DNA of 64,000 bases from positions 1 through 64,000 of the forward strand of contig JAQXBM010000064.1 in the NCBI GenBank assembly GCA_029252405.1, given 5' to 3'. Shown piece after piece: positions 1 to 64,000 of this stretch (its first letter is position 1; each line of letters opens with the position of its first letter). The translations under genes were made by a program, and so were the position numbers. The notes beneath the pieces were generated by a model. The model saw only the letters and a program-made list of their open reading frames with translations, had not been told where the DNA came from and ran no database searches. Source of the DNA: Crocinitomicaceae bacterium. Its GTDB lineage: Bacteria > Bacteroidota > Bacteroidia > Flavobacteriales_D > Crocinitomicaceae.

Positions 1-276
1 ATTGAAATGAACGAGAGAGAAATAAGCCCGAATTGGGTGATCAAACATAATATTTTCACTAAGTCTGAAAAAGATAAATTGGATCATCTGGTAACAACAT
101 CAGTATTTTCGTTTAAACTTTCAAGAGTTGAGTCAAGAATAAATGACATCAATACAAGTCTTAAGGCTGATGGCAGTTTATCTGATGATGATAGGCTTTT
201 GTTAATGGAAAAACGCGACCTTGAAATTGTTAAGATTAAAATTGCAAAAAAACTAGGTCGCATCGTTTTAAGATAA
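1..276 (+). CDS. Partial gene; possible C-terminus of DNA primase
   Basis: The reading frame is open from the first base of the window to the TAA at 274-276, and the two codons before the ATG at 7 are sense codons, so this is probably the 3' end of a longer gene cut by the window edge. The visible 91 codons contain SPNW, then a charged helical stretch, and end in KKLGRIVLR. This pattern resembles, from memory, the C-terminal helicase-binding tail of Bacteroidetes DnaG primases, which often close with a conserved LGR(I/V) segment. That is family recall, not a search, and the catalytic zinc and TOPRIM parts would lie outside the window. A 25-bp inverted repeat follows 11 bases after the stop. 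It could equally be an uncharacterised small helical protein. Confidence 0.45.
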   Translation: MEMNEREISPNWVIKHNIFTKSEKDKLDHLVTTSVFSFKLSRVESRINDINTSLKADGSLSDDDRLLLMEKRDLEIVKIKIAKKLGRIVLR

Positions 277-287
277 CTTCGGAAAGT

Positions 288-376
288 CGGGCTTCGAGTG
301 CCTCAGCCCTCAATATCTTCGTTTCAGAAAATCTTATCATCCTAAAATCGATGAGGGCTGAGGCACTCGAAGCCCG
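288..376. repeat. Perfect 25-bp inverted repeat (intergenic hairpin, copy 1)
   Basis: The left arm 288-312 and right arm 352-376 are exact reverse complements (25 of 25), separated by a 39-base loop. Each arm carries the core TTCGAGTGCCTCAGCC. It lies between the partial gene and the A2M gene, and no T-run follows the stem, so it is not a textbook intrinsic terminator. Related stems with different base pairs are at 6000-6064, 12367-12433 and 26369-26425. Confidence 0.85.
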
Positions 377-507
377 GAATCCAAAATCAACAACATATTC
401 AAAAAATCAACCCACCCAAACAAATAATCAACCACCCTCTACGAACTTTTGAAACGGAATTTTAACCGAATGCAATGATTCATCTTTGAGTACATAAAAC
501 TCGAAGC

Positions 508-3500
508 ATGTCAAAAAAAACACTGTTCATCGTTACTGGAATTGCTATCGTATTAGCAACCTCACTATTCGTAATTGCGAAATCAAACAAGCAACGCGTA
601 ATCAAAGTCGACCCTGGATTTGCTAAGTACATTTCCGGATATACTTCTGGCGCGCAAGGTCGATTGGCTCCAATTGAAATCGAATTTGCTGATCCACTTC
701 CAAGTTCAGTCACAGACAAAGAACTGAAGGAATTGTTCACAATTACACCATTCGCAACGGGCAGTTTGGAGCGAATCAACGACCGAATTATTCAGTTTAC
801 GCCAGGCGATCCTCTTCTTTGTGATCAACTGTATACCGTTTCTTTTGCTTTGAGCGAAGTGCGAAAGGTGGTGGACAAATATGAAAACTTCGAATTTCAA
901 TTTTCCACTTTTCCCCAGAAGTTGAGTATGGAGGGACGGCACTTGATTGCTTATCCAAACTCGACGCCCGATTTCCGTTTTTGCACTGGAAAACTTGTTG
1001 CAGCGGATTACGCCGATTCAGCCGAACTCGCCAAAACCATAACTGCATATCACAACAAAGAAAAAGTTGATGTCACAATAACACACTACAACGGGTTCAA
1101 TGAGCTCAGTTTTAGAATTGACAGTATTCAGCGAACAGAAGAAGAGGGGCAATTGGTGTTAAACTGGAATGGTAGAAGTATCGGCGCAGACGACAAACGT
1201 TCACGCTCCATGGATGTATCCGCACTCGGAGATTACAAAGTAACGAACGTTAAAGTGATGTCGGAAGAAGAGGGTGATCAATATCTTGAGGTTCATTTTA
1301 GCGAAGCATTGCTTCCACAGCAAAACTTGAATGGAATCATCAAATTGGAAGGAGAAAAGAACCTGAATTTCCACATTGAAGAGAATACCGTCCGCGTGTT
1401 TTTGTCAAACCTACTAGTTGGAGAAAAGAAATTGTCAATTGATCGAGGAATCAAAGATGGTTCGGGGTACAGAATGAAAAAAGCCTACACCTCTGATGTG
1501 TTTTTTCCATCTCCAAGCCCTCGCGTCAGATTGCACGGAAATGGATCTATTTTACCCAATTCTCAAGGGTTAATTTTCCCTTTTGAGACGGTTTCCTTAA
1601 AAAGTGTTGATGTTCGAATCATTAAAATCAAAGAGAAAAGCGTACATCATTTTCTGCAGGTCAATGACCTCGACGGCGAAGATGAACTCTCACGATTTGG
1701 GAAGGTTGTGGCTGAGAAAAGTATCAAACTGAATATCAAAGAAGGGGATTCTGCGCGCTGGACTTCTCATGTTCTTGATTTGAATAAACTGATCAAACCT
1801 GAGCTTGGAGCCATTTACCGCGTTGGAATCAAATTTGATAAAAATGATAGTTCCTGCGGATGCAAAATTGAGACGGAAACTGAGGACGAAGAAGAATCTG
1901 AGGAAGATAAATGGTCGGAGCGAACGTGGCGGGCATACATGTATTCCTACGACGACTATGAAAGTTGGAGAAGCTATCGCGATGATGCGAACCCGTGTGA
2001 TCCTGATTATTACGACGGAAAAGCAGTTAACCGAAATATTCTGGCCTCGGATTTAGGAATTGTATTCAAATTAGATCAAGACAAGCGCGGCCATATTTTC
2101 GTAAGCAACATGGTTACAGCGAAGCCCATTTCGAATGCATTAATTTATTTCTATGATTACACCAGCGACCTAATTATTTCAGGTAAATGTGATCAAAACG
2201 GGATGCTCGCACTTCCACTCAAAGAAAAACCTTTCTTGCTTATTGCCAAGTATGGTAACCAACGAGGATACTTAAAATTGAACGATCACTTCACCAATTC
2301 TACCTCCAAGTTTGACGTGGAAGGTGAAAATCTAGAAAAGGCGGTAAAAGGTGTTTTTTATGGTGAGCGAGGCGTTTGGCGTCCTGGAGATTCCTTGTTT
2401 CTTTCGTTCGTGCTGAATGATCCTGAACGCAGTATTCCACTCAATCATCCGATTCAATTTGAATTGAACGACCCGAGCAGCCGCATGGTCGATTCCTATT
2501 CAGCAAAGAAGAATTCAACAGGGAGTTATGTATTCCGAACGGCGACTAGACCGAATGCGAAAACTGGTTATTATTCTGTTTCTGCGAAGATTGGAAACCA
2601 TTTCTTTAGAAAAACACTGCGTGTTGAAACAGTGAAACCAAACCGTTTGAAGGTTAGTTTGAGTGTAGATGCTTCCGATTCCTCGGTCTTGCAAGCGAAA
2701 TGGCTACATGGAGCAAGTGCCCAAAACCTAAGGGCGAAGGTAACACGTGTTATTCGTCCAATGAAAACGTCATTTGCGAAATATCCGACTTACAGTTTTG
2801 ATTCACCGGTTCGTCCTTTTTACAACCGAGATGAGGTCATTTTTGATGCTGATTTGAATTCAGATGGAGAAGCGAAGATTCCCACAAAAGCGACAGAGCT
2901 CAAGTCTGCTCCGGGGATGCTCAATGCCACTTACACAACGCGCGTTTTCGAGAAAAGTGGAGATTTCAGCATAGCTGTAGACAAAAAATCCATTTCTCCG
3001 TTCGATACGTTGATCGGATTGGACACGCCAAAAATGGATTTCACACAATCATTGGAGGTCGATAAAAATCATCGGTTTTCAGTCATTGCGCTTTCGGAAA
3101 GCGGGAAGAAGGTTTCAGTCGAGAAGGTTCACTTGAAAATCTACAAGATTTATCAACCTTGGTGGTCGGAAGAAGGACCTCGCAAACTGTTGAACTACGT
3201 CACCCGAACTGCGAATATAACAGTCATGGATACTATGATCTCTGTAAAAAATGGTGCAACATCTTTCGATTTCAAAGTAATTGGTCGCAATTATGGGAAT
3301 TACTTGGTGACGCTCACAGATCTGAAAGGGAAACATCAAACTGGGGCAAAATTACACTTCGATTATCCGTATTGGCGCCGAAAGAATACTTCAGGGAATG
3401 AACACGCTAAAATGCTCGATTTCGCCTCGAACAAAAAGAACTACACGGTTGGTGAAACGGTGAAATTGACCATTCCTTCCCCAGAAAATGGACGTGCTTT

Positions 3501-6000
3501 GATCAGCATTGAAACGGGCCAAAGAGTGGTAAAGAAGTTCTGGCAGAGCACACAAAAAGGTGACAATCAAATTGCCTTTCAGGTAGACAAAAAAATGTTT
3601 CCAAATGCATATGTGCACGTTACACTGGTGCAGCCGCATCATACGACAATCAACGATCGACCGATGCGCATGTACGGAATTATTCCGATTGAGATTGATG
3701 ATCAAGCAACGCACTTGAAACCAGTCATTTCTATGAAAGAATCTGTCCGCCCGAATCGTAAAGCTTCTGTAGAGGTCAAGGAACAAGGCGGTCGAAAAAT
3801 GACTTATACTTTGGCAGTTGTTGATGATGGACTTTTGGATATTACCGGTTTTCGAACGCCTAATCCTTGGAGGGAAATGTATTCCAGACGCTCGCTTGGG
3901 GTTCAAACGTGGGATATGTACGACGATGTCATTGGTGCATATTCAGGAAGTATGAGAAATTTAATCAGTATTGGGGGCGATGGTTGGGATAATGAGATCA
4001 AGGAGACACCAAAAGCAAATCGATTTAAGCCCATGGTGCGTTTTATTGGCCCGTTTACGTTGGAGGCTGCAAGTCGAGCAAAACATTCGATTGATATACC
4101 AAATTATGTTGGTTCGGTGCGAGTAATGGTTGTCGCTCAAAACAAGGGCGCTTTTGGGAAGGCGCAAAAAACGGTTACGGTGAAGCAGCCAGTGATGGTG
4201 CTTGCAACCCTGCCTAGATTGATTGGCCCAACGGAGGACTTAAGTGTTCCGATTACCGTGTTTGCCATGGAAGATCATGTCAAAGATGTGAGCTTGGAAG
4301 TCACAACCAACGATTTCCTTCAGCTTAAAAAGAAACAATTCAGCGTTCAATTCAATAAGGCGGGAGATCAAGTAATCAACGTTCCGGTTAAGGTAGCGAA
4401 GAAGATCGGAATTGGTAAGTTCAAAGTAACGGCACGATCTGGAAACGAAGTATCGTATCATGAAATTGAAGTAGATGTTCGGGCACCAAATCCGATTATT
4501 TACGAGGGGGGTGAGTATTCATTGGAACCAGGCGAAGAGCGCTCATTCCCCATTTCATTTACTGGATTGCAGGGATCGAACCGAGCCACGTTTGAGGTTT
4601 CTCAAATTATCCCAATCGGACTCAATAAGCGCCTCGACTACTTGATTCAATATCCGCATGGATGTATTGAGCAAACAACATCGTCAGTATTCCCTCAGTT
4701 ATTTTTGAATCAAATCATGGAGTTGGATAAGAAGGATAAAAAGCGAATTAGTTCCAATATTAAGGATGGAATTCGGCGCATTGCTTCCTTCCAAACAGCC
4801 GATGGTGGTTTTGCCTATTGGCCAGGGAATTACGACTCCGATGATTGGGGAACGAATTACGCTGGACATTTTCTCATCACCGCGGAAAAGCTTGGGTACT
4901 CGGTGCCGGATCAGATGAAATCGGCATGGGTTTATCACCAAAAGAATGCGGCAAATGACATCCAACTGACCAAGTATAACGAACTGACTCAGGCATATCG
5001 TTTGTATACACTTGCATTGAGTGGAAATGGGGAATTGGGGGCAATGAATCGCATGCGTGAGCGCGGTGTGATAAATCCGATCGCAAAATGGAGATTGGCA
5101 ACTGCGTACTACCTGGTGGGACAAAAGGAAGTAGCTCTCAAAATGACTCGTCATCTTCCAGTTAGTGGTGGTTCAGAGGATTCGTACCGATATTCATATG
5201 GTTCAGGTATACGAAATCAAAGTATGATTTTGGAATCTCTTTCGCTGATGAAAGATGAAAGGCGTTCTAAGAAATTGGTGGAGGAATTATCGCGAAAAAT
5301 GAATTCTGATGATTGGTACAGCACACAAACAACTGCATATACCTTACTCGGGATTTCCACTTATTATGGAACCTTAAACTCTGGCAGTGGCGTCAATTAT
5401 TCGTACCGTTTGAACAAGAGGAAATCCAATAACGTGCAATCCTCGGCGAACGTGCATAGAGTGAAATATTCCGATAAGGATTTCAAAAAGAACGGAACAA
5501 TCAAATTGAAGAATACAGGGAAGACGAAGCTGTTTGTAAAAGTCGTTTCTGAAGGAATTCCTTTGGAGTACGATCTCCCTAAAAAGCAAAACAATCTACA
5601 ATTGAGTTTAATCTATCGAGACATGGATGGCGCACCTCTCGATCCTAAAACCTTGAAACAAGGAATGGATTTCAAAGCAGAAGTTACGGTCACAAATCCT
5701 GGAAAGAAAGGCGACCTGACAGAAATTGCGCTGAGTCACTTGTTCCCGAATGGATGGGAGATTCACAACACGCGATTGTACGGCGGTGGACAAAGCAATC
5801 AAGTCGATTACCAAGACATCAGAGATGACCGTGTGTATTCTTATTTTGATTTGGATGAGGAAGAATCGAAGACAATCACGATTCAGCTGAATGCAGCTTA
5901 TCTCGGAAATTTTTATCACCCAGCTATCCAGGTAGAGACCATGTATGATCATTTGACCAATGCAACGCTTCCTGGGAAATGGGTGAGTGTGGAAGAATAG
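508..6000 (+). CDS. Bacterial alpha-2-macroglobulin family protein (thioester-containing)
   Basis: A 1830-residue envelope protein of the bacterial alpha-2-macroglobulin family, thought to trap attacking proteases covalently in or facing the periplasm. Residues about 5-24 form a hydrophobic signal/anchor segment without a lipobox. Macroglobulin (MG) domains follow. The A2M domain is near residue 1180 (FIGPFTLEAA), and the thioester motif is HGCIEQ with Cys1386 and Gln1389, followed by an alpha-toroid rich in helix repeats. An acidic, Tyr-rich insert near residues 455-500 ends in NILASDLG, a layout I associate with Bacteroidetes members. In E. coli, yfhM (A2M) and pbpC are neighbours; here pbpC is the next plus-strand gene, with a histidine kinase and regulator between on the other strand. 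A CATCTTTG box at 481-488, 19 bases before the ATG, may be its -7 element. Family assignment is secure; the trapped protease is unknown. Confidence 0.93.
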   Translation: MSKKTLFIVTGIAIVLATSLFVIAKSNKQRVIKVDPGFAKYISGYTSGAQGRLAPIEIEFADPLPSSVTDKELKELFTITPFATGSLERINDRIIQFTPGDPLLCDQLYTVSFALSEVRKVVDKYENFEFQFSTFPQKLSMEGRHLIAYPNSTPDFRFCTGKLVAADYADSAELAKTITAYHNKEKVDVTITHYNGFNELSFRIDSIQRTEEEGQLVLNWNGRSIGADDKRSRSMDVSALGDYKVTNVKVMSEEEGDQYLEVHFSEALLPQQNLNGIIKLEGEKNLNFHIEENTVRVFLSNLLVGEKKLSIDRGIKDGSGYRMKKAYTSDVFFPSPSPRVRLHGNGSILPNSQGLIFPFETVSLKSVDVRIIKIKEKSVHHFLQVNDLDGEDELSRFGKVVAEKSIKLNIKEGDSARWTSHVLDLNKLIKPELGAIYRVGIKFDKNDSSCGCKIETETEDEEESEEDKWSERTWRAYMYSYDDYESWRSYRDDANPCDPDYYDGKAVNRNILASDLGIVFKLDQDKRGHIFVSNMVTAKPISNALIYFYDYTSDLIISGKCDQNGMLALPLKEKPFLLIAKYGNQRGYLKLNDHFTNSTSKFDVEGENLEKAVKGVFYGERGVWRPGDSLFLSFVLNDPERSIPLNHPIQFELNDPSSRMVDSYSAKKNSTGSYVFRTATRPNAKTGYYSVSAKIGNHFFRKTLRVETVKPNRLKVSLSVDASDSSVLQAKWLHGASAQNLRAKVTRVIRPMKTSFAKYPTYSFDSPVRPFYNRDEVIFDADLNSDGEAKIPTKATELKSAPGMLNATYTTRVFEKSGDFSIAVDKKSISPFDTLIGLDTPKMDFTQSLEVDKNHRFSVIALSESGKKVSVEKVHLKIYKIYQPWWSEEGPRKLLNYVTRTANITVMDTMISVKNGATSFDFKVIGRNYGNYLVTLTDLKGKHQTGAKLHFDYPYWRRKNTSGNEHAKMLDFASNKKNYTVGETVKLTIPSPENGRALISIETGQRVVKKFWQSTQKGDNQIAFQVDKKMFPNAYVHVTLVQPHHTTINDRPMRMYGIIPIEIDDQATHLKPVISMKESVRPNRKASVEVKEQGGRKMTYTLAVVDDGLLDITGFRTPNPWREMYSRRSLGVQTWDMYDDVIGAYSGSMRNLISIGGDGWDNEIKETPKANRFKPMVRFIGPFTLEAASRAKHSIDIPNYVGSVRVMVVAQNKGAFGKAQKTVTVKQPVMVLATLPRLIGPTEDLSVPITVFAMEDHVKDVSLEVTTNDFLQLKKKQFSVQFNKAGDQVINVPVKVAKKIGIGKFKVTARSGNEVSYHEIEVDVRAPNPIIYEGGEYSLEPGEERSFPISFTGLQGSNRATFEVSQIIPIGLNKRLDYLIQYPHGCIEQTTSSVFPQLFLNQIMELDKKDKKRISSNIKDGIRRIASFQTADGGFAYWPGNYDSDDWGTNYAGHFLITAEKLGYSVPDQMKSAWVYHQKNAANDIQLTKYNELTQAYRLYTLALSGNGELGAMNRMRERGVINPIAKWRLATAYYLVGQKEVALKMTRHLPVSGGSEDSYRYSYGSGIRNQSMILESLSLMKDERRSKKLVEELSRKMNSDDWYSTQTTAYTLLGISTYYGTLNSGSGVNYSYRLNKRKSNNVQSSANVHRVKYSDKDFKKNGTIKLKNTGKTKLFVKVVSEGIPLEYDLPKKQNNLQLSLIYRDMDGAPLDPKTLKQGMDFKAEVTVTNPGKKGDLTEIALSHLFPNGWEIHNTRLYGGGQSNQVDYQDIRDDRVYSYFDLDEEESKTITIQLNAAYLGNFYHPAIQVETMYDHLTNATLPGKWVSVEE

Positions 6001-6064
6001 GGCTTCGAGAGCCTCAGCCCACAGTCATCATGAAAAAACGTGAGGACTGAGGCTCTCGAAGTCC
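6000..6064. repeat. Imperfect 24-bp inverted repeat at convergent gene ends (copy 2)
   Basis: The left arm 6000-6023 and right arm 6041-6064 match at 21 of 24 positions (one mismatch is a G-U pair) around a 17-base loop. The core GGCTTCGAGAGCCTCAG differs from copy 1 by T to A, and the opposite arm carries the matching change, so pairing is kept. The left arm starts on the last base of the A2M stop codon. The element sits between the convergent A2M gene and the response regulator, a position suited to a two-way terminator or mRNA 3'-end stabiliser. Bases 6065-6142 hold no gene. Confidence 0.75.
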
Positions 6065-6142
6065 CTAATAATATCAGAAAATCGGAAACCGCCGAAGGCA
6101 GCCGCGTAGTAGCGAATCAGAGAATCAAAAAGCGAAGCGAAT

Positions 6143-6886
6143 CTACAACGCTCCAATCATTTCCAAAACAACAGATCTCTTCCTTACAGAAACAGGAACT
6201 TCAGATTGATCCGTCATCAACAAATAACCGCCATCACCTTTGATGAATTCGCGGATGTATTTCATATTTACCAGATGCGATTGATGTACACGGTAAAAAC
6301 CTTGATCACTCAATAGATCATCGAAATCTTTCAATGTACGAGTAACGACAATTCTAGCTCCATCAATAAAAAAGAAGGTCGTATAGTTGATGTGACTTTC
6401 GCAGCGAACAATTTCGTCAATATTGACAATGTTGATTTTGTCCTGTGCGTGCAAGGCCAATCGATTCGTAGGGCGCTCGCTGTTTTTTAAAGAATCACTC
6501 AATAATTTGTACTTCGCGTCTTCGTTCAAGTGATTTTCGCGGAAGCGCTGCAGTGCCGATTTCAAATCGTCGGGATCGACAGGTTTCACTAAATAATCAA
6601 TGGCTGCGTAACGAAAAGCTTTAATGGCATGAGCATCCGAAGCTGTGATAAAAATGATTTTAAAGTTGATTTCTGGCAAAATGTCGAGTAAATCGAATCC
6701 ACTTCCATCTTGCATTTGAATGTCGAGAAAAAGGATGTCAGGTTGAACTGTTCGAAGCAATTTAGCTCCACTCACCACACCTTCGGCTTCGCCGATCACC
6801 TCAATGTCTTTGGCGTAAATCGATAAGTCTTTTTTGAGCGTCGTTCTCGCATGCTCGAGGTCGTCAATAATAAGTGCTTTGATCAT
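6143..6886 (-). CDS. LytTR-family response regulator
   Basis: A 247-residue two-component response regulator. The N-terminal receiver domain (about 1-120) shows acidic DD at 8-9, the phospho-acceptor Asp55 in LFLDIQMQDG, and a KPVDPDDL segment with the conserved Lys. The C-terminal LytTR DNA-binding domain (about 140-245) contains the typical RCESHINYTTFF and FYRVHQSHLVN stretches. The gene starts 2 bases after the stop of the histidine kinase upstream, so the two are almost certainly co-transcribed and form one signalling pair. LytTR regulators normally bind short direct repeats upstream of a few target genes. The flanking A2M and pbpC genes are natural candidates but nothing in the sequence proves it. 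Confidence 0.93.
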   Translation of the reverse strand: MIKALIIDDLEHARTTLKKDLSIYAKDIEVIGEAEGVVSGAKLLRTVQPDILFLDIQMQDGSGFDLLDILPEINFKIIFITASDAHAIKAFRYAAIDYLVKPVDPDDLKSALQRFRENHLNEDAKYKLLSDSLKNSERPTNRLALHAQDKINIVNIDEIVRCESHINYTTFFFIDGARIVVTRTLKDFDDLLSDQGFYRVHQSHLVNMKYIREFIKGDGGYLLMTDQSEVPVSVRKRSVVLEMIGAL

Positions 6887-6888
6887 AA

Positions 6889-9800
6889 TTAATCGATTGA
6901 GAGGTGTAATATTATTTCTGTTCCTGCCGAATTTCCTTCGACATCTTGTAAATCGTTGATGATTAATTCTCCTGTACCTTTTTCGCGTTTGAGTACTTCT
7001 AGTCGTTCGCGTGTAACGCTCAAACCTGCTGAAATGTGATAAGTCTCTTTGCTTTCATCTTTCAATTTCGCGGAGCGCTTTCTTCCGATTCCGTTATCAC
7101 GAATGCGACAGGTTAAGACGTTGTCTTTTTCTGAGAAACTGACGCTTAAATTTCCGCGCTTTTCAGATTCCCTTTCATCGAATTTGAATCCATGTTTGAT
7201 CGCATTTTCCACGAAAGGTTGAAGCAGCATAGGAGGAATCGAGATAAACGATGTCTCTAGGTTTTGATCGAAGTTCACGGTGTAATCAAAGCGGTTTCCA
7301 TTGCAGAATTTCTCGATCATCAAATAGTTTTCGAGGGTTTCAATTTCCTCTTGAAGGGTGATCAGTGACTTACCCGAGTTGTCCAAAATACTTCGCATCA
7401 ATCGTGAAAACTTGGCGAGGTAGTAGCGTGCATCGTCCTCTTTATCCGTTCCAACCAACGATTGAATCGAGTTGAATGCGTTGAAAATAAAGTGTGGATT
7501 CATCTGGAGACGAAGCGCTTTTCGTTCCAACTCCATGATTTGATTTTCCATTTCCAACTTACGTCGCTCTTCGATTCCTTTGCGTTTCGATCTTCTCAAA
7601 ATCAAGAGAAAAATAGCTCCAGCGATTAGCAATCCACCACCAATACAAGCGACTAGAAACCACCATTTTTTCCAGTAAGGTTTTGCGATCGTCAATTCGA
7701 ATGAAACGGGCTCACTCCAAATTCCCTCCTCATTGCATGCCTTCACCATAAAAGTATAGGTGCCAGGATTCAGGTTGGAGTAAAGAATGCTTCGTTCGTC
7801 CGATTTTGGTGACCATTTCTCATCAAACCCATCCAATTTCCATTTGTAGCGTACCTTATTTGGTGCAATTTGATTGATCCCAAGAAATTCAAAGGTGATG
7901 TGATTATCGTCGTAGGAAAGTTCTATCGAGCTCCAATCGTTCCACGATTCATTGCTGTCGAAATCTTCATTCTCACGAATACTTTCGTAATACAATTTGA
8001 CGTCCAACAAATTCACTTTTGGAGCTTGTGTATTTCGAACCCGCTGAGTTCCATTGTAGTGGTTCAATCCGTTGATTGTCCCGAACCAAATTGATCCATC
8101 TTTGTCATTAAACACGGAATTTGTGCAAGTTTCAACTCCTGCAAATCCTTCTTCATCAGCAAAATGAATAAGTTCTTTGATCACACGGTTCTCATTCAAG
8201 TACAGGTAATCCAATCCTTTTTCGGATCCAATGATGAGGTTATTTTCATCATCAATGGTGAGCAGGTAGATGTTTTGCGAACTCAATTCTACTTTAGAAC
8301 TGAGTGTTTTAACGGTGCGTGTTTTTGAGTAAAGTTCGACACGACAAACTCCTTCTCCAGCTGTTCCGATCCATAAATTTCCAGATTGATCTTCTGCAAA
8401 GGAGCGAATGGTATTAGATGTGAGTCCGTCTTCCTCCTTGATGCGCAGACTCAGTTTTCCTTTGGCAATTTGGCCAATTCCCGTGTTTTCGGTTCCGTAC
8501 CAGATCCTGTTCCATTTGTCGCAGTGCAAGGCCGTAATCCAGTTGTCAGGAAGTCCATTACCTCGATCAAAATGCTTGATGTTCGGTTTGTTGTTCGTCC
8601 AAGAAAGCGAAAATATGCCATCTCCGCCCGTCGCAATCCAAGCAATGCCATTTTTGTCGGTGATCACTGATCGAATTAACATTCGCTTGAAATCTGGAAT
8701 CATTTCGAAATTCTCCCCGTCGTAAGTGTAAATTCCATTGCGTTCGGTTCCCAAAATGATGCGGCCGTTTGCTTCTCCAATTGACTTCACTTTGATGTTT
8801 TCAAAGCCATTCGATTCGTTGAAATTCGTCCATTTACCTCCTGACAAAATGCTTACTCCATTCTTTGAATTTCCTATCCACAGTGATCCTTTCGAGTCCC
8901 TAAAAACAGAATAAATAAAGTTTCCACCGAGTCCGTCTGCTTTGGTGTAGGTAGTGAATTGTTTGCCCAAGTAATGTGAAACGCCTCCTCCTGAAGTCCC
9001 GATCCAATAGTTCCCGTTGACGTCTTCGCAAACCGTTCGAACGTGATTGTTTGCTAATCCGTGCTCTTGATTTAATTTTGAAAATTGCTCATTAACGGGA
9101 TTGTACTGAATGACCCCCGTGAGTGTTGAAAACCAAATTAATCCCTTCGAATCAATTGTAATTCCATGTACAGTTTGAGTGTACAATTCTCGGTGGTAAT
9201 CAATTCGCGAGAACGTTTTTCCGTCAAATCGGTAGGCTCCATCACCAAATGTCCCAATCCAATAATTCCCGTTGTTGTCTGGAGTTATTGAAGCTATGGC
9301 GTTTGTCATTACGGAATGTTTGTCTCCGTATTTGATGAGCTCGTATTTCCCATTTGATCGAACCAATTGAAAAAATCCCTTCGCTGTGCCGAAAAAAATG
9401 TGATTTTCATCCTTCACGCAAAGTGTGCGCACGCTCTTGTCCTTCATTTCGATTCCATCAAGCAAGTTGATGAAATTTCCATCGTTGAACTTCGCAAGCC
9501 CTCGATCAGTAGCTAAGAACAATTGTTGTTTTGCATCAAACGCCATTTTGCGAACGCGATTTCCATCGCTGAAATTGGTGAAATTCTGACCGTCGTATTT
9601 TGAGATTCCGGCTTTCGTGGCAATCCAAAGGTTCATTTCTGAATCCTCCTTGACGTCATACACATAATTGCTGCCCAACCCATCTCGCTGTGTCAAGGTT
9701 TTGAAGTTCCAGCCGTCAAATGCATTGATTCCACCGCCGTAAGTTCCCATCCACATGTAACCGCGGGAATCTTGAAGGATGCTATACACTTGAGATTGTG

Positions 9801-9903
9801 CAATCCCGTTTTTCACCGAATAATTCTTGAAATTATATTGCTGCGCAAATCCGAACTGAGCGAACAGTAGTAGGGCAAATGCCAGAATTAATCCTTGTTT
9901 CAA
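6889..9903 (-). CDS. Propeller-type LytS-like sensor histidine kinase
   Basis: A membrane sensor kinase of about 1004 residues. Order: Sec signal peptide; two-component regulator propeller repeats (many WIGT/GLIWF-type motifs, about 25-640) folding as periplasmic beta-propellers; a Y_Y_Y Ig-like domain (about 660-740) ending in GTYTFMVKACNEEG; one transmembrane helix (about 750-770); a short coiled coil; and a LytS/His_kinase domain with the phospho-acceptor His in MNPHFIFNAFNS (residue 804 from this start, codon 7492-7494) and an ATPase domain (PPMLLQPFVENAIKHG, DNGIG). No ATG precedes the signal peptide. I chose TTG at 9903, giving MKQGLILAFALLL; TTG at 9912 is possible. A TTG at 9927 lies inside a -7 box and is rejected. 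It partners the regulator 2 bases downstream. The ligand is unknown; the propeller suggests a glycan or protein cue. Confidence 0.92.
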   Translation of the reverse strand: MKQGLILAFALLLFAQFGFAQQYNFKNYSVKNGIAQSQVYSILQDSRGYMWMGTYGGGINAFDGWNFKTLTQRDGLGSNYVYDVKEDSEMNLWIATKAGISKYDGQNFTNFSDGNRVRKMAFDAKQQLFLATDRGLAKFNDGNFINLLDGIEMKDKSVRTLCVKDENHIFFGTAKGFFQLVRSNGKYELIKYGDKHSVMTNAIASITPDNNGNYWIGTFGDGAYRFDGKTFSRIDYHRELYTQTVHGITIDSKGLIWFSTLTGVIQYNPVNEQFSKLNQEHGLANNHVRTVCEDVNGNYWIGTSGGGVSHYLGKQFTTYTKADGLGGNFIYSVFRDSKGSLWIGNSKNGVSILSGGKWTNFNESNGFENIKVKSIGEANGRIILGTERNGIYTYDGENFEMIPDFKRMLIRSVITDKNGIAWIATGGDGIFSLSWTNNKPNIKHFDRGNGLPDNWITALHCDKWNRIWYGTENTGIGQIAKGKLSLRIKEEDGLTSNTIRSFAEDQSGNLWIGTAGEGVCRVELYSKTRTVKTLSSKVELSSQNIYLLTIDDENNLIIGSEKGLDYLYLNENRVIKELIHFADEEGFAGVETCTNSVFNDKDGSIWFGTINGLNHYNGTQRVRNTQAPKVNLLDVKLYYESIRENEDFDSNESWNDWSSIELSYDDNHITFEFLGINQIAPNKVRYKWKLDGFDEKWSPKSDERSILYSNLNPGTYTFMVKACNEEGIWSEPVSFELTIAKPYWKKWWFLVACIGGGLLIAGAIFLLILRRSKRKGIEERRKLEMENQIMELERKALRLQMNPHFIFNAFNSIQSLVGTDKEDDARYYLAKFSRLMRSILDNSGKSLITLQEEIETLENYLMIEKFCNGNRFDYTVNFDQNLETSFISIPPMLLQPFVENAIKHGFKFDERESEKRGNLSVSFSEKDNVLTCRIRDNGIGRKRSAKLKDESKETYHISAGLSVTRERLEVLKREKGTGELIINDLQDVEGNSAGTEIILHLSID

Positions 9904-9924
9904 GTGCTGCAATATTTGAATAAT

Positions 9925-9932
9925 CAAATATA
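9925..9932 (-). promoter_or_regulatory. Candidate -7 box of the kinase-regulator operon
   Basis: On the minus strand this reads TATATTTG, an exact match to the Bacteroidetes -7 consensus TAnnTTTG. It lies 21 bases before the TTG start chosen at 9903. No clear TTG -33 element is seen at the usual 19-21 base spacing, so support rests on the -7 box and its position. The 93-base gap to pbpC is a divergent promoter region. Confidence 0.5.
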
Positions 9933-10020
9933 GGAAACAGTTTTGGGTAAGTCCTCGACGAATAATAAAAGGAAGGCTACGAATTCTAGGTGAATCCTAA
10001 ATTGGTATAAAAAATACGGA

Positions 10021-12357
10021 ATGATACGTGCTTTTTTAATCAAATTTTGGAGTCTCTGGCGGAAATATCGTCGCAAACTAATTGTGTTTTGCTTTGCGGT
10101 TTTCGTGATTTGGTACGTCGATTGTCTGCCGGAGACCCTTTTTTTAGATCCAAAGTCTACCGTGCTATTGGACGCGGATGGAAAATTGCTGAATGCAACG
10201 ATTGCAGATGACGGTCAGTGGCGTTTTGCTCATAATGAAGAGGTACCGCCCAAGATTGCTATCTGTTTGATTGAATTTGAAGACCGTGAGTTTCTATCTC
10301 ACTACGGAGTCAATTTTTCGTCTTTGGGTAGAGCTCTGATCCAAAATATATCGAATCGGCGGGTGGTTTCTGGAGCGAGTACCATTAGCATGCAAGTCAT
10401 TCGATTGATGGAAAAGAACCCTCCAAGGACGTATTCGCAGAAGGTATATGAAATTTTGCTCGCTACGCGCATGGAAATGCGGTATTCAAAAAAGGAAATC
10501 TTAGCGATGTACGCATCGAATGCTCCATTTGGAGGCAATGTGGTAGGATTAGATGCCGCAGCTTGGCGTTATTTCAACCGTTCTCCAGATCAATTGAGCT
10601 GGGCGGAAAGTGCAACGCTTGCAGTTCTTCCGAATGCTCCAGGTTTGATTCATCCAGGGAAGAACCGAGATGCACTTACCAAGAAACGAAATCGTTTGCT
10701 CAAGCACTTGCACAAGCAAGGAATCATCGATAAAACAGAGTATGAGTTGGCGGTAGCAGAGGGAATCCCGAACAGACCTATTCCTTTGCCTCAAAAAGCC
10801 TCACACTTGCTACAAAAATTTATCGCCCAAGGAAGAAAAGGACAAACAATTCATTCCACCTTGCAACTTGATTTACAATCTCGGATGACAAGAGAGCTCA
10901 CTGCTCATCAGCAATATTTGGCAAACAACCACATTGAAAATGGAGCGGTGATCGTCGCTTCTGTGAAAACAGGTGAAATCCTTTCTTATGTCGGAAATTT
11001 AGATCGACCTGACGGCACGAACGAATCATTTGTGAACTGTGCGAATGCTCCTCGAAGTTCTGGAAGTGTGCTGAAGCCCTTTTTGTATGCGAAGAGTTTG
11101 GAAGTAGGAATCATTACTCCTAAAATGCTGCTGCCCGATGTCCCATCGAAGTTTGGGAATTTTACACCGCTTAACTATGCTGAAACCTACGACGGATATG
11201 TTCACGCGAATGATGCTCTCGCACAAAGCTTGAACATTCCTTTTGTGCATTTGCTGAATAATTACGGTTTAGGGAAGTTCCACAGAAATCTTCAGCAATA
11301 CGAGTTTGAGACAATTAATCGTTCATCTCGCCATTATGGTCTTTCCTTGATTTTGGGAGGAGCGGAAATCAGTTTGGAGAATCTTACGAATGCCTATACC
11401 CGCATGGCGCAAGAAGTGAACAATGGAAGTTCAACTGGAATTTATTGCGAAAAAGACCGAAACCTGGAATCAATTCCTTCGAAAACGAACCCATCCGCCT
11501 TGTACGAAATGTTTGAAGTGATGACGAATTTGAAACGCCCAGGCAGCGATCACCATTGGGAAATGTTCGATTCATCACGAAAAATTGCATGGAAGACAGG
11601 CACGAGTTTTGGCTTTCGTGATGCATGGTCCATTGCAGTCACTCCTGAGTACGTCGTAGCTGTTTGGGTTGGAAATGCTGATGGTGAAGGCCGACCTGGA
11701 TTGACAGGTTTTCAAGCAGCAGCTCCGCTTTTGTTCCGAATCGTGAATCAATTGCCAATGAAAGGGGAGTGGTTCAAAGCTCCAAAAGAATATCAGTCAG
11801 AGGTTTCTATTTGCTCCGAAAGTGGACACCGAGCGAATGACTTGTGTCCAAATAAAGTCAAATCAACGGTTCCGACTTCTTCATTGGAAAAAGGCGCGTG
11901 TCCCTATCATCAGGAAATTAATGTTGATCCCAGTGGGAAATACCGCGCAACAGATGAGTGTGTTGATGTATTTGAAATGAAGCATCCAGTTTGGTTTATT
12001 CTTCCACCGTTGAACGCACAATATTATCAAGCACATCATCCGAATTACAAAGATTTACCGCCTTGGATGGAAGGCTGCGGAGTGAATAATTCGTTTCAAA
12101 GTTTCTACTTGCGGTACCCAACGAGGAATGCGCGCATTCAGCTTTCGCGAGATTTAGATGGACAGAAGGGATCAATTGTGCTAGAGGTAAGTTGCCGAAA
12201 TAAGTCATCCACAATTTATTGGCACTTAGATGATCATTTTTTAGGAACAACTTCGACCTTCCATCAGATGAGCGCATCACCTGAACAGGGTAAACACACG
12301 CTTACTTTGGTTGATGAATTCGGTGCTACGCAGTCAGTTGCTTTTGAGGTCTTGTGA
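10021..12357 (+). CDS. pbpC: Penicillin-binding protein 1C (bifunctional glycosyltransferase/transpeptidase)
   Basis: A 778-residue class A penicillin-binding protein that polymerises and cross-links peptidoglycan in the periplasm. An N-terminal transmembrane anchor (about 20-37) follows a basic cytoplasmic tail. The GT51 transglycosylase domain (about 55-225) has EDREFLSHYG, GASTISMQV and the AWAESATLA-like WAESATLAVLPN. The transpeptidase domain (about 300-560) has SVLK (Ser349, Lys352), SLN and KTG (Lys525). The C-terminus (about 690-778) is a BiPBP_C-type Ig-like domain. PBP1C is classically linked to A2M-family proteins, thought to help repair wall damage after a breach, which fits the A2M gene at 508. 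It is divergent from the kinase operon and convergent with pdxJ, with a 25-bp hairpin just after its stop. Confidence 0.95.
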   Translation: MIRAFLIKFWSLWRKYRRKLIVFCFAVFVIWYVDCLPETLFLDPKSTVLLDADGKLLNATIADDGQWRFAHNEEVPPKIAICLIEFEDREFLSHYGVNFSSLGRALIQNISNRRVVSGASTISMQVIRLMEKNPPRTYSQKVYEILLATRMEMRYSKKEILAMYASNAPFGGNVVGLDAAAWRYFNRSPDQLSWAESATLAVLPNAPGLIHPGKNRDALTKKRNRLLKHLHKQGIIDKTEYELAVAEGIPNRPIPLPQKASHLLQKFIAQGRKGQTIHSTLQLDLQSRMTRELTAHQQYLANNHIENGAVIVASVKTGEILSYVGNLDRPDGTNESFVNCANAPRSSGSVLKPFLYAKSLEVGIITPKMLLPDVPSKFGNFTPLNYAETYDGYVHANDALAQSLNIPFVHLLNNYGLGKFHRNLQQYEFETINRSSRHYGLSLILGGAEISLENLTNAYTRMAQEVNNGSSTGIYCEKDRNLESIPSKTNPSALYEMFEVMTNLKRPGSDHHWEMFDSSRKIAWKTGTSFGFRDAWSIAVTPEYVVAVWVGNADGEGRPGLTGFQAAAPLLFRIVNQLPMKGEWFKAPKEYQSEVSICSESGHRANDLCPNKVKSTVPTSSLEKGACPYHQEINVDPSGKYRATDECVDVFEMKHPVWFILPPLNAQYYQAHHPNYKDLPPWMEGCGVNNSFQSFYLRYPTRNARIQLSRDLDGQKGSIVLEVSCRNKSSTIYWHLDDHFLGTTSTFHQMSASPEQGKHTLTLVDEFGATQSVAFEVL

Positions 12358-12366
12358 TGAATATTT

Positions 12367-12433
12367 CGGGGTTCGACTCCGCTCACCCCTCGTTGCAAAG
12401 CGAAAATTGAGGGGTGAGCGGAGTCGAACCCCG
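12367..12433. repeat. Perfect 25-bp inverted repeat between convergent genes (copy 3)
   Basis: Arms 12367-12391 and 12409-12433 are exact reverse complements with a 17-base loop. The core GGTTCGACTCCGCTCACC is a variant of the TTCGA...CTCA motif of copies 1, 2 and 4, with both arms changed in step. It sits between the ends of pbpC (plus) and pdxJ (minus). There is no T-run on either strand, so a two-way terminator or 3'-end protector is an inference from position. Confidence 0.85.
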
Positions 12434-12464
12434 TATTCCTCAACTGGTAAACTTGAATTATTCC

Positions 12465-13181
12465 TTACTTCAGCAACCTCAAATACATCTGAACCGTATT
12501 CTCCAATCCAAAATACAAAGCGTCTGAAATCAAAGCATGTCCAATCGAAACTTCCTTGAGTGCAGGAATATTTTCTTGAAAGAAGCGCAAATTGTCTAAA
12601 CTCAAATCGTGACCTGCATTAATTTCTAATCCCAATTCATGTGCGAGTTCGGCCGCTTTGACATAGTCAGCGATCGCTTTTTGAGGGTCAGCTGCGTAAT
12701 TATCAGCGTAAGGCCCAGTGTACAATTCAATTCGATCTACACCAGATTTTGCAGCATATTCAATGTTTTGAAGCTCCGTATCAACAAAAATAGCGGAACG
12801 GATTCCTTCTGCTTTAAAGGTTGAGGCCAAATCTTTCAATAGGTCCAAATGTTTCTTTGTATCCCATCCTGCGTTTGACGTCAACACGTTAGGTGGATCT
12901 GGAACCAGCGTAGCTTGAGTGGGCTTTACTCCAAGAACTAAGTCCATAAAACGGTCATTGGGATATCCTTCGATGTTATACTCGGTAGTGACAACTTCCG
13001 CCAAATCCAAGACATCTTGTCTCGTAATGTGACGTTCGTCTGGTCGCGGATGAACCGTGATTCCTTCTGCTCCGAATCGCTCGCAATCCTTGGCTACTTG
13101 TACCACATTTGGTGTGTTTCCACCTCTTGCGTTGCGCAATGTGGCAATTTTGTTCACGTTTACACTAAGTTTCACAGACAT
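12465..13181 (-). CDS. pdxJ: Pyridoxine 5'-phosphate synthase
   Basis: A 238-residue cytoplasmic enzyme of de novo vitamin B6 synthesis. It condenses 3-amino-2-oxopropyl phosphate with 1-deoxy-D-xylulose 5-phosphate to form pyridoxine 5'-phosphate. The full length is typical of PdxJ. Visible family motifs are the N-terminal [17 protein letters not shown], the phosphate-site HPRPDERHI, the central ELYTGPYA and the C-terminal [12 protein letters not shown] and [12 protein letters not shown]. The ATG at 13181 starts at the conserved N-terminus. It is divergent from the CBS-domain gene, with a -7 box 21 bases upstream of the start and a 5+5 base inverted repeat overlapping that box. Confidence 0.97.
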
Positions 13182-13198
13182 ACGGTATGATTTTTGTC

Positions 13199-13215
13199 GT
13201 TACAAACGTAGTAAC
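13199..13215. promoter_or_regulatory. Divergent promoter region with pdxJ -7 box and small palindrome
   Basis: Bases 13203-13210 read TACGTTTG on the minus strand, an exact TAnnTTTG -7 box 21 bases before the pdxJ ATG. GTTAC (13199-13203) and GTAAC (13211-13215) flank it as an inverted repeat with a 7-base spacer. The palindrome lies immediately before the ATG of the CBS gene at 13219, so a bound protein could affect both directions. No -33 box is evident. Confidence 0.4.
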
Positions 13216-13218
13216 AAT

Positions 13219-13953
13219 ATGAGTATTAGCCTGAATTCTGAGTTATATTTTGAATTGAAATCAGGTTATTATACTACTTTAGCAGAAGAAATGAGAGCAA
13301 TAGATTTAATTACAGATGAGATTCCACCACTGAAGCATACCGACAGTGGTGAAAAGGCTTTAAGTTGGATGGAGGAATTCAAAGTTTCCCATCTTCCTGT
13401 GCTAAAATCGGGCAATTTTGTTGGCGTTATTTCTGAAGCAGATTTGTTGGATCAGGTCGATTTAGACTTGACCCTGGATAATCTTTTTCAGCACCTTCCT
13501 CGACCTTTTGCTCATTCGGGTGATCACATTTACCAGGTGTTGGCAAGCATTGCGGAATTTAAGTTGAGCTTAATTCCAATCTTGGATCAAGAAGAGAAAT
13601 ACATCGGTTGTTCGAGTGTTCACCATTTGCTGACCTTGATTGCCAATACAGGTAGTATTAAGGAAAACGGCGGGATTTTGGTCTTGGAAATGGCTAGAAC
13701 CGATTACTCGATGGCGGAAATCGCACAAATCGTGGAAGGAAACGACGCGAAAATCTTGAGTGCCTACATCATGTCATCTCCTGATTCTACGAATATTGAA
13801 GTGACGTTGAAAATCAACACGATTGAACTCGATCGGATCATCAGAAGTTTCGAACGATACGAATACATTATCAAGGCATCTTTCCAGAAAAGTCAATATG
13901 CAGAAGATTTGAAGTTTCGATACGATGCGCTTATGAACTATTTGAACTTTTAA
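13219..13953 (+). CDS. CBS-domain protein
   Basis: A 244-residue cytoplasmic protein. I chose the ATG at 13219 because the frame further upstream overlaps pdxJ on the other strand and has no family-like sequence. The first half holds two CBS motifs (about 20-75, with HLPVLKSGNFVGVISEADLL, and about 85-140, with SLIPILDQEEKYIGCSS), which usually bind adenine nucleotides and regulate a partner. The second half (about 150-215) looks ACT-like (GGILVLEMARTDYSMAEIAQIVEGNDAKILS). It ends 2 bases before nadK. CBS-protein/nadK pairs are common in Bacteroidetes, so a role in sensing adenylate or NAD(P) state is plausible but unproven. Confidence 0.85.
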   Translation: MSISLNSELYFELKSGYYTTLAEEMRAIDLITDEIPPLKHTDSGEKALSWMEEFKVSHLPVLKSGNFVGVISEADLLDQVDLDLTLDNLFQHLPRPFAHSGDHIYQVLASIAEFKLSLIPILDQEEKYIGCSSVHHLLTLIANTGSIKENGGILVLEMARTDYSMAEIAQIVEGNDAKILSAYIMSSPDSTNIEVTLKINTIELDRIIRSFERYEYIIKASFQKSQYAEDLKFRYDALMNYLNF

Positions 13954-13955
13954 CC

Positions 13956-14840
13956 ATGAATGTTGCAATATACGGTCAGAGAGTAACCAAACAGACATCT
14001 CCTCATTTCATGGAGTTTTTGGGTGTGTTGAAAGATTTCGGATGGAATCCTATCGTGCACACTGACCTCAAAGAAATTCTTGTGAAGAAAATTGGATTGT
14101 CTGATAAAACGGATGAGTTCAGTTCGTACAAGGATTTGCAATCAGGAATAGATTTAAGTTTTAGCATTGGAGGAGATGGAACCTTCATGAAAAATGTCAA
14201 GTATGTCCGCGATTCGGGAGTCCCTGTTTTGGGGATCAACACAGGCCGATTGGGTTTCTTGGCGAACGTTAGCCGCGATTCCATTCAAGAAGCGATGGAT
14301 TTGGTGCACAACAAGAATTACGTCCACCAAAAGCGTTCGATGATCAAAGTGGATACTGAAGACAATATTTTTGGAGATGATAACGTAGCGCTGAATGAAA
14401 TCGTACTTCAGAAAAAAGATACATCAACGATGATTACCGTTCACGCGGAGTTGGAAGGGAAATACCTGAACTCATACTGGGCAGATGGATTGATCGTGGC
14501 GACACCTTCTGGTTCGACGGCGTATAGTTTGAGCTGTGGTGGACCAATTATCACCCCAGGATGCCAAGTACATATTTTAACGCCAATTGCACCGCACAAC
14601 CTCAACGTACGACCAATGGTTGTTCCAGATCACATGCCAATCAAGCTGTCAGTGGAAGGACGAAGCAGAAAATACTTGGCAAGTTTGGACGGTCACTCAA
14701 TGAGTATTCGACAAGGAGAAGAATTGATTGTCAGTAAAGCCGATTACATGATTAACGTCATCAAATTCGAAGACAATAACTTCCTCGACACCATTCGAAA
14801 CAAAATGTTGTGGGGAATCGACAAGCGCAACGATTCGTAA
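13956..14840 (+). CDS. nadK: NAD kinase
   Basis: A 294-residue cytoplasmic enzyme that phosphorylates NAD+ to NADP+. The diagnostic GGDG motif is in SIGGDGTFMKNV (about 69-80), followed by NTGRLGFLA, NEIVLQ and the substrate-binding ATPSGSTAYSLSCGGPI. Length is normal. The start 2 bases after the CBS gene implies one transcript, and the order pdxJ-CBS-nadK is familiar from other Flavobacteriia. In many of those genomes uppS and bamA follow nadK. Here they are absent and a secreted isomerase follows after 110 bases, which hold only a degenerate copy of the CCGATAGCTATCGG palindrome (about 14850-14864). Confidence 0.96.
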   Translation: MNVAIYGQRVTKQTSPHFMEFLGVLKDFGWNPIVHTDLKEILVKKIGLSDKTDEFSSYKDLQSGIDLSFSIGGDGTFMKNVKYVRDSGVPVLGINTGRLGFLANVSRDSIQEAMDLVHNKNYVHQKRSMIKVDTEDNIFGDDNVALNEIVLQKKDTSTMITVHAELEGKYLNSYWADGLIVATPSGSTAYSLSCGGPIITPGCQVHILTPIAPHNLNVRPMVVPDHMPIKLSVEGRSRKYLASLDGHSMSIRQGEELIVSKADYMINVIKFEDNNFLDTIRNKMLWGIDKRNDS

Positions 14841-14950
14841 TTGGGTAATCCGATGGCTATCAGATCACAATTTTTAACGCTGGCAGGATGTTTGCCCTTT
14901 ACTGTCTAAGTGGAAAACACTATTTTTACAATTCAAATAAAAAATCATTT

Positions 14951-16273
14951 ATGATACGATTACTTTTTAGCCTATTCGCAGTTGCATTGATTAGCACAAG
15001 CGCTTTCGCATCCGAAAAAGGAAAAGATAAAGCCAAGAAGCCCAAAAAACCAAAATTGGAAGCTGGGATTTACGCACAATTCAAAACGACAAAAGGATTG
15101 ATAATTGTGAAATTGGAGCACGAGAAAGCACCAATGACAGTTGCCAATTTTGTTGGACTCGCTGAAGGAAAGTTTACTGCTGATACAAGCGAATACAAAA
15201 AAGGAAAATACTTCGACGGATTGAAGTTTCACCGTGTGATTGCTGATTTTATGGTTCAAGGTGGAGATCCACTTGGAATGGGAACAGGAGGACCGCGTCA
15301 CCGATTCGAAGATGAGTTTCACCCAGATTTGAAGCACTCAGGACCTGGAATTTTGTCAATGGCGAACTCGGGACCTGCAACGAACGGAAGTCAGTTCTTC
15401 ATCACGCACAAAGCAACGCCATGGTTGGACGGAAAGCACTCTGTTTTCGGACATGTGATCTTCGGACAGGATGTTGTCAATGCAATTGAGCAAGATGATT
15501 TGATGGACCAAGTGAAAATCATTCGCAAAGGAAAAGAAGCGAAGAAGTGGAATGCAACTGAGGAATTCAACAAGGTTCAAAAAGAGATTCGCAACAAGCA
15601 ATTGGTGGAAGTGCAGGAGTTCTTAAAGAACATGGAAGAAGCAGGAGAATTGCCTTCAGTAATTCAAGCCTGTGCGAAAATCAAAGAATTGGATCCAAGT
15701 AGAGCGGAGGAGATGGATGCTAAGATTACGAAAGTGACAGCTGAAATGGAAGCGGAAAAAGCAGCTCTTCAAGCACGTATCGACAAAATTTCAAAAATGA
15801 AACCACCTGCGTACAATGAATATATGTACAAGGAAATCTTGGAGAAATACCCGAACGCGAAGCAATCTCCATCTGGATTGGTTTACATCATTGAGAATCC
15901 AGGAGAGGCTTTGAAGCCAGCGAAAGGAAGCAAAATGTCAGTGGATTACCGTGGAACGTTCCGTTTGACAGGTAAAGAGTTTGATGCTTCTTACAATCGC
16001 GGACAGCCAATGAATTTCCAATACAAAGTGAACAGAATGGTTTCTGGATTTGAAGAAGGACTTGGATTAATGGGGAAAGGCGGAAAAGGAAAGATTTTCA
16101 TTCCTTACCATGCGGCATATGGACCGGAAGGACGTGGAGCAGCGATTCCACCATACTCTGATCTAGTATTCGATCTTGAAATTAGAGATGTTCAGGCGCC
16201 ACCTGTTGAGCAGCACGAGCATCATGAAGGTGATGGTCACAATCGTGGAGATCATGACGGACATAATCATTAA
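14951..16273 (+). CDS. Secreted cyclophilin-FKBP fusion peptidyl-prolyl isomerase
   Basis: A 440-residue exported folding catalyst with two unrelated prolyl isomerase domains. The ATG at 14951 is chosen because it starts the signal peptide MIRLLFSLFAVALISTSAFA; the 21 codons upstream add nothing family-like. After a Lys-rich linker comes a cyclophilin domain (about 38-190) with FHRVI.DFMVQGGDP, GPATNGSQFFIT and HSVFGHV. A charged helical linker (about 190-320) follows, then an FKBP domain (about 325-415) with VDYRGTF, FDASYNRGQP, GFEEGLGLMGKGGKGKIFIPYHAAYG and a modified end. The last 20 residues are His-rich (HEHHEGDGHN, GDHDGHNH) and could bind metal, as in SlyD. Export to periplasm or surface is inferred from the signal peptide. 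An intrinsic terminator follows. Confidence 0.93.
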   Translation: MIRLLFSLFAVALISTSAFASEKGKDKAKKPKKPKLEAGIYAQFKTTKGLIIVKLEHEKAPMTVANFVGLAEGKFTADTSEYKKGKYFDGLKFHRVIADFMVQGGDPLGMGTGGPRHRFEDEFHPDLKHSGPGILSMANSGPATNGSQFFITHKATPWLDGKHSVFGHVIFGQDVVNAIEQDDLMDQVKIIRKGKEAKKWNATEEFNKVQKEIRNKQLVEVQEFLKNMEEAGELPSVIQACAKIKELDPSRAEEMDAKITKVTAEMEAEKAALQARIDKISKMKPPAYNEYMYKEILEKYPNAKQSPSGLVYIIENPGEALKPAKGSKMSVDYRGTFRLTGKEFDASYNRGQPMNFQYKVNRMVSGFEEGLGLMGKGGKGKIFIPYHAAYGPEGRGAAIPPYSDLVFDLEIRDVQAPPVEQHEHHEGDGHNRGDHDGHNH

Positions 16274-16305
16274 GACTAAATAAATATTCCGATGATTATC
16301 GGAGG

Positions 16306-16340
16306 AAATCCCTGTTGGTAATTACTGACAGGGATTTTTT
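16306..16340 (+). terminator. Rho-independent terminator after the isomerase gene
   Basis: AAATCCCTGT (16306-16315) pairs perfectly with ACAGGGATTT (16328-16337) over a 12-base loop, and the stem runs into TTTTTT. It lies 33 bases after the isomerase stop. A small CCGATgattATCGG palindrome (16289-16302) precedes it. Confidence 0.85.
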
Positions 16341-16371
16341 GTTGGGCGTTTTCACCAGCTATCCGCTATAG

Positions 16372-16406
16372 TTCGGACACCCCGATAGCTATCGGGACTG
16401 ACCGAA
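16372..16406. repeat. CCCGATAGCTATCGGG palindrome with extended arms
   Basis: Bases 16381-16396 form a perfect 16-bp palindrome. It is extended by TTCGG at 16372-16376 and CCGAA at 16402-16406, giving an imperfect hairpin of about 17 pairs with essentially no loop. A related copy lies between batB and batC (20788-20821). I recall this palindrome as frequent in intergenic DNA of Flavobacteriia; its role is unknown to me. The rest of 16274-16463 holds no gene. Confidence 0.75.
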
Positions 16407-16463
16407 GCTGCCGCTATTATCTGGAACGCGGCAAACGTTTGCTAACAGGATAAGAATAGGTAA

Positions 16464-16510
16464 TTGTACTAAATGTTGTACAATGGTGCGGTATTTGCTA
16501 TATTTGTACT
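16464..16510 (+). promoter_or_regulatory. Predicted promoter and operator of the yefM-yoeB operon
   Basis: TTGTAC occurs three times: 16464-16469, 16476-16481 and 16504-16509. The middle copy is the palindrome TTGTACAA with the TGTACA core. Bases 16463-16469 and 16478-16484 also form the inverted repeat ATTGTAC/GTACAAT. In E. coli the YefM-YoeB operator is built from palindromes with a TGTACA core. A -7 box TATATTTG (16499-16506) with a TTG 20 bases upstream (16476-16478) lies among the repeats, 26 bases before the yefM ATG. Bound antitoxin would cover the promoter, giving autorepression. Confidence 0.65.
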
Positions 16511-16532
16511 ATCATCCTCAATTCGATAAGTC

Positions 16533-16784
16533 ATGGAAATCACAACGTACAGTAACTTTCGACAGAATTTAAAGTCCTTTCTTGACAAGGTATTTGTCGA
16601 TCATAATCCTTTATTCGTAACTCGAACGAATGGAGAAGACGTCGTTGTGATGTCAAAAAGTGACTACGAATCTCTCACAGAAACGCTTCACTTATTGGGA
16701 AGTCCTAAGAATGCTGAGCGCTTGCTCAAAGGAATTGAAGAATTCGAAAAAGGAGGAGGGGAAGAAAAAGGATTAATCGAATGA
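16533..16784 (+). CDS. yefM: YefM/Phd-type antitoxin
   Basis: An 83-residue antitoxin and autorepressor. The N-terminal half has the Phd/YefM DNA-binding fold signature: MEITTYSNFRQNL, then DKVF.DHNPLFVTR and the VVVMSKSDYESLTET segment. The acidic C-terminal tail (about 58-83) is the part that in this family wraps around and neutralises the YoeB toxin and is degraded by Lon. The ATG follows the TTGTAC operator by 22 bases. The stop overlaps the toxin start by 4 bases (ATGA), so the pair is translationally coupled. It may be a chromosomal stress or persistence module, and the location next to a palindromic repeat suggests insertion into an intergenic region. Confidence 0.95.
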   Translation: MEITTYSNFRQNLKSFLDKVFVDHNPLFVTRTNGEDVVVMSKSDYESLTETLHLLGSPKNAERLLKGIEEFEKGGGEEKGLIE

Positions 16785-17035
16785 AATTAATTTGGTTAAC
16801 TGGAGCTTGGGAAGATTATACCTACTGGCAACAACACGACAAGAAAACCCTCAAAAAGATCAATAAATTGATCAAAGAGATTCAAAGAACCCCATTTGAA
16901 GGCATTGGATATCCAGAAGCATTAAAGCACAAACTATCGGGCTGGTGGTCACGAAGAATCAATTTAGAAGATCGATTGGTGTACAAAGTTGAAGAGGATA
17001 GTATTATTATTCTGCAATGTCGAAAGCACTATTAG
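16781..17035 (+). CDS. yoeB: YoeB-type mRNA interferase toxin
   Basis: An 84-residue ribosome-dependent endoribonuclease of the RelE/YoeB family that cuts mRNA in the ribosomal A site. Length and motifs match E. coli YoeB closely: MKLIW start, RTPFEG.G.PE.LKH and the C-terminal RKHY. The known catalytic residues Glu46, Arg65, His83 and Tyr84 are all present at the same numbers, so the toxin should be active. It overlaps the antitoxin stop by 4 bases. It converges with the small membrane-protein gene, with 28 bases between and no obvious terminator. Confidence 0.96.
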   Translation: MKLIWLTGAWEDYTYWQQHDKKTLKKINKLIKEIQRTPFEGIGYPEALKHKLSGWWSRRINLEDRLVYKVEEDSIIILQCRKHY

Positions 17036-17063
17036 TTTCATCCTTCCTGGATCTTAAGTCATC

Positions 17064-17504
17064 TTAAATCCACTTCTGATACTTCAAAAACCGTCGTTTC
17101 TTGCGTTTATTCACCAAACCGATTTCAGCGTAAGCCTTTCCTGCAACAACAAATGTTGCCCCAATTAGCCCGAATGGGATAATAATCAATCCAAAAGAGA
17201 TAACACCAAATACACCGCTTACTGCTCCAGCAATTGATAAGCTCATTCCGAGAATGCCGACAAGTAAACTAATGATCAGTTTTTGTTTTGCTTTCTTTAC
17301 CCCATCACCGGCAAGTAATTCTTTATCGGCATCATCATCCATCTCGATTAACAGGTCCTGAATCTGATCAGGCGAATAGCCAATGCGTTTCAACTCACTT
17401 CTAAAATAAGCGGAGCCTAACGGAACGCGATTCCGCTTCCGAGCGATGTATTCTTCAACAAGATGTACGAGAGAATGGGTATTCGAGTCAAGTACCTCAG
17501 CCAT
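17064..17504 (-). CDS. Conserved-looking small membrane protein at the end of the bat operon
   Basis: A 146-residue protein I do not recognise. The first half is soluble and helical and includes a segment (GSAYFRSELKRIGYSPDQIQDLLIEMDDD) that recalls RecX-like or UBA-like three-helix folds only loosely. The second half has two hydrophobic helices (about 76-97 and 100-125) and ends in a basic tail (NKRKKRRFLKYQKW), consistent with a two-pass inner-membrane protein with a cytoplasmic end. It starts 5 bases after batE, so it is the last gene of the moxR-bat transcript. Function unknown; an accessory role with the Bat proteins is inference from position alone. Confidence 0.7.
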   Translation of the reverse strand: MAEVLDSNTHSLVHLVEEYIARKRNRVPLGSAYFRSELKRIGYSPDQIQDLLIEMDDDADKELLAGDGVKKAKQKLIISLLVGILGMSLSIAGAVSGVFGVISFGLIIIPFGLIGATFVVAGKAYAEIGLVNKRKKRRFLKYQKWI

Positions 17505-17509
17505 GGGGA

Positions 17510-18247
17510 TTAAATGAAATCAACATCCGTAGTCTTCACCAAATAGGTGTCTCCGGATTGAGAAGAAACTTCTATAAATTCCTTGTTAGAGATTTCGGCT
17601 TCCAAAATTTCAACTTGGTCGCCCTCTTTTAACGTAGCTTTGGAGATTTTATTCGCACCCTTATAGGTTGGAATGCTTTCTTGCGTCACAACCGCAAAGC
17701 GTGTTTGCTCAGCATAGTTCGATGCGCCATAGGCAATCACAATTGATCCAACCATACAACAGAAGGTCACAAAGCCAAGTGCGACAAATAACCGTTTGTA
17801 CGAAAGGTCTTTCATTCGCAGAAAGAGAATTGTGCATAGCGCAAGCGCGAAGCTGAATACGATCGCTAAAATCGACCAAGTCATACCAGATAAACCGTAC
17901 AAAATGGATTCAAAACGGTTGAGGCGTGGTTCCCAAACCATTCCAGGATTCAGTTGGGCATACACTGTTTGAATTCTTTCTTTCGCATCCGCATCAGAAG
18001 GAGTTAATTTCAACACTTTTTGAAACGACCAAATCGCTTTTCCGTATTGTTTTGCTTCCGTGTGTGCTAATCCCAGGTTGTAATAAGACGAAGCATCATT
18101 TGGTGTTTCTGCCAATGAAGCTTGAAATTTTTCAATCGCCAACACGTAATTCGAATCGTTGAAAGCCTTAATTCCTTCATCAAAGTTGGAACCAGCATAC
18201 CCCAATAAAGGGAACAAAAGCGCTATGAAAACAATGAACTGCTTCAT
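17510..18247 (-). CDS. batE: BatE: TPR and SH3-like membrane protein
   Basis: A 245-residue protein with a signal peptide (MKQFIVFIALLFPLLGYAG), two TPR units (about 20-95, NYVLAIEKFQASLAETPNDASSYYNLG split over the first unit), two transmembrane helices (about 115-140 and 150-172) and a C-terminal SH3-like domain (about 185-245). This is the domain order of Bacteroidetes BatE, the last of the 'Bacteroides aerotolerance' proteins. Its ATG overlaps the batD stop by 4 bases. TPR and SH3 parts probably act as protein contacts around the BatA/BatB complex in the periplasm. Confidence 0.88.
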   Translation of the reverse strand: MKQFIVFIALLFPLLGYAGSNFDEGIKAFNDSNYVLAIEKFQASLAETPNDASSYYNLGLAHTEAKQYGKAIWSFQKVLKLTPSDADAKERIQTVYAQLNPGMVWEPRLNRFESILYGLSGMTWSILAIVFSFALALCTILFLRMKDLSYKRLFVALGFVTFCCMVGSIVIAYGASNYAEQTRFAVVTQESIPTYKGANKISKATLKEGDQVEILEAEISNKEFIEVSSQSGDTYLVKTTDVDFI

Positions 18248-19968
18248 ACTTTCAAGTCTTTTAAAATGGATTCTAATTGAGAGAAAACAGGAAGTCGGCG
18301 ATCTGTTGATCCACCAAAACCGAAACGAGATTCTTCACACATTCGGAATACACCACGAACAGATTCCGTAAGATCAGGTTTATTCACAGTGTCGAGGTAG
18401 GCGTAGATTTCATCTTTGCCTAAGATTCGATCAGAATCAGTAATTCCCATTTTACATTCAAATGCTTTCCGAAGCGCATGCTCAATACTCGAGTAAAAGG
18501 CATCATCTTCCCCAGCAGTCAAAAGTGATTTTGAGGTTGCAACTAGCACTCCCAGCTCTTTGTCTTTCTGTTGAATCGCTTGTTTTGTCTCTATTTCATC
18601 TGCAGATTGCTCGCGTCTTCTAACCAAGAATAAGAAGAAGAAAGCACATACCAAAGGCGCACTAACTCCAGACCAAAAGAGTGGAGTCCCAAATATTGAT
18701 TCAGTCGAAACAACTTGCTTTTTCAGTCTTAGGTCGACTGCACTTTGCTTGTAAATTGCCTCATCCGCAGCGGGATTTTTTGAGTCAGCAGCGATAATGC
18801 TTGGATCTCTTAGCACGTCTAATGAATGTTCCGTTGTCGTAACGGTGACGTACTCCTCTTTTTCTGGATCGAAAAATGAAATGCTCGTTCCTGGAATATT
18901 GATTTTGCCCTTGTTTGAAACTTGAATGTTGTACTCGTAAGCGATAACACCTTCAGCGCCATTTACGCCGTAGGCAATATCCTTTGTGACAATTGGGTCG
19001 CCGTAAACGACAAACCCTTTCGGAAGTATAAGTTCAGGCTCCAAACTATTTTGGATGTTTCCCGACCCTTCAATTTCCAGTGTTAACAAGAAAACGTCTC
19101 CCTGTTTCACACGAAAAGTATCCAGATCACGTGAAATGGAGTAATTTCCAACCGCACCTATAAAATCCTTTGGTGGATTACCAGGCAGGGGTTTGATTTC
19201 AATCGTCGCTCCACTGGAACGCAAGCTAAAAGCACCGAATCCTTTAAAAAGATCCATCGTGAAAGGTTCTAAAATGAACACGCCTGTCCCAGGTGGGAAC
19301 AGTAAATTACGGTCATATTCGAAACTAAAGTAGTCTACACCTTTGTAATCGTCGTTGTGTATTTTCAGTTGACGAGAAGTGTTCGTCAACGCTTGGAATT
19401 CAAGACCTTTTCGCTGAATAAAACTGTTGTAATTTCCAATTCGAGTAGGTTGAAAATGAGCGTAAACCTTGGCGCCTACAACAACAGATTCTCCTTCGTA
19501 AATGGAAGTTTTGTTGCATTGAATGATTCCAAAAGCAGGGTCGTTTCGTTGTTTCGCCGTCACTTGACCGTTATTATTCAAGTTGATTTTTTTCGAAACG
19601 TTAATGGTAATCGTGCTGGTTGATTGGTAAGCTTTTCCTGATCGACTCGTAATGTATGCTGGACCAATTTTATAGGTTCCAGGTTTTGTAAATACTCCTG
19701 TCTCCGTATTGGAATAGATCACTTCAACATTTCCTGTATTGTAATCCATTTGGTAACTCCTCCCGCTGGCAATGGTACCACTATTAATGAAGGTCACAGG
19801 AATGTTATCAATCTGATGAGTTCCATCAATATTGGATTCTATCGTAAAGGCAACGGTTTCACCAACTTCAATGTTTGTGCTTGATGCGGATAACTTCACT
19901 TCTGCTTTCTGCGAAAATGCTGAAAAACAGAAAAGGATACTTATGAGAGATAAAACCTGCTGTGCCAT
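18244..19968 (-). CDS. batD: BatD: large periplasmic scaffold protein
   Basis: A 574-residue BatD/oxygen-tolerance family protein. I chose the ATG at 19968, one base after the batC stop, because it begins the signal peptide MAQQVLSLISILFCFSAFS; the longer frame enters batC. The periplasmic part (about 20-420) is made of repeated Ig-like BatD modules (VEIGETVAFTIES-type starts such as NIEVGETVAFTIE and KQGDVFLLTLEIEGSGNIQ). A single transmembrane helix (about 450-470) follows, with a cytoplasmic helical domain to the end. BatD is thought to assemble the VWA proteins with the membrane. It overlaps batE by 4 bases. Confidence 0.92.
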   Translation of the reverse strand: MAQQVLSLISILFCFSAFSQKAEVKLSASSTNIEVGETVAFTIESNIDGTHQIDNIPVTFINSGTIASGRSYQMDYNTGNVEVIYSNTETGVFTKPGTYKIGPAYITSRSGKAYQSTSTITINVSKKINLNNNGQVTAKQRNDPAFGIIQCNKTSIYEGESVVVGAKVYAHFQPTRIGNYNSFIQRKGLEFQALTNTSRQLKIHNDDYKGVDYFSFEYDRNLLFPPGTGVFILEPFTMDLFKGFGAFSLRSSGATIEIKPLPGNPPKDFIGAVGNYSISRDLDTFRVKQGDVFLLTLEIEGSGNIQNSLEPELILPKGFVVYGDPIVTKDIAYGVNGAEGVIAYEYNIQVSNKGKINIPGTSISFFDPEKEEYVTVTTTEHSLDVLRDPSIIAADSKNPAADEAIYKQSAVDLRLKKQVVSTESIFGTPLFWSGVSAPLVCAFFFLFLVRRREQSADEIETKQAIQQKDKELGVLVATSKSLLTAGEDDAFYSSIEHALRKAFECKMGITDSDRILGKDEIYAYLDTVNKPDLTESVRGVFRMCEESRFGFGGSTDRRLPVFSQLESILKDLKV

Positions 19969-19969
19969 T

Positions 19970-20758
19970 TTACCAGTCCTTACCAGATTTTGAGCTACGT
20001 CCACCAGAGCCAGCGCCCATCATGTTTCGCTTCGTTTCTGCCTCTTTTTTCGCGATTTCATCCAAGCTACGTTCGACCATTTGATTGGATAATTTCCCTT
20101 CAGAGGAAGAATCACTCGATCCTCCGCTTCCTTGTCCAGATTTTTTCTGATTGTTTTGTCCTTGGCTACCTTGAGAACCTTTGTCTTGACTCTTGTCGCC
20201 CTGACCGTCCTGCGAATCTCCTTGGTTTCCTTGTTGTCCATCGCCACCTCCATTTGGATCTCCGTCTTGAGGATCATTTGGGTTTTGCGGTTTCGGTGGA
20301 GGAGGAGTTCGTTGTTCTTTTATTTTCCTGATTGCCTTTGAAAGATTGTAGCGCGTCTCTTCATCATTTGGATTGTTGCGGAGTGCTTCCTTGTAAGATT
20401 CAACGGCACCTTCGTAGTTTTCTTGTCGCATTTGAGCATTCCCCATGTTGTGCATGGCATCACCGCGTTGGCGCTTACTCATTTTTGTGCTGCTTCCTTG
20501 TTGATAGATCTTTTCCGCTCGCTCGAAATCACGGGCTTTGTAAGCTGATTGAGCCATTTCATCAGACAAATCAACATCGTCTGGAGAAATCTTTTGAGTC
20601 GACTCGTAATGTTTCAATGCTTCTGAATAGTTCTTCTTTTCATACGCTTTTCGCGCCATTATTAGCGTATCACGCCAAGCATCTTCATCCTGTCCGAAAG
20701 ACATCGAACTGGAAAACACAAGCAAGAAAATTAGAACTACACTCTTCATTTTATTCAT
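19970..20758 (-). CDS. batC: BatC: TPR protein with Gly/Gln/Ser-rich tail
   Basis: A 262-residue exported protein. The ATG at 20758 gives the signal peptide MNKMKSVVLIFLLVFSSSMSFG; an ATG at 20773 would add five residues, and one at 20749 is also possible. Three TPR units (about 28-135, including YEGAVESYKEALRNNPNDEETRYNLSKA) are followed by a disordered Pro/Gly/Gln/Asp/Ser-rich region (about 145-225) and a short charged end. This is the usual BatC plan. The 66-base gap from batB is the only sizeable gap inside the bat genes and holds a GATAGCTATC palindrome. Confidence 0.88.
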   Translation of the reverse strand: MNKMKSVVLIFLLVFSSSMSFGQDEDAWRDTLIMARKAYEKKNYSEALKHYESTQKISPDDVDLSDEMAQSAYKARDFERAEKIYQQGSSTKMSKRQRGDAMHNMGNAQMRQENYEGAVESYKEALRNNPNDEETRYNLSKAIRKIKEQRTPPPPKPQNPNDPQDGDPNGGGDGQQGNQGDSQDGQGDKSQDKGSQGSQGQNNQKKSGQGSGGSSDSSSEGKLSNQMVERSLDEIAKKEAETKRNMMGAGSGGRSSKSGKDW

Positions 20759-20787
20759 TCTTATTGAAACCAAGGCTTCAAACTATT

Positions 20788-20821
20788 GATCGTCTCCCGA
20801 TAGCTATCTGGACGACTGATC
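20788..20821. repeat. GATAGCTATC-centred palindrome between batB and batC
   Basis: Bases 20788-20821 form an imperfect palindrome: GATC at both ends, GTC repeats, and a centre CCCGATAGCTATCTGG that differs from the 16381-16396 palindrome by one base. It sits inside the transcribed region of the bat operon, between the batB stop (20825) and the batC start. A processing or partial termination site that lowers batC-E expression is one possibility; a mobile palindromic repeat is another. Confidence 0.6.
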
Positions 20822-20824
20822 AGC

Positions 20825-21982
20825 TTATTGTTTAATCATTTTATCAAGCAGCCCAACGTAGTTTTTCGACCAAAGTAAAAAGGCGAGCCAAAAGAGAATC
20901 GCTAAAAACAATGGCACCTGATAACGCTGCTGTCTTATATCAAACTCTAAAGTATCAATTTTGGTTCGCTTCATTTGATTAATTTCTGTTAATAAAGCTG
21001 AAAGATCTGGAAATTCACTTGAACTCGTTGTTGCAGTTCCTCCCGTTTGAGCAGCCAATTTGTCGATGAATCGCTCATTTAGTTTCGAAACAACGGTTTT
21101 CCCGCGGGCGTCGGTTTTGTATCCGAGGTTCGGTCGGTATGGGTTTTTGGGTATCAAACCACCCTTTTTTGTCCCAATTCCGAGTATCGAAAGTTGGAGG
21201 TTTTTCTCCTTCAAGTCTTTGATGGGTTTATCCAAACTTCCTTCGTGATCTTCGCCATCTGTGATCAAAATAATCCCTTTGGTCGTTTTTTGCTTTGAGA
21301 ACATTTTGGATGAAATTCCGAGCGCCATTCCGATGTTCGTCCCTTGACTGGTAATCATGTCCGTTTCAATGTCTTCAATGAACAACTTCGCAGCGCCATA
21401 ATCACTGGTAATCGGCAAATGAACAAATGCATTGTTGGCAAAAAGCGAGATTCCTATTTTCTCCCCGTGGAGATTATTGATCAACTGAACGATCGCTCGT
21501 TTGGAAATGTCTAAGCGAGATAAATCATCTGAAATATCCCGAGTATTCATTGAATTTGAGATATCCAAGGCAACAACTAGTTCCAAAGATTCTGAAGTTC
21601 CCTTTACTTTTTTCGTTCCGAAAACGGGTTGACTAATTGCAATAATTAGCAGTACAACGGTATTTCTGAAAAAGAAGAATTTCATGAACGCACTCATCGA
21701 TGAAACAGGTCGCAAGTAGGATTTCGCTACGCGAGCGGTCGCATTGGACGCCATTCTATTCGTTCGAAGCAAGTTGAAAATAAATATTCCCAAGACGGGA
21801 ATCATGAGCAAGAACAGGTAGAAAGCTGATGGAAAAATGTATCCCAATTGTTCGCTTGAATCGCCTCCAAGCCAACCCATTGAATTCGTCAACAGAATAA
21901 ATAATAACCAAAAAATGATTTCCCAAGCCAAGATTCCTCCTAGGACCAACTTTAAGCGATATGTGAATTTTTGCTTAGTCAT
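20825..21982 (-). CDS. batB: BatB: VWA-domain membrane protein
   Basis: A 385-residue inner-membrane protein. Helices at about 12-32, 50-68 and 105-123 precede a von Willebrand factor A domain (about 130-330) with the MIDAS motif DISNSMN, a conserved Thr in SQGTNIG and the ITDGEDHEG acidic site. A C-terminal helix (about 355-372) follows. MIDAS residues are intact, so metal-dependent ligand binding is expected. Its start overlaps batA by 8 bases. It is distinguished from BatA by gene order and by the extra N-terminal helix. Confidence 0.9.
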   Translation of the reverse strand: MTKQKFTYRLKLVLGGILAWEIIFWLLFILLTNSMGWLGGDSSEQLGYIFPSAFYLFLLMIPVLGIFIFNLLRTNRMASNATARVAKSYLRPVSSMSAFMKFFFFRNTVVLLIIAISQPVFGTKKVKGTSESLELVVALDISNSMNTRDISDDLSRLDISKRAIVQLINNLHGEKIGISLFANNAFVHLPITSDYGAAKLFIEDIETDMITSQGTNIGMALGISSKMFSKQKTTKGIILITDGEDHEGSLDKPIKDLKEKNLQLSILGIGTKKGGLIPKNPYRPNLGYKTDARGKTVVSKLNERFIDKLAAQTGGTATTSSSEFPDLSALLTEINQMKRTKIDTLEFDIRQQRYQVPLFLAILFWLAFLLWSKNYVGLLDKMIKQ

Positions 21983-23018
21983 TGTGCTTAAATACGAGGT
22001 AATTCGCTGACCAAGTGAGCAAGGCCAAAATAAATGCCCAATTTAAAAATGCTGCTGGATTCGCGGGAGGTTCCGATTTAAAATGTTGATTTTCAATCTT
22101 TCGCTTCTCTAATGTTTCAATTTCCTTGTAGATTTCGCGCAGGCTTTCCTCATCTGTAGCGCGGAAATATTTACCGCCCGTCATGCTCGCAATTTTCTTC
22201 ATTTCTGGTTCATTAATTTCGACAGGCATCGTTTGGTAATGCGTTCCAAATGGCGTAACGATCGGTGATTTCGCCGAGCCGTAACTTCCTACTCCAATGG
22301 TATATACACGGACTTTCTTCGCTTTTGCCAAGTTTGCGGCTTTCAAGGGAGCTGTTTTTGTTGGGTCGCCGCCATCCATTCCATCGGTGAGTAAAATCAC
22401 CACTTTTGATTTCAAGCTGTCACTGCGTAAACGGGCTACAGCAAGCCCAAGTCCTTCTCCAATCGCGGTTCCCCCTTCGAGGTAATCACCGCTAATTCCA
22501 TCGATCTGTTGTTTGAGTACAGTGTAGTCCAAAGTTGGAGGGCATGCCGTGTGAGCAGCTCCTGCGTATGCGACTAAGCCAATTCTATCGCCATCTCGGC
22601 CGTCAACGAAATCTTTGGCAACTGCTTTCGCCGCTTCCAAACGATTGGGCGCGAAATCCATGGCGAGCATCGAACCGGAAACGTCCATTGTGATGACAAT
22701 GTCAATACCATCTTTGAAATCTTTGTCTGAATTGTCGTAGTTCGCCCAGTGGAACGGTTTGGCCATCGCAAAGATGAGCAAGGCTGCAATAAGTCCGTAA
22801 ATAACCAGGTTGATTTCTCGAATGCGACCAATCCAATTTGATCCCAACGCACGCTGATTGCTTGTGCTTCCACTAAATTTCACTTCACCTTTTCGTGTGC
22901 GTTCGAATCGGTAGATGATAAATAGGACAAACGGAATTAGGCACAGCAGCCAAAGCCAGTGCGGAGAGAAGAATTCATATTCCCAAAAACGTATGTTCCA
23001 ATTAGTCAACATTGTCAA
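21975..23018 (-). CDS. batA: BatA: VWA-domain membrane protein
   Basis: A 347-residue inner-membrane VWA protein. The N-terminus has the Bat signature FFSPHWLWLLCLIPFVLF with two helices (about 18-36 and 70-90). The VWA domain (about 100-300) has a complete MIDAS (DVSGSML, then GGTAIGEGLG and LLTDGMDGG), and a final helix is at about 322-340. It overlaps the DUF4381-like gene upstream by 17 bases and batB downstream by 8 bases, so the genes are tightly coupled. MoxR ATPases act as chaperones for such VWA proteins, consistent with moxR at the head of this operon. Confidence 0.92.
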   Translation of the reverse strand: MTMLTNWNIRFWEYEFFSPHWLWLLCLIPFVLFIIYRFERTRKGEVKFSGSTSNQRALGSNWIGRIREINLVIYGLIAALLIFAMAKPFHWANYDNSDKDFKDGIDIVITMDVSGSMLAMDFAPNRLEAAKAVAKDFVDGRDGDRIGLVAYAGAAHTACPPTLDYTVLKQQIDGISGDYLEGGTAIGEGLGLAVARLRSDSLKSKVVILLTDGMDGGDPTKTAPLKAANLAKAKKVRVYTIGVGSYGSAKSPIVTPFGTHYQTMPVEINEPEMKKIASMTGGKYFRATDEESLREIYKEIETLEKRKIENQHFKSEPPANPAAFLNWAFILALLTWSANYLVFKHND

Positions 23019-23973
23019 AGTCCAGTGGACTCGTTTCAGCTATTATTTGTTTCACAAGGGTCGATTGACGCAGAATCGAGATTACTTCAGGCTTCGATTT
23101 GGCGAATTTCACCATGTCCGATTGCGATAGAATGCGCGCGATAGTATCAACCGTTTCGTCGTTCAATCCTTGTTTTGTTAAAATTATTTTCGTCTGTTCT
23201 GTCGTTTTATCGAGGAGTGAAATGTTATATCTAGCGGTCAAATATGATCTCAAAATATACGAGAGCTCCACGAAGTGTTCTTTCAATTTTCCTTTGTTGT
23301 AAAGTTCGCTCGCATCCAAGGCTTCAATCGCTTTGATCGTTCGATCTTTCAAATTCATTGGGCGAATATCTTCCCTACTTTCGATTTCACGATCCCATCT
23401 TCTGCGTCGAGCAATTAACCATCCCATGATAATTGCTCCGATCACAATGGCAATCCACCACCAGTTCTTTTTGAGGAACTTCATGGGCGAAAAAGGCTGA
23501 TCTGGGACATCGGCAAAGTTCTCGCGAATTTCATAGAGATCGACGTCTTCTTTCTGATCCACTAAGCTCACCTCAAGCGCAAGGTCGTCAAATCGGAATG
23601 TCGAATCGTTAATGCTGATTGTTGGACCCGGAATGATGTATTCACCATCTTCCCAATAAGTCACGATGTATTCACCGATCCACTTTTTATTCATTCCACT
23701 CGAAATAATCGTGTCTCGAAATACATCGACCAATTCGAATTCCGCGCCTTTTTTGGACAATGATCCGCCATCATCTTTAAATCGACCTTTGATGTAGTCC
23801 AATTTTTCGGTGAAGGCTAAAGTGTCCGTGAGTTTTGTTTTTACAATGTATTTGATCGAGACAGGCTCACCAATCAAGATGTTGTCTTGAGAAATTTGTT
23901 CAGTGAGTTGTTGCGACCAACCGTTAAAGGTCGAACAAAGGAAAAGAAGGATGTATATCGCGTATTTCATCAT
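23002..23973 (-). CDS. DUF4381/BatD-like single-pass membrane protein
   Basis: A 323-residue protein. A signal peptide (MMKYAIYILLFLCSTFNGWS) is followed by one BatD-like Ig module (about 22-150, ISQDNILIGEPVSIKYIV), a transmembrane helix (about 172-190), a basic cytoplasmic stop-transfer stretch (ARRRRWDRE) and a helical cytoplasmic domain (about 200-323). It lies between the DUF58 and batA genes, overlapping both by a few bases. This position and size match the unnamed protein found in most Bacteroidetes Bat operons. It may bridge the DUF58 protein in the cytoplasm with BatA/BatB outside, but this is inference. Confidence 0.82.
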   Translation of the reverse strand: MMKYAIYILLFLCSTFNGWSQQLTEQISQDNILIGEPVSIKYIVKTKLTDTLAFTEKLDYIKGRFKDDGGSLSKKGAEFELVDVFRDTIISSGMNKKWIGEYIVTYWEDGEYIIPGPTISINDSTFRFDDLALEVSLVDQKEDVDLYEIRENFADVPDQPFSPMKFLKKNWWWIAIVIGAIIMGWLIARRRRWDREIESREDIRPMNLKDRTIKAIEALDASELYNKGKLKEHFVELSYILRSYLTARYNISLLDKTTEQTKIILTKQGLNDETVDTIARILSQSDMVKFAKSKPEVISILRQSTLVKQIIAETSPLDFDNVD

Positions 23974-24836
23974 CTACTTTTGAATAAATGGATGAGAGGT
24001 TTGATGTAATCTTCTTCTGTGGCGATTGAGACGTAGTCGATTCCAGAACGTTTAAATTCTCTAAAAAGGTCTTCCTCGAAGCGCTCAAAGTTTTCAGCGT
24101 GCAGTTGCTTGGCGTTCGAACTGCTTGAATTCACCCAAGTAGTTTCTCCCGTTTCAGCATTGAAGAGTTGAACGATTCCTATGTCTGGTAATTCGCTTTC
24201 CGATTGATCGTAAAGGCGCAGTGCGACCATATCGTGTTTCTTTCTTGAGACTTTTAAGCCTTCCATGTAATCGTTGTCGTCTACGAAATCGCTAATTACG
24301 AATGCAATTCCACGCTTTTTCTGAGTATTTCTGAAGAATTTTAGTCCTTCGTTGATATTCGTCCCAGTGCTTTCCGGTTTGAGTTCAATCAACTCGCGCA
24401 AAATTACAAGAGCATGTTTCCTTCCTTTTCCTGGAGCAATGTAACGTTCCACTTTATCTGAAACGAATATCGCTCCGACTTTATCGTTGTTAGTGATCGC
24501 TGAGAAGGAGAGGATTGCTCCAATTTCCAGCGCCAAATCTTTCTTGGTTTTTTCCTGCGTTCCGAAATCTTCCGATCCTGAAACATCAATGATGAGCATC
24601 ACCGTCAATTCGCGTTCTTCATCAAAAACCTTTACGTAAGGCTCGTTGAATCGCGCTGTAACGTTCCAATCGATGGTGCGCACTTCGTCTCCAAAATGGT
24701 AATCTCGAACTTCACTAAAAGTCATTCCACGCCCTTTGAAAGCAGATTGGTATTCACCAGAGAATATATGTCTAGTGAGCCCTTTCGCCTTAATTTCAAG
24801 GTGTCGGATTTTCTTTAAAAGTTCTTTTGTTTCCAT
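23970..24836 (-). CDS. DUF58 domain protein of the MoxR-Bat operon
   Basis: A 288-residue cytoplasmic DUF58 protein. The core motif GRGMTFSEVRDYHFGDEVRTIDWNVTAR (given here only as a description of residues about 36-63) contains the family's Y..GD..R.IDW signature. The second half folds like VWA, with DVSGSEDFG as a MIDAS-like site. It overlaps the next gene by 4 bases and follows moxR by 15 bases. DUF58 genes are nearly always found with moxR; the protein is thought to be a MoxR client or adaptor. Confidence 0.93.
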   Translation of the reverse strand: METKELLKKIRHLEIKAKGLTRHIFSGEYQSAFKGRGMTFSEVRDYHFGDEVRTIDWNVTARFNEPYVKVFDEERELTVMLIIDVSGSEDFGTQEKTKKDLALEIGAILSFSAITNNDKVGAIFVSDKVERYIAPGKGRKHALVILRELIELKPESTGTNINEGLKFFRNTQKKRGIAFVISDFVDDNDYMEGLKVSRKKHDMVALRLYDQSESELPDIGIVQLFNAETGETTWVNSSSSNAKQLHAENFERFEEDLFREFKRSGIDYVSIATEEDYIKPLIHLFKSR

Positions 24837-24851
24837 TCGCTGCGCTTCCGT

Positions 24852-25874
24852 TTATGGAACTTCAACCTTGTTAATGATTTTCGAAACGATTTGAGATGCA
24901 GTCATGTTTTCCGCTTCAGCTTCGTACGTTAACCCAAGACGGTGTTGCATTACGTCTTGCGCAATTGCACGCACATCATCAGGGATTACGAATCCGCGTC
25001 CATTCAAAAACGCGTACGCCTTAGAGGCCAAGGCAAGGTTGATACTCGCACGTGGCGAACATCCTACAGAAATCATTGGTTCCAAAAATCCTAGTCCAGC
25101 TTGAGCAGGTTCACGCGTCGCAAACACCAAATCAACGATGTATTGTTCAATTTTTTCATCCAAATAAACCTGTTTCACCAGGGTTCTACAACGATCGATG
25201 TCATCCGCAGATATTACTTGTCCAGCAGTTGCCAATCCACCTTCACGAACATTCGAACGAATAATCATTTGCTCTTCCTGCTTTGAAGGGTAGCCAAGTG
25301 AAACTTTCAACATGAAACGATCGACTTGTGCTTCAGGTAGAGGATAGGTTCCTTCCTGCTCAATCGGGTTTTGTGTTGCGAGTACCAAGAATGGTTTTGG
25401 CAGTGTATATGTTGTGTCCCCAATGGTGATTTGTCGCTCTTGCATCGCTTCGAGCAGAGCACTTTGAACTTTCGCTGGAGCACGGTTGATCTCATCGGCG
25501 AGAATAAAATTCGCGAAGATTGGACCTTTCTTTACCGTAAACGATTCACTTTTTTGATTGTAGATCAAAGTACCAGTCACATCGGCTGGAAGTAAATCTG
25601 GCGTAAATTGAATTCTACTGAATTCTACATTGATTGCATCAGAAAGCGTTTTGATGGCTAGCGTCTTTGCCAACCCCGGAACACCTTCGAGTAAAACGTG
25701 ACCATCTGCAAGTAGTGCAATCAATAGGCGATCGACCATATACGATTGGCCGACAATTACCTTTGCAACTTCTGCTCGAAGCATGTCAATTACTCGTGCT
25801 TCCAGTTTGATTTTTTCACTTACGATTCTCAGCGCTTCGGCTGGATTCATCGGGTTGTTATTCGTTTCCTCCAT
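24852..25874 (-). CDS. MoxR-family AAA+ ATPase
   Basis: A 340-residue cytoplasmic AAA+ chaperone-like ATPase of the MoxR (MRP) group. Walker A is GVPGLAKT (about 69-76), Walker B is ILADEINRAPAKVQ, with sensor 1 LATQNPIEQEGTYPLPEAQ and the arginine-finger helix DRFMLK, all intact. The ATG at 25874 (MEETNNNP) is preferred over one at 25892 for its position relative to the possible -7 box TATCTTTA (minus strand 25902-25909, one mismatch, 27 bases upstream). It leads the operon that continues with DUF58 and batA-E. The probable job is ATP-driven maturation of the VWA proteins. Confidence 0.95.
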   Translation of the reverse strand: MEETNNNPMNPAEALRIVSEKIKLEARVIDMLRAEVAKVIVGQSYMVDRLLIALLADGHVLLEGVPGLAKTLAIKTLSDAINVEFSRIQFTPDLLPADVTGTLIYNQKSESFTVKKGPIFANFILADEINRAPAKVQSALLEAMQERQITIGDTTYTLPKPFLVLATQNPIEQEGTYPLPEAQVDRFMLKVSLGYPSKQEEQMIIRSNVREGGLATAGQVISADDIDRCRTLVKQVYLDEKIEQYIVDLVFATREPAQAGLGFLEPMISVGCSPRASINLALASKAYAFLNGRGFVIPDDVRAIAQDVMQHRLGLTYEAEAENMTASQIVSKIINKVEVP

Positions 25875-25982
25875 GATGTTCTTTAAGATCAAACAAAAAT
25901 GTAAAGATATGATCGGAAGGGCTTGGTTTTGCTGTTAATTATTGTTAACATTGTTTAGTAACCAAACTGCTATTTATCCAAC

Positions 25983-26345
25983 ATGGAAGCTCGAAATTGT
26001 AAGGAGTGTGGCCAAAAATTATTGGGTCGCAAGGATCAGAAATATTGCTCAGATTATTGCAGGAATGCTTACAATAATCGTCAGAATCAAGATGCCACAA
26101 AATACATTCGTCGAATCAACAATATTTTAAGGAAGAACCGTAGGATTTTGACCGAGCTGAACCCTAAAGGAAAAGTAACTGTTGATGGAATTCGTATGGC
26201 AGAGGAGGGGTTTAATTTTCATTATTTCACGAATACCTATGTCACGAAGAAAGGAGCGACGTACTTTTTCTGTTACGATCAGGGCTATTTGAAATTGGAC
26301 AATGATCAATATATGTTGGTTCAGAAGCAGGATTATGTGAAGTGA
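25983..26345 (+). CDS. Small zinc-ribbon protein
   Basis: A 120-residue cytoplasmic protein. The N-terminus has two cysteine pairs, CKEC (6-9) and CSDYC (22-26), spaced like a zinc ribbon that recognises nucleic acid or protein. It is followed by a basic helix (NNRQNQ.. RRINNILRKNRRIL) and a beta-rich C-terminal part (about 65-118). I recall similar short proteins annotated as hypothetical in other Flavobacteriia but know no function. It stands alone, divergent from moxR and convergent with the endopeptidase gene, with a hairpin after its stop. Regulation of transcription or translation is possible but unsupported. Confidence 0.8.
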   Translation: MEARNCKECGQKLLGRKDQKYCSDYCRNAYNNRQNQDATKYIRRINNILRKNRRILTELNPKGKVTVDGIRMAEEGFNFHYFTNTYVTKKGATYFFCYDQGYLKLDNDQYMLVQKQDYVK

Positions 26346-26368
26346 TTCTGTTCTAATAAGCGCGAAGA

Positions 26369-26425
26369 CTGAGCGGAGCCGAAGTCTGGTGCTTTGAAAC
26401 GATTTCGGACTTCGGCTCAACTCAG
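26369..26425. repeat. Imperfect 20-bp inverted repeat between convergent genes (copy 4)
   Basis: Arms 26369-26388 and 26406-26425 match at 17 of 20 positions over a 17-base loop. The core CTGAGCGGAGCCGAAGTC is the reverse-strand form of the TTCGRCTCCGCTCAG motif. It lies between the zinc-ribbon gene (plus) and the endopeptidase gene (minus), again at convergent ends. The rest of the 114-base gap shows nothing else. Confidence 0.7.
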
Positions 26426-26459
26426 CACTCGGTTAACATAATTGATCCTCGGCTCTTAA

Positions 26460-27233
26460 TTAATTCAATTTAAAATCAATGTGAAAATGATCGTCATGGA
26501 CGGAATTGATAAGTGGAGATAAATTTCGAACGACGTAAATTCCGCTTTGCTTCAGTATCTTGCCATGTTCGCTCGAAAACAATTCGTCTTTTAATCCCGT
26601 GTTGATGATGACTTTTTCAATGCTCATGCCATGTTGTTTAGCCGCTGATTGAAGTTCTAAAATGTGAAGCGCGATTGTATTAAAATCCAATTCAATCGAC
26701 GGGTCTTTGGAGTATTTTCCATTCTGATCGAAGGTGAGCATGTAATGCTGAGCACCTAGATTATCTAATCCGTAGTAAGGCTTTGAGTCCTTCAATTTCG
26801 GCATCATGAAATCGACGCTAAGTCCATTTTGGTGCGTGCGATGTGGGTACAGTTTTCCTCCATGTTGATGAGAGCATTCCATTATGCAAAAGTGTCGTCC
26901 TGGGAGCAAAGAATCCAATACTTCATAAGTTTCGAGCAGCGTTTTAAGCACTTTTTCGTGGGTGAATCCTCTGTTGGCCAGGTAACTCATCGTGTCGAAA
27001 TAATGGAAGTTTTTACCTGAAAATGGAACAATTCTGCCGTTTTTCAAGCTTCCGTTTGAAACCGAGCCAATAGACTCTGAAGATGCATGAACGGTGTCGT
27101 GTAGGTGGAAGTGTTCATCGACCTCAGATAGCGAAACTTCAACTTTTTGTGTCGTTTCGGAATCTTCTGTTTTTATTTGCGCCGTGCAACTAACTAGCGA
27201 GCAAATCATCAAAGTGGCAAAAAGAATTTTCAT
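26460..27233 (-). CDS. Putative M74-type (MepA-like) murein endopeptidase lipoprotein
   Basis: A 257-residue predicted lipoprotein: lipobox LVSC with Cys16. The catalytic core recalls penicillin-insensitive murein endopeptidases: HRTHQNGLSVDFM (about 132-144) and the C-terminal HDDHFHIDF (about 246-254), which would supply the zinc-binding His and Asp residues. MepA enzymes cut D-Ala-meso-DAP cross-links. In Bacteroidetes with T9SS or periplasmic wall turnover such a protein would act at the inner face of the outer membrane. The middle segment (90-130) with CIMECSHQHGG adds further His/Cys residues. Identification rests on the two His motifs; other LAS-family peptidases are possible. It follows the next gene upstream by 28 bases. 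Confidence 0.75.
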   Translation of the reverse strand: MKILFATLMICSLVSCTAQIKTEDSETTQKVEVSLSEVDEHFHLHDTVHASSESIGSVSNGSLKNGRIVPFSGKNFHYFDTMSYLANRGFTHEKVLKTLLETYEVLDSLLPGRHFCIMECSHQHGGKLYPHRTHQNGLSVDFMMPKLKDSKPYYGLDNLGAQHYMLTFDQNGKYSKDPSIELDFNTIALHILELQSAAKQHGMSIEKVIINTGLKDELFSSEHGKILKQSGIYVVRNLSPLINSVHDDHFHIDFKLN

Positions 27234-27261
27234 GCCGAATGCTCATCAAGCATCGTACCAA

Positions 27262-28383
27262 CTATCCATTGAGAAGTTCGTTCATTCCTTTTCCTTCGAA
27301 ATAATGTTTGGACCAAACTTTCATTTCGTCCAGCGTGTAGGGAAGAACGCCTTCTTTTTTGAGGCGGATGAGCGATCGTTTTTCAATTTGCGACAACCCA
27401 CCGTCGATGAGAATTCCAAAAACGATTAACTTAGAAACTGCTTTTTGCACTTCTGGTGAGAGTTTATCCACTTTTTTCAGGAAATCGCGGTCGTAATCGG
27501 GATCAGTTTGAACTTCAACATCGAATCGAGTCAAGAGTGAAGTCGCAAGCAAAAAGTGATTGTAATGAAACGATCGCTTTGAAACGGAAATTGCTTGAAG
27601 CGTCGGATAAATAACAGATCGGAATTCTTCATTTCCTTTGAATTCAGCCTCCAATTGAAGAGAGAAGTTATTGATCAAAGGTGGTGCCATCACCCGAACG
27701 CGCGCCTCATTCATCACTTTTCGTGAAGCGTATATATTCCATGCAGCGTAAATAGGCGCTCCCAAGACATCGACAAGCATTCTGAATGCATATCGACCTA
27801 AAATTTTGGAGACGAAAATCTTCCAAACAAAACCACTAATTGCGGCCTTCATTTTTATGATGACCTGAAAAGCCAAAACTCCCCATTTCGATAGACCTTC
27901 GTATGGGTTAATTCCCACTTTTTCCAATTCTTTGTGCTTTTTCTCTAGCCCAACATTGATGAGTGAATCAACATCTTGCTCGAAATTAGGATCATTAGGA
28001 TTTAAACACCCACAAGCTTTCGCAATTCTATCAACCGCTTGAATATTGATGAAGGTCAAGTACCAGATTTCAATAAGAACCAAAACAATACTGAAGACTA
28101 GAAATTCAATTTCCAGCTCCATGTAATCGTCGTAAAGTGGAATCCAGATATCTCTTTTGGGAAACAATGATTCACCGAAAATATGATAAGGAACGTAAAG
28201 AAGGATTATCCCTAATGCTCCGGCTAATCCAGCTTTGAGGTAGGTTGAAACGCGAATTGTGTGCAGTGCTTCCTTTTCCTGTTTGGAGAGAATGGCCAAG
28301 TCATCATCTTCTTGAGTACGAAAATTCTTCGATAGCTGCCTGTATGCATATCTCCCCCAAAAAGATCTTTTTTTCTTATTCAT
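27262..28383 (-). CDS. Conserved membrane protein of unknown function (LBF_2804-like)
   Basis: A 373-residue protein I cannot assign to a known activity. The N-terminal part is charged; two strong helices follow (about 50-68 and 92-112), then a less hydrophobic segment (about 170-225) ending in RKVMNEARVRVMAPP. The C-terminal half is soluble and helical and may carry a helical bundle similar to TerB-like folds (SPEVQKAVSKLIVFGILIDGGLSQIEKR), ending LPYTLDEMKVWSKHYFEGKG. From memory it resembles the 'LBF_2804 family' named in Leptospira and seen in Bacteroidetes. A TATTTTTG -7 box (minus, 28399-28406) lies 15 bases before the ATG, so it heads a transcript with the endopeptidase gene. Confidence 0.7.
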   Translation of the reverse strand: MNKKKRSFWGRYAYRQLSKNFRTQEDDDLAILSKQEKEALHTIRVSTYLKAGLAGALGIILLYVPYHIFGESLFPKRDIWIPLYDDYMELEIEFLVFSIVLVLIEIWYLTFINIQAVDRIAKACGCLNPNDPNFEQDVDSLINVGLEKKHKELEKVGINPYEGLSKWGVLAFQVIIKMKAAISGFVWKIFVSKILGRYAFRMLVDVLGAPIYAAWNIYASRKVMNEARVRVMAPPLINNFSLQLEAEFKGNEEFRSVIYPTLQAISVSKRSFHYNHFLLATSLLTRFDVEVQTDPDYDRDFLKKVDKLSPEVQKAVSKLIVFGILIDGGLSQIEKRSLIRLKKEGVLPYTLDEMKVWSKHYFEGKGMNELLNG

Positions 28384-28398
28384 TCAATGAATTTTTGG

Positions 28399-28406
28399 CA
28401 AAAATA
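28399..28406 (-). promoter_or_regulatory. Candidate -7 box before the LBF_2804-like gene
   Basis: Reads TATTTTTG on the minus strand, matching TAnnTTTG, 15 bases before the ATG at 28383. No convincing -33 TTG is seen. It lies in the 58-base gap downstream of queD. Confidence 0.4.
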
Positions 28407-28441
28407 AGGAATCGAAGAGTATTGAACGGATAGATGCTGTA

Positions 28442-28846
28442 TCAATTTCCGTTGTAGAGGGCTTTGTTCTTTTCTGTTTCTGAGAGATGTACCTCGATAC
28501 CGAACTTGGGATCAAGATTTTCGCGTAAGATCTCCCAAATTACTTTCGCGATGTTCTCTGTCGTTGGGTTGATTCCTTCAAATTCCGGACAATCTAAGTT
28601 CAGGTTACGGTGGTCGAAGCGCTCAATAACATGATCAAGAATGATGCTTTTCAAGATTTTCAAGTCGATTACGAACCCTGTTTCAGGATCGATGTCACCG
28701 TCCACCCATACCTCGAGAACATAGTTGTGCCCGTGATAATTCGGGTGGCTACATTTTCCAAATACTTCCAAATTCTTCTCGTCGCTCCATTCTTTTCTGA
28801 ACAGGCGATGCGCAGAATTAAAGGTTTCTCTTCGGCAAACTTTCAT
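28442..28846 (-). CDS. 6-pyruvoyl-tetrahydropterin / 6-carboxytetrahydropterin synthase family (QueD-like)
   Basis: A 134-residue T-fold enzyme. Zinc ligands are His13, His38 and His40, and the catalytic Cys32 lies in FGKCSHPNYHGHNY. The late E in HLSETEKN is the substrate-anchoring Glu. QueD converts dihydroneopterin triphosphate to 6-carboxytetrahydropterin for queuosine. The GKC.(N/H)PN.HGHNY form is closer to eukaryotic PTPS than to E. coli QueD, so a tetrahydrobiopterin-type product cannot be excluded. No queC or queE is nearby. Its ATG overlaps the stop of the SpoIIE sensor gene by 4 bases, an unusual operon partner. Confidence 0.88.
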   Translation of the reverse strand: MKVCRRETFNSAHRLFRKEWSDEKNLEVFGKCSHPNYHGHNYVLEVWVDGDIDPETGFVIDLKILKSIILDHVIERFDHRNLNLDCPEFEGINPTTENIAKVIWEILRENLDPKFGIEVHLSETEKNKALYNGN

Positions 28847-31800
28847 GATTTTTGTTTATTACATCTTCGTTGAACCCCAATGACTGTAACATCATCTGTT
28901 TGAGGCTGGTTCGACATCCATTGATCGAATTCTGCTTCAATCATCATTCGTTGGTCTTCTAGACTCAAATTTACATTAGATTCGAACAGGTCCAACATGC
29001 GGCGGAAAGAATACTTTTTGTTTTTAGCTCCTCCGAATTGATCTTGGAATCCATCCGTGTAAAAGTACACTGTATCGTCGGCACCAATATCCGTGTATTG
29101 AGTAATATATCCTTTGAAGCTTTTCGGTTTTTGGTCGCCAATGTGCTCGGAGTTTCCTTTGAAAAGGGTAAACCCGTCCGTGTTGTTAATTAAGAAACGC
29201 GACCCAGCGCAAGCGTAGGCGACTTCTTCTTTTAAGTCGTCCATTACACAGATGGTTAATTCCATGCCATCCGTCATTTTGGCTTTGCCCGTTGCCCCGA
29301 AATACTCCTGAAGTCGCTTATCGAGTTCATTTAATATCAATCCGGGCTCAGTTAGTCTTGCTTCGAGAACGATGTTGTTTAGTAAGTTAATTCCGAGTAA
29401 GGTCATGAACGCCCCAGGCACACCGTGCCCAGTACAATCACCCAGTGCCAGAACTAATTTATCATCAATCTTTTGCATCCAATAAAAATCTCCAGAAACG
29501 ATATCCTTCGGACTGAACATGATGAAATGGTGCGAGAAATGTTCTTCGAACTGTTCCTCATTTGGAAGAAGGTTGAACTGAATTCGTTGGGCGTAATTAA
29601 TACTCGCCGTGATATCGTCACGTTGGGCGGTCATTAATTTTTGTTGTTCCCTCAAGTCTGTGATGTCGCGCGCCAAAGAGATAAATCCTTTAACATGATT
29701 TGTCGTTCCTGGGGTGTAAATTGTATTCACATATTGGCCAATCCAAATGGTTTCCCCTGATTTTGTGATAATAGGGAGTTCTTTGTATGAACTCTCTTTT
29801 TTCTCCAAAAAATGACTGCGATAGAAGTAGGCAATTTCTTCGCGACAGTCCTCAGCGACAACCATCATGGAATTCTTACCGACCAATTCTTCCTTAGCGT
29901 ATCCCGTTCGAGAAAGGAAGGTCTCATTTAGAAACACGAAGTCTCCATTGATATCAACCGTAAAGATTAAATCTTCAACATTTTGCACGAGCAACTCATA
30001 AGTGTTTTGAAGTTCAATTCGCTCACTTACGTCCTGTCCAATGATAACGCGCGTATTTTCCGAAAAGCGCTTGTACGACCATTCCATCCAGCGAACAGTA
30101 TTTTCACCATCGGCCATTGGAATGAGGTACTTGGATCCTTCCACAAATTCTACTGTCGCATCTTGAGCCTTGTATCGATCATCGAAGGGAACGAAAGTGT
30201 TCAAGAATGAGATTTTGTTGTTTAGAAGGTCTTCGTGCGTGATGTCTGCAAACTGTGAGATGTTTTCACTCACGTAGGTGATTGTTCCATCGGCCTTGTA
30301 TGCAACTACGGGGAAGTTTCCTCGATTGATGATCCCGCTAATGAACATGAGTTTTTCCAAGGAATTATAGCGTAAATACGTATTCACGATTAAGAGTCCA
30401 ATTGCTGATATGATCCCAATCATGTAGTTAATTCGAGAGTAAATGGGGTCATCCACAAATATGATACAAAGAATGGCTAATAGGAAAACGACAATACCAA
30501 ACGTGACGGTGTTTGCAATTCGATTCAATAAAAATGGAGCGACTGAAGTCGTGAGTATGACACCCATTAAATGGAAGGGGTGTAAATTCGTTTCATAGCT
30601 TTCCCAAAAGAACTGCAGAGCGATGACATAAATACCAATCGAGAGCAAATATTTATAGAGATGTTGCATCCCATTTTTCTTTGCCCAAAGCGAGATGAAA
30701 TAGAGCGTAGTCATTATAAAGGCAACAGCGAAAATCAATCCCAAATTCATGATCAGTGTTGGGTCGTAATAGTGACCAATTAGTTGTGTAGCAGTTGAAA
30801 CGATGGCTCCGAAAAGTAGGGTTGTGGGTGCCATTTGAATATGCAGCTCTGTATCTTTTGTACTCAACAATCGTGAGGAATCGTACCGATTTCCGTAGAC
30901 CAGCAACAGAACATTTAAGAGCAAAACAATGAGGACGAAGAGGACAACGAACCATTTCGAATTCCAAAGTGGCAAATCAACCGTGAACTTTTGAGTGCTT
31001 GGTTCGCCGTAAACAATTCCGTCATAGGACGCTGCTACTTCAATGGTATAATCTCCAGAGCTTAACTCATGTAGACGAATCTTACTGTTCTTTTCATTAT
31101 CAATCCATTCATTTCCTAGTTCCAAGATGCGGTAGCGATAACGCAATAATGGCACTCTAGCGTTATTGACACTTAAATAGAACGAGCGGGAATCTTTGAT
31201 GTTTTCATCTGAAATGTCCTTAATGATTGGACTAATCGGGGGTGGAAGGTTCTCTAAGATATCGGTATTGATCAGGAAGAGTCCTTCAATGGTTCCAACG
31301 TAAATATTGTTCCCAATCTGAAACTGTGAGCGCATGTGCGTTTCATATCCCTCGAATCCCGTTCCGCCCGAATAGTTTTGTGAAGAAGTTACCTTTCCGT
31401 TCGCGTTTACTTTGATGATGGTGACTCCCTTGTTTGTTCCGAGAATTAAGTTTCCGTATTTATCGGCATTGAGCGTATAAAAAACGGACGAAGGTGAGAT
31501 CTTTGAAACATCAATCGAAACAACTTTTTCATTTACGATTCCTACAATTCCTTTGTCGAGGGTGAACCAAAGGTTGCGGAATTCGTCCATTGCTGATACG
31601 CCAGAGTAGCTTCCCATGCCACCAGTTTTGACGCGTGAAAATTCCTTTTCTTCCTTGTCGAATTTGAACACACCTTGATTCGATCCAAAATAAATGAAAT
31701 CCCTTCTGAAAGTGGTTTGAGCTGTATAAACGTAATGTGGGATAACGTTTGTCGATCCGTAGTAGGTTCTCTTTTGAGTTACAATGTTGTATCGTGCTAG

Positions 31801-33177
31801 CCCTTCCGCTCGGATTCCGTACCAAATATCAAATCCATCTTCATGAACAAAGGTGATTTGCTTTCCTGTTTCTAAGAAGTCTTCGAAAGGATTACTAGTA
31901 CCATGGACATACTTTTTTATTCCGTCGCTCGTAGCTAAAAAGGTTGTCCCTTTAATTTCACAACTCTCAAAGATTCGTATGGGAAAATGCTCGAATTCGC
32001 CTTGCTCCTTAATTTGCCCGATGTGCGTACCCGTAGTCATTAGACTTAATGCAATGGTGCTGTCGTGAACAAACGGAAATCCTATCGCTGGAGAAGTGAA
32101 GATATCACTCAATTGAACTTTTGTAAACGGTTCAATGGAAACTTTGAATACTCCAGTAAATCCTGAGCTGATCCAAAATTCGCCATTGTTCCCAATACTT
32201 ATGCCATCAGGCACTTGAAATGGCTCGAGATAATTATGTGCGATCCGGCGAAAAGTGTCTGATTTCTCCGTGAAAATTCGACCTTCATTCGTGAGCAGAG
32301 CTCGCTGGTCATTTTTAGAGTGGAAATCCGCCGAAACCACATATTCACCTTCATTGAATAGGCTGGAATGAGCTTTCTGATTAATGGAAGTAATGTTTCC
32401 TTTTTCGTCAAATTGAATTACGATTTGACTATCAAAAGTTGAGTTGAACAATGTTAGTTTGTTGGATTTAAACCAACCAAATTGAAATTCTATGTAGTTC
32501 CCGAGGGAGGATGTTCCTGAGTTGTTTTTGATCTCTTTGAACGCATCATCTTGAAAATAGAAGATTCCCTCATCGGATGTCGCGATAACACCGTAGGGCG
32601 TTTCAATTACCTGTGCAATTCCATTGTCTAATCGCTTGGAAAATTTCTTGGTTAGGGTTTCTTTTCCATCCTTGGAACGACTGATGCCTAAAACGCCAAT
32701 GAAGTACGTGCACGATTCCTGAACAATGATCTTACGTCCATCGCCAATTTTAACTTCCTTTTTATCGAGTCTTTCAACGGTTTTATTCGTCCTTGAAAAT
32801 TTGTGGAATCCCGTATAACTCGTGGCAAAATAGATGTCATCTTCTTTCGAGACAATGTGCTCACAATGAAAATTCCCATCAGAATTCTTCATGGAGATTT
32901 CCTTGAACTTTTTTCCGTCGAACCGAATCAATCCGGTACCATCGGCACCCATCCACAGGTAGCCGTCATCCGATTGCTCAAAAGTGTTGATCTTGGACAT
33001 TGAAAGTCCATCTCGGTGTGTATAATTCTGAAAAGTGTAGAGTTGAGCGTTCGCCACAATAGCGAAAAAGACAGCAAAAAGAAGAGATAGTAGTACTTTC
33101 AATTGTGGTAAGCTCTTTATAGTTAATTGCTTGGTGAATATACAAAAAACTTCTGTTCCTTGAGGTCTACTCGGCAA
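28843..33177 (-). CDS. Giant propeller-7TM-PAS-SpoIIE (PP2C) signalling phosphatase
   Basis: A 1444-residue (or 1419) sensor. Order: signal peptide; two-component regulator propeller repeats (about 45-640); Y_Y_Y domain (about 655-730, ending SSGDYTIEVAASYDG); a transmembrane helix (about 740-760) and six or so more helices (about 775-960) forming a 7TM-like block; two PAS domains (about 965-1060 and 1075-1190, second with RDITDLREQQ); then a SpoIIE/PP2C domain (about 1215-1435) with metal-binding Asp in SGDFYW, GDCTGHGVPGAF and YTDGFQDQFG. Output should be Ser/Thr phosphatase activity, classically on an anti-anti-sigma factor; no kinase or STAS partner is in the window. The ATG at 33177 lies inside purK; a TTG at 33102 would start directly at the signal peptide (MKVLLSLLFAVFF). 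Confidence 0.9.
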   Translation of the reverse strand: MPSRPQGTEVFCIFTKQLTIKSLPQLKVLLSLLFAVFFAIVANAQLYTFQNYTHRDGLSMSKINTFEQSDDGYLWMGADGTGLIRFDGKKFKEISMKNSDGNFHCEHIVSKEDDIYFATSYTGFHKFSRTNKTVERLDKKEVKIGDGRKIIVQESCTYFIGVLGISRSKDGKETLTKKFSKRLDNGIAQVIETPYGVIATSDEGIFYFQDDAFKEIKNNSGTSSLGNYIEFQFGWFKSNKLTLFNSTFDSQIVIQFDEKGNITSINQKAHSSLFNEGEYVVSADFHSKNDQRALLTNEGRIFTEKSDTFRRIAHNYLEPFQVPDGISIGNNGEFWISSGFTGVFKVSIEPFTKVQLSDIFTSPAIGFPFVHDSTIALSLMTTGTHIGQIKEQGEFEHFPIRIFESCEIKGTTFLATSDGIKKYVHGTSNPFEDFLETGKQITFVHEDGFDIWYGIRAEGLARYNIVTQKRTYYGSTNVIPHYVYTAQTTFRRDFIYFGSNQGVFKFDKEEKEFSRVKTGGMGSYSGVSAMDEFRNLWFTLDKGIVGIVNEKVVSIDVSKISPSSVFYTLNADKYGNLILGTNKGVTIIKVNANGKVTSSQNYSGGTGFEGYETHMRSQFQIGNNIYVGTIEGLFLINTDILENLPPPISPIIKDISDENIKDSRSFYLSVNNARVPLLRYRYRILELGNEWIDNEKNSKIRLHELSSGDYTIEVAASYDGIVYGEPSTQKFTVDLPLWNSKWFVVLFVLIVLLLNVLLLVYGNRYDSSRLLSTKDTELHIQMAPTTLLFGAIVSTATQLIGHYYDPTLIMNLGLIFAVAFIMTTLYFISLWAKKNGMQHLYKYLLSIGIYVIALQFFWESYETNLHPFHLMGVILTTSVAPFLLNRIANTVTFGIVVFLLAILCIIFVDDPIYSRINYMIGIISAIGLLIVNTYLRYNSLEKLMFISGIINRGNFPVVAYKADGTITYVSENISQFADITHEDLLNNKISFLNTFVPFDDRYKAQDATVEFVEGSKYLIPMADGENTVRWMEWSYKRFSENTRVIIGQDVSERIELQNTYELLVQNVEDLIFTVDINGDFVFLNETFLSRTGYAKEELVGKNSMMVVAEDCREEIAYFYRSHFLEKKESSYKELPIITKSGETIWIGQYVNTIYTPGTTNHVKGFISLARDITDLREQQKLMTAQRDDITASINYAQRIQFNLLPNEEQFEEHFSHHFIMFSPKDIVSGDFYWMQKIDDKLVLALGDCTGHGVPGAFMTLLGINLLNNIVLEARLTEPGLILNELDKRLQEYFGATGKAKMTDGMELTICVMDDLKEEVAYACAGSRFLINNTDGFTLFKGNSEHIGDQKPKSFKGYITQYTDIGADDTVYFYTDGFQDQFGGAKNKKYSFRRMLDLFESNVNLSLEDQRMMIEAEFDQWMSNQPQTDDVTVIGVQRRCNKQKS

Positions 33178-34312
33178 TCACCCTGATCTTACCTTTTACT
33201 TGTTTAGCGACGCGCTTTGCTTCGTCGATATTCTTCTGTGCAACAGTGATATGACCCATTTTACGATTTGGCTTCGTGTCCTTTTTTCCATAAAGATGGA
33301 CATGTACTCCAGGCATGCTTATGACTTCTTCCAGCCCTTCGTATTTCGCCCGTCCAGTATGTCCAATTTCACCAAGTAAATTCAACATCGCCCCTTCACG
33401 AATCATTTCTGTGGATCCAAGTGGAAGATTCAAAACTGAACGCATGTGTTGTTCAAATTGAGAAGTGACGTTGCATTCAATCGTATGATGACCGCTGTTG
33501 TGCGGGCGTGGAGCAACTTCGTTGACCAAAAGTGTCCCATCAGAAAGTAGGAATAACTCAACAGCCAGAATCCCAACCATTTCTAGTTTATTGATGACGT
33601 CGATTGCCAATTCCGTAGCGCGTGTTTCAACATCATTGGAAATATCCGCTGGAGAGAACAAGAATGCAACAAGATTAACCTCGTTGAATTCACATTCCAC
33701 CGTTTGGTAAACAGCCGTTTCACCTTTTTCATTTCGTGCCACGATTACTGAGAGTTCTTTTTCGAAAGGAACAAGTTCCTCCAAAATAGAAGGTGCGTTG
33801 AATGCGTTTTGCAAATCCTTTTCACCTTTAATCAATTCAACTCCGCGACCATCATAACCACCTGTTCTTAACTTGTGAACAAAGGGAACTTTTGATGCGT
33901 AGTAGTAATTTTTAGTGTCTTCTGTTGTCAGTTCGAAAGGAGATGTCGGAATATTATTCTCAACATAAAAGTGCTTTTGCAAGCCTTTATCCTTGATGAT
34001 TTCCAGTACACGTGGTTGTGGAAAAACCTTTACGCCATTGGATTCGAGCTCTTTCAGTGCATCAACGTTCACATTCTCAATTTCAACAGAGATAACATCC
34101 TTGTCTTTCCCAAAATTGATCACATCATCGTACGCTTTAATATCGCCAACAGTATGAGAAGTAGCGATTGTTGCGCTTGGGTCAGTAGAATTTAGATCCA
34201 TGGTGTGAACATGAATGTCGTAACTAATTGCCTCTTGAATCAGCATTCTCCCAAGTTGACCGCCGCCTAAAATCCCAAAACGGTGTGTCGCTCCAATGAC
34301 TTCTTTTTTCAT
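33167..34312 (-). CDS. purK: 5-(carboxyamino)imidazole ribonucleotide synthase
   Basis: A 381-residue cytoplasmic ATP-grasp enzyme of purine synthesis; it uses ATP and bicarbonate to turn AIR into N5-CAIR. The N-terminal dinucleotide-like GILGGGQLGRML (about 12-23), DKGLQKHF, KLRTGGYDGRGV and the metal-binding NEVAPRPHNSGHHTIE are diagnostic. The C-terminal domain has LYGKKDTKPNRKMGHIT. The ATG at 34312 is preceded by TATCTTTG and four bases only, so the mRNA is probably leaderless. The gene end overlaps the ATG of the SpoIIE sensor by 11 bases. Length and motifs are complete. Confidence 0.97.
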   Translation of the reverse strand: MKKEVIGATHRFGILGGGQLGRMLIQEAISYDIHVHTMDLNSTDPSATIATSHTVGDIKAYDDVINFGKDKDVISVEIENVNVDALKELESNGVKVFPQPRVLEIIKDKGLQKHFYVENNIPTSPFELTTEDTKNYYYASKVPFVHKLRTGGYDGRGVELIKGEKDLQNAFNAPSILEELVPFEKELSVIVARNEKGETAVYQTVECEFNEVNLVAFLFSPADISNDVETRATELAIDVINKLEMVGILAVELFLLSDGTLLVNEVAPRPHNSGHHTIECNVTSQFEQHMRSVLNLPLGSTEMIREGAMLNLLGEIGHTGRAKYEGLEEVISMPGVHVHLYGKKDTKPNRKMGHITVAQKNIDEAKRVAKQVKGKIRVIAE

Positions 34313-34316
34313 GGCG

Positions 34317-34324
34317 CAAAGATA
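34317..34324 (-). promoter_or_regulatory. Promoter -7 box giving a probable leaderless purK mRNA
   Basis: Minus strand TATCTTTG, exact TAnnTTTG, with only four bases (CGCC) before the ATG at 34312. In this promoter class transcription starts a few bases after the box, so it would begin at or next to the start codon. A -33 TTG is not clear. The same layout precedes sufS and tlyA. Confidence 0.6.
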
Positions 34325-34399
34325 CAGTCATTTTTTTGAACTCAGGTTTTCGGCATATCGAAATACCGAATTAGTTCGGGCTAGTTGCTCAGAAAATCG

Positions 34400-34407
34400 T
34401 ACTTTTG
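34400..34407 (+). promoter_or_regulatory. Candidate -7 box of the HPRT-adenylate kinase gene
   Basis: TACTTTTG matches TAnnTTTG and lies 19 bases before the GTG start at 34427. The best upstream element is a weak TTC at 34375-34377. The 114-base gap from purK is therefore a divergent promoter region and holds no gene. Confidence 0.45.
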
Positions 34408-34426
34408 CTGATCAAATTGTAAAAGA

Positions 34427-35548
34427 GTGATTCAAGTTATAGACAAATCTTTTGAAGTTTTTATCACCAAGGATGAAATCCAACAGGAAATCTTGAGTCT
34501 TGCTGCAAAAATCAATGATGATTACCGCGACAAAGACCTCGTTTTTCTTTCTGTTTTGAATGGTGCATTCATGTTTACATCTGATCTGATGAAAAACATC
34601 TCACTTGATTGTGAAGTTTCATTTGTAAAGATGAGTTCCTATTCTGGAGTTGAGTCGCGTGGTCGCGTAGACGAGTTAATCGGACTTGGAGATAATATTG
34701 CTGGAAGAGATATCATCATTGTTGAGGATATTGTTGATACAGGAATCACGATTGATAAAATCATTTCTCTTCTTGAACCAGAGGGCGTTGCATCAGTTAG
34801 GGTGTGCACATTACTATACAAACCAGATGCGTTCAAAGGGACGAAGCGTCCAGATTACATTGGATTCTCCATTCCAAATGCTTTTGTTGTTGGTTATGGT
34901 CTCGATTACAACGAGAAAGGGAGAAATCTTGATACAATTTATCAAATTCGCGAACAAAAAAAGCAAAGAAATAGTATGTTGAATATTGTACTTTTTGGAC
35001 CTCCAGGAGCAGGAAAAGGAACACAGTCAGAGCGACTTATCGAGCAATATGGATTGATTCACCTTTCAACGGGAGATATCTTCCGCGCCAATATAAAAGG
35101 TGAGACAGAATTGGGTGTTTTAGCAAAAACATACATTGATAAAGGACAATTGGTTCCTGATGAAGTGACCATCAACATGCTCAAGGCAGAAGTAGGGAAA
35201 CACGATAATCCGCAAGGGTTTATTTTTGACGGTTTCCCACGTACAATTGCTCAAGCCGAAGCATTGGATGTGTATTTAGAAAGCATCGGAACTGGAATTA
35301 CATCAATGATTTCATTGGACGTTGCAGAGGATGAGTTGAAAGCTCGTTTGGCAAACCGCGCGAAAACAGGCGGTCGTCCGGATGATGCAAATCCAGATGT
35401 GATTCAAAACAGAATTGACGTATACAGAAAAGAAACTTCGCCAGTTAAAAATTACTACGAAACACAAGAAAAGTGGGTAATGATTGACGGTTTGGGAACA
35501 ATTGATGAGATTACTGTACGCTTATTCGCTGCAGTTAACGCTCTCTAA
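34427..35548 (+). CDS. Hypoxanthine phosphoribosyltransferase-adenylate kinase fusion
   Basis: A 373-residue two-domain purine enzyme starting with GTG. Residues 1-180 are hypoxanthine(-guanine) phosphoribosyltransferase, with the PRPP loop VEDIVDTGIT, which salvages hypoxanthine to IMP. Residues 184-373 are adenylate kinase: P-loop GPPGAGKGT, DGFPRTIAQAEAL, and a short LID (NRAKTGGRPDD), converting AMP and ATP to 2 ADP. The second domain begins exactly with MLNIVLFGPP at an internal ATG (34976), the normal adk start. At the junction the 0-frame reads A AAA AAG (34957-34963), and a -1 slip would reach TAG at 34972-34974, releasing HPRT alone (182 residues). So three products are conceivable: fusion, free HPRT and free adenylate kinase. 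Confidence 0.95.
   Translation: MIQVIDKSFEVFITKDEIQQEILSLAAKINDDYRDKDLVFLSVLNGAFMFTSDLMKNISLDCEVSFVKMSSYSGVESRGRVDELIGLGDNIAGRDIIIVEDIVDTGITIDKIISLLEPEGVASVRVCTLLYKPDAFKGTKRPDYIGFSIPNAFVVGYGLDYNEKGRNLDTIYQIREQKKQRNSMLNIVLFGPPGAGKGTQSERLIEQYGLIHLSTGDIFRANIKGETELGVLAKTYIDKGQLVPDEVTINMLKAEVGKHDNPQGFIFDGFPRTIAQAEALDVYLESIGTGITSMISLDVAEDELKARLANRAKTGGRPDDANPDVIQNRIDVYRKETSPVKNYYETQEKWVMIDGLGTIDEITVRLFAAVNAL
34957..34974 (+). promoter_or_regulatory. Possible -1 frameshift (slippery) site at the HPRT-ADK junction
   Basis: In the reading frame the codons are CAA AAA AAG CAA, so the heptamer A AAA AAG is at 34957-34963, the same slippery sequence as E. coli dnaX. After a -1 shift the codons are GCA AAG AAA TAG, ending at 34974 just before the adenylate kinase ATG. 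The run of seven As would also allow RNA polymerase slippage. I see no strong stem-loop after it or close Shine-Dalgarno-like stimulator before it. Confidence 0.4.
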
Positions 35549-35552
35549 TTCC

Positions 35553-35582
35553 TTGCGAAAACTTCGTAATTAAATATGTTTG
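35553..35582 (+). promoter_or_regulatory. obgE promoter with -33 and -7 boxes, probable leaderless start
   Basis: TTG (35553-35555) and TATGTTTG (35575-35582) are separated by 19 bases, the expected Bacteroidetes spacing. Only GCT separates the -7 box from the ATG at 35586, so the transcript would begin at or beside the start codon. It lies in the 37-base gap after the HPRT-ADK gene. Confidence 0.6.
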
Positions 35583-35585
35583 GCT

Positions 35586-36581
35586 ATGGCTTCTGGAAAC
35601 TTTGTTGATTACGTAAAAATTCACTGCACTTCAGGTAAGGGAGGTGGAGGATCTCAGCATTTCCGTCGTGAAAAATACATTCCCAAGGGAGGTCCCGATG
35701 GTGGTGATGGTGGTCGTGGAGGACACGTATACCTGAGAGGAAATAAGCAAATGTGGACGCTTCTTCATTTGAAGTTTTCCAAACACATTAAAGCTGGACA
35801 CGGTGTTCATGGATCTGGAAACCTTAAGACGGGTGCTGAAGGTGAAGATAAATACATCGAAGTGCCTCTCGGAACAATTGCGCGTGATGCTGAAACGGGA
35901 GAATTTCTTTTTGAGATCACGGAAGACGGCGAAGAGCGAATCATTCAACGTGGGGGACAAGGTGGACTTGGAAACAATAATTTCAAAACATCGACTAATC
36001 AAACGCCGAGATACGCTCAACCAGGAGGAGATAGCGTAGAGGGGTGGAAAATCTTAGAACTTAAAATATTAGCTGATGTCGGATTGGTAGGATTTCCAAA
36101 TGCCGGCAAAAGTACCTTGCTCTCAGTGGTTTCTGAGGCAAAGCCTGAAATAGCCGATTATCCATTTACAACCATTCGTCCGAACTTGGGAATAGTTGGA
36201 TACCGAGATTACCGATCATTTGTGATGGCGGATATCCCTGGGATTATCGAAGGGGCAAGCAAGGGTAAAGGTCTCGGTTTACGATTCTTGCGCCACATCG
36301 AACGAAATTCATGTTTACTCTTTATGGTTGCCGCAGACAGCGATGACATCAAAAAGGAATACGAAGTATTATTGGGGGAGTTGGAAGCATACAATCCTGA
36401 ACTGATGCACAAAGAACGTATTTTGGCTATTTCGAAATCGGATATGTTGGATGATGAGTTGAAAGCAGAAATCGCGGAGGAGTTACCAACTTCGGTTCAA
36501 ACAATTTTTATCTCATCTGTGGCTCAAACGGGACTCATTGAGTTGAAAGATCTAATCTGGAAAATCTTGAATGATGATTGA
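35586..36581 (+). CDS. obgE: Obg-family GTPase
   Basis: A 331-residue essential GTPase linked to 50S ribosome assembly and stress control. The Gly-rich Obg fold occupies about 1-158 ([20 protein letters not shown], split over residues 15-34). The G domain (about 159-331) has G1 [10 protein letters not shown]2 PFTTIRPN, G3 [10 protein letters not shown] and the later SKSDML (G4, with SKSD in place of NKxD). The ATG at 35586 matches the family N-terminus [10 protein letters not shown]; a TTG six bases earlier is rejected because it lies in the promoter box. No C-terminal extension is present. It overlaps the PAP2 gene by 11 bases. Confidence 0.96.
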
Positions 36582-37170
36582 ATACTTGGAATCCATAGAC
36601 ATTGCCATTGTTCAATTGGTCAACGGCTGGAACACTCCATTCCTCGATGAGGTGATGTGGATTGTATCTGGACGATTAACATGGGTTCCATTGTATGTAT
36701 TATTGGTTTATTTGGCGATTCGACAAAGCGGTTGGAAAGTAGGTTTGCTCTTTTTCTTTGGAGCGGTGATTTCTGTTGTATTGGCTGATTTCATTTCAAC
36801 TCAAGGGATGAAGGAGGTGATTCAGCGCTACCGTCCCTCGCACAATTTAGCGATCAAAGATCATTTGCATTACTACCAAATTGGTTGGGGCGATTACTAC
36901 AAAGGAGGCATGTATGGCTTCGTTTCGTCACATGCGGCGAATTTCTTTGCGGTAGCGACTTTCTCAATTTCATTCTTAATTGATTACAAAAAATGGCTCA
37001 ATCCCCTGCTGATTGGAATCGCTGTTCTTGTTTCATTCAGCCGAATTTATTTAGGTGTCCATTATTTCTCTGATGTCTTCGTTGGAGGATTAGTTGGGAT
37101 GTTAGTAGCATTAGCTATCTATCGTTTCATCTTCTTGCCGCTGCACCGGAAAATGATGAAATCGGCATGA
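36571..37170 (+). CDS. PAP2-family membrane phosphatase
   Basis: A 199-residue inner-membrane lipid phosphatase of the PAP2 superfamily with five or six helices. The three active-site motifs are visible: [10 protein letters not shown] (KX6RP), SSHAANFF (the PSGH-like motif, here SSHA) and [13 protein letters not shown] (SRX5HX3D). Possible substrates are undecaprenyl pyrophosphate, phosphatidate or lipid A; the sequence does not decide. Two ATGs (36571, 36574) lie inside the end of obgE, and the stop overlaps crcB by 4 bases, so obgE, this gene and crcB are read together. Confidence 0.92.
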
Positions 37171-37529
37171 CCTACCTCTATGTTTTTCTGGGTGGAGGTC
37201 TTGGCTGCTTGGCGCGATTTAGCCTCAGTCAGTTTGTCAATCATTTGATCAAATCTCCCTTTCCTTTCGGAACATTCATGTCGAATATGTTGGCGTGTAC
37301 CTTGCTTGCATTATTTGTATTGGGAGCTCGCGAATATTCAGATCAAAACGCTTGGATACAGCCTTTGTTGATTGTGGGGTTTTGTGGTGGTTTTAGCACA
37401 TTTAGCGCATTCAGTTTCGAGTCTGTACAATTGATTGATCAAGGAAATATCCTGGTCGCAGCGTTGAATATTGTTATCTCAATTACGGTAGGAATCGCGT
37501 TGATTTACTTCATCAGAAGTAAGGCTTAA
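37167..37529 (+). CDS. crcB: Fluoride exporter CrcB/Fluc
   Basis: A 120-residue four-helix membrane protein that works as a dual-topology dimeric fluoride channel. The family motifs GGGLGCLARF, FPFGTFMSNMLACTLLA and GFCGGFSTFSAFSFE (the Phe-box) are all present. One gene of normal single-domain length is seen, so a homodimer is expected. It overlaps the PAP2 gene by 4 bases. Its TAA overlaps, on the opposite strand, the stop codon of the acyltransferase gene. No fluoride riboswitch is seen, as expected for a gene inside an operon. Confidence 0.93.
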   Translation: MTYLYVFLGGGLGCLARFSLSQFVNHLIKSPFPFGTFMSNMLACTLLALFVLGAREYSDQNAWIQPLLIVGFCGGFSTFSAFSFESVQLIDQGNILVAALNIVISITVGIALIYFIRSKA

Positions 37530-38857
37530 GGGTGAAACTCTTCAGGAATTGCAGCCTTCAATTTCTCGACTAATTCCGAACGTTTTTTTGCCAGTTTCGA
37601 AGTGTCCATCTTCGCGACAACACCTTTTACTTTGAAATCTTTGAAGTTCAACATCCAGACGTAGGCACAGAGTCCGAAAATTCCGATCATGAAGTAATAC
37701 AAAATGGCCAACCACCAGCTTGGATAGATGTAAGCATGAAACAAGAAAATGAACGGAATATTCAAGAATCCCATCGCCACTTTTCCGACAATCAGTTTAA
37801 CGGATCCATGGAATACTTTTCGTCTGAAAGATTTCTCCACAAAACGTTTCACGATAATGTATGGAAGTCCGAGGTGCAGTGTTCCGATAATCGCGAACGG
37901 AGTTAAAGCAATCATAGTCAACACCTCTTTGACACGACTTGTTTTTGGATTGTTGATCTTCCAGAACAATAAACGCTCTTCTAATTTGAAACGCTTCAAC
38001 AATGAGAAATAGCGTTCTGCATCTTTTTTGAATTGCGTTAATTTCTCATTCGATTCAACATCTTCCTGATTGATCCATTTTGCAAGAGCTCGTGAATAAT
38101 TCCAGCGATCTAGTAATGACAATTTACGATCGAAACTATCAGCATTCATTCCGCGGCGGGATAAAATCATGATGTTTTCATGCAAAGAAGTGTTCTCCAT
38201 TTTCTCGACATGTGTGATCTGTTCCTGCATCAAAGTTTCAACCTTTTTCGTAAGATCGGTGATTACTTTGTTCGGATTCTCTTCGTATTCTTCGCGGTAG
38301 TCGTTCAGGCAAATTTTGTCCGAAGTAGAAACGAGAAGATCAGAACGCATTTTATTTGGTTTAGAGTAATTACACCCAACGCCGGCGACGTAAATTTTCT
38401 TTTTCCAGTTGATGTTTTCCAAAGTCTTGAATCCAATCCTAACAGCACCTTTCTTCAAAGGTTTAAGGCGACGAACAAATGTGTCATCTGTGAATCCTTC
38501 TCCAAAAATCAATAGGTTCCTTCCAAAACTCAATATCCTTGAACACTTTTGGAATACTTCTTCGTTCTTTGCTTTCGTATCTTCACCATCTTGTTGACGG
38601 TAAATAGGAAGCATGTGGCTTGCCCACAAAAGTGGTTTCGAAATTGGAGTAAAAACATCGGACCGCGTCATGAAAAACACAATTGGGTTTCTCATAGATG
38701 CGACCACTAACGGATCCATAAACGAAGCCGCATGATTACTCACGTAGATAGTTCTTCCTCCGAATTCCTTTGGGCTATTGACCGTTTTCTGACGAGGATA
38801 AAAAACACGCAACGTATATTTCAGCGTGAAAAATAGAATAAAATAGACTAAGCGCAT
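37526..38857 (-). CDS. Lysophospholipid acyltransferase family protein (PlsC-like)
   Basis: A 443-residue membrane-associated acyltransferase. The catalytic NHAASFMD (HX4D) lies at about 41-48, with the glycerol-phosphate-binding FGEGFTDD near 118 and a later hydrophobic half with three or so helices (about 315-420). The long C-terminal membrane part is typical of a Bacteroidetes PlsC-like group and exceeds the roughly 250 residues of classical PlsC. It could transfer acyl groups to lysophosphatidate or to an unusual glycolipid or amino lipid. It is transcribed away from the PorP/SprF gene with a 31-base gap, and its stop overlaps that of crcB. Confidence 0.85.
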   Translation of the reverse strand: MRLVYFILFFTLKYTLRVFYPRQKTVNSPKEFGGRTIYVSNHAASFMDPLVVASMRNPIVFFMTRSDVFTPISKPLLWASHMLPIYRQQDGEDTKAKNEEVFQKCSRILSFGRNLLIFGEGFTDDTFVRRLKPLKKGAVRIGFKTLENINWKKKIYVAGVGCNYSKPNKMRSDLLVSTSDKICLNDYREEYEENPNKVITDLTKKVETLMQEQITHVEKMENTSLHENIMILSRRGMNADSFDRKLSLLDRWNYSRALAKWINQEDVESNEKLTQFKKDAERYFSLLKRFKLEERLLFWKINNPKTSRVKEVLTMIALTPFAIIGTLHLGLPYIIVKRFVEKSFRRKVFHGSVKLIVGKVAMGFLNIPFIFLFHAYIYPSWWLAILYYFMIGIFGLCAYVWMLNFKDFKVKGVVAKMDTSKLAKKRSELVEKLKAAIPEEFHP

Positions 38858-38888
38858 AAGTTACAATATCGGTTCTCTGTATTGAAAA

Positions 38889-39932
38889 TTATTCCTCTCC
38901 CGTTTCGGTAGATTCTTTGATTTCTTTGGCTGTGTTTCGATTTTTTCCGATGTAGAAACCAAGTTGAAGTTCATGCGTTCCATTAGTTCCTGCTCTCACA
39001 GGACCTGTCCCGAATTCGTAACCATAAGAAGCGTAAATGTTCTTGACGATATTTGTTCCGACCTGAACGGTGAAGGCGTTACTTGTTCTGTATTGCAAGG
39101 CTAACCACGACGCTTTGTTGTAGATAAAACGGGCACCGAAATCACCAGAGAACGGACTGTTTTGAACATACTTTGCGACAACTGTCGGCTCGATTGAGAA
39201 TTGCTCATTCACCTCGAATTCGTATTTGGCAACAAGGAAAAAGTGACGGCTGAAATTACTTTCAGTCACGACTTCATCGAATTCAACCGAGTTTTTCAAA
39301 AGCTGAGTGGTCGACAAACCGACAAACAATTTTTCTCCGTAAAACACGACTCCTGCATTGGCATCAAGAATATTCTGAGTCGAAGTATTCCCCAAAAACT
39401 GGTTGTAAGCAGCATCGTCCTCTTGGTAAAGAACTACACGATCTTGATTGATTCCAAGGTTGCTCCATCCAAGGCCAATTCCCGCTCCAAAATTCACCGT
39501 TTTCGTAAATGGTAAGTGGAATGCATAGCTTCCGTAAATGGATGTTTTATTGAAGGGTCCAATCGCATCGTACATAGCTTTTCCACCAAGAACATGTTTC
39601 ATCTTTCCAGCGGTGCGAGTTGGAGATGGAAATAGCGTGGAATTATCATTGTTGAATTCTCCGATGGCACTTTCTGCATTTTTGCCCACTTTCAATGGTG
39701 TGTGCCCAACCAAAAGAACGGATCGCGGAGCACCGCTGTATCCAGTCCATTGCGTTCTAGATGACAATTCAATATGAGCAATATCGGATAATCCACCCGC
39801 TGCAGGATTCAACATGAATGGATTGCTCGCCATGTTCAAGTAATGCCCTTCTTGTTGAGCAATTGATTCTCCCGACAGACAAATAAGTGTCGCTGCAAGA
39901 AGATAGCTGATTGATGTAAATACTTTTTTCAT
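38889..39932 (-). CDS. PorP/SprF family type IX secretion membrane protein
   Basis: A 347-residue outer-membrane beta-barrel protein of the PorP/SprF family. I start at the ATG at 39932 (signal peptide MKKVFTSISYLLAATLICLSGESIAQ); the upstream frame overlaps the adhesin end. Family motifs are HYLNMASNPFMLNPAAGGL, SSRTQWTGY and the late YGYEFGTG. In Flavobacterium, SprF is needed to secrete and attach SprB, encoded just upstream. The same arrangement is seen here: the T9SS-B adhesin gene ends 10 bases before this start, so this is probably its dedicated partner. Confidence 0.92.
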   Translation of the reverse strand: MKKVFTSISYLLAATLICLSGESIAQQEGHYLNMASNPFMLNPAAGGLSDIAHIELSSRTQWTGYSGAPRSVLLVGHTPLKVGKNAESAIGEFNNDNSTLFPSPTRTAGKMKHVLGGKAMYDAIGPFNKTSIYGSYAFHLPFTKTVNFGAGIGLGWSNLGINQDRVVLYQEDDAAYNQFLGNTSTQNILDANAGVVFYGEKLFVGLSTTQLLKNSVEFDEVVTESNFSRHFFLVAKYEFEVNEQFSIEPTVVAKYVQNSPFSGDFGARFIYNKASWLALQYRTSNAFTVQVGTNIVKNIYASYGYEFGTGPVRAGTNGTHELQLGFYIGKNRNTAKEIKESTETGEE

Positions 39933-39942
39933 GTTTCTTCTT

Positions 39943-42900
39943 TTATCGGATAATACTAATGTCTCCCTTGTAAACTGTTCCATTGGCATCGTTCAATTCA
40001 ACGCGGTAGAAATAAGTTCCCATTGGAAGTGGTTCGTTATTATATGTTCCATCCCATGGGTCGGTATATCCAACGGATTCATAGACGACAGATCCCCAAC
40101 GATTGAAAATCGTTACGAAACAATCTGGATGAAGCAATTCTAGGTATTCTATGACAAAGAGATCATTTCGACCGTCTAGGTTTGGTGTAATCACCGTTGG
40201 GAAAACGGGATCGAAGCCGTTACAAACACTCGCGATAATTATTACCGTGTCGTTTTGTGCTGGACAGTTGTTATTCGAAACAGAGTATACAATTCGATTG
40301 ACTCCGTTTAGAAGATTCGATACTTCCGTTTGCGTAGCATTTGGATCATCAATTGTTCCTCCTCCTGAGATGAAAGACCAGCTTCCACTTTGTTGAGGGA
40401 ATAGCGAAGTTGCACTCAATTGAACCGGGCCGTCTTCGATACACACCACAGAGTCCGAAACAGATGCAACTGCTGCGTTGTTCGAGTAGAAAACAGCCAC
40501 ACTATCTGATGTCTGTGGACATGATCCATTCGTAACGGTCCAAGTGAATTGGTACCAGCCATCACTTGAAATACTTGCTAAACTCGTGTTTGACGTTGGC
40601 ACGAAGACGTTCGCTTCGGGAGATGATACGGTCCAAATTCCGCTGCCCACGCTGGCGGCATCCGCCTGCAAGCTTACAACACTGTCAGAGCAGATATAAA
40701 TACTGTCCGCAGCAATACTTGTTGGGATTGGAGCTTCATCTCGAATCACAACGACACTATCACTGAGTGATCCACATCCTGTAGTAGAAATCGTCCAAGT
40801 GTACATGTTCGTTCCGTAATTGATGTTGTTCACTCCGGTAACGTTCGCGAATTCATTGTTGAAATCTCCGGCTCCACTTGAAAGTGTCCATTCACCAGTT
40901 CCAGATGTTGCAGGGTCGGCTTCAAGAATTGTTGATGCATCACCACATAATTCGATTGTGTCAAGGGCGATAATTGCGTCAGAAGGGAATTCCAAGACTT
41001 CTACTCGGAAGTTACATCCTGTTGCGTTTCCAGAAGTATCAACTGCTTCGTAGAATAAGTCGGTAATTCCCACAGGGAATGTACTTCCAACCGTGTATCC
41101 TGTGCCATCTGTTTGAATGAGTTCTGCAAGGCAGTTGTCCGAGTAAGTCGGGAGAGAATAGAATACAACGGGATCACATGTTACTGTGTCATTTGGACAA
41201 TCGATAATTGGTGCTGCTGTTTCGCTTACGAATAAATCAAAATCACATGATGCAGAATTTCCTCCAGCATCTATCACTGTCAGCGTAATCTGATTCGTAC
41301 CTACTGGAATCATTGTTCCAATCACAGGGCTTTGACTCAGCGTATAACCACTGCAGTTATCAGTAACGGTTGCCAAAGCTCCTAAATTCGTTAAAGCCCA
41401 ATCACAGGCTGTTCCTGCACTTTCGTTTGCTGAAGTCGGACAGGTAATCGTTGGTGGAGTGATATCGTCTGGGAGGACATTTGCAACACAAGTGTTTGAA
41501 TTACCATTTTCATCTGTTAAGGTGATCAAAACGGGTGTGACTCCAGTTTCTGTGCTTCCTGCCGCGGGAGTCTGTGAAATAGTCATGTTTCCAAGAGAAG
41601 AACAATTGTCTGTTCCTGTTACCAATCCAGATAAATCAGGCATGGAGTAGGAGCAGCTCGCGTCTATGGTTGCTGTTTGGTCAACAGGACAAGTCACAAC
41701 TGGTGACGTGGTATCGTTTGTAACGACAGTGAATAAACACGTGCTCGTATTTCCTGCTTGATCCGTTGCTGTTAAGGTAACGTTTGTCGGACCGGAAATA
41801 GAAGCTCCAGCTAGAGGGCTTTGAGTAACTACAATGCTTGGTGTACTCGTGCAGTTGTCGGAAACTATCGGGAGCGCCGTGTAATCTCCAAGAGGTGCAG
41901 AGCAAGTTGCATCAACAATAACACTTTGAGTAGTCGGACACACGTCAAAAACTGGATCGGTTTGATCAGTAACTGTCAAGTCGAATGTACAGCTTCCTGA
42001 ATTTCCAGCAGCATCCGTTCCAGTGATTGTAATCAGATGCGTTCCTGTAAACAAAATCGTTCCTGCCGCAGGTGATTGCGTATAAGTAATCAATCCAAAT
42101 GGTGTGCAGTTGTCAAGCCCAGAAGCTGAACTTATAAAGTCGGCAACAGTGTAATAACAATTCGTTGTAGTACCCACCGTTTGGTTTCCAGGACAAGTGA
42201 TTGTAGGAGGAGTTTGATCGTCCACTGTCACGTTGAAAGTACACGTGCTGGTATTCGATGATTCGTCTTCTACTGTGATCGTTACCACTTGCGTTCCGCT
42301 AAATACTAATCCCGCTGCAGGTGATTGTGTAACTGTGATGTTTCCTGGTGTTGAACAGTTGTCCGTTGGTGAAGCAAGTGCCGTGTAGTCTCCAAGTGTA
42401 GCTTGACAAGAAGCGTTTGCTGGTTCCGTTTGATCAAATGGGCAAGCCACGTTTGGTGAAATTGTATCAACAATTGGGACGATCAATTGACAGGTACTTA
42501 TGTTGCCTGCTGTATCGCTTACTGTCAATGTAATGGTTTCCGTTGGATTCAATCCAACCATCGTTCCAGCTACAGGAGACTGAGTAACTGCACTAGGTGA
42601 AGAACAGTTTTCAGTAACAACAGCTCCAGCAGTGAAGTCCATTATCGTAGCCATACAGCTATTGTTCACGTAGTGAGTTGTTCCAGTAGGACAAATAATT
42701 GCTGGAGCGATAGTGTCAATTAGCCATCCGTTAAAGGTACAAGATTGCGGTATGGCAGGTTCTCCACCAGTAACCGTCAATGTGATCACTTGATGAGCAC
42801 TGATAAGTGCTCCTGGTGCAGGAGATTGAGTAATAGTTAAGTTTCCAAGGGCTTCACAATTGTCTACTAAAACGGCACCGGCAGTGTAATCTCCAAGAGT

Positions 42901-44082
42901 GAAAGTACAACCATTGTCCACTACAAGGTTGGTGTCAGGAGGACACGTAATTGTAGTAACCATTGTGTCAATCGTTGTCATATTGAAAGTACACGTTGCA
43001 CTATTTCCTGACTCGTCTGTAGCGGTCATTATAATAGGTGTAACTACGTTAGATCCATTAATTACCGTTCCAGGAATAGGAGTTTGAGAGTGAGTAATGT
43101 TTGCAGGTGTTGAGCAATTGTCCGCACTCGCCACAAAAGAAGTGTAATCAGGAAGTAGGGCATCGCAACTGTTATCAACATAAACAGATGTGTCCGCTGG
43201 ACATGTGGGAATAGGCAAGGATGAATCGACAATAGTCAAGGTAAATGAACACTGAGATGAATTACCTGATTCATCCGTAGCAGTTAAAACAACCGTTACC
43301 GATCCTCCTGGAGGCGTTGGCAATACAGTAAATTCTGGAATGTTTTGAGTTACAACAATGTTGATTGAGTCGGTACAATTGTCTGAAAGCGTAAAGTTTG
43401 TTTTGGTGTAATCCTCCATTACCGCAGTACAGCTCCCTAGAACAGCCAAGTTCAATGGTCCGAGGCAGTTGATAGTTGGTGGAACAGTGTCCGTTCCTGT
43501 GATTAATACGTTGTCTATTGAAAGAGGATCTGGGAAGACATTCGCATCATCGTAGGTGAAACGAAACCCGATATCGAAGCTTGTCCCGTTCAACGAAACA
43601 GGAAGCGCTTGAGTCGTTGTTGTCCAAGTTGGGGAAACGGCTAAAGGAGACGCGATGACGTTCCACGTTGTTCCTCCGTCTGTTGAGTAAACAGTTTCGG
43701 CGAAATCCTGTCCTGCACTTCCCGTTATCGAATAATCAAAGGAAAGTTGCAATGAGATTGCACACGAGGCATCGACAGTTGTTGAACTGATAATGGAATG
43801 AACATTCCCAGCTGGAGCGCTCACATATCCGAATTCGTCAATCTCACCAGCGTCACAACCAGGTATCGTTCCACCCAATGGTGAGATATACATACTGTTT
43901 ATACCTGGATTGCTTGGACCGTTCCCCGCACAAGAATTAAATGTCCATTTGTTTTCTGTTGTGTTTCCGCTTACAGACCAACCAGTATTCCCAGATTCAA
44001 ACAAATCAGAATAGAGTGTTACCTGCGAGAATAATTGGGTCGATGTTAATAGTAAGAGAGAACTTAAGAGCAGCTTTATCAT
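39943..44082 (-). CDS. Large HYR-repeat surface protein with type IX (type B) sorting domain
   Basis: A 1379-residue secreted adhesin-like protein. A signal peptide (MIKLLLSSLLLLTSTQLFSQ) leads to a MAM/concanavalin-like domain (about 22-205). Ten HYR-type repeats of about 80 residues (about 206-1015) follow; each starts with a (P)xITCPxD-like segment and has a central DNCS and late TATDESGNSSTCTF-type end. Three PKD/SprB-like modules of about 85 residues with a GxW core (about 1020-1280) come next. The end is a gliding/type B T9SS C-terminal domain (about 1295-1379) with TPNLDGRNDLF, FNRWGSVVYE and PMGTYFYRVEL. It would be displayed or released through T9SS and may act in gliding or attachment. 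Cys pairs in the repeats suggest disulphides. Confidence 0.93.
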   Translation of the reverse strand: MIKLLLSSLLLLTSTQLFSQVTLYSDLFESGNTGWSVSGNTTENKWTFNSCAGNGPSNPGINSMYISPLGGTIPGCDAGEIDEFGYVSAPAGNVHSIISSTTVDASCAISLQLSFDYSITGSAGQDFAETVYSTDGGTTWNVIASPLAVSPTWTTTTQALPVSLNGTSFDIGFRFTYDDANVFPDPLSIDNVLITGTDTVPPTINCLGPLNLAVLGSCTAVMEDYTKTNFTLSDNCTDSINIVVTQNIPEFTVLPTPPGGSVTVVLTATDESGNSSQCSFTLTIVDSSLPIPTCPADTSVYVDNSCDALLPDYTSFVASADNCSTPANITHSQTPIPGTVINGSNVVTPIIMTATDESGNSATCTFNMTTIDTMVTTITCPPDTNLVVDNGCTFTLGDYTAGAVLVDNCEALGNLTITQSPAPGALISAHQVITLTVTGGEPAIPQSCTFNGWLIDTIAPAIICPTGTTHYVNNSCMATIMDFTAGAVVTENCSSPSAVTQSPVAGTMVGLNPTETITLTVSDTAGNISTCQLIVPIVDTISPNVACPFDQTEPANASCQATLGDYTALASPTDNCSTPGNITVTQSPAAGLVFSGTQVVTITVEDESSNTSTCTFNVTVDDQTPPTITCPGNQTVGTTTNCYYTVADFISSASGLDNCTPFGLITYTQSPAAGTILFTGTHLITITGTDAAGNSGSCTFDLTVTDQTDPVFDVCPTTQSVIVDATCSAPLGDYTALPIVSDNCTSTPSIVVTQSPLAGASISGPTNVTLTATDQAGNTSTCLFTVVTNDTTSPVVTCPVDQTATIDASCSYSMPDLSGLVTGTDNCSSLGNMTISQTPAAGSTETGVTPVLITLTDENGNSNTCVANVLPDDITPPTITCPTSANESAGTACDWALTNLGALATVTDNCSGYTLSQSPVIGTMIPVGTNQITLTVIDAGGNSASCDFDLFVSETAAPIIDCPNDTVTCDPVVFYSLPTYSDNCLAELIQTDGTGYTVGSTFPVGITDLFYEAVDTSGNATGCNFRVEVLEFPSDAIIALDTIELCGDASTILEADPATSGTGEWTLSSGAGDFNNEFANVTGVNNINYGTNMYTWTISTTGCGSLSDSVVVIRDEAPIPTSIAADSIYICSDSVVSLQADAASVGSGIWTVSSPEANVFVPTSNTSLASISSDGWYQFTWTVTNGSCPQTSDSVAVFYSNNAAVASVSDSVVCIEDGPVQLSATSLFPQQSGSWSFISGGGTIDDPNATQTEVSNLLNGVNRIVYSVSNNNCPAQNDTVIIIASVCNGFDPVFPTVITPNLDGRNDLFVIEYLELLHPDCFVTIFNRWGSVVYESVGYTDPWDGTYNNEPLPMGTYFYRVELNDANGTVYKGDISIIR

Positions 44083-44107
44083 AAGGAATTGCCGTTTTTT
44101 GGTAGTG

Positions 44108-44115
44108 CAAATATA
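44108..44115 (-). promoter_or_regulatory. Candidate -7 box of the adhesin-PorP operon
   Basis: Minus strand TATATTTG, an exact TAnnTTTG, 25 bases before the adhesin ATG at 44082. On the other strand TATTTTTG at 44214-44221, 37 bases before the ddl ATG, could serve ddl. The 176-base divergent gap holds no gene. Confidence 0.45.
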
Positions 44116-44258
44116 CTAAGGATGAGCTTTAAAACCTTGATTTTTACGGATCGATCTTCCCAATCCCAAATAGTTCACATCCGATATGCTAATAACTTTT
44201 TCCGATCATCAATTATTTTTGCTCCAATTGAGCGTAAATTCGTTTAAAATCGTGTCAA

Positions 44259-45230
44259 ATGAAAAACGTTGGGATTATTTGTGGTGGGTTTTCTTCAGAG
44301 TATGATATCTCTGTGAAAAGTGCTTGCACAATACGCGATAATTTCCCTGATGAATTCAACGCATATTTGGTGTATCTCAGTCGAGATGGATGGAAGGTTG
44401 AAGTAAACGACGAAACCTTCGTTTTAAATCCAGTTGATTTTAAGGCTGAAGTGAATGGTGATACATTAAAAATTGATGTCGCGATAGTTTATGTGCATGG
44501 CGATCCAGGTGAAAACGGAAAAGTGCAAGCTTACCTTGATATGCAGCAGATTCCTTTCATCAATTCTGGACCCCTCGCCTCAGAATTGTCTTTTGATAAA
44601 TGGTTTTGTAATCAATTTTTGAAAGGATTCGGAATTCATGTTGCGGATTCAATTTATTTACGATCCGCAAAAGATGAGGTGAATGATGAGCAGATTGTTG
44701 AACAACTCGGGCTTCCAGTCTTCGTCAAGCCTTGCGATTCAGGATCTAGTTATGGCATTGCTCGTGTCGATGAAAAAGAAGGATTGAAAGGTGCGATCAA
44801 ATCAGCATTCGCTGAAGGGGAAACGGTCATTTTGGAGTCGTTTCTGGATGGAACGGAAGTAACCTGCGGAGTTTACAAGACCAAAGATGGAATTCAGGCT
44901 TTACCCCTAACGGAGATAGTTACCGAAAATGCGTTTTTCGATTTTGAAGCAAAATACCAAGGACTTTCAGATGAGATTACGCCTGCGAGAATCAGCGAAG
45001 AATTGACACTTCAAGTGCAAGAAATTTCGAAGGAAATTTATCAATTGATGCAGTTGCGATCAATCGCTAGAATCGATTACATGATTGTAAAAGGAATCCC
45101 TTTCGTGATTGAAGTGAATACAACTCCAGGTTTTTCAGCTGAGAGCATTGTGCCGAAAATGATTAATGCTTCAGGGCAAACAATCAAGCAGTTTTGGACG
45201 GATATCGTGGAAGCTGAGCTTGAAGCTTAG
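44259..45230 (+). CDS. ddl: D-alanine-D-alanine ligase
   Basis: A 323-residue cytoplasmic ATP-grasp ligase that joins two D-Ala for peptidoglycan precursors. The N-terminal GGFSSEYDISVKSA (the GG.S.E.xVS motif), the PVFVKPCDSGSSYGIARV phosphate loop, FLDGTEVTCGVY and the metal-binding FVIEVNTTPGFS are all visible. It is not in the usual mur/fts cluster. Its TAG overlaps on the opposite strand the TAG of the DacB gene (shared CTAG at 45227-45230), so the two D-Ala enzymes, one building and one trimming, are tail to tail. Confidence 0.95.
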   Translation: MKNVGIICGGFSSEYDISVKSACTIRDNFPDEFNAYLVYLSRDGWKVEVNDETFVLNPVDFKAEVNGDTLKIDVAIVYVHGDPGENGKVQAYLDMQQIPFINSGPLASELSFDKWFCNQFLKGFGIHVADSIYLRSAKDEVNDEQIVEQLGLPVFVKPCDSGSSYGIARVDEKEGLKGAIKSAFAEGETVILESFLDGTEVTCGVYKTKDGIQALPLTEIVTENAFFDFEAKYQGLSDEITPARISEELTLQVQEISKEIYQLMQLRSIARIDYMIVKGIPFVIEVNTTPGFSAESIVPKMINASGQTIKQFWTDIVEAELEA

Positions 45231-46690
45231 AGTCGAGCAATAGTATTAAACACGACTTCCATTTTATCAATTAGCGCAGCGTTGGAGCATGTTTGATTGT
45301 TTACAATCAAGGCGAAAGCATATTTTTTTCCACTCGAAGCGTCAACGTATCCTGCATAGCTTCTAATTCGAGTCATTGATCCGCTCTTTGCTGCAATTTT
45401 TCCATGTCCAGCTTGGTTTTTACAGATATTTCTCATCGTTCCGTCAATTCCTGCAACTGGCAATGATTGTTTAAATCGAGCCCCATTTTTTCCACTGTGC
45501 ATGGCTTTCAATAGGTCGGTGAAATTTGATGCTGAAATAGCATTTGTTCGAGAAAGACCACTTCCATCGTTAACATGCATTCCGCTGGTTGTCCATTTCT
45601 TCGCCCAATAGTTTTCCAGAACGCGAAGTCCGCTTTCAGTGCTTCCGTTGCCATTCGTTTCGTATCCAACCAAATTTACCAAGTGTTCAGCAAATAGGTT
45701 GATGCTTCTTTCATTGGTCTTGTCAACGATACTGCCAATCTTGGCTCCCAAATGAGTGAACAACAGGGTGCGCTTGGAATATGACCAATTACCGCTGTTG
45801 ATTTCCATATTTCTAGCCGTTTTCAACTCGCCAGTAATTTCAATTCCCGCTTCTTTCAATACTTTTTCCAATTCATGCGCCATTTGATGCTCAGGATCAG
45901 GCAAACTTCCTTTAACAATAAAGGCTGAACTTCCTGCGGGTAGCGTTCCAGTGACAAATCGATCCAAGGAATAAGGTGCACCGTAGATGTAGGCATTATC
46001 TCCACCTCCAGATTTTGCTGTGACGTAATTGTGAACGACAAGGTCAGGAACAGATGGGGTTAGAGACACTAATTTTGATTGAGCCCCGATTTTCCCCGGT
46101 ACTCTGAACTTATATTCAATCAAGTTATCGAAAATAGTTAGTCCTGAAGGTCCAGCGCCATAGTAATTCCCCATATCAACCCAGTTCCATCCGCCTGGAG
46201 CACCTTTGTATCCAAACTCTGAAGCATCCGCAATGATTGCTCCGTCGATTTTCAGAATACCCTTTTTCTTCAAACTATCCGCCCAAGCGTGTAAGAAATC
46301 TCGGTTTTGTCCCTTTGAACAGTAGTATTTACTTCCTAAAGTCGGGTCGCCACCTCCGCGAATCCACAAATCTCCCGTTAAGGTTCCTGTTGAATCAATT
46401 TCACCATCTGTGTAGATGCGCGTTTTTGGTCGATAATCTTCCCCAAGAAGTTCGATCGCTGTTGCCGTTGAGAATAATTTTGCCGTTGATGCGGTTGGCA
46501 GAACTGTCTCTGGATTGTAGCTAGCAACGGTCGTTCCAGATGATAGATCAATTACTTCAAAGCTAATGCTGGCATTTTTTAAATGACTTGACGACGCAAA
46601 TTGGTCAATGGCCGTTTGCACTTTATTTTGCCCCTGTGCGAAGTTTATCGCAAGGAAACTGATCAAAAGAAATGAACTTACTATCTTCAT
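45227..46690 (-). CDS. dacB: D-alanyl-D-alanine carboxypeptidase/endopeptidase (PBP4, DacB)
   Basis: A 487-residue periplasmic serine peptidase of family S13. The ATG at 46690 is chosen for its signal peptide (MKIVSSFLLISFLAINFAQG); the longer frame starts in AT-rich upstream DNA. Catalytic motifs are STAKL (the SxxK, about residue 61), SGLSRTN (SxN) and KSGS (KTG-like). The large S13 insert between SxxK and SxN is present (about 75-330). The enzyme removes terminal D-Ala and cuts 4-3 cross-links. It is divergent from the polysaccharide operon with a 141-base gap, and its end overlaps ddl. Confidence 0.94.
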   Translation of the reverse strand: MKIVSSFLLISFLAINFAQGQNKVQTAIDQFASSSHLKNASISFEVIDLSSGTTVASYNPETVLPTASTAKLFSTATAIELLGEDYRPKTRIYTDGEIDSTGTLTGDLWIRGGGDPTLGSKYYCSKGQNRDFLHAWADSLKKKGILKIDGAIIADASEFGYKGAPGGWNWVDMGNYYGAGPSGLTIFDNLIEYKFRVPGKIGAQSKLVSLTPSVPDLVVHNYVTAKSGGGDNAYIYGAPYSLDRFVTGTLPAGSSAFIVKGSLPDPEHQMAHELEKVLKEAGIEITGELKTARNMEINSGNWSYSKRTLLFTHLGAKIGSIVDKTNERSINLFAEHLVNLVGYETNGNGSTESGLRVLENYWAKKWTTSGMHVNDGSGLSRTNAISASNFTDLLKAMHSGKNGARFKQSLPVAGIDGTMRNICKNQAGHGKIAAKSGSMTRIRSYAGYVDASSGKKYAFALIVNNQTCSNAALIDKMEVVFNTIARL

Positions 46691-46831
46691 GGCGCGTTTT
46701 GGGTAAATTTCATGAAGAATCTTCAATGAATGTGCCAAACCAACGAAAACTTTTGAACAACGTCTATTAAATAGAATAGAACTTGTCAAAGTAACAGGTG
46801 ATGCAGGATGGATAATGATAGAGAGATTTAG

Positions 46832-48004
46832 GTGGGAAAAATAAAGATACTTCGAATAATCAACCGATTCAATATTGGTGGACCTACGTACAACGCTACA
46901 TTTCTCACAGCTTTTCTTGGTGATGATTACGAGACGATGTTAGTGGGTGGCTTACCCGAAGAAGGGGAATCTGATTCTCTATTTATTCTGAAGAAGTACG
47001 GCGTTATTCCAGTTTTGATCGATGAAATGGTGCGAGAGCCAAATTTGAAAAGCGATCGAGCGGCGTATAAAAAACTCAAAGAAATTATTCGAGAATTCAA
47101 GCCTGATATTGTTCATACCCATGCTTCAAAAGCTGGTGCTTTAGGACGTAAGGCGGCGAGTTCATGCAAAGTGCCCGTTATCGTGCATACCTTTCACGGG
47201 CATGTTTTTCACTCGTACTTTGGTAATTTGAAAACGACTTTGTTTAAAGGAATCGAGCGAAATTTAGCTAGGAAGTCGACAGGAATTATCGCGATATCAG
47301 AGATACAGAAGAAAGAACTAACCGAAGTACACAAAATATGTCCTTCAGACAAAGTGAAAGTGGTTCCACTTGGCTTCGATTTGTTGCCGTTTCATGAAAA
47401 ACGTTCGACTCAACGCGATGCCGTTCGTGAAAAATATGGGTTGAAAAACGATGACATTGCCATTGGAATTATTGGCCGGATCGCTACAATTAAAGATCAT
47501 CCTTTTTTCCTTGATGTGATCGAGAAAGTGCTCAAAAGAACTACGAAATCGCTGAAGATTTTTATTGTCGGGGATGGACCTGACCGCGGAGAGATTGAAA
47601 GTCGTGTGAATGAGATCAATAACGCGCATCAGAAGGTGATCAAAATGACCTCTTGGATCAAGGATATTGGGACGTTTAATGCGGGGATGGACATTATTTG
47701 TTTGACATCTAAAAATGAAGGTACACCCGTTAGCTTGATCGAAGCGCAAGCAGCAAATATTCCTGTTGTAACGACTGATGTCGGAGGCGTAAGAGACATA
47801 ATTGACGTCGATAAATCTGGTTACGTAATTCCAAAAGGAAACCTCGAATTGTATTCGGAAAAGCTGCTGGAATTGTGCGAAGATGAAAAAAGACGTGAAA
47901 AAATGTCACAAAATGGCTGGAACTACGTACAAGAAAAATTCCATTACACGACTTTGGTCAAGAATATGGATCGGTACTACCGAGAGTTGTTAAAATTGAA
48001 ATAG
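46832..48004 (+). CDS. GT4-family glycosyltransferase
   Basis: A 390-residue GT-B glycosyltransferase with a GTG start. The N-terminal domain shows NRFNIGGPTYNA and IVHTHASKAGALGR; the C-terminal GT4 domain has GIIGRIATIKDHPF, VGDGPDRG and the nucleotide-sugar site SLIEAQAANIPVVTTDVGGV. It is the first of five genes that make and export a surface polysaccharide, ending 1 base before the Wza-like gene start. The sugar donor cannot be read from sequence. It would add a sugar to the lipid-linked repeat unit on the cytoplasmic face. Confidence 0.9.
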   Translation: MGKIKILRIINRFNIGGPTYNATFLTAFLGDDYETMLVGGLPEEGESDSLFILKKYGVIPVLIDEMVREPNLKSDRAAYKKLKEIIREFKPDIVHTHASKAGALGRKAASSCKVPVIVHTFHGHVFHSYFGNLKTTLFKGIERNLARKSTGIIAISEIQKKELTEVHKICPSDKVKVVPLGFDLLPFHEKRSTQRDAVREKYGLKNDDIAIGIIGRIATIKDHPFFLDVIEKVLKRTTKSLKIFIVGDGPDRGEIESRVNEINNAHQKVIKMTSWIKDIGTFNAGMDIICLTSKNEGTPVSLIEAQAANIPVVTTDVGGVRDIIDVDKSGYVIPKGNLELYSEKLLELCEDEKRREKMSQNGWNYVQEKFHYTTLVKNMDRYYRELLKLK

Positions 48005-48005
48005 A

Positions 48006-48773
48006 ATGAAGTTGTTATTTAGAATGTGCATTTTTTGTGTCGTAACTCTTGCGTTGGTGAGCAGTTGTGGTGTGAATAGCAATTTGATGTTCAAAGAAGC
48101 AAAAGGAGCAACACCTTCAGATTCAATCCCTCTCCAACCGACAGAAGATTACCGAATATCTCAATCAGATAAATTTACATTTAGCTTAACGACCAAGAAC
48201 GGAAAACGGATCATTGAGGATATGACTGGAATTTCAGAGGCTCGCACCGAACCTGTTGAGAAAGTTGAATACGTTGTACGTCAAAATGGGTTTGTGAAAC
48301 TGCCAATTTTAGGATTGGTGAAAGTGGATGGCTTAACGGTGACGGAATGCGAAGATACCTTGCAGGCAAAATATGGCAAGAAGTTCATCGATCCTTTTGT
48401 TCAGGTGACGATCACCAATCAGCGTGTCATTGTTTTTCCAGGAAATGGATCCGATGCAAAGGTGATCCCCCTGGAGAATACGAACACTACGCTCATGGAA
48501 GCCTTGGCAAAGGCAGGAGGAATTACTGATCGAGGTAAAGCTAGCGCCATCAAATTAATGCGAAAGGTAAACGGAGAACGCTTGGTTTATACACTCGACT
48601 TATCGACCATCGAAGGCCTTCAATATGTTGATATGATTGTGCAGGCGAATGATTATATCTACGTCGAGCCAACTCCAGAATTAGCAAAAGAAATCTCCGA
48701 AGATATTGTACCAATCGTATCGCTAGTGTCAAGCGCAGTATTCATTCTATCAGCAATTTTACTGTTAAAATAA
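48006..48773 (+). CDS. Polysaccharide export lipoprotein (Wza-like)
   Basis: A 255-residue lipoprotein (lipobox VSSC, Cys21) of the polysaccharide biosynthesis/export family. A Poly_export domain (about 40-145, YRISQSDKFTFSL, VRQNGFVKLPILGLVKVDGLTV) is followed by one SLBB domain (about 148-225, TLMEALAKAGGIT) and a C-terminal hydrophobic helix (about 235-254). Wza of E. coli forms an octameric outer-membrane channel with a C-terminal helix, and this shorter form is normal in Bacteroidetes. It abuts the Wzc-like gene with no gap, which supports a Wza-Wzc pair. Confidence 0.9.
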   Translation: MKLLFRMCIFCVVTLALVSSCGVNSNLMFKEAKGATPSDSIPLQPTEDYRISQSDKFTFSLTTKNGKRIIEDMTGISEARTEPVEKVEYVVRQNGFVKLPILGLVKVDGLTVTECEDTLQAKYGKKFIDPFVQVTITNQRVIVFPGNGSDAKVIPLENTNTTLMEALAKAGGITDRGKASAIKLMRKVNGERLVYTLDLSTIEGLQYVDMIVQANDYIYVEPTPELAKEISEDIVPIVSLVSSAVFILSAILLLK

Positions 48774-51164
48774 ATGAGCAACAAAGGAATCATAATTAAT
48801 AAGACTTACGATCCGCTCATTCTGAAGACGGTCTTAAAGCGATACTGGTGGTGGGCAGCGCTGCTCGTCCTTGCGTTCGCTTCTTTGGCGTTCATCTATT
48901 TACGTTACACGAAACCAACGTACGAATCATCGATGGTGCTGCAGCTGGGGAATAAAGACAGCGCAAAAGATGTAATCGACATAGAAAACATTAACTCGCG
49001 GGATGACGAACTATCGGGCGTTTTGGAGTTGTTGAAATCGGAATTACTGTTCGAAAGAGCACTGAATAAATTGAACTTAAATGTTAGCTTGTTCTCGAGA
49101 GGTGAAATCTTAACAGAGGAGAAGTATCATTCGAGCACCTTCAATATTCAGCCGTACCAATTAATTGATTCCTCGATAATAAATCAGGAAATCGCCGTAC
49201 GTTCAAAGGGGAATTCTCGCGTAGAGTTGTCTTATGTTAGAAATGGGAAAAAGGAGCGGGTTATTGGAAAACTAAATGAACGGATTAAGAATAAAGATTT
49301 TGATGTTGTCGTAAAGGCTGCAGATCCAAAAGAGTTCGCTACGGTGTCTGAAGAAAATGAATTATTCTTCATCTTTAATGGTCGTGAGCAATTATCGAAC
49401 AGAATGATTCAGGATCTTTCTGTTACAGGTTTAGATGCAAACGCCAAGACAATAAATATTTCGTTTCGAGGTCATAACCCAACTTTGTGTAGAGATGTTG
49501 TGAATGCAGTTTCTACCTCGTTTATTGAATACGACGAAGAGCAAAAACGACAAAGTTCCGAGAACATTATTTCCTTTATTGATGCTCAACTCGATTCACT
49601 TTCATTGGAAGTGCGAACGGCCAAAGACAGTTTGATCAGTTATCAGCGTAAATCGCAATTATCAAACCCTGAAAACGCAAGCATATCAATTACAGACAAC
49701 GTTAATAAATTGCAGGATCAACTCTTCGAGTTAGAGGAGGAATACAATGGATTATTAAATGTTAAGCGCAAACTGAATAAGTCTACGAATCGACTAGATG
49801 TATACAAACTTCTGCCTGAACTCCTCGGTAAATCATACGAAAAGTCGCTGGCAGGACATTTAACAGAACTGCACGATTTTCTCGAAAGACGCGAGGATTT
49901 GCTTTTTGAAGTTACGGAAACCAATTCTGAAGTTGTCATTGTCGATCAGAAAATTGCCTCGAAGCTGCGAATCATTCAACGCAGTATTAGTGCGATTGAA
50001 GAGCGTTTCAGCAGAAACATTAAGGCAATACGAAGCAAAATTGGTTCACTGGAAGGCGAGGCATTCAAATTGCCTGAAAAGAAAATGGAGTTCAATAGAT
50101 TGAAGAACATCCAGGACCTTAATGAGAAATATTTCACCTTGTTGACAGAGAAAAAGGTATTGTATGAAATTTCAGATGCAGGATACGCTTCTACGAATCG
50201 AGTGCTTTCGAAGGCGAAAATCAACTTAGTGCCTGTTGCGCCAAGTAGAAATTTTGTCTATTCGGCGTTCATCTTGTTTGGTTTGTTCATTGGTCTTGGT
50301 CTTATCCTGTTCCGATATTTGACGTTCAATGAGATCAACATGATCGAAGATTTGGAGCACGTCCTGCCTGAACAAGCATCAATCTTGGGAGGAGTTCCAT
50401 TGTTTGCTCAAGCGCTCGAATACTCACAATTGGTTGTTGCAGATGCACCGAAATCGATGATGGCAGAGTCCATGCGTAAGATTCGAACAAACCTGAATTA
50501 TATTCACCCAGACTATAAAACAATCGCCATATCATCTTCTATTTCAGGTGAAGGAAAAACCTTCGTGGCGCTGAATTTGGGAGGAATAATCGCGATGTCA
50601 GGGAAGAAAACAGTATTGCTCGATCTTGATTTACGTAAGCCGAAAGTACACCTCGGTCTAGACGTCGACAACCTTGTTGGAATGAGTAGTTTGATAGTAA
50701 ATCAAGCAACGTTGGATGAATGTATCCATCATTCGAAAGTGGAGAATTTGGATTTCATTACGGCTGGACCAATTCCACCGAATCCTTCGGAATTACTGTT
50801 GAGCAAAAAGTTTCAGGAGATTGTAAATGAATTGAAGGAACGCTACGATGTAGTGATTATTGATAATCCTCCGGTTGGACTCGTTTCAGATGGGATTAAA
50901 AACTTAACGGACGCAGATATTCCAATTTATGTATTCAAATCGCATTACTCAAAACGTATATTTGCGAATCGAATCAAAGAACTATTTAGCATGCAACAAT
51001 TGAAATCATTAAACGTGATTTTGAACGGTGTCAAATCCAAGCGCTCTGGAGGCTACGGTTATGGTTACGGCTACGGTTATGGCTACTACGAGAACAGTGG
51101 ATATACCGAAGAAGCAGAGGTGAAAAGGAAGAAATGGTACCAGCGTATCTTTAAACGTAAATGA
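48774..51164 (+). CDS. Wzc-like tyrosine kinase / polysaccharide co-polymerase
   Basis: A 796-residue inner-membrane protein. A Wzz domain starts after a first helix (about 24-44). A long periplasmic coiled-coil part (about 60-490) includes a GNVR-like segment, then the second helix (about 493-513). The cytoplasmic BY-kinase domain (about 560-770) has Walker A SGEGKT, Walker A' LLDLDLRKPK and Walker B VVIIDNPP. The C-terminal tail carries a Tyr cluster (SGGYGYGYGYGYGYY), the expected autophosphorylation site. It controls chain length and export with the Wza-like protein. No separate phosphatase gene (Wzb or YwqE type) is present in the window. Confidence 0.93.
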   Translation: MSNKGIIINKTYDPLILKTVLKRYWWWAALLVLAFASLAFIYLRYTKPTYESSMVLQLGNKDSAKDVIDIENINSRDDELSGVLELLKSELLFERALNKLNLNVSLFSRGEILTEEKYHSSTFNIQPYQLIDSSIINQEIAVRSKGNSRVELSYVRNGKKERVIGKLNERIKNKDFDVVVKAADPKEFATVSEENELFFIFNGREQLSNRMIQDLSVTGLDANAKTINISFRGHNPTLCRDVVNAVSTSFIEYDEEQKRQSSENIISFIDAQLDSLSLEVRTAKDSLISYQRKSQLSNPENASISITDNVNKLQDQLFELEEEYNGLLNVKRKLNKSTNRLDVYKLLPELLGKSYEKSLAGHLTELHDFLERREDLLFEVTETNSEVVIVDQKIASKLRIIQRSISAIEERFSRNIKAIRSKIGSLEGEAFKLPEKKMEFNRLKNIQDLNEKYFTLLTEKKVLYEISDAGYASTNRVLSKAKINLVPVAPSRNFVYSAFILFGLFIGLGLILFRYLTFNEINMIEDLEHVLPEQASILGGVPLFAQALEYSQLVVADAPKSMMAESMRKIRTNLNYIHPDYKTIAISSSISGEGKTFVALNLGGIIAMSGKKTVLLDLDLRKPKVHLGLDVDNLVGMSSLIVNQATLDECIHHSKVENLDFITAGPIPPNPSELLLSKKFQEIVNELKERYDVVIIDNPPVGLVSDGIKNLTDADIPIYVFKSHYSKRIFANRIKELFSMQQLKSLNVILNGVKSKRSGGYGYGYGYGYGYYENSGYTEEAEVKRKKWYQRIFKRK

Positions 51165-51176
51165 TATTACACGTAA

Positions 51177-51719
51177 ATGACAATTACAAAAACGGCAATT
51201 GAAGGATTACTAATTCTCGAACCCCGCGTATTCAAGGACGATCGCGGTTTGTTCTTCGAGAGTTTCAATGAGAAACTTTTTAACGAAGCTGCAGGTCCAA
51301 TCCACTTTATTCAAGACAATCAATCAGTTTCAAAAAAAGGTGTGCTTCGCGGATTGCATTTTCAAAATAATCCGCACGCTCAAGGAAAATTGGTACGAGT
51401 GGCACAGGGAGCTGTAATTGATGTTGCGGTAGATATTCGCAAAGAATCACCGACATACGGACAACATGTTGCAGTAGAACTGACGGCCGAAAACAACAAA
51501 CAATTTTGGATTCCAGAGGGTTTCGCGCATGGATTTGTTGCCTTAGAGGATAATACGATATTCTGCTACAAATGCACAGATTATTATGCTCCAGATTGTG
51601 AAGGTAGCCTGCTTTGGAACGACCCTGATTTAAATATAGATTGGGGGATCGAGAACCCATTGGTTTCAGAAAAAGACAAAGTAGCTACTAAATTCACTAT
51701 CTTTGCGTCTTCTTTTTAG
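51177..51719 (+). CDS. rfbC: dTDP-4-dehydrorhamnose 3,5-epimerase
   Basis: A 180-residue cupin enzyme of dTDP-L-rhamnose synthesis. Motifs DDRGLFFESF, GVLRGLHFQ (with the catalytic His), AVIDVAVDIRKESPTYG and WIPEGFAHGF are diagnostic. The neighbouring rfbA, rfbB and rfbD genes are not in the window, so either they lie elsewhere or the epimerase supplies another 6-deoxy sugar. It lies 12 bases after the wzc-like gene and ends directly before the WecA-like gene. Near its end a TATCTTTG string (51698-51705) could act as an internal promoter for the next gene. Confidence 0.95.
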   Translation: MTITKTAIEGLLILEPRVFKDDRGLFFESFNEKLFNEAAGPIHFIQDNQSVSKKGVLRGLHFQNNPHAQGKLVRVAQGAVIDVAVDIRKESPTYGQHVAVELTAENNKQFWIPEGFAHGFVALEDNTIFCYKCTDYYAPDCEGSLLWNDPDLNIDWGIENPLVSEKDKVATKFTIFASSF

Positions 51720-52802
51720 ATGACACTACTAGCTATAAAAATACTCCAATTGGTCGGGTTCGCCTTGGGCGGAATAATCTTGGCAATCGTATGTAACGTG
51801 TTGCTTTTGAATTTCTCCAAATCGCTCGGGATCCGAAACAAAAATGATGTCATCGTAAGATGGAGTCGTGAATCAAAACCGTCGCTTGGAGGCGTGAGTT
51901 TATTCATCGTTTTCATTTTTGCTGCAATCGCGTACTCCATCGTATTTGGGGAAACCAATATTTTTCAGAATCATAAATATGTAGGACTTTTCCTCGCTGG
52001 ATCACTCGCCTTTGCTATGGGGCTTGCTGATGATGCCTACAACACAAAACCCTTGCTGAAACTGGGTGTTCAGATTCTCTGCGGGGTGATATTTGTCATG
52101 AGTGGAACGTATGTTATGCTTTTCGATAATATCTATATCGATGGTGGGTTGACCGTTTTATGGGTGATCATCATCATGAACTCCCTCAACATGCTCGATA
52201 ACATGGATGGAATCACGGGAACAACATCCTTGTTCATTCTTATCGCTTGTTTGTTGTCAAGCTGGATTATTCTTGGTTTCAACATGAATATTTGGTCACT
52301 TTCATTGGTGAGTTTAATCGGTGCCTTAATTGGTTTTTTATCAATGAACATTCATCCTTCCAAATTATTTATGGGTGATGCAGGTTCGCAATTCATTGGT
52401 GCCTTCGTTGCGTTTTTCGGAATGGAATTCTTGATCAATTCTGGAACTCACTTGGAGCAACACTCCTGGTTAGGACTTTGCGTAACAATCATCGCTTTCA
52501 CGCCTGCGGCGGTGGATACTTTAACCGTAGTCATCAATCGTTTGAAGCGAGGACAATCTCCAATGGTTGGAGGTAAAGATCACACAACTCACCACCTCGT
52601 TTATGCAGGATTGAATGATATTCAAGTATGGTACGTTTTCGTTGGAATCGGCGCTGGGGGATCGGCATTGGCCATATTGATGGTCTATTTGATTAACATG
52701 AGCGTTGTGCTACCAATCCTCTTCTTTGTTGCCTATTTCGTCGTTGTTTTTATCATCCTGTATCGAAACACGATTAAATACCCTCAGCCCAAGGGAAAAT
52801 AA
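51720..52802 (+). CDS. WecA-like undecaprenyl-phosphate sugar-1-phosphate transferase
   Basis: A 360-residue polytopic membrane enzyme (about 10-11 helices) of the MraY/WecA family. It starts a lipid-linked glycan by moving a sugar phosphate from a UDP-sugar to undecaprenyl phosphate. The Mg-binding GLADDAYNTKP, the NSLNMLDNMDG active-site Asp cluster and FMGDAGSQFIG are present, followed by the cytoplasmic GGKDHTTHHLVY His motif. The ATG follows the rfbC stop directly. WecA-type is preferred over MraY because of the polysaccharide context. Confidence 0.92.
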   Translation: MTLLAIKILQLVGFALGGIILAIVCNVLLLNFSKSLGIRNKNDVIVRWSRESKPSLGGVSLFIVFIFAAIAYSIVFGETNIFQNHKYVGLFLAGSLAFAMGLADDAYNTKPLLKLGVQILCGVIFVMSGTYVMLFDNIYIDGGLTVLWVIIIMNSLNMLDNMDGITGTTSLFILIACLLSSWIILGFNMNIWSLSLVSLIGALIGFLSMNIHPSKLFMGDAGSQFIGAFVAFFGMEFLINSGTHLEQHSWLGLCVTIIAFTPAAVDTLTVVINRLKRGQSPMVGGKDHTTHHLVYAGLNDIQVWYVFVGIGAGGSALAILMVYLINMSVVLPILFFVAYFVVVFIILYRNTIKYPQPKGK

Positions 52803-52825
52803 CCCAAGTTTGTTAATTTCGTAGG

Positions 52826-53722
52826 ATGCGAAAATCAAGCGTTCTCATTCTATCTTTATTTACTCTTAGTTTCATTATTTCTTGTCAAAATCAGATGGTT
52901 GAACCTGAAGGTGAATCGACAGAACAAGTTGTTGAATCAGCGCCAACTCTTCCTAAAGTTCCTGAGAAAATGTCCTTGTTTGGAGAACAGATTGAACTCG
53001 ATAATTTCGACATTCGAGAGCGATTGGACAAGGAGATTATCGTCAATACGTATTTTCACAGTTCGACCATTCAAATTCTGAAGAAGGCGAATCGTTACTT
53101 TCCCCTGATTGAAAAAATTCTGGAGGAAGAAGGAGTTCCGAATGACATGAAATACCTTTGTGTGATAGAGAGTGCATTGAATCAAGCAACAAGTCCATCG
53201 GGAGCGAAAGGTTTTTGGCAGTTCATGCCAGCAGCAGGAAAGGAAAACGGACTATTGATCAACAAAGAAGTCGATGAGCGCTTCCATGTGGGAAAAAGTA
53301 CGCGTGCTGCCTGCGATTATCTCAAAACGGCGAAACGAAATTTTAACGATTGGATTTTGGCTTCCGCATCATACAATTGTGGAGTTGGAGGCTTGAAAAA
53401 AGTGATGAAGGCGCAAGAGGCGAAAAGTTTCTTCGATCTTTACATGAACCGCGAAACAACACGATACGTATTTCGCATCATGGCACTGAAATTATTAATG
53501 GAGAATCCAACTGATTACGGATTTGATCCTGAGAAAATGGAACTCTACGAAGCGGTTGAAACAAGACAGATTGAAGTAGATAAATCAATTCCAGATTTGG
53601 CCAAATGGGCGAACGATAACGGAAGCAATCTGCGCATGCTGAAAGTGTTGAATCCTTGGTTGATTTCAACAAAGTTGACAGTTTCAGAGAGAACATTTAC
53701 CATCGAATTACCTGCAAAATAA
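52826..53722 (+). CDS. Membrane-bound lytic transglycosylase (MltD-like) lipoprotein
   Basis: A 298-residue lipoprotein (lipobox IISC, Cys20) with a C-type lysozyme/SLT domain (about 75-225). The catalytic Glu is E115 in CVIESALN, followed by SPSGAKGFWQFMPAAG and ASYNCGVGG, typical of family 1 transglycosylases (MltD-like). The enzyme cleaves peptidoglycan glycan strands with 1,6-anhydro ends. No C-terminal LysM domain is present, unlike E. coli MltD. A TAATTTCG (one mismatch to the -7 consensus) sits four bases before the ATG. The stop overlaps the uvrA ATG by 1 base (TAATG). Confidence 0.92.
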   Translation: MRKSSVLILSLFTLSFIISCQNQMVEPEGESTEQVVESAPTLPKVPEKMSLFGEQIELDNFDIRERLDKEIIVNTYFHSSTIQILKKANRYFPLIEKILEEEGVPNDMKYLCVIESALNQATSPSGAKGFWQFMPAAGKENGLLINKEVDERFHVGKSTRAACDYLKTAKRNFNDWILASASYNCGVGGLKKVMKAQEAKSFFDLYMNRETTRYVFRIMALKLLMENPTDYGFDPEKMELYEAVETRQIEVDKSIPDLAKWANDNGSNLRMLKVLNPWLISTKLTVSERTFTIELPAK

Positions 53723-56532
53723 TGGCGAAAGACGAGAAAGAGTACATTGAAGTTTTTGGAGCGAGGGAGCACAATTTGAAGAATGTTGATCTCAAGATTC
53801 CGAGAAATGAGTTGGTTGTATTCACTGGGTTAAGTGGATCGGGAAAATCTTCCTTGGCATTTGATACGATTTTTGCTGAAGGGCAACGACGATATATTGA
53901 GACGTTCTCTTCTTATGCACGCCAGTTTTTGGGTGGATTGGAACGACCAGATGTCGATAAGATTGACGGGTTGAGCCCGGTAATCTCCATTGAGCAGAAA
54001 ACGGTTTCTCGCTCGCCACGGTCAACGGTTGGTACAATTACGGAAATTTATGATTTCATGCGTTTGCTGTTTGCGCGAGTGAGCACAGCGTACTCCTATG
54101 TCTCTGGAGAGCCGATGGTGAAATATTCTGATGATCAAATTGTAGATCTCATCATCGAACAATACGAAGGGAAGAAAGTAATTTTCCTTGCGCCAAAAAT
54201 CAAGGGAAGAAAAGGACACTACCGCGAATTATTCGAGCAAATTCAGAAACTCGGATTTACCAAAGTTCGAGTAGATGGCGAACTGAAAGATATCGTGAAG
54301 GGAATGAAACTCGATCGTTACAAAATCCATGATGTTGATATCGTTGTGGATCGATTGGCCATCTCCTCAAAAGATCGAAAACGCATTTATGATTCTGTCG
54401 TTACAGCAATGAAGCACGGATCAAAAGCAATGATGATCATGGATTTCGAAACGGAAGACGTGCGTCATTTCAGCCGAATGCTGATGTGTCCAACCAGCGG
54501 AATTAGTTACCCAGAACCGGAGCCGAACCTCTTTTCATTCAACTCGCCGTATGGTGCATGTAAATCATGTAGTGGATTGGGTGAAGTCTCTGAAGTGGAT
54601 ATTGATAAAATCATTCCTGATGCGAGTAAGTCGATCAAAAAAGGTGGAATTGCACCATTGGGAGCCTACAAACGAACTTGGATTTTCGAAAAACTGGACT
54701 CATTTCTGACACAGGAAGGGTACAAATTGGACACGCCGATTTCTGAGATCAGTTCAGAAGTAATGAACGGAATCCTCTACGGAAACGAAGGAATCGAACG
54801 ATCAAACAAGAATAACGACATCCGATTCGAAGGAATCATCAACTTCATCGGGCGACATTCAGAAGGAAGTTCAGCAGCCGTTCAGCGCTGGGCACAAAGC
54901 TTCATGAATCGGAAGACTTGTCCAACGTGTGAAGGAACTCGACTCAAAAAAGAAGCACATTACTTCAAAATTGGAGGAAAGCACATTGGGAATTTGGCTC
55001 AGATGGATATTTCTGATTTGAGTGAATGGTTCCTTGAGGTTGATCAACATTTTTCGGAGCAGCACAAAGTGATTGCTACCGAAATCATGAAAGAAATCAA
55101 TGCGCGACTTGGCTTTATTGTGGAAGTAGGATTGACGTATTTAACGCTGCATCGATCAGCGAAAACCCTTTCGGGTGGTGAGGCACAGCGAATTCGTTTG
55201 GCGACGCAAATCGGGAGTGAATTAATGAATGTATTGTATGTTTTGGACGAGCCGTCGATCGGTTTGCATCAGCGCGATAATTCACGATTGATTAAGTCGT
55301 TGCAACGATTGCGAGATACTGGAAACTCAGTGATTGTGGTCGAGCACGATAAAGAAATGATCGAAGCCGCGGATTTTGTTGTGGATATTGGTCCAGGAGC
55401 AGGAGTGCATGGTGGAGACATCGTAAACGCCGCTCCAATTGAAAATTTGACGGATAAAGACTCGCTCACCAATCAATATTTGACCGGAGTTCGATCCATT
55501 GAAATTCCTAAGAAACGACGAAAAGGAAACGGTAAAAAATTGACACTCAAGGGCGCTTCTGGAAGGAACCTGCAAAATGTAAACTTGACAATTCCACTCG
55601 GAACATTCACGTGCGTTACAGGAGTTTCGGGAAGTGGTAAATCATCGTTGATCAATCAGACCTTGTATCCAATTCTTCTCGCTGAAATTTACAACGGAGT
55701 TCGAAAACCGCTTCCGTATAAATCCATTGCAGGGATGGAGCATTTGGACAAAGTAATTGAAATCAATCAAAGTCCAATTGGACGAACACCACGCTCGAAT
55801 CCTGCAACGTACACCAAGTTATTTGATGAAATTCGTTCACTCTTTGCGTCGTTGCCTGAAGCACAAATTCGTGGCTACAAAGCCGGGAGGTTCTCTTTTA
55901 ACGTGAAAGGAGGTCGCTGCGAAACCTGCAAGGGTGGAGGAATGAAAGTGATCGAAATGAATTTCTTGCCAGACGTTTTGGTTGAGTGTGAAACGTGCAA
56001 TGGACGAAGATACAACCGCGAAACACTCGAAGTTCGCTACAAGGGAAAATCCATCAGTGACGTGCTTTCTATGACGATCGCGGACGCCGAAAAATTCTTC
56101 GAAAGCATTCCAAAAATCAATCGAATTTTATCGACTTTGGTTTCTGTAGGATTGGGATATGTGACGCTTGGTCAACCTTCAACAACAGTTTCTGGAGGAG
56201 AAGCGCAACGCATCAAATTGTCCTCAGAATTATCGAAAAGAGGAACAGGAAATACCTTGTATATTTTGGACGAACCGTCAACTGGTTTGCACTTCGAAGA
56301 CATTAAAATGTTACTTGCGGTATTGCAGCGTTTGGTCGATGAGGGAAATACTGTTTTGGTCATTGAACACAATTTGGATATTGTGAAAGTGGCTGATCAT
56401 ATTGTGGATATTGGTCCAGAAGGTGGAAAAGGTGGCGGATTTATCGTTTGCCATGGCACTCCTGAAGCCATCGTGAAAAAAGCGAAGGACACATCGCATA
56501 CAGCGAGATATTTGGAAGACGAGCTGAAGTAA
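53722..56532 (+). CDS. uvrA: Excinuclease ABC subunit A
   Basis: A 936-residue DNA damage-recognition ATPase of nucleotide excision repair. The ATG at 53722 matches the family N-terminus; the upstream frame belongs to the transglycosylase gene. It has two ABC modules: first Walker A GLSGSGKSS (about 34-42) with signature LSGGEAQRIRLATQIGS, second Walker A GVSGSGKSS (about 634-642) with VSGGEAQRIKLSSEL, each with its Walker B (VLDEPS, ILDEPS). Zinc modules CKSCSGLG/CPTCEGTR and CETCKGG/CETCNGRR are intact. Coupling to a lipoprotein gene by a 1-base overlap is unusual. UvrB and UvrC are elsewhere. Confidence 0.97.
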   Translation: MAKDEKEYIEVFGAREHNLKNVDLKIPRNELVVFTGLSGSGKSSLAFDTIFAEGQRRYIETFSSYARQFLGGLERPDVDKIDGLSPVISIEQKTVSRSPRSTVGTITEIYDFMRLLFARVSTAYSYVSGEPMVKYSDDQIVDLIIEQYEGKKVIFLAPKIKGRKGHYRELFEQIQKLGFTKVRVDGELKDIVKGMKLDRYKIHDVDIVVDRLAISSKDRKRIYDSVVTAMKHGSKAMMIMDFETEDVRHFSRMLMCPTSGISYPEPEPNLFSFNSPYGACKSCSGLGEVSEVDIDKIIPDASKSIKKGGIAPLGAYKRTWIFEKLDSFLTQEGYKLDTPISEISSEVMNGILYGNEGIERSNKNNDIRFEGIINFIGRHSEGSSAAVQRWAQSFMNRKTCPTCEGTRLKKEAHYFKIGGKHIGNLAQMDISDLSEWFLEVDQHFSEQHKVIATEIMKEINARLGFIVEVGLTYLTLHRSAKTLSGGEAQRIRLATQIGSELMNVLYVLDEPSIGLHQRDNSRLIKSLQRLRDTGNSVIVVEHDKEMIEAADFVVDIGPGAGVHGGDIVNAAPIENLTDKDSLTNQYLTGVRSIEIPKKRRKGNGKKLTLKGASGRNLQNVNLTIPLGTFTCVTGVSGSGKSSLINQTLYPILLAEIYNGVRKPLPYKSIAGMEHLDKVIEINQSPIGRTPRSNPATYTKLFDEIRSLFASLPEAQIRGYKAGRFSFNVKGGRCETCKGGGMKVIEMNFLPDVLVECETCNGRRYNRETLEVRYKGKSISDVLSMTIADAEKFFESIPKINRILSTLVSVGLGYVTLGQPSTTVSGGEAQRIKLSSELSKRGTGNTLYILDEPSTGLHFEDIKMLLAVLQRLVDEGNTVLVIEHNLDIVKVADHIVDIGPEGGKGGGFIVCHGTPEAIVKKAKDTSHTARYLEDELK

Positions 56533-56583
56533 ATAATAATTTTCTCTGTAATGCGTTATCAAGCTGTTGCTAACTAAATTACT

Positions 56584-57312
56584 ATGAGATCAATACTGCT
56601 ATTTTCCCTGCTCCTTGTTGGGTCGAGCCTGCTTGCTCAAGAAACAAAAACATCAATAGGATTCTCCCTGAATCCGAGTTATTCCTCAGTGCTCTACCAA
56701 AAAACGGGAACCTTTTCTGATGCGGATATCGAATTGATCGAGTCAGGAACGAATGGTCAATTGGGGCTTTCGGGAACCTTTTTCTTTCAGTATAAATTGA
56801 CGGACAAGCTCTTCATTGATTGGGGACTTGGCTTGCAGAATTACCGCTACAATACAACCTACTATTCGCAGACGAACATTGAACATTCGGATATCCAAAG
56901 GGACACGAAATACAGTCAGTATTATATTCAATTCAACACTTCACTGAAATATCGCTTGTTCAAAACCCTCTATGTGAGAGCCGGAATCGGAATTGATCTT
57001 TTAGCGGATCATCGTGCGGAGCGAACAGAAACCTGCCCAACCTGCGAGTACAATTATCAAGGGATAGACAATTCTGCCATATACAAGGAGGCCATTTTTC
57101 CAGCATCATTTGGATTGGGCTACGAACTTAAGTTGAAGGATAATCTCAACTTGATGGCTGAACTCTTTGGTTCAATGTCACTGAGTGATGCATTTATGAC
57201 GACCCTTTTCACGGATCAAGTGCAAGAGTTACCAGGAGCACTGCTGAAGCAACATCTTCATCAACGACCTTTTCAAGTAGGATGTAAAATTGGAATTATC
57301 CGTTCATTTTAA
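56584..57312 (+). CDS. Outer-membrane beta-barrel protein (PorT/OmpA-barrel-like)
   Basis: A 242-residue exported protein with signal peptide MRSILLFSLLLVGSSLLAQ. The rest consists of alternating aromatic/polar strands (GFSLNPSYSSVLYQ, LFIDWGLGLQNYRY, YYIQFNTSLKYRLF, LYVRAGIGIDLL, FGLGYELKLKDNLNLMAELFG), as in eight-stranded porin-like barrels common in Bacteroidetes. A CPTC pair near residue 152 may form a disulphide in a loop. The substrate is unknown. Its last 17 bases overlap the end of the convergent GNAT gene. Confidence 0.75.
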   Translation: MRSILLFSLLLVGSSLLAQETKTSIGFSLNPSYSSVLYQKTGTFSDADIELIESGTNGQLGLSGTFFFQYKLTDKLFIDWGLGLQNYRYNTTYYSQTNIEHSDIQRDTKYSQYYIQFNTSLKYRLFKTLYVRAGIGIDLLADHRAERTETCPTCEYNYQGIDNSAIYKEAIFPASFGLGYELKLKDNLNLMAELFGSMSLSDAFMTTLFTDQVQELPGALLKQHLHQRPFQVGCKIGIIRSF

Positions 57313-57823
57313 GCCAATCTGACTTGTTGAGCGCGTAGTAGACAGCGTCTTCATCATAGATGTGAACTTCCTTTTCGTACGTCAAGCCGAGCTTTTTCAT
57401 CAAAGAGGTCGAGGCAACATTATCAATGTTTGCAAGGGAAATAATACGATCTAGTCCTAAATCATTGAAACCAAACTCCAAGCAAGGCAGTGCAGATTCA
57501 TATCCATACCTCTGAAGCCAATATTTGCGTTTCAAGCGATATCCAATCTCGACTTCGCCCAATTCTTCAATGAACTTCAATCCTGTGAACCCCATGTATT
57601 CGCCTGTTTCTTTGTGTTCGACGACAAATCGGCCAAAACCGTGCTTTTCATAGTCTCCCATTGGCGCTTTTTTGATCATTTCACGGTGTTCTTCGAGTGT
57701 TCCAGTATCAACACCACCTAGAAACTCCATCACGATTGGATCCTGGCTCATTTCGTAACTCGCTTCAGCATCTTCAATTGTGAAGGGACGCAATATCATT
57801 CGCGGTGTTTCTATTGTTTTCAT
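57296..57823 (-). CDS. RimJ/RimL-type GNAT acetyltransferase
   Basis: A 175-residue N-acetyltransferase. The N-terminal MKTIETPRMILRPFTIEDAE is the classic start of GNAT 'acetyltransf_3' proteins, followed by HKETGEYMGFTGL, the EVEIGYRLKRKYWLQRYG acetyl-CoA loop region and NVASTSLMKKLGLTYEKE. The CoA-binding loop reads RKYWLQRYGYESA rather than the usual Q/RxxGxG/A, so binding may differ slightly. The substrate (protein N-terminus, amine or antibiotic) cannot be told. It is convergent with the barrel gene and shares its last 17 bases with it. Confidence 0.9.
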   Translation of the reverse strand: MKTIETPRMILRPFTIEDAEASYEMSQDPIVMEFLGGVDTGTLEEHREMIKKAPMGDYEKHGFGRFVVEHKETGEYMGFTGLKFIEELGEVEIGYRLKRKYWLQRYGYESALPCLEFGFNDLGLDRIISLANIDNVASTSLMKKLGLTYEKEVHIYDEDAVYYALNKSDWLKMNG

Positions 57824-57926
57824 TGGGTTGAATATACTTGTTTGTTTCTTATTTAAAACAAAATGGTTGTCGCGAATTTAACTCACGGCAACCATTGAAT
57901 AATTTGAAATACTTGACCTTTTCCTT

Positions 57927-58388
57927 TCAGTCTTTCTTTGGGTCTGGTGGATATACAAATGATTTCGTCCCATCTTCGTTCGTAATTATAATCGGATCTC
58001 CATTATGGTCTACTAACGGTATGCGTTCTTCAATGGCTTCTGGGTCTGGGTAAACAAACGATTTTGTTCCATCGTCATTTGTGATGATAATTGGATCTCC
58101 ATTATCATCTACTAAAGGTATGCGTTCTTCAATAGCTTCTGGATCTGGATAAACAAACGATTTTGTTCCATCGTCATTTATGATGACAATTGGATCTCCA
58201 TTATCATCTGCTAAAGGTACGCGTTCTTCAACGCTTTTAGGATATACGTATGATTTTGTTCCATCATCATTGGTGATGACAATATAATTTCCGTTTTTGT
58301 CTACTAATGGAGTTTCTGATTGAGCGGAACTTGCAAAAGAAATTACGGCGCATATTGCTACCTCGAATAGCGATGTTAACTTTTTCAT
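57927..58388 (-). CDS. Small secreted protein of four tandem 33-residue repeats
   Basis: A 153-residue protein I do not recognise. After a signal peptide (about 1-22, ending FASSAQS) nearly all of it is four repeats of the form PLVDDNGDPIIITNDDGTKS-FVYP plus a linker PDPEAIEERI. At DNA level the unit is 99 bases: the string GGATCTCC recurs at 57994, 58093 and 58192. The first repeat is the most divergent (KNGNYIVITN, KSYVYP). Alternating Asp/Asn/Gly turns and V/I strands suggest small beta-hairpins, possibly Ca-binding or adhesive. No sorting domain or anchor is seen, so it is periplasmic or released. It stands alone between the DUF4442 and GNAT genes. Confidence 0.8.
   Translation of the reverse strand: MKKLTSLFEVAICAVISFASSAQSETPLVDKNGNYIVITNDDGTKSYVYPKSVEERVPLADDNGDPIVIINDDGTKSFVYPDPEAIEERIPLVDDNGDPIIITNDDGTKSFVYPDPEAIEERIPLVDHNGDPIIITNEDGTKSFVYPPDPKKD
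57936..58298. repeat. 99-bp tandem repeat array within the small secreted-protein gene
   Basis: Three nearly identical 99-base units and one diverged unit lie head to tail. The anchor GGATCTCCATTAT is found at 57994, 58093 and 58192. Most differences are single bases, so the array looks recently expanded and could change copy number by slippage or recombination. The whole units are in frame, so copy-number changes would keep the reading frame. Confidence 0.85.
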
Positions 58389-58454
58389 TTGAATCGAGTT
58401 TGGTTATTAATGACAAGATAACAACTCAAAACTAATGCGTTACAATTCAGAAGG

Positions 58455-58970
58455 TTATTTATTTAATTTTCGTTTTTGTTTCTCCTTGTAAAACGATTTG
58501 CTTGAAATGTAGATGATTTTTTCAACCTCAGCTGATACATTTCCATCGCCATCAAGTAAGTCAACATCCAGTGTTAAATCGATTTCATTTTGACCTTCAA
58601 CGTCCAATTTAATCTGTTCGATCAGTTTTTCTGTGATTTTGAAATCCGCAAAAAGTGTTGAAGTTCCAGGTCGTTTGAATTTGATTGTTGCCGCTTTGTC
58701 CCAAACAACGTAATCTTTCCCGAGCAAGTTAATGAGTTGAACCATGTAAATCCCGTCCAAGCAACTGTACATGTGACCGCCATACATCGTTCCAACGTAG
58801 TTGCGGGTCTTGTAATTCAGTTTCAGCTTGATTTTAATGTCATCCAGATTGTCACTGGCAGAAACGATTCGTCCGCCCGTTCTTCGATACATCGGGGAAA
58901 TATTGAAAAAGAACTTGAAAGCTCGTCCCATTCCAATTTTTCGTCCTATCCATTCGCCGAATTTTACCAT
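58455..58970 (-). CDS. DUF4442 hotdog-fold protein (putative thioesterase)
   Basis: A 171-residue protein of the DUF4442 family, related to the hotdog thioesterases. It starts with an amphipathic helix (RKIGMGRAFKFFFNISPMYRRTGG), then the hotdog core NLDDIKIKLKLNYKTRNYVGTMYGGHMYSCLDG, where GTMYGG..Y replaces the HGG motif of PaaI-type enzymes. Thioester hydrolysis of an acyl-CoA or acyl-ACP is plausible since fabF follows upstream on the same strand (141-base gap), but enzyme activity is unproven. The basic C-terminus (KEKQKRKLNK) may bind membrane or nucleic acid. Confidence 0.85.
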   Translation of the reverse strand: MVKFGEWIGRKIGMGRAFKFFFNISPMYRRTGGRIVSASDNLDDIKIKLKLNYKTRNYVGTMYGGHMYSCLDGIYMVQLINLLGKDYVVWDKAATIKFKRPGTSTLFADFKITEKLIEQIKLDVEGQNEIDLTLDVDLLDGDGNVSAEVEKIIYISSKSFYKEKQKRKLNK

Positions 58971-59111
58971 TATTTCGATTTTCCGATTTTCTGATCGCTA
59001 CGCGTTCCGATTTTTCGATTTTGATCAAGTGATCCAACAAAGTAGTTTAGAAATCTAACCTACAAATAGCATCGTCGAAAAATCAGATGATCCGATGATC
59101 AGAAATTCGAT

Positions 59112-60356
59112 TTACGCTTCAAATTTCTTAAACAACACCGAAGCGATATGTCCGCCAAAACCGAACGTATTACTCATTCCGTAAGTCATTTCCTTCGGAA
59201 CTGCTTTGCCAATAGGGAAATCGAAATTATCTGCGAAATCTGGTTCGATCTCAGTCGTGTTAATTGTCGGCGGAACGATTCCTTCTTTCAAAGCAAGAAC
59301 AGTGGCAATTCCTTCAATCGCGCCAGCAGCGCCAAGTAAGTGACCCGTCATTGACTTTGTAGCCGAAATTGATAAGGATTTTCGTTTTCCGAAAACACGA
59401 TCAGCTGCAATTAATTCACTTTTATCTCCAAGAGGTGTCGATGTCGCGTGCATGTTCACGTAGTCAATGTCTTCAGCGGTAATTCCTGCTTCGCGCATGG
59501 CTTCGTTCATTCCGAGCACGGCTCCGTCACCTTCAGGATGTGTTCCCGTTAAGTGATAAGCGTCTGCCGCCATTCCACCACCAACGATTTCTCCGTAGAT
59601 TGTTGCTCCGCGTTTTTTGGCGTGCTCGTATTCTTCTAAAATGAGCGCTCCAGCACCTTCACCCATTACGAATCCATCTCTGGAAACATCGAAAGGTCTA
59701 GAGGCACTTTTTGGATCATCATTTTTCATGGATAATGCGCGAGCTGATGCAAATCCACCCATTGATGCTTCAGTAATTGCCGCTTCAGATCCTCCACTGA
59801 TAATCATATCGGCTTTGTCCCACTTGATGTAGTTAAACGCTTCAATTAATGCTGTATTGGATGTTGCACAGGCAGAAACGGGGCAGAAGTTTACTCCGCG
59901 AAGGCCATATTTAATCGAAATAATCCCTGCGGCAATATCTACTAAAATTCGCGGGATGAAGAAAGGTGTGAAACGTGGAGTTCCGTCACCGTTAATGTAT
60001 TCTTTCATTTGATCTCCGAAGGTTTGGATTCCTCCGTTTCCAGATCCCCAAATTACACCAATTCGGTCTTTGTTGAGTTCATCCAGTTCAATGTTTCCAT
60101 TGTTTAAGGCTTGATCAACAGCGTATAAAGCGTACAATGAAAATGGATCATACTTTCGAACTTCTTTCACGTGAAAATGATCTTTCACATCGAAATCCTT
60201 CAGTTCACAGGCGAATTGAGCGCGAAATTTTGAAACATCAAACTTTGTGATTGTTTCTGCTCCGCTAACGCCATTTTTGAGGTTTTCCCAATACGTATCG
60301 AGATCGTTTCCGATTGGAGTCAAAGCTCCCATTCCAGTGATTACAACTCTTCTCAT
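59112..60356 (-). CDS. fabF: 3-oxoacyl-ACP synthase II
   Basis: A 414-residue condensing enzyme of fatty acid elongation. The active-site Cys163 lies in VSACATSN; the His residues are in MHATSTPLGD and MTGHLLGAAG, giving the Cys-His-His triad, with the late NTFGFGGHIASV. It adds malonyl-ACP to acyl-ACP. No acpP is adjacent (fabF is often next to acpP); here it is the last gene of a tight group sufS-sufE-DUF59-fabF, starting 14 bases after the DUF59 gene. The 141 bases after it contain repeated CGATTTTC/TTCGATTTT strings and no gene. Confidence 0.96.
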   Translation of the reverse strand: MRRVVITGMGALTPIGNDLDTYWENLKNGVSGAETITKFDVSKFRAQFACELKDFDVKDHFHVKEVRKYDPFSLYALYAVDQALNNGNIELDELNKDRIGVIWGSGNGGIQTFGDQMKEYINGDGTPRFTPFFIPRILVDIAAGIISIKYGLRGVNFCPVSACATSNTALIEAFNYIKWDKADMIISGGSEAAITEASMGGFASARALSMKNDDPKSASRPFDVSRDGFVMGEGAGALILEEYEHAKKRGATIYGEIVGGGMAADAYHLTGTHPEGDGAVLGMNEAMREAGITAEDIDYVNMHATSTPLGDKSELIAADRVFGKRKSLSISATKSMTGHLLGAAGAIEGIATVLALKEGIVPPTINTTEIEPDFADNFDFPIGKAVPKEMTYGMSNTFGFGGHIASVLFKKFEA

Positions 60357-60370
60357 TTTCGCAATTTTGA

Positions 60371-60676
60371 TTAAAGGAATCCAAGTTCCAATTTCGCTTC
60401 TTCACTCATCATGTCTTTGTCCCACGGTGGATCAAAAACAATATTCACCTTGGCGTCTTTCACGTCCGGGTGACCTTTCACTTTGTCTTCAACTTCTTTC
60501 GGCATTGATTCTGCTACTGGGCAGTTCGGGGAAGTCAAGGTCATTTCGATGTCAACATTGTTCTCTGAATCGATCTTTACTTCGTAAATCAAGCCTAATT
60601 CGTAAACGTCTACTGGGATCTCAGGATCGTAGACCGTTTTTAGGATGTCGACAATTTTATTTTCTAATTCGTTCAT
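60371..60676 (-). CDS. DUF59 (MIP18/SufT-like) Fe-S assembly protein
   Basis: A 101-residue small protein of the DUF59/MIP18 family. Motifs VYDPEIPVDVYELGLIYEV and TSPNCPVAESMP (with the conserved Cys) are complete, followed by the family end VFDPPWDKDMMSEEAKLELGF. In many bacteria this protein (SufT or PaaD-like) helps insert Fe-S clusters. It lies 7 bases after sufE and 14 before fabF, so its role in the Suf pathway is well supported by context. Confidence 0.93.
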   Translation of the reverse strand: MNELENKIVDILKTVYDPEIPVDVYELGLIYEVKIDSENNVDIEMTLTSPNCPVAESMPKEVEDKVKGHPDVKDAKVNIVFDPPWDKDMMSEEAKLELGFL

Positions 60677-60683
60677 ATTTCTC

Positions 60684-61094
60684 TTAGCTTGCCGCTATTG
60701 CGCTCAATTTCATTTTCTTTACCATGCTCGCCAATCCGTTTGATCGAGTGGGAGATAGGTGTTCGTGTAATCCGATTTCCTGAATGAATCGAAGGTCAGT
60801 TGTTGCAACGTCTTTTGCTGTTTCCCCGTTCAAAACGCGAATCAACAATCCGATAATTCCTTTGGTGATGATGGCGTCAGAATCAGCTGTAAAGCTCATT
60901 TTTCCATCTTCCACTGCCGTATTCAACCAAACACGTGATTGACAGCCTTCGATTAATTTATCGTCGGTTTTATTTTCATCTGAAATAATTGGGAGTTCTT
61001 TTCCAAGTTCGATGATGTATTCGTACTTGTCCATCCAGTCATCGTAGATGGCGAAATCGTCAATTATCTCCTGTTGTTTATCCTCTAATGTCAT
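60684..61094 (-). CDS. sufE: Cysteine desulfuration protein SufE
   Basis: A 136-residue sulfur acceptor that takes persulfide sulfur from SufS and raises its activity. The catalytic Cys51 in EGCQSRVWL is at the same number as in E. coli SufE when the ATG at 61094 is used; an upstream in-frame ATG at 61136 would add 14 residues lying over a TTCGA...CTCA repeat half and is rejected. Other motifs are the ITKGIIGLLI and the C-terminal TRSNGLASMVKKMK. It follows sufS by 51 bases; no sufBCD genes are in the window. Confidence 0.95.
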   Translation of the reverse strand: MTLEDKQQEIIDDFAIYDDWMDKYEYIIELGKELPIISDENKTDDKLIEGCQSRVWLNTAVEDGKMSFTADSDAIITKGIIGLLIRVLNGETAKDVATTDLRFIQEIGLHEHLSPTRSNGLASMVKKMKLSAIAAS

Positions 61095-61113
61095 TTTCAA
61101 TTTTTCTATCTGT

Positions 61114-61134
61114 GCAGTGAGCCTGTCGAAGTGC
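61114..61134. repeat. Solo TTCGA...CTCA repeat half between sufS and sufE
   Basis: The minus strand reads GCACTTCGACAGGCTCACTG, the same core type (TTCGAC then CTCA) as the arms of the four intergenic hairpins, but no second arm is present. It fills most of the 51-base gap. It could be half of a decayed hairpin. Confidence 0.5.
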
Positions 61135-61145
61135 AATTTTTCAAT

Positions 61146-62384
61146 CTACTTGAGCATGTTTAAACTGCGTTCAACCGCATGAATGAATGTGTCGATTTCT
61201 TCCTTCGTATTGTAAAAAGCAAAGGATGCTCGAACCGTACCTGGGATTTGATAAAAATCCATCAAAGGCTGAGTACAATGATGTCCAGTTCTAACGGCAA
61301 TTCCTTGTTTGTCGAGCAGTGTTCCTAAATCAAAAGGATGAATTCCATCAACAATAAAGGAAACCACACTCGTTTTGTTCTTGGCAGTTCCGATTATTCT
61401 CAATCCTTCAAATTGGAGTAATTTCTCTTCAGCGTAGTTCGCTAATTCCGTTTCGTGAGCGTGAATAGCATTTAGATCCAACTCAGATAAATATGAAATC
61501 GCTGTCCCCAGACAAATTCCACCTGAAATATTTGGCGTCCCAGCCTCGAATTTATGCGGAAGTTCGTTGTATGTCGTTTTTTCAAATGTCACTTTGGCGA
61601 TCATGTCTCCTCCACCTTGGTAGGGTGGCATCTGATCCAATATTTCCTTCTTACCGTAAAGAATTCCAACACCAGTTGGACCGAAAACTTTGTGTGCAGA
61701 GAAGGCAAAGAAATCGCAGTCGAGAGCTTGCATATCCACCTTAATGTGCTGAATGCTTTGAGCTCCATCAATTAAAACATAACCACCAAGAGCATGTGTT
61801 TTTTCAATAATTTCTTCTACTGGATTAATAGTTCCAAGCGTATTCGAAATGTGCGTAATCGCAACAAGTTTGGTCTTTGCAGAAAGTAGTTGATCGAACT
61901 TATCCATCATCAATTCTCCAGCCTCGTTAATTGGAATTACTTTCAACGTACATCCTTTTCGCTCGCACAACATCTGCCATGGAACGATGTTCGAGTGGTG
62001 CTCCATTGCAGAGATGATGATTTCGTCTCCTTCGGAGAACATCTCTCCCAAACTACTTGCCACTAAATTGATAGAATCAGTTGTGCCTTTTGTGAATAGC
62101 ACTTCTTCTGATAGCGGAGCATTAATGTATTGCTGAATGATTTTTCGAGCGTCTTCGTACTGCGTCGTTGCCAGTTGACTCAAATAGTGCACGCCTCGGT
62201 GAATGTTGGCGTTATTATCCGTGTAATATTCGGAAATCGCGTCAATAACGACTTGTGGTTTTTGAGAAGTCGCGCCATTATCGAAGTAGACTAAATCCTT
62301 GCCATTCACCTGTCGATGAAGCGTTGGGAACTCTTTTCGAATGCGACTAACGTCAAAAGGAATCGTAATACCGTCTGTTATCAT
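61146..62384 (-). CDS. sufS: Cysteine desulfurase SufS
   Basis: A 412-residue PLP enzyme (class V aminotransferase fold) that removes sulfur from cysteine for Fe-S clusters. The PLP Lys is K232 in FSAHKVFGP and the catalytic Cys is C370 in RTGHHCTQPLM, both in family-typical places. The N-terminal YFDNGATSQKP and HRGVHYLSQ are also seen. The ATG at 62384 is four bases after a TATCTTTG box, so the transcript is probably leaderless. It leads the sufS-sufE-DUF59-fabF group. Confidence 0.96.
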   Translation of the reverse strand: MITDGITIPFDVSRIRKEFPTLHRQVNGKDLVYFDNGATSQKPQVVIDAISEYYTDNNANIHRGVHYLSQLATTQYEDARKIIQQYINAPLSEEVLFTKGTTDSINLVASSLGEMFSEGDEIIISAMEHHSNIVPWQMLCERKGCTLKVIPINEAGELMMDKFDQLLSAKTKLVAITHISNTLGTINPVEEIIEKTHALGGYVLIDGAQSIQHIKVDMQALDCDFFAFSAHKVFGPTGVGILYGKKEILDQMPPYQGGGDMIAKVTFEKTTYNELPHKFEAGTPNISGGICLGTAISYLSELDLNAIHAHETELANYAEEKLLQFEGLRIIGTAKNKTSVVSFIVDGIHPFDLGTLLDKQGIAVRTGHHCTQPLMDFYQIPGTVRASFAFYNTKEEIDTFIHAVERSLNMLK

Positions 62385-62388
62385 AGTG

Positions 62389-62396
62389 CAAAGATA
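62389..62396 (-). promoter_or_regulatory. Promoter -7 box giving a probable leaderless sufS mRNA
   Basis: Minus strand TATCTTTG with four bases (CACT) to the ATG at 62384, the same layout as purK and tlyA. A -33 candidate (GTT at 62415-62417, 18 bases upstream) is weak. Confidence 0.6.
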
Positions 62397-62490
62397 CGCA
62401 AAACCTTTATTTAGAACGATTCTATGTTGGTAATTTGAGTTACATAGTTATCGAAAATTAACAGATGTTCGATTGAGGATATTTGGAATC

Positions 62491-62522
62491 AAAAAAAGGC
62501 GCTCAATTTCTTGGCACCTTTT
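62491..62522 (-). terminator. Intrinsic terminator after the EF-hand gene
   Basis: On the minus strand AAGGTGC pairs with GCGCCTT (one G-U pair) over a short AT-rich loop, then runs into TTTTTTT. It lies 24 bases after the stop of the EF-hand gene and upstream of the sufS promoter, separating the two transcripts. Confidence 0.8.
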
Positions 62523-62546
62523 CTTTGTTATTGCTGTTAAAACGGA

Positions 62547-63137
62547 TTATTTCACAGCTTTCCCATTTTTATTTTCGCGCTTTTCTTGTTTGCGTTGCTT
62601 GGCGTTTTCGAATTCAGTTTTATCAATAAAACCGTCTTCGTTTTCATCAAGCTTAGAGAATTTCTTGTCTAGATCCATTGGTTTACGGTTCTCTGCTTTC
62701 TCTTTGCGCTTCGCTTCCATGTCTTCTTTGTGAGCGGTAAATTCTTCCTTGGTAATGATTCCGTCTGAATCGCCGTCCATTTTTTCAAAGTGCTTCTTGC
62801 CGTTTTTCTCGCGATGTTCTGCAGCTTTTTCTGCTTTCTTTTCACGTGCTTGATCAAATTCTGCTTGGTCAATTTTACCATCAGCGTTCGCATCGAGTTT
62901 TGAAAATTTCTTGTCCGCGTCCATCGGCTTTCGGTTTTCGTGCTTCTCTTTGCGCTTAGCTTGAGCGGCTTCTATTCCAGTAACGAATTCGTCTTTGCTG
63001 ATTTTTCCGTCAGTGTTAGCGTCCAATTTTTCAAATTTCTTTTCTCCGTTATGACGGTCTTCTTTCTGGTCTTGTGCACTCGCCATTGTTGTTGCTAGCA
63101 ATCCTAATGCAACGAGTCCGATTTGTAAACTTTTCAT
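62547..63137 (-). CDS. Secreted four-EF-hand protein
   Basis: A 196-residue exported protein, signal peptide MKSLQIGLVALGLLATTMASA. Four EF-hand loops follow with intact Ca ligands: DANTDGKISKDE, DANADGKIDQAE, DGDSDGIITKEE and DENEDGFIDKTE. They are separated by very Lys/Glu-rich helices, and the repeats come in two pairs (each with KRKEK.ENRKPMD.DKKFSKLD), so the gene probably arose by duplication of a two-hand unit. Calcium sensing or buffering outside the cytoplasm is likely. It has no sorting domain. A terminator follows it. Confidence 0.93.
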   Translation of the reverse strand: MKSLQIGLVALGLLATTMASAQDQKEDRHNGEKKFEKLDANTDGKISKDEFVTGIEAAQAKRKEKHENRKPMDADKKFSKLDANADGKIDQAEFDQAREKKAEKAAEHREKNGKKHFEKMDGDSDGIITKEEFTAHKEDMEAKRKEKAENRKPMDLDKKFSKLDENEDGFIDKTEFENAKQRKQEKRENKNGKAVK

Positions 63138-63202
63138 GGTTTTAATTTTCTTGTTAATTGTTTCTTACTCTCTTAGATGTGTAGGATCACAAAAGGTTTA
63201 AT

Positions 63203-63943
63203 TCAGACTTCGGTTTTTTTGAAATAAATCAAGAACTCCTTGTTTCCGTCACCTCCAAGTATCGGAGAATCAGTAAGATCAATAAATGTTAAATTGTTCA
63301 ACTTTCCCAGTTGTTTAATGTTCTCAATCACCTTTGGGTAGAGTTTTTTGTCTTTGACGATACCTCCTTTGCCAATATTTTTCTTGCCAACTTCAAATTG
63401 TGGCTTCACAAGTGCGATCACAAATGCACCTGGTTTTAGAAATGAATGGATGAAGGGGAATATTTTCTCCAAAGAGATAAATGACACATCGATTACACAG
63501 CCATCATTCATCTCGGTAATGAGTTTTGGCGTCAATTCACGAACGTGCGTTTTCTCAAGATTGATTGTGCGTTCATCTGAATCTATTCGTTCGTGCAGCT
63601 GTCCAGTTCCCACATCAACACAAAAAACCTTGGAAGCTTCTTTCGATAAAAGGACTTCGGTAAAGCCTCCAGTTGAGGCACCGATATCCATGAAAGTTCC
63701 ACCTTTTATGGTCGGATTCCATTTGTCAAGCGCAGCTAACAATTTAATCGCCCCTCGAGAAACCCAAGGAATTTCCTCTGCCAGCATTTCTATTTCACAG
63801 TCTATCGGAAATCGTTTTCCTGTTTTGGTCACGAGTTTGCCATTCACTAAAACACCTGTTTCACGAATGATCTTTTCCGCTCGAACTCGCGTTGTCACAA
63901 GTTTTCGTTGAATTAGAATTTTATCCAGTCGTTCTTCTTCCAT
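63203..63943 (-). CDS. tlyA: TlyA-family rRNA (cytidine-2'-O)-methyltransferase
   Basis: A 246-residue protein of the TlyA/hemolysin A family that methylates 16S/23S rRNA. The N-terminal S4 RNA-binding domain (about 2-60, RLDKILIQRKLVTTRVRAEKII) precedes an FtsJ-like methyltransferase domain (about 62-246) with the SAM site DIGASTGGFTEVLL, DVGTGQLHE and VKPQFEVGK. The ATG at 63943 fits the family N-terminus MEEERLDK and lies four bases after TATCTTTG; an upstream ATG at 63979 is rejected. Haemolysis is a historical label only. Confidence 0.93.
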   Translation of the reverse strand: MEEERLDKILIQRKLVTTRVRAEKIIRETGVLVNGKLVTKTGKRFPIDCEIEMLAEEIPWVSRGAIKLLAALDKWNPTIKGGTFMDIGASTGGFTEVLLSKEASKVFCVDVGTGQLHERIDSDERTINLEKTHVRELTPKLITEMNDGCVIDVSFISLEKIFPFIHSFLKPGAFVIALVKPQFEVGKKNIGKGGIVKDKKLYPKVIENIKQLGKLNNLTFIDLTDSPILGGDGNKEFLIYFKKTEV

Positions 63944-63947
63944 CCGC

Positions 63948-63979
63948 CAAAGATAGAAAGACCTCTCTAAAAGCTCCAA
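63948..63979 (-). promoter_or_regulatory. tlyA promoter with -33 and -7 boxes, probable leaderless start
   Basis: Minus strand TTG (63977-63979) and TATCTTTG (63948-63955) are 21 bases apart, fitting the Bacteroidetes promoter, and the -7 box is followed by four bases and the ATG at 63943. The mRNA should start at or beside the ATG. Bases 63980-64000 show no gene. Confidence 0.65.
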
Positions 63980-64000
63980 CTCATCGTTGTCACAAAAAAA

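Follow-up and report, generated by a model that had tools for sequence, protein, structure and literature searches.

The window, a 64,000-nucleotide stretch of a Crocinitomicaceae genome (G000; 4.28 Mb in 102 contigs), carries on contig C101 a minus-strand gene for a small repeat protein, flanked by genes for a GNAT acetyltransferase on one side and for a DUF4442 protein and a FabF-type ketoacyl synthase on the other (Table 1). A sequence-only reading had described this open reading frame as encoding a small secreted repeat protein; its coordinates proved correct, and its secreted nature is supported by a signal peptide that was called by eye rather than with a predictor. The protein consists of four units of about 33 amino acids, whose 25-residue cores span residues 26-147 of 153 and are followed by a six-residue tail, PDPKKD here and PDQKKD or PDQKKE in the orthologues (alignment A1). 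Cys13 is invariant among the three array orthologues; it has no lipobox, and more hydrophobic residues follow it. TRF reports a 99-bp array of 2.9 copies at 57948-58231 (88% matches), and since its score of 428 is the highest of the three arrays in the window, we do not regard it as a chance repeat. The motif DxNGDPIxITNxDGTKSxVYP, read at first into every unit, is exact in units 3 and 4 and deviates in the others, to IIN in unit 2 and NGNYIVITN in unit 1.

Table 1. Features of the repeat-protein locus in the window.
Feature	Position	Strand	Remark
Repeat-protein ORF	57927..58388	minus	153 aa + stop; orthologues at the matching locus in two further genomes
Apparent signal peptide, residues 1-23, AQ|SE end	58320..58388	minus	by inspection
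Unit 1 core, residues 26-50	58239..58313	minus	sequence comparison
Unit 2 core, residues 57-81	58146..58220	minus	93% identical to unit 3 in DNA
Unit 3 core, residues 90-114	58047..58121	minus	sequence comparison
Unit 4 core, residues 123-147	57948..58022	minus	92% protein identity to unit 3; synonymous sites near saturation
C-terminal tail PDPKKD, conserved	57930..57947	minus	alignment of three orthologues
DUF4442 protein (PF14539)	58455..58970	minus	66 bp upstream of the array ORF, same strand
GNAT acetyltransferase	57296..57823	minus	locus marker in four genomes
FabF-type ketoacyl synthase	59112..60356	minus	second locus marker

Bare arrays lie between the fabF and DUF4442 genes and the GNAT gene in three genomes, G000, G028 and G032; a close GNAT homologue (69-82% identity) is present in G028, G032 and also G008. 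The fabF neighbourhood was compared in these four of the 34 genomes of the genus sample. DUF4442 matches at E<=1e-20 occur in three of the 34, the same three that have a bare array, a co-occurrence that may reflect shared ancestry alone. The corresponding region of G032 also holds a perfect 9-bp microsatellite, GTTGGATTA x 13.7, at L087:7196-7318 between fabF and the DUF4442 gene, with a shorter TTGGATTA x 4 at the corresponding place in L086. L087:4934-5239 carries a tandem repeat of 121 bp x 2.5, and its consensus unit is similar to the beginning of window ORF 60684-61136, which is probably SufE-like.

The units differ in how far their DNA has diverged. Over 99 bp, identity is 92.9% between units 2 and 3, 71.7% between units 3 and 4 and 68.7% between units 2 and 4, the comparison window of unit 4 taking in the C-terminal tail; over the 25-codon cores the same pairs share 93, 81 and 77%. 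The claim of three nearly identical 99-bp units thus stands for the protein, but in DNA only for units 2 and 3. Units 3 and 4 have 23 of 25 core residues in common and differ at 12.0 of 16.7 synonymous and 2.0 of 58.3 nonsynonymous sites (dN/dS about 0.01; Fisher p = 2e-8 on rounded counts); because they stay alike as proteins despite this synonymous divergence, their likeness has been kept by selection and is not a trace of recent expansion. Between species, dN/dS is 0.05-0.36 in the 13 of 32 unit pairs with a computable dS, dS being saturated in the remaining 19. The older units are therefore under strong purifying selection. Units 2 and 3, separated by one synonymous and four nonsynonymous differences (ratio 1.17), show no sign of constraint either way; only their duplication looks recent from the DNA comparison, so that the expansion proposed from DNA identity shrinks to this pair.

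Unit number at the shared locus is four in the window genome, four, more diverged, in G028 and two in G032. The suspected copy-number variability is thereby confirmed between species, the level of comparison given by genome collections with one genome per species. With 99 bp divisible by three, each unit stays in frame, which makes the on/off phase variation proposed alongside it unlikely.

GldN/PorN belongs to the ring of the hub that serves type IX secretion and gliding. A first search of the window genome and 98 relatives gave, besides arrays, many weak matches to a short stretch of proteins of about 346 amino acids; those of the window genome are two adjacent GldN (TIGR03523 E 4.3e-50 and 5.4e-47; PF19841 E 4.7e-63 and 2.9e-57), encoded at L119:7607-9779 on contig C15 after three ORFs that, by position rather than by profile, are presumably gldK-, gldL- and gldM-like. 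Several relatives in the genus likewise have two GldN matches side by side. As a safeguard against circularity, a units-only profile (A5) was built from the ten units of the three array proteins and no GldN. Aligned by hhalign with an alignment of 11 GldN, it matched columns 171-200 (probability 97.8, E 8.2e-13), with 43% identity across the unit cores. The score of 67.7 compares with maxima of 27.5 for 200 column-shuffled GldN profiles and 19.4 for 200 column-shuffled unit profiles against GldN, and falls to 11.2 (probability 0.2) against GldN from which the segment has been removed. By profile alignment, the unit is thus shown to be homologous to the GldN segment between the N-terminal part and the strand SxDIVQYRIKEDWFFDK. 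The sequence-only reading knew no family with this repeat, and indeed none of the Pfam and NCBIfam models reaches its cut-off, but the unit is recognisable as this piece of GldN/PorN. At some positions conserved in GldN the array units deviate, NG replacing YG and the PPRDT tail being lost, changes by which their specificity may have shifted.

Apart from the array proteins themselves, A5 had 34 matches at E<=1e-3 in the 34 genus genomes, the best at 3e-11. Sorting by hand put twenty-five in ORFs above the TIGR03523 cut-off; the other nine fell in further module-bearing proteins, several of them GldN paralogues: three in paralogues of 281-286 amino acids with sub-threshold TIGR03523 matches, two in proteins of about 235 amino acids, two in a G008 protein at the array locus and two in larger two-module proteins. 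Proteins of other kinds begin to appear at E about 0.01. Only 25 of the 47 genus GldN above the TIGR03523 cut-off carry an A5 match at E<=1e-3, one of the two in the window genome lying just past the threshold (E 0.0012); to judge from these matches, the segment is variable even within GldN. When the three array proteins were used to query 84,980 species genomes, in an independent scan that relies on exact short patterns and is non-exhaustive, 387 candidate stretches came down to three confirmed loci, two of them arrays and the third a GldN that immediately follows a gldM-like ORF.

When aligned with PorN chains, the segment falls just ahead of strand SAEVKAYYVKEEWYF, which leads up to the PorN loop F156-D162; the PorN numbering offset of 21 was deduced from W154 and the FTPTNSD stretch. 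According to PMC12421860, this loop touches PorK on the membrane side, and modelling places PorM D4 on loops 4 and 6 of PorN. Should the numbering of regions follow the chain, the segment would lie at or near PorN loop 6, at the motor-facing end, a GldM-facing placement that derives from the loop numbering in that one paper. In PMC12635249, modelling supports contacts of PorM with PorN only, at weak confidence, and GldK and GldN are placed in the gliding track.

The distribution of the segment was followed with a mixed profile of units and GldN segments (A2), whose counts bear on distribution and not on homology. It matched 79 of 240 family genomes, in 13 of 24 genera, at E<=0.01, and 72 of 399 genomes of the order at E<=0.001, all 72 belonging to the family of the window genome; as the order sample comprises 70 genera and the family 24, at least 46 genera of other families are without a match. 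Outside the family, 14 GldN from 13 genomes were compared with the segment profiles, and all failed to match (best E 30 and 21); this profile test covered all 20 loci L039-L058, and alignment A3 leaves out the non-GldN ORF L051. Within the family, G054 has a GldN without the segment, and G001 and G009, both of the window genus, have GldN above the TIGR03523 cut-off and no mixed-profile match. In these profile searches, the long form of the segment is shown to occur in one family of the order only.

The segment also occurs in GldN-like paralogues, which form groups of about 280 and 235 amino acids (for example L002, L124 and L136) and, unlike the array protein, carry it once each and with flanks. 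PF19841 is above cut-off for the two L002 proteins and for L136, and neither L124 nor a 225-aa protein of G008 has a Pfam match. In the 235-aa group, L136 matches PF19841 over residues 38-210 (E 4e-8), and two other members have no Pfam match alongside it. With the module left out, the C-terminal part of this group aligns with that of GldN (probability 79.1, E 1.6e-5; score 34.7, where 60 shuffles reached at most 19.1), the N-terminal part alone reaches a probability of 7.1, and the full group profile with its module gives an alignment to GldN of 182 columns (E 1.2e-15). From the L136 match, the C-terminal match and the full-profile alignment together, we conclude that the 235-aa group belongs to the GldN family. 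Two tandem GldN paralogues of 284 and 280 amino acids with the segment lie at L121:3411-5179 (contig C6 of the window genome), outside the gld cluster. The proteins of L129, L133, L142 and L143 have two modules about 194-223 residues apart, and that of L143 (= L030:1489-3327) has a sub-threshold WG-repeat match downstream.

The array locus was found in four genomes, and in the fourth, G008, it holds a GldN paralogue with a repeated module in place of a bare array. Between its fabF and GNAT genes lie the 225-aa protein, with one module, and a 296-aa protein (L009:1228-2115) with two clear modules; a third stretch of the latter is non-significant as a module (E 0.4). Outside its modules, the 296-aa protein matches the N-terminal (E 2.3e-10) and C-terminal (E 1.3e-10) parts of the 235-aa group, E-values being for 10,000 sequences and the profiles having been built without either G008 protein. 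It resembles the array protein in locus, in its tandem units and in a signal peptide, the last by eye, and differs from it in keeping both terminal parts seen in the 235-aa group, in its diverged units and in giving no TRF array. With its tandem modules, the 296-aa protein is a plausible INTERMEDIATE state towards the bare array.

Whole-protein comparisons gave a different picture for the array protein itself. It has no PF19841 or TIGR03523 row at E<=10, a search in which the HMMER filters drop most matches above about 0.1, and no match at E<=1 to profiles of the N- and C-terminal parts of GldN. It does have, in four copies, the internal segment seen in the GldN of this family, a segment that does not define GldN at large; judged as a whole protein, it is not a GldN-family member, and it is a derivative of one GldN segment. 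Curated tandem-repeat models in Pfam and NCBIfam gave nothing above cut-off, and no T9SS C-terminal sorting domain is among its NCBIfam matches. Low library E-values for U71, Permuted_GreAB-C, phrog_30084 and others were set aside: no Pfam or NCBIfam row reaches its curated cut-off, and a stretch that passes alone is absent from 10 of 19 rows in Pfam, 4 of 8 in NCBIfam and 14 of 14 in PHROGs, as would be expected where weak matches to a repeat add up. Proteins of about 1710-1750 amino acids in many genomes (E 4e-5 and weaker) were rejected as chance, that of the window genome having E 0.2 with A5. Large ORFs on contig C211 of G009 also matched initially, a match that is gone at E<=10 with A5. 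Calcium-binding or carboxypeptidase-regulatory-like turns, as the DxNGD/DGT pattern might suggest, found no supporting model.

Among solved structures the segment profile has no match (best E 0.037). AlphaFold models are of low confidence, both for the window protein with two orthologues (mean pLDDT 46.8) and for one GldN alone (pLDDT 30.7), and were not used for a fold search because such models give meaningless matches. A literature search on GldN structure, paralogues, GldO or duplication and tandem repeats returned, by title and start of abstract among the matches listed, no GldN-derived repeat.

Bacteroidota surface repeat proteins are secreted and built of tandem units. The array protein is likewise secreted and tandem, and departs from them in being small, in showing no T9SS C-terminal domain and in having units whose source can be identified. 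With GldN/PorN it shares a signal peptide and, in units homologous to residues about 171-200 of the family's GldN, the segment; it differs in having this segment four times, without the rest of GldN and outside the gld cluster.

These comparisons leave little doubt that the array protein originates from the GldN family, and they suggest that one piece of GldN was excised, multiplied and retained as a protein of its own. We tentatively favour, at somewhat less than even confidence, a reading in which it is a GldN paralogue stripped to a multiplied loop that acts in the periplasm by presenting this loop to a hub partner. A paralogue would have arisen, its loop been multiplied in place and its N- and C-terminal parts then been lost, the direction being deduced, to leave a signal peptide, loops and a short charged tail. 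With a signal peptide, no T9SS C-terminal domain and no evident lipobox, the product would be expected to stay in the periplasm as a soluble protein, sharing the compartment with GldN; the array genome also encodes full-length GldN that carries the segment. There, the array would present copies of the GldN loop to a partner, most plausibly on the side of the hub that faces GldM, and so serve as a multivalent ligand, competitor or adaptor whose unit number sets its valency. The constraint on the older units and the persistence of the gene in three species argue for a binding role; that several GldN loop copies are shown to the loop's own partner is the mode of action we judge likeliest, though we hold it with more reserve than the reading as a whole. 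Improbable as it stands is a stronger version, in which the array is a stand-alone multivalent regulator that occupies GldM and tunes or bridges the coupling of motor and ring, repeat number setting the strength.

A serious rival accepts the GldN origin and lets the array leave the hub, as a generic, extended protein of the envelope or the cell exterior (a spacer, matrix or surface protein) that has no T9SS partner and whose beta-hairpin units were retained for stability. The gene lies outside the gldK-gldL-gldM-gldN cluster, on a different contig and beside fatty-acid, GNAT and outer-membrane beta-barrel genes, the units have array-specific consensus residues, and the low-confidence array model gives each unit a short two-strand hairpin. 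The closeness of the unit cores to the GldN segment speaks against such a role, as does a constraint on the older units that a mere spacer would not obviously need, and we consider it unlikely. We give distinctly less weight to the idea that the unit is a small module in its own right, which entered GldN in this family by insertion and was amplified elsewhere. In its favour, the segment is longer than, or unlike, its counterpart in the GldN of other families, and it recurs in the larger two-module proteins, whose similarity to GldN is essentially confined to the module (44 columns); yet three of four outside-family GldN inspected carry a shorter piece with a similar D-P-x-T-x-E-type turn, and carriers are mostly GldN or have GldN-like flanks.

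Slightly less probable again is a length-variable contingency gene whose unit number shifts between strains: the DNA identity of units 2 and 3 and the differing unit numbers of the three species would fit, but the DNA of the other units has probably diverged too far for slippage or recombination to be frequent, and an in-frame unit offers no on/off switch. That the array is a decaying, functionless relic of a GldN paralogue, as the missing N- and C-terminal parts, the varying unit number and the four nonsynonymous differences against one synonymous between units 2 and 3 might suggest, is very improbable, being largely refuted by the constraint on units 3 and 4 and by a signal peptide, frame and tail that are intact in three species.

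An orphan repeat protein is now linked to one particular segment of a secretion machine that has been studied in depth, and attention is drawn to a part of GldN that was altered and reused in one bacterial family. Likely successive states can be seen side by side, from the segment in GldN, through paralogues and a tandem inside a paralogue, to the bare array. If the array does bind the hub, it would offer a ready-made means of probing how motor and ring touch, a contact that is little understood.
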